The notes beneath the pieces were generated by a model. The model was not told where the DNA came from and ran no database searches. It was given only the letters and a program-made list of their open reading frames with translations. Shown here one piece after another: positions 1 to 25,538 of a stretch of 25,538 nucleotides of DNA (the first letter of the stretch is position 1; each line of letters starts with the position of its first letter). Location of the stretch: the IMG/VR virus record IMGVR_UViG_3300031227_000379, positions 1 through 25,538 of that record, one strand, 5' to 3'. This DNA is from a virus. The translations under genes and the position numbers were made by a program.

Positions 1-150
1 TGTTTTAGTAGCTAATTTTTTTGCTATGTCTTCATTAAATTCATTTGTTGCTTTCCCTGCTTTATTTAAGGCAAGAACCAATTTATCAAAACTAAATTTA
101 ACTTTCTTGCCGTTACGTTTTATAATGTTTTTAAAATGTGCGTTAGTCAT
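1..150 (-). CDS. ATP-cone protein, probable ribonucleotide reductase N-terminus (partial)
   Basis: Only the first 50 codons are inside the window; the gene continues past position 1. The start is the ATG at 150-148, preceded by AAGGAATAAT. The visible protein reads MTNAHFKNIIKRNGKKVKFS and continues with an FDKLVLALNKAG segment. The pattern of a basic strand, NGK turn, (V)xF(S)xDK and an amphipathic helix is the ATP-cone, the allosteric nucleotide-binding domain at the N-terminus of ribonucleotide reductases. In phages it is most often seen on the anaerobic class III enzyme (NrdD), which would supply dNTPs for the replication genes upstream. NrdA, NrdJ or NrdR also carry this domain, so the class cannot be settled from the part visible. 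A long leader hairpin precedes it. Confidence 0.7.
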   Translation of the reverse strand, partial: MTNAHFKNIIKRNGKKVKFSFDKLVLALNKAGKATNEFNEDIAKKLATKT

Positions 151-225
151 ATTATTCCTTCATACAAATAGATTTTAGGTGGTTTATCTTAGTATAGTAC
201 TCTTAAAGACCTCTAGGATTGCAAA

Positions 226-302
226 GGACTGCGTAGGATGAGATAAAATAACAATATAGGTATAAGATACTCTATATGTTTTCTATCAGTCCTACGCAAG
301 CC
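226..302 (-). promoter_or_regulatory. Long imperfect hairpin in the leader of the ATP-cone gene
   Basis: Arms TGCGTAGGA (230-238) and TCCTACGCA (290-298) are perfectly complementary over 9 bp. The stem continues through GATA/TATC (242-245 and 284-287), then partly paired A/T-rich flanks, then ATATAG/CTATAT (254-259 and 272-277) with one bulged base and GTAT/ATAC (260-263 and 267-270) around a 3-nt loop. This amounts to one hairpin of about 25 or more base pairs in the 169-nt gap before the reductase-like gene. On the minus strand no T-run follows directly, so it is not a standard intrinsic terminator for that direction. A structured leader, an attenuator or a processing site are possible. Confidence 0.6.
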
Positions 303-319
303 AAGCCCTCGACTTTTTT

Positions 320-550
320 TTATTCTGTTGTTGCTTCTTTTTCCTTGTTGTCTTTGTCTAATGGTTTTGATTCAAGTAAATTAATACCTGATTCTTTCAT
401 AATAATAACTTGATTGCTTCTAACATTATGGAGAAGCTTTAAAATCAAGGTGGCTGCTTTTAACAACGCACTCTCAAATGGGCTATCAAGTTTTGTAATT
501 ATTTCATCCATTGCTTTAATCTCTGTGTGCAAATCTTTATTACTTAACAT
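320..550 (-). CDS. Hypothetical protein (76 aa), helical
   Basis: I do not recognise this protein. It starts at ATG 550 behind a clear AAAAGGAG Shine-Dalgarno. The first 55 residues look like two amphipathic helices (LHTEIKAMDEIITKLDS, then FESALLKAATLILKLLHNV), and the tail is charged (KDNKEKEATTE). There is no signal peptide, no transmembrane segment and no cysteine. It is the last small gene before the structured leader of the reductase-like gene and is probably co-transcribed with the polymerase cluster upstream. Confidence 0.7.
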   Translation of the reverse strand: MLSNKDLHTEIKAMDEIITKLDSPFESALLKAATLILKLLHNVRSNQVIIMKESGINLLESKPLDKDNKEKEATTE

Positions 551-567
551 ATTTTTCTCCTTTTATA

Positions 568-795
568 TTATTGTCCTATTTCTAAATTTTTATCTTTTTT
601 GGTATAAGGTAAATATTCGTTAGTTAATCCTCCCGGAATAACACTGATTGATTCAACAATATATTTTTCATCATCTAAATTAGTAAAAAAAGTACCTAAT
701 TCACTATTACCTCCTGTAATACATAGTACCTCAATTCTTTTTGTTTGTTTATTATGTATACTTACTAAATAATCATACTTTTCTTCTTTAGCCAT
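568..795 (-). CDS. Hypothetical protein (75 aa)
   Basis: Unrecognised. The start at 795 has a GGGAGGTAAAG ribosome binding site. The sequence looks like a small beta-rich domain: MAKEEKYDYLVSIHNKQTKR, then EVLCITGG, with hydrophobic strands alternating with charged turns and a Gly-Gly pair near residue 29. It has no membrane segment. It lies 18 bases from each neighbour in a row of three small genes after DNA polymerase. Confidence 0.7.
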   Translation of the reverse strand: MAKEEKYDYLVSIHNKQTKRIEVLCITGGNSELGTFFTNLDDEKYIVESISVIPGGLTNEYLPYTKKDKNLEIGQ

Positions 796-813
796 CTTTA
801 CCTCCTTCCCAGT

Positions 814-1020
814 TTAGAATAAATTAATAAACCAATATCCATAGTCTATTTGTTTTTCCTTACATAATTCCTGTGCTTTAATTATTGCTTTTTTAAGTGT
901 AGGAGCATGCATATCTGATTTACGTGTTTTTCTTTTTTTTTCTAACGAATCAAAAGTAGTTATGAATCCATAATATTCTTTATCTATTATTTTTATATAT
1001 AATAAGGTTTCTTCTTTCAT
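814..1020 (-). CDS. Hypothetical protein (68 aa), basic
   Basis: Unrecognised short protein directly downstream of the DNA polymerase gene, 7 bases after its stop. The start at 1020 is preceded by AGGAGTAAT. It has an N-terminal beta-like segment (LLYIKIIDKEYYGFITTF), a basic stretch (EKKRKTRKSD) and a C-terminal helix (TLKKAIIKAQELCKEKQ). The tight spacing suggests translation with the polymerase. Function unknown. Confidence 0.7.
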   Translation of the reverse strand: MKEETLLYIKIIDKEYYGFITTFDSLEKKRKTRKSDMHAPTLKKAIIKAQELCKEKQIDYGYWFINLF

Positions 1021-1027
1021 ATTACTC

Positions 1028-3238
1028 CTAAAATAAAGTTAGTTGTCTAGTATCTTTTAAAGCACTTGTATTCCATTTTAAAGCCTTAAATATATTTTCT
1101 GCTTTAGTTAATATATTTCTTCTAGATATTTCATGCCAATCTATCATATTAGTATCTATTATATTTACTGTATTAGAATCTATAGCCAAAGCATTAACTT
1201 GTTCTCCATCTACTATATAATCTTTAACATGTAAGTAATGAAATAAACTTCCTTCTGCAACTTTAAATTTATTCTTAAATACTTTTTTAGAATTTTTAAA
1301 TGCTCTAACATGAATAGGTAATTTTCTCTTTATTATTTTTCCATCACGTTCTACTTCTGTTTTATATTCTTTATTGACGTTTATTTTAGCAGGGAAAGAT
1401 ATTTCCAATAAATCTTTTTTATGTATATTGTTATTTTCATATCTTATCCAATCTATTATCTCTTTCTCACTTACTTTATCTAGTGTTCTTTTAATTAGTT
1501 CTTCCTGAAACCAAGATTCATAATTACTACTGGAAGACCTTTTCATTTCAATACCTTTAATTTCAGGTTTTTCTTTCCCATCTATAACATTTACTCCATA
1601 ATAGTGGCATTTTCCTATTATCAATAATTTATTAAAAGTACCTTCACTTTCAAAAAATATACTGACTTTATCTTTACCATATTTTTCTTTAGCCCAATCT
1701 TGAACCATTTGATTTAATAATATTATTTCGTCTTTATCTGATTTATACATTACACTATCAGTATCTAAATAGATAACCTCAAATCCTCTATTTTTCATTT
1801 CATCTTCTACATAGTGTAATAAATCTCTTGCTAAAAATGCAATTGTTGAGGCTATTTTAGGATTGTATAATCTAAAACTTGAAAACCCTGTAACACCAAA
1901 TAATGAATTTACTAAAGCTTTATAAGCATCATATTTAATTTGAGTTTTCTTTTCTACTTCTCCTTGACCTCTAACTTTTTTTAATTCTTCTTTTAATATT
2001 GTTTTCTCTGTTATTAATTTCCTAGATAAAAACGGCAATATAGCATTTTCATCTTGATTAAAAAATAGATTATCTATCTCTATACATCCTTTTTCTTTCT
2101 CATCTTTCAAATTAACATCATCTAAACAAAAATTAATTAATTGTTCTGGATACATAGATGAAATATCTGCTTTATATATATTATAGAATCTTCCTGAATC
2201 TGCTCTACGATATGCACCCTGAAAAGATTCTTCTTTAAACGAACTATCTTTAAATGGTCTAGAAGGTAATACAACATTCCTATTTTTAGCTTCATCTAAA
2301 ATTAGATTATCTATAATCCTACTGTTATGTATTAAATCTTCCCATTCTGTTTTTGTAAAAATTCTTATTTCATCATAATAATCCAATAGATGATATTTTT
2401 CTTCAAGCTTAACCATTCTATTAACATCATTTATATTTTTTGCTTTAACTATTTCAGATACTTCTCCGAAGTCAGTATCTTGCCATTTTTCTTCATTTAG
2501 ATGAATCTGTGCTATATAATCTAAAGCATATGATTTTTCTGTTCGATATAATCTCTTAAACCAAATCAAATAATCTATAACACTTATGCCTGCAGGATAA
2601 AATAATTTCTTATCTCCTCTAGCATATCTACTTTCATTTATAGGACTTAATTCCTGTGCTAAATATCTATCATATTTTTTATATAATCTATGATATAGAT
2701 AATTATAATCAAAATTTACATTCCAACTAGCCCATATATCTGGAGGATTATCTTTGAAGTATTTAATAAAATCATTTAATAACTGTTCTTCTTGTTCATC
2801 TAATGTTCCTGAATAATCTTTAATATACCAAACCATAATACTACTAGGATTTAAATTATCATATAAACTTATACATGATACTGTATCCTTGGCTTCATGA
2901 ACTACAGGTAGTTTTTTAGCTATAATTTCAATATCAATGAAAAAATATCTAATTGATGTCTTGTCAAATTTGTCTATTTTGTGAATTAAGTAGTTAGTTG
3001 TGAATGGTATATCTGCACTAAAACTATCACTTCTTCTATCTTTATAAATGTTTCGGGGATTAGAAGTAACTACTTTCTTTAGTTTCTGTCCATTATATCC
3101 TATACTTTTACCGTCAGCACTCGGTTCAAAATAGAAAGGGAAAAAAGTATTGTCTTCTATTATTTCTTGCTGTCCTTCTCTGTCTCTACAAAATAAATAA
3201 ATATTTCTATCTTTATTGTGGATGTTCTGTAGACGCAT
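1028..3238 (-). CDS. Family B DNA polymerase with 3'-5' proofreading exonuclease
   Basis: Replicative DNA polymerase of 736 aa, at the short end for family B phage enzymes. The exonuclease domain has Exo I FIDIE (D102, E104), Exo II WNVNFD (N173, D177) and an Exo III candidate YHLLD (Y282-D286). The polymerase domain has motif A DISSMYP (from D358), motif B KALVNSLFG (K440, N444, G448) and motif C YLDTDS (Y490, D492, D494). All metal-binding carboxylates are present, so both activities should be intact, and no intein is inserted. The start at 3238 has AAAGGATATATAA before it and lies 26 bases inside the preceding glycosyltransferase gene, suggesting coupling. It would work with the clamp loader, primase-helicase and FEN nuclease further upstream. 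Confidence 0.96.
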   Translation of the reverse strand: MRLQNIHNKDRNIYLFCRDREGQQEIIEDNTFFPFYFEPSADGKSIGYNGQKLKKVVTSNPRNIYKDRRSDSFSADIPFTTNYLIHKIDKFDKTSIRYFFIDIEIIAKKLPVVHEAKDTVSCISLYDNLNPSSIMVWYIKDYSGTLDEQEEQLLNDFIKYFKDNPPDIWASWNVNFDYNYLYHRLYKKYDRYLAQELSPINESRYARGDKKLFYPAGISVIDYLIWFKRLYRTEKSYALDYIAQIHLNEEKWQDTDFGEVSEIVKAKNINDVNRMVKLEEKYHLLDYYDEIRIFTKTEWEDLIHNSRIIDNLILDEAKNRNVVLPSRPFKDSSFKEESFQGAYRRADSGRFYNIYKADISSMYPEQLINFCLDDVNLKDEKEKGCIEIDNLFFNQDENAILPFLSRKLITEKTILKEELKKVRGQGEVEKKTQIKYDAYKALVNSLFGVTGFSSFRLYNPKIASTIAFLARDLLHYVEDEMKNRGFEVIYLDTDSVMYKSDKDEIILLNQMVQDWAKEKYGKDKVSIFFESEGTFNKLLIIGKCHYYGVNVIDGKEKPEIKGIEMKRSSSSNYESWFQEELIKRTLDKVSEKEIIDWIRYENNNIHKKDLLEISFPAKINVNKEYKTEVERDGKIIKRKLPIHVRAFKNSKKVFKNKFKVAEGSLFHYLHVKDYIVDGEQVNALAIDSNTVNIIDTNMIDWHEISRRNILTKAENIFKALKWNTSALKDTRQLTLF

Positions 3239-3839
3239 TTATATATCCTTTATATTTTAATAAATTAGAATCATAAATATGGAACTTATCATCAAATAAA
3301 CTCCATTGAAGTGTTTCTTTTATAGTGTTTTTCTCAAATGACTGTGCTGTTTTATATTTATTAAATAACTTAATAAAATATTTTTTAGTACAGGCGAAAT
3401 TTGAGGTTCTTATAAATTGAGGTGTCTGACCCCATTCAACCCATTTTTCAGGATAATGACCTTTAGTTACTTTTTTAATTATATCTGCACTAAATAATGA
3501 AGATAAATTACTTTGTACTCCAACAATATCACAGGTGTCTAATTTTTTATTAGCTTCTTCTAACCATAAATTATCTTTTATAAATACTACATCATCATTC
3601 ATAAAAAAATACTTATTTGTATGATATAAATTTATAGCATACCAATACATACCTATATCTCTCAATGTGTTGTTATTTAGTATGGTGCAGTTAGCTTCTT
3701 TATATTCTTTAGTTCCATTATAAATTACAACCAAATCATGTTCCATATCCGGCTTATTTATTTGATATAGGGTTTTTAAATGTTGTATTTTTTCTAAAGT
3801 ATGACCTACTAATACAACGGCGATATTATTCACCAACAA
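3213..3839 (-). CDS. GT-A fold glycosyltransferase-like protein
   Basis: This 208-aa protein resembles family 2-type glycosyltransferases. The N-terminal Rossmann-like strand is NIAVVLVGHTLEK, then DLVVIYNGTKEY, then a helix with LRDIGMYWYAI like the D/N-x-G-x-x-x region that contacts the sugar nucleotide. FFMNDDVVFI (D82, D83) stands in the DxD metal-binding position. WSLFDDKFHIYDSNLLKYKG ends the domain. There is no signal peptide or membrane span, so it is presumably cytoplasmic. Targets could be phage DNA bases or a host or virion glycan; nothing in the window decides this, and no hydroxymethylase is visible. It sits between the recombinase block and DNA polymerase and overlaps both neighbours (14 and 26 bases), an unusual place for a sugar transferase. 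Confidence 0.7.
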   Translation of the reverse strand: MLVNNIAVVLVGHTLEKIQHLKTLYQINKPDMEHDLVVIYNGTKEYKEANCTILNNNTLRDIGMYWYAINLYHTNKYFFMNDDVVFIKDNLWLEEANKKLDTCDIVGVQSNLSSLFSADIIKKVTKGHYPEKWVEWGQTPQFIRTSNFACTKKYFIKLFNKYKTAQSFEKNTIKETLQWSLFDDKFHIYDSNLLKYKGYINASTEHPQ

Positions 3840-4176
3840 TAACCTTATTTTTAATAAAACTTTGGTTCAATGAAGCTAAAGCCAATCTTGCATCTAAAAC
3901 TTTTTCTAATCCTTTATAGTGTTGTTCACATTCAATTACATCTGAAAGTGCTTGTTTATTTCCTTCATTTTCTTCTGCTAATTTTAAATATGCTTTATCT
4001 TCTGAAATTGTTTCTTTAATCTTTCCATCAGAATATGCCTGTGCTAATGCCAATTTAAGTGTTTTTAATGCTGTAGAATAATTTATTCTAGTTTCTTGAT
4101 ATTTTTCTGCTAAAACAACCGTCTCTTTACTAAATTCCCATAATGCTTTACTATCGTTAAAATCAAAGCTTATCAT
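3826..4176 (-). CDS. Hypothetical helical protein next to RecA
   Basis: Unrecognised 116-aa protein, almost wholly alpha-helical by composition. Long heptad-like stretches include VLAEKYQETRINYSTALKTL and KAYLKLAEENEGNKQALS. It has no membrane segment, and its only cysteine is at residue 83 (ECEQHYKG). Its start at 4176 has AGGAGAAATAA in front and overlaps the recA-like gene by 14 bases, so the two are probably translated together. The position suggests a recombinase accessory protein, but no UvsY or mediator signature is visible; that is inference. Confidence 0.7.
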   Translation of the reverse strand: MISFDFNDSKALWEFSKETVVLAEKYQETRINYSTALKTLKLALAQAYSDGKIKETISEDKAYLKLAEENEGNKQALSDVIECEQHYKGLEKVLDARLALASLNQSFIKNKVIVGE

Positions 4177-5071
4177 TTATTTCTCCTATTTCTTCTTGAT
4201 TATATCCTGTTAAAAGATAAAAAGGCAAGTGTAAATCAGAATTTTCACACATTGAATCACTTACTTTAGTTTTTTCTATTTTAATTACACTATCAAAACC
4301 GACTATTTTCTGTTTTGTTTTGCCATCAACCTTTTCTTTTACTGTAGGAGCATCTGCTTTCTGACCTCTCCTCATAAATAAAGTTAAGACAGACCAATGT
4401 TTAATAGCATTACCACCTGATAATGTAGATTTAACAATAAATGTTCCTAAACCACCTGTTCTAATCTGACCTATCATTAAAACAGCTACCTTACCATTGT
4501 GAACTGCCGAACCTGAAACTCTTAAAAATTTACCCATTTTTCTAGCAAGTAAAGCTATTTCATCGGATTCTATTGATTTTTCTTTTCCTGCTTTCGTTTC
4601 TTGCTCTCCTTTAGGAGACATAGCTTGAATACTATCAACAACAATAAAATCTACTATGGCTTCTTGTGAAACTTTTTTAACTATATCCATTGATTCTTCT
4701 GCATTTTGAATATTTTCTACTAAAAGTAATTTCGATAAATCAATTCCTAGTATTTTAGCTCGTTTTTTTTCAAAACTATGTTCTAAATCAATATACATAC
4801 ACATTTTCCTATTTTTCTGTGCATCTGCTATGGCACTTAAAGCTAATGTTGATTTCCCAGAACTTTCACTACCATATATAACAGTAAAATTGCCACATTG
4901 AATACCTCCTGTTAATTTATCAATGTCTTTCACTCCAAAAAATAATTTTTTCTTATCAGGTGCTTTATTTGCAAAATCAATATTTACTCCCGGCATAAAC
5001 TTATTTATATCACCAATAACTTTTTTTAATTTAACTAAATCATCTATCTTTGTATTTGTTTTTTTAGCCAT
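4163..5071 (-). CDS. recA: RecA/UvsX-like recombinase
   Basis: Strand-exchange ATPase of 302 aa, shorter than bacterial RecA (about 350). Walker A is GSESSGKST (67-75). The catalytic-Glu region is YIDLEHSF. Walker B is VDFIVVDSI (D146). A loop after SIQAMSPKGEQETKAGKEKS and the segment LSGGNAIKHWSVLTLFMRR match the DNA-binding loop and core of RecA/UvsX. The N-terminal helix is short and the C-terminal domain minimal, as in phage enzymes. It would drive recombination-dependent replication and repair, with the resolvase-type nuclease immediately upstream. The start at 5071 has AGGAGAAATC. A promoter motif lies at 5103-5130. Confidence 0.93.
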   Translation of the reverse strand: MAKKTNTKIDDLVKLKKVIGDINKFMPGVNIDFANKAPDKKKLFFGVKDIDKLTGGIQCGNFTVIYGSESSGKSTLALSAIADAQKNRKMCMYIDLEHSFEKKRAKILGIDLSKLLLVENIQNAEESMDIVKKVSQEAIVDFIVVDSIQAMSPKGEQETKAGKEKSIESDEIALLARKMGKFLRVSGSAVHNGKVAVLMIGQIRTGGLGTFIVKSTLSGGNAIKHWSVLTLFMRRGQKADAPTVKEKVDGKTKQKIVGFDSVIKIEKTKVSDSMCENSDLHLPFYLLTGYNQEEIGEINDKL

Positions 5072-5101
5072 GATTTCTCCTATTGTTATTGAGAGTAGTT
5101 A

Positions 5102-5133
5102 TAATATAGAACTTATTTTTAATATGGCAATTA
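5102..5133 (-). promoter_or_regulatory. Promoter candidate upstream of recA-like gene (shared bipartite motif)
   Basis: On the minus strand TAATTGCCAT, 12 nt, TTCTATATTA. Read as sigma70, the -35 is TTGCCA (5130-5125) and the -10 is TATATT (5108-5103) with a 16-bp spacer. The same two 10-mers with the same 12-nt gap occur at 20419-20450, before another gene, while the 12 bases between them differ. Identical boxes at fixed spacing in two intergenic gaps argue for a real phage promoter class. Confidence 0.7.
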
Positions 5134-5140
5134 GTTTTTA

Positions 5141-5491
5141 TTATAGTTCTTCTCCGTCTCGTATATATTGATTATAATATATAGTATATACCATTCTAAA
5201 AAAATCATCTAAATCTAAAGTGATAAATCTATCTTTATGTTTATTTTCTAATGCATATATTGGTATCTTTTTTGTTTTTAATGGTAATTTACCTAACAAA
5301 TCATACCATACTTTTCTTTGTATGGTAACACTAGAAGTATCTCTCATTTTACATTCAACAAAAAAGAATTTATTTAATACATCTCCTATTTCAGTTGAAG
5401 CTCCACTCGCCTTCGTTGGTCTTGAATATTTATCTATTTTTTTAAGTTTTTCAGCAACATATAATTCTAGTGGGTTTTTAGTATCACTCAT
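5141..5491 (-). CDS. PD-(D/E)XK nuclease, Holliday-junction-resolvase-like
   Basis: A 116-aa protein with the core of restriction-endonuclease-fold nucleases: a conserved helix Glu (E14 in YVAEKLKKI), then GD in STEIGDV (D37) and the paired FVECK (E46, K48). Spacing and length fit archaeal Hjc-like and related phage resolvases better than restriction enzymes. A following basic helix (SVTIQRKVWYDLLGK) could contact DNA. It lies just upstream of the RecA-like gene, separated by the promoter motif, so it probably processes recombination intermediates. A second, unrelated resolvase (RusA type) is encoded at 9533-9934, so this one may instead cut other branched DNA. Confidence 0.68.
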   Translation of the reverse strand: MSDTKNPLELYVAEKLKKIDKYSRPTKASGASTEIGDVLNKFFFVECKMRDTSSVTIQRKVWYDLLGKLPLKTKKIPIYALENKHKDRFITLDLDDFFRMVYTIYYNQYIRDGEEL

Positions 5492-5505
5492 AATTTACTC
5501 CTTTT

Positions 5506-5847
5506 TTAAAAGTCAAATCTAGCACCTGTTCTCATTCCTAAATCAAAGTCTCTATCACTTGTTTTTTGTCCAAATATTTCTACAAATGGACTTGGTATCC
5601 ACCATTTCTTATCTTTTTCACTTTGTTGTATTACTGTATAATTTGATGTACCTCCACTAGCAACATTAATTGCAGGATTAGTTACATTATCTGGCTGTCT
5701 AGGAAAGAATTTGTTAATAACTCCTAAGATTCCAAACACTATTATAATCCCAATTATTAATTTAATGGCTAATCCTAAAATCTTATACCAACCAACTGGA
5801 GATAAATCAAACAGTTTTGTTATTGAGAATTTTTCAGTATTACTCAT
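5506..5847 (-). CDS. Single-pass membrane protein, unknown function
   Basis: A 113-aa protein with one strong transmembrane helix around residues 22-46 (LGLAIKLIIGIIIVFGILGV). The N-terminal part before it is short (MSNTEKFSITKLFDLSPVGW). The following region starts with basic residues (NKFFPRQ) and continues as a polar, Gly/Ser/Thr-rich linker into a C-terminal tail rich in D, F and R (RDFDLGMRTGARFDF). No lipobox is seen. Function is unknown; a membrane anchor, an inner-membrane-targeted early protein or a minor structural protein are all possible. Confidence 0.7.
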   Translation of the reverse strand: MSNTEKFSITKLFDLSPVGWYKILGLAIKLIIGIIIVFGILGVINKFFPRQPDNVTNPAINVASGGTSNYTVIQQSEKDKKWWIPSPFVEIFGQKTSDRDFDLGMRTGARFDF

Positions 5848-5851
5848 ATTT

Positions 5852-6055
5852 TTAAGTCCAATCTTTTGTTATTATTTTATTTTTTTCTAAATCATCTAAT
5901 AATTTTTTAATATTACTATTAATTATATCTTCTGATTTAATCTTTGTTATAGGAATATTATTCATAACATCTTTAGTAATATTAAATTTAGCTATAACCT
6001 TTTCGTTTTTATCTTTTTGAGTGATATTAATCACTAATGTTCCGTTTGAATCCAT
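5852..6055 (-). CDS. Hypothetical protein (67 aa)
   Basis: Unrecognised. The start at 6055 has a very strong Shine-Dalgarno, GGAGGTAAAAA, lying within the 3' end of the overlapping small gene at 6027-6182. The sequence has a beta-like N-terminus (GTLVINITQKDKNEKVIAKF) and a Lys/Ile/Asn-rich helical C-terminus (NSNIKKLLDDLEKNKIITKDW). It has no membrane span or cysteine. Confidence 0.65.
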   Translation of the reverse strand: MDSNGTLVINITQKDKNEKVIAKFNITKDVMNNIPITKIKSEDIINSNIKKLLDDLEKNKIITKDWT

Positions 6056-6182
6056 TTTTTACCTCCGTTTTTTTACCAAATATTTTATCCCATTCTTCCT
6101 GTGCTACTTTTTCTCCGACAGGAATATTTTTATATCTACTTCTTTTTAATTCTTTATGAAATTTATTTTTTCTTTTACTCAT
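6027..6182 (-). CDS. Small basic hypothetical protein (51 aa)
   Basis: A short gene. The ATG at 6182-6180 overlaps the TGA of the YopX-like gene as ATGA, with AGGAAA just before it. It encodes a strongly basic N-terminus (MSKRKNKFHKELKRSRYKNI), then PVGEKVAQEEWDKIFGKK, and ends at the TAA at 6029-6027. Its last 29 bases overlap the next gene in another frame, whose ribosome binding site it contains. The stop-start overlap and reading-frame length support a real gene; function unknown, perhaps nucleic-acid binding from its charge. Confidence 0.55.
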   Translation of the reverse strand: MSKRKNKFHKELKRSRYKNIPVGEKVAQEEWDKIFGKKTEVKNGFKRNISD

Positions 6183-6595
6183 TTTCCTGTCATTATTTTA
6201 GGGTTATCAAATGTATTTGCTACTATTCTATATTTATCTTTTTGTTCTTTTTCGTTTACTACAACCCACATGGATCCTCCTCTTTCTTGTAAATATAATC
6301 CATATGCTGCTGTATATATTTTTCCTTTTATATCATCTTCATAATATTTAAAATCACCAAACATAAATACTTCATAGTTTTCAGTTATATCTCCAGTATA
6401 TATTTTTTTATCATCTATATCTTTTATACCTATATATTGACCTATTGATTCAGGAATAACTTCAATTACTTTATATCTTCTGTTTTCCATAAATGAAATT
6501 AAATGTCTATCTGAAAGAGAATCATATACATAATATCCATATACCCAACCTTTATTTGTAATTCTTTTACCTCTATACTCAATAATAGTGTCCAT
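6179..6595 (-). CDS. YopX-family phage protein
   Basis: A 138-aa protein with the recurrent YopX layout: N-terminal YRGKRITNKGWVYGYYVYD, a central VIPESIGQYIGIKD followed by DDKKIYTGDI, and a beta-rich C-terminal half with GSMWVVVNEKE. These are the sequence hallmarks of the YopX family, common in phages and prophages of Firmicutes and Bacteroidetes. The molecular function is not established. It lies in a run of small accessory genes and overlaps the next gene by 4 bases. Confidence 0.85.
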   Translation of the reverse strand: MDTIIEYRGKRITNKGWVYGYYVYDSLSDRHLISFMENRRYKVIEVIPESIGQYIGIKDIDDKKIYTGDITENYEVFMFGDFKYYEDDIKGKIYTAAYGLYLQERGGSMWVVVNEKEQKDKYRIVANTFDNPKIMTGK

Positions 6596-6603
6596 ATCGT
6601 CTC

Positions 6604-6918
6604 CTAAAATTTTTCAATTAATTGATTTCTATCATCTAAATATACATCAGCAAAAACCTTACAGCTTTTTTCTCTACCGAATAATGAATTTTTTACACTA
6701 TCAGTATCTTCGTTTACTGCCGATAGTTTTAATCCTTGTTCTTTACACCACCCAACAGCTTCATCTAATAATACTCCGTTTCTGCATGTCCACAATATAA
6801 GTTGATGTTTCTGATTTATTAATTCTTTTAATTTGTCTATTAATTTAGTGTTTGGTTCTCCTATGTCAGGATATTTATGTTTACATAAAGTTCCGTCAAA
6901 ATCCACTGCGATAAGCAT
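6604..6918 (-). CDS. HAD-superfamily hydrolase-like protein
   Basis: A 104-aa minimal HAD-fold protein. Motif I is AVDFDGTL (D6 nucleophile, D8 acid/base), motif II is LILWTCR (T44), and a motif IV-like VYLDDRN (D95, D96) is at the C-terminus. A lysine (K86 or nearby, REKSCKVFAD) could fill motif III. It lacks a cap domain, as in small phosphatases acting on phosphoproteins, nucleotides or nucleic-acid ends. A 3'-phosphatase or nucleotide phosphatase role would suit the replication and RNA-repair genes, but that is inference. The closest architecture is the short bacterial HAD hydrolases of about 100-140 aa. Confidence 0.82.
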   Translation of the reverse strand: MLIAVDFDGTLCKHKYPDIGEPNTKLIDKLKELINQKHQLILWTCRNGVLLDEAVGWCKEQGLKLSAVNEDTDSVKNSLFGREKSCKVFADVYLDDRNQLIEKF

Positions 6919-6930
6919 TTTATTTTTTCC

Positions 6931-7116
6931 TCAAATTTTATAAGCTTTATTTTTTGTTTCATCAAATTCTATAAACCACACATTTATCATTGGATATTTC
7001 TTAACTGTCTTCTCGTCTTTAAGTAAAAAACAAAAGGTATTACCATCTTGCCAAGATAAATTACAATCTAATATTAATTTAGTATTTGAATCCTTTAAAC
7101 TAATTTTAACTTCCAT
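6931..7116 (-). CDS. Hypothetical protein (61 aa)
   Basis: Unrecognised small protein, beta-rich by pattern (MEVKISLKDSNTKLILDCNL, then NTFCFLLKDEKTV, then NVWFIEFDETKN). The start at 7116 lies inside the end of the preceding gene (11-base overlap), with GGAGG 13 bases before it, so translation is probably coupled. There is no membrane segment or known motif. Confidence 0.65.
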   Translation of the reverse strand: MEVKISLKDSNTKLILDCNLSWQDGNTFCFLLKDEKTVKKYPMINVWFIEFDETKNKAYKI

Positions 7117-7372
7117 TTTTTGTTTTTTCCTCCTTAAATAGAGAATCTAGTTCTCTTTTAATTTCTTTTATTGTACTTTTTTTATCAAATGAAAAAGGGT
7201 AAAATAAAGTAAATGAAGAAATCATATCAGTTTTAGTATTAATAACTCCCACTATATAATGAGGCACACATACTGATTTGCCTGTACTAAAATCAATCCG
7301 TTCAATTCTAATTACTTCAAAGTATTTAGGTACTAATTTTTCTATTATATTTAATAATTCTGATAGTTTCAT
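7106..7372 (-). CDS. Hypothetical protein (88 aa)
   Basis: Unrecognised. It has an N-terminal helix (LSELLNIIEKLVPKYFEVIR), a beta-rich centre with VCVPHYIVGVINTKTD and a C-terminal charged helix (STIKEIKRELDSLFKEEK). The ATG at 7372 shares a base with the stop of the exonuclease gene upstream, a typical coupled junction. Nothing indicates a catalytic site. Confidence 0.65.
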   Translation of the reverse strand: MKLSELLNIIEKLVPKYFEVIRIERIDFSTGKSVCVPHYIVGVINTKTDMISSFTLFYPFSFDKKSTIKEIKRELDSLFKEEKTKNGS

Positions 7373-7890
7373 TAAAATCCTTTCTCTTTCAATTTCTTAA
7401 ATCCATCAGAACAATATTTTATTTGGAAAAAACAATCATCTAATGCATTATGATTATTTAAACATTTATATTTAGATAAATCTATTTTACCTATATCAAC
7501 TATTGTTCTAAGGTCTCTTGTATCTCTGTAATGAAATGGTATTTCTAAATCACATGCTATGTAGCATGCCTTTAGAATAGGAATATCAAAAGAATTATGA
7601 GACCAAATTAAATCTCCTTTTTTATAAAATAAACTAAAATTTTCTAATACTTTTTTTAATTCTAAAGGTTCGTCTAGCCAACTAATTAAGTCTTTCCTAT
7701 CTAACCACCAATTTAATGTTTCTGAATCTATATTTAATCCAACATCAAAACAACTACCCATGCTGATATTTGATATAAATTCCTTACCTAATTTTCCTGT
7801 ATATCTATCAAAATAACAGGCTCCTAATTGAGTTACAACACATTTTGCTTCTCTACCTAATGTTTCTAAGTCCAACATTATATCTTTCAT
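7372..7890 (-). CDS. DEDDh 3'-5' exonuclease
   Basis: A 172-aa RNase T/DnaQ-fold exonuclease. Exo I is MLDLETLG (D7, E9), Exo II is WSHNSFDIPIL (D102) and Exo III is HNALDD (H147, D152), giving the full DEDDh set for two-metal hydrolysis. The compact size and NWWLDR segment before Exo II resemble the Rv2179c/DexA-type exonucleases of phages and actinobacteria, which act on ssDNA or RNA 3' ends. The phage polymerase has its own proofreading domain, so this enzyme is more likely used for DNA degradation, end processing or RNA trimming. Confidence 0.9.
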   Translation of the reverse strand: MKDIMLDLETLGREAKCVVTQLGACYFDRYTGKLGKEFISNISMGSCFDVGLNIDSETLNWWLDRKDLISWLDEPLELKKVLENFSLFYKKGDLIWSHNSFDIPILKACYIACDLEIPFHYRDTRDLRTIVDIGKIDLSKYKCLNNHNALDDCFFQIKYCSDGFKKLKEKGF

Positions 7891-7902
7891 CTTTTATCCT
7901 TT

Positions 7903-8160
7903 TTATTTTATGTTTAATATTAGAGATTTGGGTATTATAGTATAATCTCCTAATTGAGTTCCATCACTTGTGCATATTTCTGTTTGTATAATAACACAGG
8001 AAATATCATTAATATCTTTACCTATAAAAACAATTTTACCATAGCTTTCTTTTATGGGGGCTCCTTTTTCTATTACATCATCTAATTCTTCTTCAATTTT
8101 TGTTTCTGCATCCACCCACATAACATTAACTACTTTTTCAGATACTTTCAGATTTTTCAT
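7903..8160 (-). CDS. Hypothetical protein (85 aa)
   Basis: Unrecognised. It is an acidic, beta-rich sequence: VVNVMWVDAETKIEEELDDV, then YGKIVFIGKDIND, then SCVIIQTEICTSDGTQLGDY and a hydrophobic C-terminus. The start at 8160 overlaps the previous gene by 23 bases. It has no membrane span or motif. Confidence 0.65.
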   Translation of the reverse strand: MKNLKVSEKVVNVMWVDAETKIEEELDDVIEKGAPIKESYGKIVFIGKDINDISCVIIQTEICTSDGTQLGDYTIIPKSLILNIK

Positions 8161-8359
8161 GTTTTAGTTTCTTTCTTGCCTCTGATTTTAACCTATTTTC
8201 TTCATTCTTATCTTTATTATATTTTCTCATAATATCTAAATCTTGTTCTTTAAATGCACCTTTGACCTGTTTAGAACTTACTTTATGGCTTAATTTTTTA
8301 AACTTAGCCAACATATTCCTACGTTCTTTTCTGTTATATGTTTTTTTCATCTGTACCAT
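8138..8359 (-). CDS. Small basic hypothetical protein (73 aa)
   Basis: Unrecognised and strongly basic. Lys and Arg occur throughout (TYNRKERRNMLAKFKKL, then KKLKHEKSES), with no cysteines or hydrophobic core, suggesting a nucleic-acid-binding or largely helical peptide. Two starts are possible, M1 at 8359 or M4 at 8350; neither has a strong Shine-Dalgarno, but a purine-rich AAGAAAG precedes M1. Confidence 0.55.
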   Translation of the reverse strand: MVQMKKTYNRKERRNMLAKFKKLSHKVSSKQVKGAFKEQDLDIMRKYNKDKNEENRLKSEARKKLKHEKSESI

Positions 8360-8392
8360 ATTTTTTCTTTCTTTTTAAGGGAGGCATCTGTC

Positions 8393-8686
8393 TTATATGG
8401 TTTCTATTGTTTTACCTTCATCATTTAATAAATAAGCTACCATATTTGTAACTATATTTATCGGGTCATCATTAGCCCTTGTATGCCAAGCCTGTATATA
8501 CCTAAAAACCATATTTTTATCTGGTTTTCCTTCTTTATCAACACATTCAATATAATTATTAAGTATCAGCTTATCTTCTTTTACCTGCTCCATTGTTATT
8601 TCGGAATATCTAACCGACGTAACATCAGACACTATTGTCCATGCAAATCTTTTACCCATACTAAAATCTCTTAATTTCAATATCAT
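8393..8686 (-). CDS. Hypothetical protein (97 aa)
   Basis: Unrecognised. This is the first gene after the 254-bp non-coding control region. It starts at ATG 8686 behind a purine-rich leader with two copies of AGAAAGGTAGA. The sequence reads as a mixed alpha/beta protein (ILKLRDFSMGKRFAWTIVSD, then MVFRYIQAWHTRANDDPINI). There are no transmembrane helices. Being first after the control region, it may be expressed early or at high level; this is inference. Confidence 0.65.
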   Translation of the reverse strand: MILKLRDFSMGKRFAWTIVSDVTSVRYSEITMEQVKEDKLILNNYIECVDKEGKPDKNMVFRYIQAWHTRANDDPINIVTNMVAYLLNDEGKTIETI

Positions 8687-8785
8687 CTTTCTACCTTTCT
8701 GTTTGTCTACCTTTCTTTCTGTCTGCCTCCCTTAATATATTTTCTTTAAACAATAGAGGAAGATTAAATAAATTATATAATAACT

Positions 8786-8805
8786 AATTACAATTAATTA
8801 CAATT
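8786..8805. repeat. Tandem 10-bp direct repeat AATTACAATT x2
   Basis: Two exact adjacent copies, 8786-8795 and 8796-8805, with a degenerate third match (TTTACAATC) near 8824-8832. They may act as iterons or a protein binding site within the candidate origin. Low-complexity AT sequence makes chance copies less unlikely. Confidence 0.6.
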
Positions 8806-8882
8806 GGGTGTCTAATGAGATTATTTACAATCAATAATAATTATCTTTTGAGTTTTTAAATCTCATAACAGACTATCCAATT
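8802..8882. repeat. Nested imperfect inverted repeat (18 paired bases)
   Basis: Three blocks pair in register: AATTGG (8802-8807) with CCAATT (8877-8882), GTCT (8810-8813) with AGAC (8870-8873), and ATGAGATT (8815-8822) with AATCTCAT (8859-8866). Small internal loops separate them, and a 36-nt AT-rich loop closes the structure. Confidence 0.8.
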
Positions 8883-8883
8883 A

Positions 8884-8896
8884 GGTCTGTGAGACC
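8884..8896. repeat. Perfect short hairpin GGTCT-GTG-AGACC
   Basis: A 5-bp perfect palindrome with a 3-base spacer, just outside the 3' arm of the nested repeat. A run of seven T (8904-8911 region) follows only 8 bases later on the plus strand, but no plus-strand gene exists that would need a terminator. Confidence 0.6.
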
Positions 8897-8940
8897 AAGC
8901 ATAGTTTTTTTATTTAATCTTCCAACTGCTAATAATTATC

Positions 8941-9237
8941 TTACTCTAAAGGAGCAAGACAATTGTCAACATCTATTGTTATATCTAGTGTTGTTTTTGC
9001 GTTAGCTGTTTTAATAGCATTATCTAATTTAAATAAAACATTTTGCAATTGAACTATCTTTTTATCTACAAACTTTACTTCATACTTTACAGTTACTATC
9101 TTTTCACTTTTAACATCAGAATAATAATTTGTACTTTCTTCTACTGCTACACTATCTCTTAAATGAGTTAATTCATTTAATCTACCTCTTAATGCTTTTT
9201 GGAGTGCTAAACCTCCATTAATTGTTAATTTATCCAT
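8941..9237 (-). CDS. Hypothetical coiled-coil protein (98 aa)
   Basis: Unrecognised. The N-terminal helix (NGGLALQKALRGRLNELTHL) is followed by a beta hairpin (KIVTVKYEVKFVD), a second helix (KKIVQLQNVLFKLDNAIKTA) and an acidic C-terminal strand. Two long helices around a hairpin suggest a small antiparallel coiled-coil domain. It starts at 9237 with AAGGAGTAGCAAA ahead and is the last gene before the non-coding control region. It contains no catalytic motif. Confidence 0.7.
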   Translation of the reverse strand: MDKLTINGGLALQKALRGRLNELTHLRDSVAVEESTNYYSDVKSEKIVTVKYEVKFVDKKIVQLQNVLFKLDNAIKTANAKTTLDITIDVDNCLAPLE

Positions 9238-9261
9238 TTTGCTACTCCTTTCTTATTACAA

Positions 9262-9429
9262 TTATTTTTTAACCCAATCTGTCCATCCATCAACTGTGGT
9301 TCTTGTATATCCTTTTTCAACATAAAATTTATTCATTTCAAAACTCATATGGGTAAGACCACAAATTATGCTTATTAAAGTTATTGCTATAATTAAAACC
9401 ACCATTACAACAGCATCATTATCTTCCAT
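9262..9429 (-). CDS. Small membrane protein (55 aa)
   Basis: The ATG at 9429-9427 follows AAGGAGTAATTAA, an excellent ribosome binding site, and the frame is open to the TAA at 9264-9262. The protein begins MEDNDAVVMVVLIIAITLIS and has one transmembrane helix (about residues 7-24), with a short acidic N-terminus and a 30-residue tail (NKFYVEKGYTRTTVDGWTDW). The topology is probably N-out or simple anchoring. Function is unknown; small phage membrane proteins often act in superinfection exclusion or host takeover, but there is no direct evidence here. Confidence 0.65.
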   Translation of the reverse strand: MEDNDAVVMVVLIIAITLISIICGLTHMSFEMNKFYVEKGYTRTTVDGWTDWVKK

Positions 9430-9434
9430 TTTAA

Positions 9435-9536
9435 TTACTCCTTTAAAGATAATAGATTTAATATATCTTTATAGTGTCCATCAGATATTTTATCTTTATC
9501 TTTTTTTGTTTTCTTTTTTTGTTTTTTAATTTTCAT
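9435..9536 (-). CDS. Very small lysine-rich protein (33 aa)
   Basis: This mini-ORF starts with ATG overlapping the RusA stop codon (ATGA) and ends at TAA 9437-9435. The peptide starts MKIKKQKKKTKKDKDKISDG and ends in YKDILNLLSLKE. Its 3' end carries the AAGGAG ribosome binding site of the next gene. It could be a real leader-type peptide or simply a spacer; the stop-start overlap is the main support. Confidence 0.4.
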   Translation of the reverse strand: MKIKKQKKKTKKDKDKISDGHYKDILNLLSLKE

Positions 9537-9934
9537 TTGTTTTCTCTATTTCTACTGACTTCTTCAATCGTAATGACTGCACGTGGGTTTTCTTTATCAA
9601 TAAAGTATTCACTATTGTCTCCTATTACATATTTTATAGTATCGTCTGTTATTGCTCCTACTTTAACCAAACCGTCTAAAACAAACTTCTCTATGATGGC
9701 TCTAATGTTAGCACCGTCAGTACCAGTTCTTTTTGAGTATACCATATATTTAGGTGAAATGCAAGTAAATTCTTCTCCATTATATTGTTCTCTTACAAGG
9801 TCGTGATAATGTTGTTTTACTTTATTTGACAGCATATAATGGGCATTTCTATACCAATTCATATTGACCAATATAGTTTTATTTTCTTTTGTTTTTTTCT
9901 CTATAGTATAATATATGGGAACTATTAGTTTCAT
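9533..9934 (-). CDS. rusA: RusA-like Holliday junction resolvase
   Basis: A 133-aa homodimer-type endonuclease that would cut four-way junctions made by the RecA-like protein and stalled forks. The RusA core is clear: NWYRNAHYMLSNKVKQ near the N-terminus, TGTDGANIRAIIEKFVLDGL (D73, N76, K83, D87), then VGAITDDT (D97, D98), giving the acidic triad and lysine of the family, followed by the final strand AVITIEEV. The length fits the family (about 120-140 aa). It lies downstream of the DUF6899-like gene and translates into the 33-aa mini-ORF by ATGA overlap. It is the second resolvase-type nuclease in the window. Confidence 0.88.
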   Translation of the reverse strand: MKLIVPIYYTIEKKTKENKTILVNMNWYRNAHYMLSNKVKQHYHDLVREQYNGEEFTCISPKYMVYSKRTGTDGANIRAIIEKFVLDGLVKVGAITDDTIKYVIGDNSEYFIDKENPRAVITIEEVSRNRENK

Positions 9935-9936
9935 TT

Positions 9937-10203
9937 TTAAAATACATCTCCGTTTTCATCTTTCTTTTTATTTTCATAATCTGAAGTTTTTATTCGGTAT
10001 AGTTCTTTACCTATACAATCTAATGCTCCAAAAATATCATTATAAGTACTATATTTTTCAGAATGTTTTTCTAAATATATCTTACATATACTTGTAATTA
10101 AATAATTTAATTCTCCAGACTTATCAATTAAGTCTTTTGTTCCTCTTAATAATGCCAAGATTGCATTATATTTATTTCTGTTTTCTTGTTTAATATATGG
10201 CAT
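9937..10203 (-). CDS. DUF6899-like phage protein
   Basis: An 88-aa protein starting MPYIKQENRNKYNAILALL, with GELNYLITSICKIYL, a middle IFGALDCIGKELYRIKTSDY and the ending ENKKKDENGDVF. The N-terminal MPYI-Q-R, the central G-LNY-IT, the GALxCxxxExYR and the final K-NGDV match the small conserved phage and bacterial family I know as DUF6899. The function of the family is unknown. It is all helical, with one cysteine in the conserved LDC position. It lies between the PNK-like gene and RusA. Confidence 0.75.
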   Translation of the reverse strand: MPYIKQENRNKYNAILALLRGTKDLIDKSGELNYLITSICKIYLEKHSEKYSTYNDIFGALDCIGKELYRIKTSDYENKKKDENGDVF

Positions 10204-10214
10204 TTTATCCTTCT

Positions 10215-10697
10215 TTATATTAATATTATTTTATCAAATCCTTCTGGTAATATGGGTATGTCATATTGAACATTAAATTTCTCCCAAACTTCATTCCAGA
10301 CTTCTTTGCTTATATTGCCGTGATTATTTGATAGTCTTCTTTCAATCGAATCTTCTTTATTAAGATACGGCATTACTAACGCTATAACTTCATAGTCTTT
10401 TTCTTTTGCTAGTTTAATATATTTAATTCTATTTTTCCTTTTAGCATTTACTTCGTCAATAACAATATCTGATTTTAATTTAAGTAATGAAGTAAAGAAA
10501 ACCATAATTGTTTTTTGAATTATAGGTTCATATTTATAATCAAATAAATAATCTCCACTTCCTAGAGCATATCTCAATGCATCTCTTGATAATACTATTG
10601 CTCCTTTTTTCTTATAGTATTTACATAATGTTGATTTACCAGAACCTATGTTTCCTATCATAAGATATAATTTTGGTTTATCATTAGTATTCTGCAT
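10215..10697 (-). CDS. P-loop kinase, polynucleotide 5'-kinase-like
   Basis: A 160-aa nucleotide-binding protein. Walker A is GNIGSGKST (15-23), then LSRDALRYAL (S37-R38-D39, the acceptor-side Asp of T4 Pnk-type kinases), DIVIDEVNAKRKNRIKYI (a DE/N-R lid-like segment) and a C-terminal ERRLSNNHGNI with arginines that could close on ATP. The order matches the kinase half of T4 polynucleotide kinase, without the phosphatase half. A HAD-type phosphatase is encoded separately at 6604-6918. It could phosphorylate DNA or RNA 5' ends in repair. A deoxynucleoside kinase is the main alternative. It overlaps the upstream gene by 14 bases. Confidence 0.8.
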   Translation of the reverse strand: MQNTNDKPKLYLMIGNIGSGKSTLCKYYKKKGAIVLSRDALRYALGSGDYLFDYKYEPIIQKTIMVFFTSLLKLKSDIVIDEVNAKRKNRIKYIKLAKEKDYEVIALVMPYLNKEDSIERRLSNNHGNISKEVWNEVWEKFNVQYDIPILPEGFDKIILI

Positions 10698-11214
10698 TGA
10701 CTAATCCTTTGTAAAAATAATTTATAAGTTTTTTCTCTAATAGTTCATCTACTGATGATACAATTTCAGAAGCAAAATAAGATAAAAATGGATGTTCGGC
10801 ATATCTCTTTTCATCAGTAATCATAATTATAGGTATATGATGTTCCCAAGCCCAAGCTAATTCACATAGTGTTCCACATAATCCTCTTTCAGTACCGAAG
10901 GTGTCCATATTAACTACAATTAAATTTGCATTAGTAACAGCAACATAATCTCTATGTACAATTGAATGAGGAGAAGCTTCTGATTTTAATCCATCACCTG
11001 TAATTTTATCTAAGTTCTTTCCGTTTAGTGGGTCTAACCATTCTATAGGATATTTTATTACAACTCTAACATCATCCATTCCAGCATAATCTTTTCCTAA
11101 TTTTTTATAGTTGGTTTCCCAATTATCGTAGACATCTCTTATCTTTTTTCTCCATTCAGAACATTCTTTAATCTTGTCACCCTGTATATATCCAGCTAAA
11201 TATATCTTATACAT
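10684..11214 (-). CDS. Nucleoside 2-deoxyribosyltransferase-like protein
   Basis: A 176-aa protein of the NDT/MTH538-type Rossmann family. It begins YKIYLAGYIQG (nucleotide-binding loop), has YPIEWLDPLNG, then HRDYVAVTNANLIVVNMDTF (conserved D-x-x-x-x-x-x-A-D/N strand), and G-x-x-CELAWAWEHHIPIIMIT, in which E118 is in the catalytic nucleophile position of deoxyribosyltransferases. Such enzymes swap or remove bases from deoxynucleosides in salvage, and some relatives hydrolyse modified dNMPs. It lies between a zinc-finger protein and the PNK-like kinase, consistent with nucleotide metabolism. Confidence 0.8.
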   Translation of the reverse strand: MYKIYLAGYIQGDKIKECSEWRKKIRDVYDNWETNYKKLGKDYAGMDDVRVVIKYPIEWLDPLNGKNLDKITGDGLKSEASPHSIVHRDYVAVTNANLIVVNMDTFGTERGLCGTLCELAWAWEHHIPIIMITDEKRYAEHPFLSYFASEIVSSVDELLEKKLINYFYKGLVNAEY

Positions 11215-11223
11215 TTTTTTCTC

Positions 11224-11481
11224 CTATATTATTTCTTCTACTAAATATTGTAAAAAATTATAAAGAAACCTATATGTATAGTGTATTCTTTCTCCTCTAG
11301 TCCATTTACTTAAATCTTTATTAACGCCTTTAGAACAATAAAAACATATCATTGTTCCGTTTTCAGATGCATTTTTTATTGGTAATCCACAAGTTAAACA
11401 CTTAAAATCAGGATTGTATTCTATTATTTTCATTTCTCCATAATGAATACCATATAATGCTTTTTTAGTTTTATTGCTCAT
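11224..11481 (-). CDS. Zinc-finger hypothetical protein (85 aa)
   Basis: I chose the ATG at 11481 because AAGGATTAAAA precedes it at good spacing; an in-frame ATG at 11499 would add six residues but has only a distant AAGGAG. The protein carries CLTCGLPI and CFYCSKG, two CxxC knuckles about 17 residues apart, typical of a single zinc ribbon. The C-terminal half (WTRGERIHYTYRFLYNFLQY) is helical. It is probably a structural zinc domain in a small nucleic-acid or protein-binding factor; function unknown. It is the first gene downstream of the primase-helicase. Confidence 0.7.
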   Translation of the reverse strand: MSNKTKKALYGIHYGEMKIIEYNPDFKCLTCGLPIKNASENGTMICFYCSKGVNKDLSKWTRGERIHYTYRFLYNFLQYLVEEII

Positions 11482-11546
11482 TTTTAATCCTTTTTTCATA
11501 ATCTACTATTGTCTCCTTTAAGCTTAATCTAAATTTTACTCCTTCT

Positions 11547-13409
11547 TTACATAAATTCTTTTATTTCATCCATTCTCTGTAATATCTTATCTTCCCATAT
11601 GTATTTGCAAGGTATTGAGCCTCCTTTTGCCTTCGCAATAGGGTCTCTAACTGCATCAACTATCCACTTACCATATACTCCTGTATCATCTTCATCATAT
11701 ACATATCTTGAGGCAAATGCAGGAAATTGAGTTACCATATTAGGCGCAAACCAAGAATCATTTTCTTTAAGTTGCATAAAGATTATCAAAAAACCATTTG
11801 TTTTAACCAGTTGTTCTACAAAATGTTTCATAACTACATCAGTTTGACTTTTATCTTTTATTAAAAGCCAATCTATAATAGTAATAGCATTTTCTTCTAA
11901 TTCTATCTTTGTGGGGTCTGATTGAAAATCCCAAAAGAAATCTCCTTCTTTAAGTCCTAAATGTATAGCAGTTTTAATAAACCTACTTCCTGCTTCTAAG
12001 CTTATGTAGTAGGGTTTAAGTCCTTGCCTTATAAATGATTTCAACATATTGACGGCTATAGTAGTTTTCCCCATTTTAGCTTTAGACCCTAGAAGAATCA
12101 TATCTGAATACTGGAAATGTGCTAAATCATAGAAATAAGGCATTCTAAAAGAAACTTCACTATCAAAAGCAGGAAATGTATCTTTCCAAGATGCTCTTTT
12201 AATTATTTGATACATTCTTTGTATCTTTATTAAATAACCTTCACGTTCAAGATATTTTAATGCTTTATCTATTCTTGCTTTTTGAAATCCTAATGCTTCT
12301 TTAACGTCTCTAGCTGTAGCTTCTTCTACTATTTTTAAATACTGTAATATTTTTGAAGCCAATTCTGCTCCATCGAACTCAACATATTTATCTAAACTTC
12401 TTATAACTCCATTAAAATCAGACATAGACATTCTAGGATTACAAAGATGTTTATTTATTATATCTAATACAAAAGATGTTTCTGTTATATTGAGTTCTTT
12501 TCTAAAAATACCACCTAAATGCATTATAGCATTATGTCTATCACCTTCACCTATTAAAGATAAATTAAAATTTCTTTTATTTATATCTTCTTTTAATTTT
12601 TCAGAAAAAGTAGATATAGATTTAACAGATAGTTTTTTCTTTAAAACATTTTTTAATTCTAACGGCATTTCAATTAATTCTTTTTTACATTCTTCTTCAT
12701 TAAAAGACCTTATTATTCCATCAATTGAAGAAGGAAAAGTAACTACTTGACCTCCGTTGTTTTCAATATCTGTTTTTAATTCAGGTAATCTTGTTTTAGG
12801 TAAAGAATCATCATATTTATAAAATAAATGAAATCCTTTATTTGTTTCCTGTATTATACAATCTCCTTTTACTTTATCTATACATTCAGGTATTGGTTTT
12901 TGGTCTACATCTATAACAGTAATATTACTCCTTATACCTGTTTTAATACCCATATTGATGTCAGAATTTAACCAATGTTTCCATTCTTTTATTTCGGTGT
13001 GTGTTTTGTTAGTCCAGTCTTTCTCTATGGGTATTTTTTGGTTCTTTGCTACAGGAACTAAATCAAAATTATTCTTTTTATAAAATTCTAATGCTCTTAC
13101 TATTTTACTTTTAGAAACAACATCTTTTATTTTAAATCTCTCAATTAAATAATCTATAATTTGTTCTTCATCATATTCTTGTTTATCTTCTTCTAGTAAT
13201 CTAACTATATCAAAAATATTTCCTATTTTTTTGCCTTCTTTTACACAAAATAAAACATAATCACTAAAAGGTAAAATATTACATGTAGGAGTATTAAACT
13301 TACATGAAGGGCAAGTAAACATCTTGCCCTTATTCTCCGTTTTATAATTTTTGAGTGTTTCTTTTAAATAATCCTTAACCAGAGGGAGAATTTTATTTCT
13401 ATATGACAT
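11547..13409 (-). CDS. Primase-helicase: zinc finger, AEP prim-pol and RecA-like ATPase
   Basis: A 620-aa fusion. Residues 33-55 hold a zinc finger (C33-C36-C43-C55, CPSC... VLFC) as in CHC2 primases. Residues about 103-235 are an archaeo-eukaryotic prim-pol domain: PVAKNQKIP, NMGIKTG, TVIDVDQ (D167, D169) and GFHLFYK (H194). Residues about 345-400 form a winged helix (ASKILQYLKIVEEATARDVK). Residues 430-600 are a RecA-fold helicase/ATPase with Walker A GSKAKMGKTT (441-450), E472 and Walker B AITIIDW (D513). It would unwind DNA and lay down primers at the fork for the family B polymerase. It begins 1 base after the SSB-like gene ends. A CHC2-like finger with an AEP core is an uncommon mix. 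Confidence 0.88.
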   Translation of the reverse strand: MSYRNKILPLVKDYLKETLKNYKTENKGKMFTCPSCKFNTPTCNILPFSDYVLFCVKEGKKIGNIFDIVRLLEEDKQEYDEEQIIDYLIERFKIKDVVSKSKIVRALEFYKKNNFDLVPVAKNQKIPIEKDWTNKTHTEIKEWKHWLNSDINMGIKTGIRSNITVIDVDQKPIPECIDKVKGDCIIQETNKGFHLFYKYDDSLPKTRLPELKTDIENNGGQVVTFPSSIDGIIRSFNEEECKKELIEMPLELKNVLKKKLSVKSISTFSEKLKEDINKRNFNLSLIGEGDRHNAIMHLGGIFRKELNITETSFVLDIINKHLCNPRMSMSDFNGVIRSLDKYVEFDGAELASKILQYLKIVEEATARDVKEALGFQKARIDKALKYLEREGYLIKIQRMYQIIKRASWKDTFPAFDSEVSFRMPYFYDLAHFQYSDMILLGSKAKMGKTTIAVNMLKSFIRQGLKPYYISLEAGSRFIKTAIHLGLKEGDFFWDFQSDPTKIELEENAITIIDWLLIKDKSQTDVVMKHFVEQLVKTNGFLIIFMQLKENDSWFAPNMVTQFPAFASRYVYDEDDTGVYGKWIVDAVRDPIAKAKGGSIPCKYIWEDKILQRMDEIKEFM

Positions 13410-13410
13410 T

Positions 13411-13830
13411 TTAGCTTACTTTCTCATAAAGGAAATCATAGATTTCATTCATTGTTTCTTTAATATTAGCTCTATCTACTTGACCTTGTAAAGCAACTAT
13501 GGCTTGTGCTGTTGCTCTTGCAACGCTTAGTTTCTTAATTTGTTCATCTTTAGAATATGTTTTAGGTGAATCTCCTCCTGCTTGATATGAAGAACCAAAA
13601 GAACCTTTAGCACTATCAGATGAACCTCCTATTTTAGTTACCTTAACAATTGTATCTGTTTTACCACCTGTAGAATCTGGTTTACTTTCTATATTAACAT
13701 CATCATTAAGACCTATTCCTGCTTTCTTAACAAATTCTTTTACTGCATCACTTAAAAAATACCAAGTTGCTGTTCCACTTACGTCTAATTTAAACATATC
13801 TTCTTTTTTACTTACGGCTATTACTTTCAT
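13411..13830 (-). CDS. Putative single-stranded DNA-binding protein
   Basis: A 139-aa protein with an N-terminal beta-rich domain (residues 1-68) in which DVSGTATWYFLSDAVKEFVK and the basic strand TIVKVTKIGG look OB-like. A flexible Ser/Gly/Lys linker (residues 68-95, SSDSAKGSFGSSYQAGGDSP) and a C-terminal helical part (KLSVARATAQAIVALQGQV, then IYDFLYEKVS) follow. The order, aromatic content and position just before the primase-helicase suggest an SSB, but the acidic C-terminal tail of bacterial SSB is absent. No close family is recognised, so this is a structural inference. The start at 13830 is preceded by AGAAAGGTAATAAT. Confidence 0.5.
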   Translation of the reverse strand: MKVIAVSKKEDMFKLDVSGTATWYFLSDAVKEFVKKAGIGLNDDVNIESKPDSTGGKTDTIVKVTKIGGSSDSAKGSFGSSYQAGGDSPKTYSKDEQIKKLSVARATAQAIVALQGQVDRANIKETMNEIYDFLYEKVS

Positions 13831-13843
13831 ATTATTACCTTTC

Positions 13844-14002
13844 TTATTTTCTTATTAGTGTTGTTTTACATTTAGGGCATAGAGTATTAAAACAAGGAAC
13901 ACCTGTAGTATGAGAAACGGTCTGACCACAATTAGGACATACACATTCTCCTCCAGGACCCAAACCCAATCTTTCATCTCCATCAATAGTTCTTCTTCTC
14001 AC
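13844..14002 (-). CDS. Small zinc-ribbon protein (52 aa)
   Basis: Begins with GTG (14002-14000) after AAAGGAGTAAATAA, a strong ribosome binding site that decides this start. The protein has RLGLGPGG, then CVCPNCGQTVSH, then GVPCFNTLCPKCKTTLIRK. Two CPxC knuckles with conserved G-V-P-C between them match the widespread small bacterial and archaeal zinc-ribbon proteins with C-x-CPxCG...H...GVPC...CPxCG. Their function is not established; rubredoxin- or ferredoxin-like metal binding is likely. It lies between FEN and the SSB-like gene. Confidence 0.75.
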   Translation of the reverse strand: MRRRTIDGDERLGLGPGGECVCPNCGQTVSHTTGVPCFNTLCPKCKTTLIRK

Positions 14003-14015
14003 TTATTTACTCCTT

Positions 14016-14822
14016 TCATTTAAATAAACTTTTTTCTTTTTTCTTTTTCTTATTTCTATTTATAGATTTTTCAAAATTAACAATATATTTTGTTGAATAT
14101 ACGCTATTAAATTTTGCTCTTATACTATTAAAACAAATTAAATTAGTATTGTAATTTTTTTCAGGAAGTATAGATAAATAATTTTCAACTAAAGAATTAA
14201 CCCAATTAGGAAGTTCTATTAAATTAACAATTGCATTTCTTATTTCATAGTCCTTTTCGTTTAAAATTGGTGTTATTAAATTATCTGAAGCTTCCTTCTG
14301 TATTTTTTTAGCTAATATACTATATGGATTTTTAACTAACTTATATTGTTTAGATACTGGAGAAAATAATCTCACATTTCCATATGCTACAAGTTGTTCA
14401 TAATCTTGGTCACTACTAATAATAGTACATTGATGTTCATTAAAATATTTACAACCGAAGGCTATAATATCATCTGCTTCTAATTTTTCTATTTCAACAG
14501 TATAAAAAGGAGTTGATTGTTCTATATTGTCAATAAGTCTATTGTATTGTTTAAATAAATCTACCCAATCTAAATCATATTTTTCTCTAGCTTCTTTCCT
14601 ATTTGCTTTATAATTAGAATCTAATGCTTTTCTCCAACTACCCTTCTTACTATCGACAGCTATAATAACTAAAGTATTTTCTGTTATCCCTACCTTTTTT
14701 AAACAACCCATAATCATATTCATTGTATTATATGTAGGTAGCATTTTTGATTTTATATAACTAAAAATACCTCTAAACATAAATAAACCAAAGTCAATAA
14801 AAACTACTTTATCTATTTCCAT
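14016..14822 (-). CDS. FEN/T5-type 5'-3' exonuclease
   Basis: A 268-aa structure-specific 5' nuclease. The N-terminal core has VFIDFGLFMFR (D10), IIAVDSKKGSWRK (D57), an arch region with YKANRKEAREKYDL, LEADDIIAFG (E115, D117, D118) and ISSDQDYEQL (D138, D140). These are the metal ligands of T4 RNase H/T5 flap nuclease. The C-terminal helix-hairpin-helix region is poorly conserved, and the end is very basic (NRNKKKKKEKSLFK). It would remove RNA primers from Okazaki fragments and process flaps. It stands in the replication cluster with the primase-helicase and clamp loader. Confidence 0.9.
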   Translation of the reverse strand: MEIDKVVFIDFGLFMFRGIFSYIKSKMLPTYNTMNMIMGCLKKVGITENTLVIIAVDSKKGSWRKALDSNYKANRKEAREKYDLDWVDLFKQYNRLIDNIEQSTPFYTVEIEKLEADDIIAFGCKYFNEHQCTIISSDQDYEQLVAYGNVRLFSPVSKQYKLVKNPYSILAKKIQKEASDNLITPILNEKDYEIRNAIVNLIELPNWVNSLVENYLSILPEKNYNTNLICFNSIRAKFNSVYSTKYIVNFEKSINRNKKKKKEKSLFK

Positions 14823-14831
14823 AGTATTCCT

Positions 14832-15122
14832 TTAAAGTATTGAAGCTATTTCAGTTACTAGTTCAATAAACTTTTTAACATTTATATCATTAATAACTTT
14901 TTTTTCTATTAGTTTACCTATAATCTTAAATGCTTGTTCTGTTTTATTTTTTTCATATATAGTATATGAAGGATACCAATAACACACTTCTCTTTCATAC
15001 CAAGGATATAAACTATAATCTGTAAAATTTACATTACCTATAGTTAAATATTCAGAATTATTATTTTGACTATTATAACTTACTAATTCATTACCCTTAA
15101 AATGAGTATATTTTTCAGTCAT
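14832..15122 (-). CDS. Hypothetical protein (96 aa)
   Basis: Unrecognised. The N-terminal half is rich in aromatic residues (NFTDYSLYPWYEREVCYWYP), as in a small beta domain. The C-terminal half is helical (QAFKIIGKLIEKKVI, then KKFIELVTEIASIL). There is no membrane span, and it has a single cysteine. The start at 15122 follows AAAGGAGAAAACA. It lies between the methyltransferase and FEN genes. Confidence 0.7.
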   Translation of the reverse strand: MTEKYTHFKGNELVSYNSQNNNSEYLTIGNVNFTDYSLYPWYEREVCYWYPSYTIYEKNKTEQAFKIIGKLIEKKVINDINVKKFIELVTEIASIL

Positions 15123-15141
15123 TGTTTTCTCCTTTCATATT

Positions 15142-18100
15142 TTATTTTCTTCCTACGATTAAATATTCATGGGATTTAGCAGTTATTTTTCTGTCTTCAA
15201 CTTGACTTGCAAAACAATTATGGCAAATAATTCCTTCTGCAATATAAGTGTGATTTTTATTTATTTCTAAATTATAAACATAATCATTGAATTTATTTTT
15301 TTTCATAGATACTATGCTTCTAACAGTTATATCTCCTATTTTAAAATCATATCGTTTAGTTGTATTTTGGGTTATTTTTTTATTAAATGTTTTTTCAACA
15401 AAATCTATACATTTATTTTCCGCTAATCTTATTTGATATGTTTTATTTTTACTTAATTTGGGATAATATTCTCGTAAATAAAAACTATAACCTATGCTTC
15501 CTAACAATGATTGAGTTTCTTTTATTAATATTTCATTAGAAACACCAAATGAAATATCGTTACCAGTTAAACATCCATCCCCACGAAACAGACCTATAAG
15601 TAAATTTTCTTTTATGTTTTTATTAGAAATAAAAATATGTTTAGGTATACTTTTTTTATCAAATCCTTTGCCTAAATAACAATCAAAGAATTCTGCTAAA
15701 ATACTACTATAAATATATATTGTACTCCATTTACCTATTTTAGAATTTTTAATTATACTTTCTAATCCAAATAGTTCTTTTACTAAATTACAAACGTCTG
15801 TAATATAATTAATTTCTTTCTCATGAAAAGTAAATCTAAGACCTTTACTATTAGAACATCCTTCACTCAAATAATAACCAATCAAACGAGCAAATTTTTC
15901 ATCTATTTTTATTTTATTTGGTATATATTTTAGATTTTTTTTGTTTAATTTAAAACATATTTTATTGTTCTTTAAAATATATTTTTCTGTTTTTATATAA
16001 TTGAAAACATTTAAAAATATATTGTTTTTTTCAATAGTACTGCTTTGTGTTGATATAAAATCCCCCTCTTTTAATTCACTTATTTTATACCATTTTAAAA
16101 TCTTTTTATTTAATTTGTTCTTACAACCCGAACAACTCTTACCAGAATAACCAAAACAACTTCGGGTTTTGTCTTTATAGCAAACTAAATCTTTTCTTTT
16201 TATAGATAATACAGGATGTTCTCCTGTTATTTTAATATTATCACATAATCCTTTTACTTTTAAATCTATAATATCGTTTTCTTTTCTTTTAAATACTTTT
16301 GAAACCTTCTGTAATTTTCCGACATCAGTAAATACTTTTTCTCCTACTTTTATATCTCCTATATTTTTATATCCGTTTTCAGTTAAAACTTTAGTATTAA
16401 AACTAAAACAGGCTCCCATAGCACTCGCCCACTCCACAACAATTATATCGTGCATATTAAATCCTGCTTTTTTAAATAATTCTATAACATCAGAATGATA
16501 GGTATATAAAATACCGTTTTTTCTAAAATCATTTACATTAAAAATACAATATTTATCTCTTTTTAATACTCTATGACATTCATTAACTACTCTTCCTAGT
16601 CCATTTAAAAATTCTCCATATGAATGATTATATCCTAACTGTTCTTTTTCATCCCCATAGTATTCTAAATCCCAATAAGGTGGCGAATTGCCACACCAAC
16701 AACCTTTACCTTTTCTCCTAACAAATAATTTTTGATTTGGTATAGAACAACAATAAACAAATCCATCATATTTTACTTTATTTATTTCTGTAATTTGCCT
16801 TTCACATCCATTACCAATAACAATACTATATGAGTCATGTTTTTTAAATATTTCTCTTCCTCTTATAAACTTCCTTCCACAATCTACTCTTTTTTGCATA
16901 TTAGCTTTTTTACCTAGTTTAATAACTAATTCCATAAAGTCGGTTGCTAGTTGAGCAGATGAAGTAAAATAAGTATTATTGGCTCCTTTGCCATTTCCAT
17001 CTCCTAACATTAAAGAATTAAATAAACAAATTAAATATTTTCTATCTAAAGATAAAAATTCTTTGGGGATATATTTTTCATATGACTTCCCAAGTGGGTT
17101 TAAATATAAATATAACTGTTTACTATTAAACGAAAGAGTATCTTTTTTGATTGTTCCTTTAAATCCATATTTGCTCATTGTCTTTTTAATATTTTCTAAG
17201 ACCTTTATATCTCTTTGGCAAATACTAACAGAGTAATTGCTTCCTTTTTTTAATTTCCCTTGTTTTCTATTATAATAACACCATCCCTCAGATATATACC
17301 AACCTAAAAATGTCATCCAGTCTTCCATAAGTATATGGTTGTCTTTTCTTATGTGGTTTTTTTCAGTAATAATACTCGGCAATATAAAAAAATCTTTATT
17401 TACTCCAATCCAATTAGCAGACATCTTAATTTTATCTTGCTTTTTACATTTAGTAACATTTAATAGCTCATAATCTTTTTTATGACGTTTGCGAATATAC
17501 ATATTATGATTGGGAGTTACTAATAAATTAAATCCTTTTTTGTTTATTACTTCATACATTATTCCTTTATATTTATTTTTCTGTATTTCAATTAATTTAA
17601 CATAAATTAAATTATCTCCTTCATCTAAAGTTGCAATTTTATCAATCATTTTTAAATTTTTAAATAACTTAAATCCCCCGTCTGTTAATACTTCTGTATC
17701 ATCTGAATAACATGTATAACACATGTCCATTGAATTGTCTTCTTCATCTAATTTTTCAGATGATTGTTCTTTAAGAGTAATTGTATTTGAAGGTGTAAAT
17801 ATTAATTTCTGATTTCCTTTGCCCATTATTTCATCTTTAACAGTATTATTAAATTTCATAAACTCTTTACTAACATCATACCCAATATAATCTCTCTCTA
17901 ATTCATATGTTACTTGCATACGAGAATTGTGTCCACAATTTTTAACAATAACTCCATTAGCAACAAAATTATGGAATTCTTCTACATTCATATTGTATGT
18001 ATCTATTTTAGTTGGATATTCTTCTACTGATTTAACAGTATGATTATAATTAAATCTTTTTGTAGAGATATTAATAACAGTATTTTTATGAACACCCATT

Positions 18101-19263
18101 TTTAATGCTATTTTTTCATATGAAAGATTTCCTTCAGATATTAAATGTTGTATTTGATTTACATATGTTTTATTTTTACGTTTCTTCCAGGATTCACTCA
18201 TCTTTTTCTTTGTTTCAAAACTATGTTTTCCCCCAACATTTCTTCCTTTACTTGCAATTCCTATCTGTTTTTTTGTTACTGTTGAATGTTTTTTACCAAA
18301 AAAAGGATTTTCTAATCCTGTAAATATTTTAGATAAATGTTTTTTCTGTTCATCTGAAGGAATATACATTATTTTACCTTCATGATGCATTTTAGAATGT
18401 TTTCCAAAATCCTTTACTTTTAAATTTTCTACACTATCGTTAGTAATATCTTCATCTTTATGATGCACACATTCAATAAATTCTTTGGTTTTTAATTTCC
18501 GACCTAATATTTCTTGCATTATAAAAATACTCTGTCTCATATATTTACCATTATTTAATCCTATTATCCATCTACCAGATTGCTTATGTATTTTTCTATA
18601 GAAGGGCATTAAACTATCTCCTGATTTCAATAATTTAGCTTCTATATATTTGCCGTTTCTAAGCATAAATTTATGGTCTGGAGTTACAAATATACTATTG
18701 TCGTTATCTAACTTTACTTCCAATACAGTTGCATTTATTCTTGTTTTGCGTATTTGATTTGCTTTACGTAACCTTAATTGCACTCCATCACTACAATATA
18801 CATATGGTTCTTGTCCGACTAAATTTTTAATCGGGAAGTCACCATTTGGAGTTGAAATTATTGTATCTCCAGATACACACATTGGGTCTAAAACTGTATC
18901 TCCTTTTTCAGAATAAAACAATACTATTCTTCTGGCTAGTGCAGGAGGAAAAGTAGATAACCCACCATCTTTACCTCTAATACTTTTAGATGAAGCATTG
19001 TAAGCTTTCCATTGTTGCTGTGATTTCTTTTCAACTTCTTTTTTAGTTCCGTCTTGTAATTCTATTTCTACCTTATGACCATAGCTTAATTTCTTATGTT
19101 TCTGTATTGCAATATTATGTTGTTTTTTAGCTTCAAGTTCTATAACGTGTTTACCCCAAGAATAGTCTGGTTTATAAATACTTTTAGGTATTTCTCCGTA
19201 TTTAGATAATATCTGACTTCTAATTTCTCTTGACTTTACTAAACTTTCATCATTTTTACCCAT
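15142..19263 (-). CDS. DNA methyltransferase interrupted by three inteins
   Basis: A 1373-aa reading frame. Removing three inteins (residues 129-442, 518-859, 952-1349) leaves a 319-aa AdoMet-dependent N4-cytosine or N6-adenine DNA methyltransferase. Motif I is VLDPM-CGHNSRM (AdoMet binding), motif IV is CYT-SPPYWDLEYYGD (catalytic), followed by RVLKRDKYCIFNVND, and the C-terminus is RKITAKSHEYLIVGRK, typical of these enzymes. Motif I precedes motif IV, the reverse of beta-class enzymes. SPPY favours N4C; N6A is possible. Each intein cuts a conserved motif, so the enzyme is inactive until spliced. The start has a GAGGAG site and is joined as TAATG to the upstream small gene. It probably protects phage DNA or modifies host or phage promoters. 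Confidence 0.92.
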   Translation of the reverse strand: MGKNDESLVKSREIRSQILSKYGEIPKSIYKPDYSWGKHVIELEAKKQHNIAIQKHKKLSYGHKVEIELQDGTKKEVEKKSQQQWKAYNASSKSIRGKDGGLSTFPPALARRIVLFYSEKGDTVLDPMCVSGDTIISTPNGDFPIKNLVGQEPYVYCSDGVQLRLRKANQIRKTRINATVLEVKLDNDNSIFVTPDHKFMLRNGKYIEAKLLKSGDSLMPFYRKIHKQSGRWIIGLNNGKYMRQSIFIMQEILGRKLKTKEFIECVHHKDEDITNDSVENLKVKDFGKHSKMHHEGKIMYIPSDEQKKHLSKIFTGLENPFFGKKHSTVTKKQIGIASKGRNVGGKHSFETKKKMSESWKKRKNKTYVNQIQHLISEGNLSYEKIALKMGVHKNTVINISTKRFNYNHTVKSVEEYPTKIDTYNMNVEEFHNFVANGVIVKNCGHNSRMQVTYELERDYIGYDVSKEFMKFNNTVKDEIMGKGNQKLIFTPSNTITLKEQSSEKLDEEDNSMDMCYTCYSDDTEVLTDGGFKLFKNLKMIDKIATLDEGDNLIYVKLIEIQKNKYKGIMYEVINKKGFNLLVTPNHNMYIRKRHKKDYELLNVTKCKKQDKIKMSANWIGVNKDFFILPSIITEKNHIRKDNHILMEDWMTFLGWYISEGWCYYNRKQGKLKKGSNYSVSICQRDIKVLENIKKTMSKYGFKGTIKKDTLSFNSKQLYLYLNPLGKSYEKYIPKEFLSLDRKYLICLFNSLMLGDGNGKGANNTYFTSSAQLATDFMELVIKLGKKANMQKRVDCGRKFIRGREIFKKHDSYSIVIGNGCERQITEINKVKYDGFVYCCSIPNQKLFVRRKGKGCWCGNSPPYWDLEYYGDEKEQLGYNHSYGEFLNGLGRVVNECHRVLKRDKYCIFNVNDFRKNGILYTYHSDVIELFKKAGFNMHDIIVVEWASAMGACFSFNTKVLTENGYKNIGDIKVGEKVFTDVGKLQKVSKVFKRKENDIIDLKVKGLCDNIKITGEHPVLSIKRKDLVCYKDKTRSCFGYSGKSCSGCKNKLNKKILKWYKISELKEGDFISTQSSTIEKNNIFLNVFNYIKTEKYILKNNKICFKLNKKNLKYIPNKIKIDEKFARLIGYYLSEGCSNSKGLRFTFHEKEINYITDVCNLVKELFGLESIIKNSKIGKWSTIYIYSSILAEFFDCYLGKGFDKKSIPKHIFISNKNIKENLLIGLFRGDGCLTGNDISFGVSNEILIKETQSLLGSIGYSFYLREYYPKLSKNKTYQIRLAENKCIDFVEKTFNKKITQNTTKRYDFKIGDITVRSIVSMKKNKFNDYVYNLEINKNHTYIAEGIICHNCFASQVEDRKITAKSHEYLIVGRK
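15217..16410 (-). other. Intein 3 of the methyltransferase, LAGLIDADG type (398 aa)
   Basis: Residues 952-1349. It starts at Cys (CFSFNTKVLTENG, block A), has TGEHPVL (block B, TxxH), LAGLIDADG motifs LIGYYLSEG and LLIGLFRGDG, and block F/G YVYNLEINKNHTYIAEGIICHN, ending in the canonical His-Asn before Cys+1. The extein on both sides joins as MGA-CFASQVEDRKI. A Cys-rich insert (C-x7-C-x7-C-x2-C, residues 1018-1037) after block B may bind zinc. All catalytic splicing residues are present, so splicing is expected; homing activity is likely from both acidic motifs (SEG and GDG). Confidence 0.93.
16687..17712 (-). other. Intein 2 of the methyltransferase, LAGLIDADG type (342 aa)
   Basis: Residues 518-859, inserted between CYT and SPPYW of catalytic motif IV. 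Block A is CYSDDTEVLTDGG, block B is LLVTPNHNM, LAGLIDADG motifs are FLGWYISEG and LFNSLMLGDG, and the C-terminus is VYCCSIPNQKLFVRRKGKG-CWCGN followed by Ser+1. The penultimate residue is Gly, not His, a form I associate with inteins ending VRRxGKxxWCGN-S in phage proteins. The extein Ser+1 is the first residue of SPPY, so the residue needed for splicing is also a catalytic-motif residue. Confidence 0.92.
17938..18879 (-). other. Intein 1 of the methyltransferase, HNH type (314 aa)
   Basis: Residues 129-442, between DPM and CGHNSRM of AdoMet motif I. Block A is CVSGDTIISTPNGD, block B is IFVTPDHKFM, block F/G is NMNVEEFHNFVANGVIVKN with Cys+1. The penultimate residue is Lys. Instead of LAGLIDADG it holds an HNH nuclease: FIECVHHKDEDITNDSVENL (H-H-N), then NUMOD3-like repeats (NPFFGKKHSTVTKKQIG and GGKHSFETKKKMSE) and a helix-turn-helix (YEKIALKMGVHKNTVINI). 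This is the layout of group I intron HNH homing nucleases such as I-HmuI, moved into an intein. Confidence 0.92.
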
Positions 19264-19415
19264 TATAACTCCTCGTCAATTATTTGTGTATTTTTAATAC
19301 CAGTCCAACATGGATTTTCATGATATATTTTTCCTTGAAATATTACATAGGGTTCATTATCTAAAATTTCCTCATGGCAGTCATAACACCAAAGTTGCTC
19401 TTTTTCTTTGTTCAT
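19263..19415 (-). CDS. Small cysteine-containing protein (50 aa)
   Basis: Starts at ATG 19415 and ends with TAA 19265-19263, whose last base is the first base of the methyltransferase ATG (TAATG). The sequence is MNKEKEQLWCYDCHEEILDN followed by EPYVIFQGKIYHENPCWTG. A CxxC pair plus a histidine and a later cysteine suggest a small zinc site. The ribosome binding site of the methyltransferase (GAGGAG) lies in its last codons, so the two are coupled. Function unknown. Confidence 0.6.
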   Translation of the reverse strand: MNKEKEQLWCYDCHEEILDNEPYVIFQGKIYHENPCWTGIKNTQIIDEEL

Positions 19416-19427
19416 ATTTTCTTACTA

Positions 19428-19895
19428 TTAATTAAATAGTCCTCCTGTTAAATTCATTAATTTTTTATTATACACATTACCTTTGATAGTTTTATTTTTC
19501 CAATATATATCGCTTACTTTAGTAAATCCCATTTTCTTATAAAAATTATTAGCAATAATATTGCTTGCTCTAACAGTCAACCATAAATTATTAGTGGGTT
19601 GTATATACTTGAAAAACTTATTTAATATTTTATTGCTCTTACCATTACCTTTAGTTATATTAAAAATTTGATGTAAGATATAGTCTCCTCTCATAGTTGT
19701 AATATCTCCCAATCTTGTTTTCTTTTTATATTTAGTAAAAGCAATAAAAACACCTTCATCATATACTGCATTACTTTTTAATATCTTATCTTTAATTTTA
19801 TCTTGTCTTATATGTGGAAATATATCTTTGTACTTCCTAAAACATAACATTATTTCTTTAAGGTCTTCTATATTTGCTAGTTGTAATTTACTCAT
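19428..19895 (-). CDS. GNAT-family N-acetyltransferase
   Basis: The start chosen at 19895 gives MSKLQLANIEDLKEIMLCFR, a typical GNAT N-terminus, and overlaps the upstream stop; an in-frame ATG at 19931 would add 12 residues and has a fair GGGAAG site, so it cannot be excluded. The core has VFIAFTKYKKKTRLGDIT, a weak acetyl-CoA loop region GNGKSNKIL, and the diagnostic WLTVRASNIIANNFYKKMGF ending in the strand typical of these enzymes. The acceptor could be an amino group on a protein, a small molecule or a modified base; this is unknown. Confidence 0.82.
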   Translation of the reverse strand: MSKLQLANIEDLKEIMLCFRKYKDIFPHIRQDKIKDKILKSNAVYDEGVFIAFTKYKKKTRLGDITTMRGDYILHQIFNITKGNGKSNKILNKFFKYIQPTNNLWLTVRASNIIANNFYKKMGFTKVSDIYWKNKTIKGNVYNKKLMNLTGGLFN

Positions 19896-20397
19896 TGTGT
19901 GTATCCGTATCGTGTTCTTCCCCCGATTCATATTCTACTTCCCATATATGTTCTGTTATCAATAACATATGGAAAATATGATATTCTTTTAATTTATTAA
20001 AATTAATATCTGATAAAGTTGCTAATATGGAATATACATCTTCTATTGAAGAATAAATAACACGACTATTCCTAAAACTAGCATATGCCTTTCTAAACAT
20101 CTCAAAATTAACATCTTTCATATCAACGGTTGTATTTTGTGCTGTTTCTAGTCCTTCAGTTGAAAAATAAAACCCTCGTTTTAACCATAATATATAACAA
20201 TAACAAGCTATCTTTAATAAATCTCTTTCTCTTTTTAGATTTTGATACCTAAAACAATATTTAGACATTGTTCCATATAACCAAGAAGCACCGAATTCGT
20301 CAAATAAAATATCTGTAGTTTCTTTAGTTTTATTATATCTGTATTTCTTACCTCCATATGTGAACTGGTCTTTTATTAAATCAAAAAATTTATTCAT
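19888..20397 (-). CDS. Hypothetical protein (169 aa), helical
   Basis: The segment WLYGTMSKYCFRYQNLKRER followed by LLKIACYCYILWLKRGFYF resembles the pattern of nucleotide-modification-associated or MazG-like helical proteins (W-x-x-x-x-x-K-x-x-R-x-x-N-L), but I cannot place it with confidence. The C-terminal part ends with a highly acidic tail (YESGEEHDTDTHNE). The start at 20397 has GGGAGGTAAT, and a promoter motif lies at 20419-20450. It precedes the GNAT gene, overlapping it. Confidence 0.65.
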   Translation of the reverse strand: MNKFFDLIKDQFTYGGKKYRYNKTKETTDILFDEFGASWLYGTMSKYCFRYQNLKRERDLLKIACYCYILWLKRGFYFSTEGLETAQNTTVDMKDVNFEMFRKAYASFRNSRVIYSSIEDVYSILATLSDINFNKLKEYHIFHMLLITEHIWEVEYESGEEHDTDTHNE

Positions 20398-20418
20398 ATT
20401 ACCTCCCGTTTATACTAT

Positions 20419-20450
20419 TAATATAGAATAAAAATCACCAATGGCAATTA
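20419..20450 (-). promoter_or_regulatory. Promoter candidate upstream of 20397 gene (shared bipartite motif)
   Basis: TAATTGCCAT, 12 nt, TTCTATATTA on the minus strand: -35 TTGCCA (20447-20442), 16-bp spacer, -10 TATATT (20425-20420). The boxes are identical to those at 5102-5133. The -35 side overlaps the stop codon of the clamp loader gene, so the promoter would restart transcription for the GNAT and methyltransferase block. Confidence 0.7.
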
Positions 20451-22562
20451 CTTTTTTTCTTTTCTTATTTTACATAACATATTGAAAAATAAAGAGTTAT
20501 AGTCATATACACCCCCAACTCTTTCCTCAATATTGATTATTTCTTCAAAATATTTGATTAAAATATCTTCAGGTATATCTCCTGCTATTTTTTCGTATGT
20601 TTTTACCCTATAAGGAGCTACATTTGTTAGTGGCATATTCATTTTTATTTTTAGACAAGTCATAAGGTCATACTTTAAAAAATTAATAAAAGTATTAATA
20701 TCAGGATAATTTTGTTTCCAACCAAGAAATGATTTCCATATTAATGTCAAATCTTCTCTTGCAACTCCATCTAAGAAATCAACATTTACTTCATCAGAAA
20801 GAAATTCTCTTATATCTCCTGAATTACTATATTGTTCTAACAGATGTATCGCTTGTCTTAAATTTGTATCAGAATTCCTTGCTATTGTCCATATCGTTTT
20901 TTCATCTACATCCATTTTTAATTCTTTTGTTAGTTCTTCTATTCTATCAAATATATCTTTCCATCTAATAGGATTAAGCTTATATGTCTGACATCTTGTT
21001 TGTATTGTTTTTAATACTTTGTTTAATTCAGTTGTGCATAAAATCCAAATAAAATCATTAGATGCATCTTCTAGTGGTTTAAGTAAACAATTCCAAGCCG
21101 GCTTGGATAACATATGGCAATTAGAGACAATATTGCTTAACCCTAAACTATAATTATTTCCAACTAGAAAATTATGATTATCTTCAACCTCAATATCAAA
21201 TACTTCTACAGTCCATTTATGTTTTTTGTAATCAATATTTTTAATTTTGGCTGGTTTTATTTCATAAGATTTAGTACAATTATTAAAAAAGTCATTATCA
21301 AAAGGCAACAAATCCCCTGCTAATTTATATCTCATGGAGGGAATAACATAGGGACTTATATTTTTAAATAATTTTAAACTACTTTCTTTTGAAAATCTAA
21401 TAGAAGGATATTTACCTGTAATATAGGCTGTATTTTTTAATTTAAATTTTTTGTTAAGAAACATAGAAAACATTTTTACTTCTTCATTAGAAAAACCACA
21501 AATATGTAAATGTGCATTTCCTGATTTAGACATACTTCCATCGTCCATATATAAAAAAGCTAAACTAATATAAGTAAATTGATTAAATATTTTTTTATTA
21601 ATATATTTTTTCTTATTTTTATAAATAAGAGGATAAATATCTGTTAAAAACCATGAGCTTTTTGTATTGTAACCTGTAAATTTATCTCCAAAAGTATCTT
21701 TATTTATTCTGTCTGTGGTTGATAATTTACTACAGTCTATTACTTTAGATATTATGTCCCTTTTATATGTAATATATTTTAATTGTTTATAAGAATGATT
21801 CATTTTTAATCTTACTGTATTTTTCATTTTTCCTAAATAGCCATCTCCAAGTATTGTTCCTAATAAAACCTGTTTAATATTTGAAGGAATTTTATTCCTA
21901 ATTTCATATATTATAGATTTCTTTTGTAGTTTGTCCGCTCTTTTATATCCCTTATCTGTAAGTATTTTATGATTATCTGTACATGTAAATTTGTTACCAT
22001 GTTGGGTTTTAATAGTAATTGTTTTTTGTAAATTTACTTTTTTTCTAAAATAACCTATAATTTTTTTGGATTCAATTTTATTTGTTTTTAAATTATAAGA
22101 AAGAACTTTTTTTTCTTTTTTATGTTTTACTATATTTCCAATTTTTTCATATGTCATATCTTCAAGAAGAACAGGAGTAGAACCTAAAAAACATTCATCA
22201 AGTAAGATACCTTTATATTTAGATATTGGAGATTTATAGTATATTTCTTTACTTAATGTCCTAATATCATCTATACCTCTATTATCAGAAGCATTTATTT
22301 CAAGTAAATCAAATTTGAAATTTAGACATGAAGGACATTTTAGACATGGATTCCCTTCTTTTGATAAATCTTGACAATTTAAACTCATAAAAAACAATCT
22401 AGCTAAAGTAGTTTTACCTATGCCACTTTTACCTGAAAACAAATATGAATTAGCTAATCCTTTTTTATTTATTGCTTGTGATTTCAATATCTTCACAACA
22501 TGTTCTTGACCTTTAATTTCATTCCATTTTATTGGTCTGAAAATATTATTAAAATCTTTCAA
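20448..22562 (-). CDS. Clamp loader ATPase (DnaX/RFC-like) interrupted by an intein
   Basis: A 704-aa frame; after splicing (residues 124-481 removed) a 346-aa AAA+ clamp loader. The start is TTG at 22562 with AAAGGAGAATAATA. The N-terminus matches RFC/DnaX: FRPIKWNEIKGQE, SYLFSGKSGIGKTT (Walker A, 44-52), Cys at 63, 73, 76, 79 (CPSC-type zinc module of DnaX), ASDNRGIDDI, then GILLDE-CHMLSKPAWN (Walker B DECH) and sensor ILCTTELNK with IQTRCQ. It loads the sliding clamp for the polymerase; no clamp gene is visible in this window. The tRNA-like RNA lies just upstream and may be co-transcribed with it. Confidence 0.93.
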   Translation of the reverse strand: MKDFNNIFRPIKWNEIKGQEHVVKILKSQAINKKGLANSYLFSGKSGIGKTTLARLFFMSLNCQDLSKEGNPCLKCPSCLNFKFDLLEINASDNRGIDDIRTLSKEIYYKSPISKYKGILLDECFLGSTPVLLEDMTYEKIGNIVKHKKEKKVLSYNLKTNKIESKKIIGYFRKKVNLQKTITIKTQHGNKFTCTDNHKILTDKGYKRADKLQKKSIIYEIRNKIPSNIKQVLLGTILGDGYLGKMKNTVRLKMNHSYKQLKYITYKRDIISKVIDCSKLSTTDRINKDTFGDKFTGYNTKSSWFLTDIYPLIYKNKKKYINKKIFNQFTYISLAFLYMDDGSMSKSGNAHLHICGFSNEEVKMFSMFLNKKFKLKNTAYITGKYPSIRFSKESSLKLFKNISPYVIPSMRYKLAGDLLPFDNDFFNNCTKSYEIKPAKIKNIDYKKHKWTVEVFDIEVEDNHNFLVGNNYSLGLSNIVSNCHMLSKPAWNCLLKPLEDASNDFIWILCTTELNKVLKTIQTRCQTYKLNPIRWKDIFDRIEELTKELKMDVDEKTIWTIARNSDTNLRQAIHLLEQYSNSGDIREFLSDEVNVDFLDGVAREDLTLIWKSFLGWKQNYPDINTFINFLKYDLMTCLKIKMNMPLTNVAPYRVKTYEKIAGDIPEDILIKYFEEIINIEERVGGVYDYNSLFFNMLCKIRKEKK
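21120..22193 (-). other. Intein in the clamp loader, LAGLIDADG type (358 aa)
   Basis: Residues 124-481, inserted between LLDE and CHMLSK, splitting the Walker B DECH. Block A is CFLGSTPVLLEDM, block B is NKFTCTDNHKIL, LAGLIDADG motifs are VLLGTILGDGYL and LAFLYMDDGSM, and block F is VFDIEVEDNHNFLVG. The C-terminal segment NNYSLGLSNIVSN is longer than the usual block G, and the penultimate residue is Ser rather than His; Asn481 and Cys+1 are present. ATP hydrolysis needs splicing because the catalytic Glu (E123) stands next to the cut site. The endonuclease acids (GD and DD) are intact. Confidence 0.93.
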
Positions 22563-22583
22563 TATTATTCTCCTTTAATTAGA

Positions 22584-22715
22584 TGAACTGTAAGCAGGAT
22601 TCGATACCTGCATAATTAGCTTCAAATGAGTATTATATCCCGAGAACTTCAGCTCATAAGACTAATTCGAGGTTTGGTTACCGTCTTGTGCGTCTAGTTC
22701 CGCCACTACAGTTCA
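22584..22715 (-). ncRNA. tRNA-like structured RNA with own promoter (class II, Leu-type features)
   Basis: A 132-nt element closed by perfectly paired 9-base ends, TGAACTGTA and TACAGTTCA. The 5' half GTGGCGGAACTAGACGCAC is the D-arm block of class II tRNALeu with the usual GGT of the D-loop missing; GCG pairs with CGC. The 3' end is GCAGG-TATCGAAT-CCTGC, a T-arm with an 8-base loop instead of 7. Where the anticodon and variable arms should be, AAGAC...GTCTT could form an anticodon stem but with a 20-nt loop, competing with a long helix AATTAG/CTAATT, CTT/AAG, ATGAG/CTCAT. No normal 7-nt anticodon loop exists. It lies just downstream of the CCA-adding enzyme gene. It could be a non-decoding stable RNA, comparable in size to T4 RNA C and D, or a rebuilt tRNA. 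Confidence 0.7.
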
Positions 22716-22748
22716 ATTTATTTATAAATATCATTTAACTTACAAACC

Positions 22749-22777
22749 ATTATATCATAATATAAATAGTTTGTCAA
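22749..22777 (-). promoter_or_regulatory. Consensus sigma70 promoter for the tRNA-like RNA
   Basis: TTGACA (22777-22772), a 17-bp spacer and TATAAT (22754-22749) on the minus strand, a perfect match to both consensus boxes at the optimal spacing. The start would be about 7 bases further, near 22742, roughly 27 bases before the 5' end of the paired RNA. It lies between the CCA gene stop (22781) and the RNA. Confidence 0.9.
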
Positions 22778-22780
22778 TCA

Positions 22781-23800
22781 TTATTTTGTTTTCTTTTTAA
22801 ACTTATCATCATATGGTTTAAGTATACTATCTTCATTTAAATGATTTAATACTAAATCTTTTACTACTTTTCTCCTATCATTACTCCATTTTAAATAATT
22901 TGCTATTTTCTCTACTATCTCTGAACCTAGTCTAGCATGGTGTATATAGTTACTCCTATCAACCTTATTTGTTCTTACAAACGGCTTTGCTATATCATGT
23001 AATAAAGCAGACCACCTTAAATTTAAGTCTTTAGGAGTAGAATAAACAACCTGTTTTGTATGTGTCCATAAATCATAGTCATGGTATTTACTATTTTGAT
23101 TATAATCTAATTGTAATGCTAGTTCAGGAATCATAAAGTTAAATAATCTGGTTATCATTAAAAAATCTAATCCTAAATTAATATTATCTGACAACAATAA
23201 CTTATCTAGCTCTATCATCCATCTTTCTTTACTTACTGTTAATATTCTATAATTAAGTTCTAATGTTTTTTTCCATATTGCTTCATCTACATTTATTAGT
23301 TTTAATTGAGAAATAAATCTAGCGGCTCTTAACATTCTCAATGGGTCTTCCTTGAATCTTAATTTTGTATTACCTACACATTTTAATGTTCTTGTTTCCA
23401 AATCTTCTCTTCCATTAAAGGGGTCTATATATTTATTTCCTATTTTGGCTATTGCATTAATAGTAAAGTCCCTTCTACTTAAATCAGAATGTAGGTCTTT
23501 TACAAATTCTACATTTGGTTTTCTACAATTCCTTTTATATTCTTCAGTTCTAAATGCTGTTAATTCTATATAATTCCCTTCAATTTTAACACCCAAAGTA
23601 CCAAATTTTTTGCCAATTAAATATGCCCTCCTACCCTCGTTTTTGATTGCCTTTTCAATCTCGTCAGGAGAAAAGGGACAAGCAAAATCATAATCTTTTG
23701 GTTCTACTCCTATTAATTCATCTCTAACGCAACCCCCTACAGCATAAACAGGATATATGATTTTTTTAACTTTATTATATATATATTGTAATTTTGTCAT
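22781..23800 (-). CDS. cca: CCA-adding enzyme (tRNA nucleotidyltransferase) with HD domain
   Basis: A 339-aa class II enzyme that adds or repairs the 3' CCA of tRNA from CTP and ATP. The palm has VGGCVRDELIG (GG 22-23) and DYDFA (catalytic D36, D38). RRDFTINAI and YIDPFNGREDLETR follow, then FKEDPLRMLRAARF and ERWMIELDKLL (neck and body template helices). A C-terminal HD domain (WTHTKQVV, then WSALLHDIAKP with H268-D269) is attached, as in some bacterial CCA enzymes with phosphohydrolase activity. ATGA overlap joins it to the small HTH gene, and it is directly upstream of the tRNA-like RNA, its possible substrate. Confidence 0.94.
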   Translation of the reverse strand: MTKLQYIYNKVKKIIYPVYAVGGCVRDELIGVEPKDYDFACPFSPDEIEKAIKNEGRRAYLIGKKFGTLGVKIEGNYIELTAFRTEEYKRNCRKPNVEFVKDLHSDLSRRDFTINAIAKIGNKYIDPFNGREDLETRTLKCVGNTKLRFKEDPLRMLRAARFISQLKLINVDEAIWKKTLELNYRILTVSKERWMIELDKLLLSDNINLGLDFLMITRLFNFMIPELALQLDYNQNSKYHDYDLWTHTKQVVYSTPKDLNLRWSALLHDIAKPFVRTNKVDRSNYIHHARLGSEIVEKIANYLKWSNDRRKVVKDLVLNHLNEDSILKPYDDKFKKKTK

Positions 23801-23931
23801 TTAACATCTACCCATATTTTATGATTTATAATATTGCTAATATTTTGAAAACATACCCCATATTTTTGAGCAATATCAACTATTTTTAATTTACCTTTTA
23901 ATTGTCTTATTTCTTTTACTTTATTTAACAT
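23797..23931 (-). CDS. Small helix-turn-helix protein (44 aa)
   Basis: ATG at 23931-23929 behind GGAGGAATATTGGAA; stop TGA overlaps the CCA-enzyme ATG. The whole protein is one HTH: NKVKEIRQLKGKLKIVDIAQ, then KYGVCFQNISNIINHKIW. This matches the C-terminal HTH often found on HNH homing endonucleases and resembles the HTH in methyltransferase intein 1. It may be a remnant of, or a relative to, such a nuclease, or a stand-alone DNA-binding protein. It overlaps the end of the RlaP-like gene by 11 bases. Confidence 0.6.
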   Translation of the reverse strand: MLNKVKEIRQLKGKLKIVDIAQKYGVCFQNISNIINHKIWVDVK

Positions 23932-24670
23932 TCCAATATTCCTCCAATAACCTTATTTGTAGTTTATTTATCTCTTTAGTGTTAGCTGTTTTTTGAAGGT
24001 CTGATTTAACATAAGCCATATCTATTAGTTTTTCAAGTTCATTGGTTTTATTTAATACCCAATCTAAACTATATTTTCCTATTTTTATATCTCTAACCAA
24101 ATTATTCTGTGGTAAAGGAAATTGTAGTTTACCTTCAACTAGCATATCTAATCCTTCCAAAAGCAATCTTATTAGATGTGAAGCAAATTTAGTATCGTAT
24201 CCAAACTTTAAAGCTAATTCTTTTCTACCTGTCATATTCTCTTTCTTTATTTCCAATTTCTTTCTTTGTGCATAAGCATAACCTTTAAATGTATGATATG
24301 ATTTTTTAGATATAAACAAATGATAATTATCTAATAATTCTTGTCCAAATTTATCACATTCTAATAAACACTTATCATTAACAAAAAACAGTTCTACTAT
24401 ATTAGGATTATTCTGTATAGCTAAATGTATAAACTTAATTAAAGAATAAATAGTATAGTCTATATCTCCCTTTAAATTCTTTACTGTCTGTGGCGTTTTA
24501 GTTGACAATATTACTTGTTCACATTTGTTTATTCCTAATACATAATCTTTAGTAGGTATGAATATTCCCATAAAATCTTCATCTGAATTTTTAGTATGAG
24601 TTCCATATAAATGAGAGCCAGTTCTTATTTTTATTATTTGATTTTGATTTGCTAATTCTTTTTCTTTCAT
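23921..24670 (-). CDS. RlaP-like nucleotidyltransferase
   Basis: A 249-aa DNA polymerase beta-superfamily nucleotidyltransferase. The N-terminus has RTGSHLYGTHTKNSDEDFMG: GS (18-19), then D30 and D32 as metal ligands. A third acid is likely in KGDIDYTIYSL (D69 or D71). The rest is helical (KFIHLAIQNNPNIVELFF, then HTFKGYAYAQRKKLEIKK). The family (COG3541) includes RlaP, which is found with RNA ligases and RtcB-type repair genes; no ligase is in view. It may add or repair nucleotides at RNA ends, and its place two genes upstream of the CCA enzyme supports an RNA role. Confidence 0.82.
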   Translation of the reverse strand: MKEKELANQNQIIKIRTGSHLYGTHTKNSDEDFMGIFIPTKDYVLGINKCEQVILSTKTPQTVKNLKGDIDYTIYSLIKFIHLAIQNNPNIVELFFVNDKCLLECDKFGQELLDNYHLFISKKSYHTFKGYAYAQRKKLEIKKENMTGRKELALKFGYDTKFASHLIRLLLEGLDMLVEGKLQFPLPQNNLVRDIKIGKYSLDWVLNKTNELEKLIDMAYVKSDLQKTANTKEINKLQIRLLEEYWNVK

Positions 24671-25074
24671 TATATTTTTTCTTCTATTTCATTTATAAAT
24701 TTTATATTAAATATCAAAAATATATCTAATACTTCATTTACAAAATATTTAGTGCAATTTAGTATATCTTCTTCAGTTATCTTTTCAAATTTCTTTAAAG
24801 TAAATAATTGATTCATATATAAAGGTTGGTTAGAATATTCCACTACTTCATTCATGGGTATTTCTCTAGTTTCTTTAAAGTGAGAAGGCATTAAATCAAC
24901 ACCAAAACTTGATTGTAAATTATATATTGAAAATAAATACTTTCCCATCCCTTCGTCTTTATCACTTAAATATATAGAAGCAAGGTCATGTAAGGACATA
25001 TAGCAATTAACAACTGAAAGCATTTGGTCGTTTTTAAAATAATGTTCTTCAATTATTCTTTTTAATTTTCTCAT
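24670..25074 (-). CDS. Hypothetical protein (134 aa), helical
   Basis: Unrecognised. It is an all-helical pattern with KLKRIIEEHYFKNDQMLSV at the start and a C-terminal hydrophobic helix (VNEVLDIFLIFNIKFINEI). The stop shares its last base with the first base of the RlaP-like gene start (TAATG-type junction). No membrane segment is certain. The link to RNA repair is only by position. Confidence 0.65.
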   Translation of the reverse strand: MRKLKRIIEEHYFKNDQMLSVVNCYMSLHDLASIYLSDKDEGMGKYLFSIYNLQSSFGVDLMPSHFKETREIPMNEVVEYSNQPLYMNQLFTLKKFEKITEEDILNCTKYFVNEVLDIFLIFNIKFINEIEEKI

Positions 25075-25090
25075 TTTTCGTCTCTCTCTA

Positions 25091-25243
25091 TTATATCCAA
25101 ATAGATATAAGTATAGTTAAAAATATAAAACCATAAATTAAAATATCCTTCCAACCTATCCAATTGCAGTCATACATAGTTTTATAAATCACTATTAGTA
25201 AAAACATTTCACATAATGTAGCTATTATTTTAAGTATTAACAT
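25091..25243 (-). CDS. Small two-helix membrane protein (50 aa)
   Basis: Start ATG 25243-25241 with GAGGAGTAAGT ahead; stop TAA 25093-25091. The protein has two hydrophobic helices: LILKIIATLCEMFLLIVIY, then ILIYGFIFLTILISIWI, with a short polar loop (KTMYDCNWIGWKD) between. This fits a hairpin membrane protein, possibly a holin- or exclusion-like factor, though its place among early replication and RNA genes makes lysis unlikely. Function unknown. Confidence 0.6.
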   Translation of the reverse strand: MLILKIIATLCEMFLLIVIYKTMYDCNWIGWKDILIYGFIFLTILISIWI

Positions 25244-25245
25244 AC

Positions 25246-25422
25246 TTACTCCTCTCCACAATTATATTTATCTCCATATTCTGCTACTGTCATCTTTGGA
25301 GGTGTAGCCCCACACCAAACACAAGGGTGCTTGCCTTGTGAAATTTCATAAACTGCCGGAGCATATTGTTCTTTATGGCAATATATACATCTCACTTGCA
25401 TTGCTGTATCTTTATCACTCAT
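25246..25422 (-). CDS. Small zinc-ribbon protein (58 aa)
   Basis: Start ATG 25422-25420; stop TAA 25248-25246, just before the membrane protein ATG, with its last codons forming that gene's GAGGAG site. The sequence has CIYCHKEQYAP and KHPCVWCGATPP, two CxxC knuckles of a zinc ribbon about 20 residues apart, and ends DKYNCGEE. It is likely a small structural metal-binding protein; function unknown. Confidence 0.65.
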   Translation of the reverse strand: MSDKDTAMQVRCIYCHKEQYAPAVYEISQGKHPCVWCGATPPKMTVAEYGDKYNCGEE

Positions 25423-25426
25423 TCCT

Positions 25427-25538
25427 CTACTCCTTTTCTTTCTTTTCCTTCTTGACTTTATCGGCTAAAATTAAAAGCTGATTATACAATTCTTCTTTTG
25501 CCTTTTTACATAGTTTAGGTATTTCTCTCCAATCATAT
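25427..25538 (-). CDS. Hypothetical protein, C-terminal end only (partial)
   Basis: The 3' end of a gene entering at the right edge. The visible part reads YDWREIPKLCKKAKEELYNQ and ends LLILADKVKKEKKEKE before TAG. It is a charged helical tail with no motif. The frame is chosen because its stop precedes the next gene's start by only four bases and its last codons provide the AAAGGAG ribosome binding site. Confidence 0.5.
   Translation of the reverse strand, partial: YDWREIPKLCKKAKEELYNQLLILADKVKKEKKEKE

Follow-up and report, generated by a model that had tools for sequence, protein, structure and literature searches.

A tRNA-like phage RNA without an anticodon arm points to a widespread class of phage RNAs with an exchangeable middle

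Introduction

YrlA (Rfam RF02553), known as a tRNA-mimicking non-coding RNA module that is also present in some phages, is one of the RNAs with which the element reported here can be compared. Others are tmRNA, the leucine tRNAs and rnaC and rnaD (species C and D) of phage T4. The manA RNA (Rfam RF01745) was described by Weinberg et al. in 2010 as a likely riboswitch and not as derived from tRNA, and potential 5′ UTRs were reported as its location (PMC2864571).

The element lies in a stretch of 25,538 nucleotides of viral DNA (IMG/VR record IMGVR_UViG_3300031227_000379), which in its full length is called the window below; positions are those of the window. A first-pass annotation made from the letters had described at this place a tRNA-like RNA with its own promoter beside a gene for a CCA-adding enzyme. 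We compared the element with described RNAs and searched for its relatives in viral contigs that are largely derived from metagenomes. The occurrence of a tRNA-like frame with a swapped middle across unrelated phages points to a class of phage RNA that is widespread but undescribed; a literature search that reached few subscription papers did not turn up an account of one.

Results

The element (22584–22715, minus strand) was delimited from its sequence and its homologues as a tRNA-like RNA of 132 nt without an anticodon. All its features are given on the minus strand. It is closed by the 5′ strand TGAACTGTA (22707–22715) and the 3′ strand TACAGTTCA (22584–22592), which were read from the sequence and, as the first-pass annotation had claimed, form nine Watson-Crick pairs; G22706·T22593 adds to this stem on the inside, and the homologous stem covaries. 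A 7-bp tRNA-like acceptor is made of ACTGTAG (22712–22706) and TTACAGT (22593–22587) without an encoded CCA. By inspection, the 3′ end has TCA in place of CCA, which is itself paired, and positions 73–75 are located inside the extended closing stem. The D-arm block GTGGCGGAACTAGACGC (22690–22706) is that of a tRNA-Leu lacking GG(T), again as first read, and consists of acceptor position 7, U8, G9, the D stem GCG/CGC and the D loop GAACTAGA, from which GG is missing. Sequence and homologues likewise define the T-arm GCAGG-TATCGAAT-CCTGC (22594–22611), and the 8-nt loop reported for it is present. A 5-bp/7-nt anticodon arm is absent on inspection. The place of the anticodon and variable arms is taken by an insert of 78 nt (22612–22689), a region that is hypervariable and swapped among the homologues.

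ARAGORN detected no tRNA in the whole window, and Rfam gave no match at its gathering scores; relaxing the threshold to E ≤ 10 added nothing credible. The predicted fold of the element has −38.6 kcal/mol (z −3.4). A 7-bp closure with a T-like hairpin occurs 0–12 times per shuffled copy of the window. Because this combination is not rare in shuffles, the architecture proves nothing for a single sequence; it is the homologues that prove the element. Other copies of the window element itself were near-identical only.

Relatives were sought by the exact 17-nt D block, by the T-arm alone, by the D-arm only and by combined patterns. In the viral contigs, the exact D block retrieved the same phage (L006, L007, L012) and three unrelated contigs (L001, L003, L004) in which a different middle is enclosed by the same closing stem and T-arm hairpin with its 8-nt loop; L010 and L011 are doubtful candidates, and the further matches are due to chance. 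A degenerate D-arm pattern, GTGGNGGAACTAGACNC, was discarded; its extra matches were coding sequence and other chance matches only. The T-arm GCAGGTANNNAATCCTGC alone yielded at least 119 stretches, and among the matches listed a 7-bp closure was located upstream of it in 80 of 124 occurrences, compared with 5.7% when the partners were exchanged. Because the search patterns prescribed certain stretches, the conservation of these stretches is partly a matter of construction. As GCAGG/CCTGC was fixed in the T-arm-based sets, covariation of the T-stem cannot be read from them; the D-arm-only search returned the T-stem variants GCAAG, GTAAG, GCTGG and CCAAG. Frame RNAs whose T-arm has a stem of 6–7 bp and, for example, TGCAAAT or TGAGAGT as its loop were seen at L167, L187, L192, L241, L197, L190, L186 and L259.

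For the closing stem, 53 distinct elements in other phage contigs were located by GTGGCGGAA and the T-arm only, with the acceptor left unused. All seven acceptor pairs form in 44 of these elements and six or more in 51, whereas the control with exchanged partners gave seven pairs in 1.1%. The 44 fully paired elements have 44 different stems, with several types of Watson-Crick pairs at positions 1–6. The covariation score on 46 distinct frames was 0.638, whereas shuffles gave 0.128 and sliding never gave more than 0.135; the rows are related to varying degrees, and neither the score nor the counts are probabilities. Pairing is thus conserved in related phages for the closing stem, a result on which the first-pass annotation had made its reading depend. 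The element is almost certainly a structured RNA. The 44 different paired stems, together with the structured inserts and the compensatory changes given below, speak for the re-purposed fold proposed earlier and against decay. A canonical anticodon arm was found in none of the 41 testable relatives of class b, as we term the window-like elements. In this class the closing helix extends 3 bp or more past seven in 11 of 53 elements and CCA is encoded in 3 of the 53, and tRNA-type 3′ maturation is therefore regarded as putative.

The long helix that had been placed at the core of the insert, and which corresponds to the minimum-energy fold, is probably wrong. The family data favour two interleaved helices, of which the proposed helix H1, derived from the family architecture, pairs AAGA (22684–22687) with TCTT (22661–22658). 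The 5′ strand of the proposed helix H2, AATTAG (22662–22667), would lie within the loop of H1 and form a pseudoknot with the 3′ strand CTAATT (22614–22619), which ends 2 nt before the T-arm. In the window insert alone this pair of helices is not significant (p 0.17). An accessory hairpin, ATGAG/CTCAT (22626–22657), is also located within the insert. Across the relatives the insert measures 20–200 nt, and in the shortest relatives, with a total of 68 nt, it consists of a small hairpin only. Interleaved helices at p ≤ 0.05 were found in 30 of 103 non-redundant inserts and two separate hairpins in 11, and a helix strand ends exactly 2 nt before the T-arm in 43% of the inserts versus 6% in shuffles; thresholds and offset window were chosen on the same data, and the p-values are descriptive. 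Among 44 inserts with such a strand, 41 pair it far upstream. In tRNA-Leu, the variable arm likewise stops 2 nt short of the T-arm. One group (L194, L240, L242, L244) has compensatory changes at two insert pairs. Antisense action on the phage's own genes is unsupported, since insert matches to own phage DNA were not above shuffles (p 0.17).

The insert can be replaced as a block, judging from metagenome contigs, on which all the swaps rest. In L067 and L105 the flanks are 96 and 99% identical, whereas the similarity of the inserts is 0.48 versus 0.50 for shuffled sequence. The pairs L042/L134, L050/L110, L106/L154 and L194/L232 have likewise kept flanks and frame with the insert replaced, and the breakpoints are located at the edges of the D-arm and the T-arm. 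Other near-identical pairs retained their insert (L117/L154, L169/L213, L187/L259), and identical inserts were also found in dissimilar flanks (L168/L202, and L182 within the tandem pair of L221). Rapid change of the insert is not universal: the phAPEC8-type version is 95–100% conserved over 85 records.

Combined overlapping patterns matched 27 stretches among the viral contigs, whereas 257 Gb of genomes from bacteria and archaea contained two, each on a MAG contig. Among named phages, the element is carried by phAPEC8 relatives (about 85 GenBank records, 95–100% identical, mostly unannotated), by cyanophage S-CAM9 and by Levilactobacillus phage ENFP1. In phAPEC8, S-CAM9 and ENFP1 it occupies a gap between annotated tRNA genes, and in S-CAM9 a UUCG hairpin is present where the anticodon arm would be. 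The phAPEC8 version had no match in 5,426 E. coli genomes. The IMG/VR loci have no neighbouring gene in common and in their majority are located away from tRNA genes; for several elements the next predicted gene is on the opposite strand, according to crude ORF calls. At L036, ARAGORN called a tRNA with the anticodon TTA (6183–6258, an ochre suppressor) beside a class-b element and tRNA-Ile, and at L156 an ARAGORN tmRNA call with Rfam tmRNA matches (2175–2533) is located shortly downstream of a class-b element.

The D-arm-only search returned a larger set composed of class b, a class a and a few elements with other T-arms. Class a has GG in the D loop, a normal 7-nt T-loop and mostly the acceptor AGTCAGG/CCTGACT, and three of its matches are genuine tRNA-Leu(UAA). 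The earlier observation that the GG of the D loop and the T-loop change together holds across this superfamily: elements with GG have a 7-nt T-loop in 64 cases and an 8-nt loop in none, those without GG in 7 and 14 cases, respectively (Fisher 3e-11, a value that ignores the relatedness between elements). L146, which was found by its T-arm and is outside the set counted, is a counter-example that keeps the full GGAATTGGTAGACGC together with an 8-nt T-loop. tRNA-Leu-like genes of 135–178 nt with no obvious anticodon arm, but with intact D-loop GG, a 7-nt T-loop and Rfam tRNA scores of 30–42 bits, are located on contigs that also carry elements, at L033 (605–739), L052 (1687–1839, minus strand) and L156 (1468–1645). 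Judged from the D block without GG(T), from L146, from these 135–178-nt versions and from the helix that stops 2 nt short of the T-arm, the frame very probably derives from tRNA-Leu. Several RNAs with the AGTCAGG-acceptor frame and different inserts are located beside normal tRNAs, including tRNA-Leu(UAA), at L166, L203 (8811–10034 in minus-strand coordinates) and L208. The crAss-like phage cr4_1 (L292, about 1442–1532) has an unannotated tRNA-like stretch that is closed by AGTAAG/CTTACT, has a T-loop of the normal type and may have an anticodon loop of 9 nt.

Upstream of the element, a perfect sigma-70 type promoter, TTGACA-17-TATAAT (22749–22777, minus strand), is the sole perfect match across the 25.5-kb window. 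The consensus given in the first-pass annotation is therefore real; a private promoter does not mark the family, however, being present in 2 of 51 relatives versus 1.2 expected. The upstream gene (22781–23800, minus strand) does encode the stated CCA-adding enzyme, a tRNA nucleotidyltransferase (Pfam PF01743, 1.6e-29; PHROG 2244), but its proposed partnership with the RNA finds no support. Among 46 records searched, many of them fragmentary, the enzyme is present in one, the window's own. In addition, both normal tRNAs of the window phage, tRNA-Tyr and tRNA-Thr, encode CCA, and positions 73–75 of the element are paired. The neighbourhood of the enzyme is probably incidental, and a related-locus search with it returned near-identical phages only. 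The enzyme gene is adjoined by RlaP, an RNA-repair nucleotidyltransferase (PF10127, 23921–24670), and a polynucleotide-kinase-like ATPase is located at 10215–10697; these two are possible RNA repair genes.

Immediately downstream of the element, a leader with an AAGGAG ribosome-binding site (22563–22583, minus strand) is followed by the clamp-loader gene (20448–22562, minus strand), which is DNA polymerase III delta′-like and contains a LAGLIDADG intein. Its start codon is 21 nt past the end of the element, and the scan found no terminator-like site between the two. A DNA methylase gene with three matches to intein splicing domains (15142–19263) is located on the same small contig as the clamp-loader intein.

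Discussion

In our preferred reading, which we hold at about even odds, the element does not decode but acts in trans as a scaffold RNA, built on a tRNA-Leu frame with an exchangeable insert that carries its specificity. This reading is favoured by the fixed arms and the swapped insert. D- and T-arm sequences that stay fixed while the acceptor stems are free suggest recognition of the elbow or a tertiary contact, and the swapping of a structured insert suggests a changing target. The parts of the reading differ in strength. The lack of a conserved neighbour gene and, in phAPEC8-type phages, S-CAM9 and ENFP1, the position in unannotated gaps that separate tRNA genes indicate that the element probably acts in trans, whereas we only lean towards the insert as the specificity domain, and a host defence or tRNA-handling factor as the target is a guess that may well be wrong. 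In such a scaffold, the acceptor-like closing stem, D arm and T arm would fold as a tRNA-like top half, and this frame would probably give the RNA stability. The host tRNA-processing enzymes RNase P and RNase Z probably release it from longer transcripts, and the frame would probably dock to something that recognizes the tRNA elbow. The exchangeable and often pseudoknotted insert, which occupies the position of the anticodon and variable arms, would carry the specificity. Block swaps of the insert, with the frame and the surrounding genes kept, could then track a changing target in the host or in a rival phage.

The strong conservation of the elbow beside acceptor stems that are free, the turnover of the insert and the position in tRNA clusters of several named phages would also fit a decoy or sponge, whose frame would be bound or cut instead of genuine tRNAs and whose insert would vary so as to evade or trap particular effectors. 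Several defences target tRNAs; Cas12a3, for example, is reported to cut tRNA tails (PMC12851939). However, anticodon nucleases would not be decoyed by an RNA without an anticodon loop, and encoded CCA is missing in most elements, so that we regard a decoy as rather unlikely. The distance of 21 nt to the clamp-loader start codon without a terminator-like site would be in line with a cis-acting leader that serves the downstream gene as a riboswitch or structured 5′ UTR, for which the potential 5′ UTR location reported for the related manA RNAs is a further argument (PMC2864571). Such a leader is nevertheless unlikely, because the neighbour genes vary by locus, several elements face a next gene on the opposite strand by crude ORF calls or are located between tRNA genes, and swaps of the insert leave the sequence downstream of it in place.

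A tRNA-like half that docks on the ribosome or EF-Tu and a pseudoknotted insert that reprograms translation would explain why the order of parts is that of tmRNA. We consider this improbable: the elements searched have no Rfam tmRNA match, CCA is mostly absent, many class-b helices extend beyond 7 bp, and the 68-nt members have room for a small hairpin only. These members are also too short for an ordinary tRNA with an intron, whose splicing would restore the anticodon arm. Cyanobacterial tRNA-Leu genes with group I introns exist and provide a precedent, but no Rfam intron family matched the window or the relatives' loci scanned, GG is missing from the D loop, the T loop is 8 nt long and none of the 41 relatives has an anticodon arm, which makes an intron the least credible of these explanations. 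tRNA genes are common recombination sites, and the exchange of insert blocks between identical frame sequences could be expected of an insertion landing pad or a degenerate tRNA-Leu gene without RNA function. This is in turn very improbable in view of an acceptor pairing that is kept through 44 different stems and of inserts that keep their structure, in one group with compensatory changes.

Returning to the trans-acting scaffold, a conserved tRNA-like frame with block-swapped inserts represents an unusual mode of RNA evolution, which suggests a target that compels the RNA to change. These RNAs escape tRNA finders and have consequently stayed unannotated even in well-known phages, including those of E. 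coli K-12. The phAPEC8 relatives are a laboratory-ready system in which the roles of phage tRNA mimics could be studied.

Relation to known RNAs

The elements resemble leucine tRNA (type II; RF00005) in U8, the D-arm block GGCGGAA..TAGACGC, the position of the T-stem and the spacing of 2 nt from the variable-arm helix to the T-arm. They differ from it in lacking an anticodon arm and the GG of the D loop, in their 8-nt T loop, in the 20–200-nt insert and in a CCA that is usually not encoded. With tmRNA they share a tRNA-like half that closes around a large pseudoknot-bearing insert; in contrast to tmRNA they are mostly far shorter and usually without CCA, and no Rfam tmRNA match fell on any element in the window or the relatives' loci scanned. 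YrlA (RF02553) matched none of the elements searched; its sole weak match (L159, 2572–2633) covers neighbouring tRNA genes.

The likeness to T4 species C and D that had been suggested stands as an analogy only: rnaC and rnaD are small, stable and phage-encoded, are comparable in size to the element and belong to a tRNA cluster, and rnaC has a T-arm. However, its T-loop has the ordinary 7 nt and no perfect 7-bp closure is seen by eye, and by the same comparison rnaD is without any of the frame. The frame covariance model R1 had no match in the T4 locus, where R1 sees little beyond a T-arm; owing to the long insert it detects the T-arm only, and it was not used for membership of T4 RNAs or manA. 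In the Pseudomonas phage PsgM04F (L162, about 1530–1560), AAACAGGGTCGCTCCCTGTAAGTCGTC directly follows the element and resembles the 5′ end of T4 rnaD, GAAACCGGGTCGCTACCGGTAAGTCGTC. From these letters, rnaD of T4 may be one member of a broader family of phage RNAs.

For manA, the consensus as BLAST query had no match in phages, and the Rfam model had no match to the window element at E ≤ 10. Against L034, the model gave 25.9 bits over positions 1–192, end to end, and against L114 23.4 bits, both under the gathering score of 55.2. In the alignment with L034, the closing stem, the GUG..GAAUAA block and the last hairpin with its loop UA...AAU correspond to the closing stem, D block and T-arm of the elements. 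The manA RNA of S-CREM1 (10215–10429; L164 1716–1930) is located directly between tRNA-Leu and tRNA-Asn genes. Its closing stem is similar, and it also has GTGACAGAATAAC and a hairpin with UA...AAU; it differs in an 11-nt T-loop. The same tRNA cluster contains a wcaG RNA, and both RNAs are filed as cis-regulatory. Marine and cyanophage distribution is common to manA and the elements, whereas the location in 5′ UTRs of metabolic genes is a trait of manA alone: the window element precedes the clamp-loader gene, and neighbours vary by locus. Judged from sequence comparison, manA and the elements are probably related, in a kinship short of membership. We speculate, with more doubt than confidence, that tRNA-Leu-derived frames with interchangeable pseudoknotted domains serve phages of several bacterial phyla as swappable effectors against hosts or competitors, a repertoire of the kind that the several RNAs of the related phages L166, L203 and L208 would form, and that manA is one branch of them. 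The manA RNA, a riboswitch candidate since 2010, would thereby gain a new reading.
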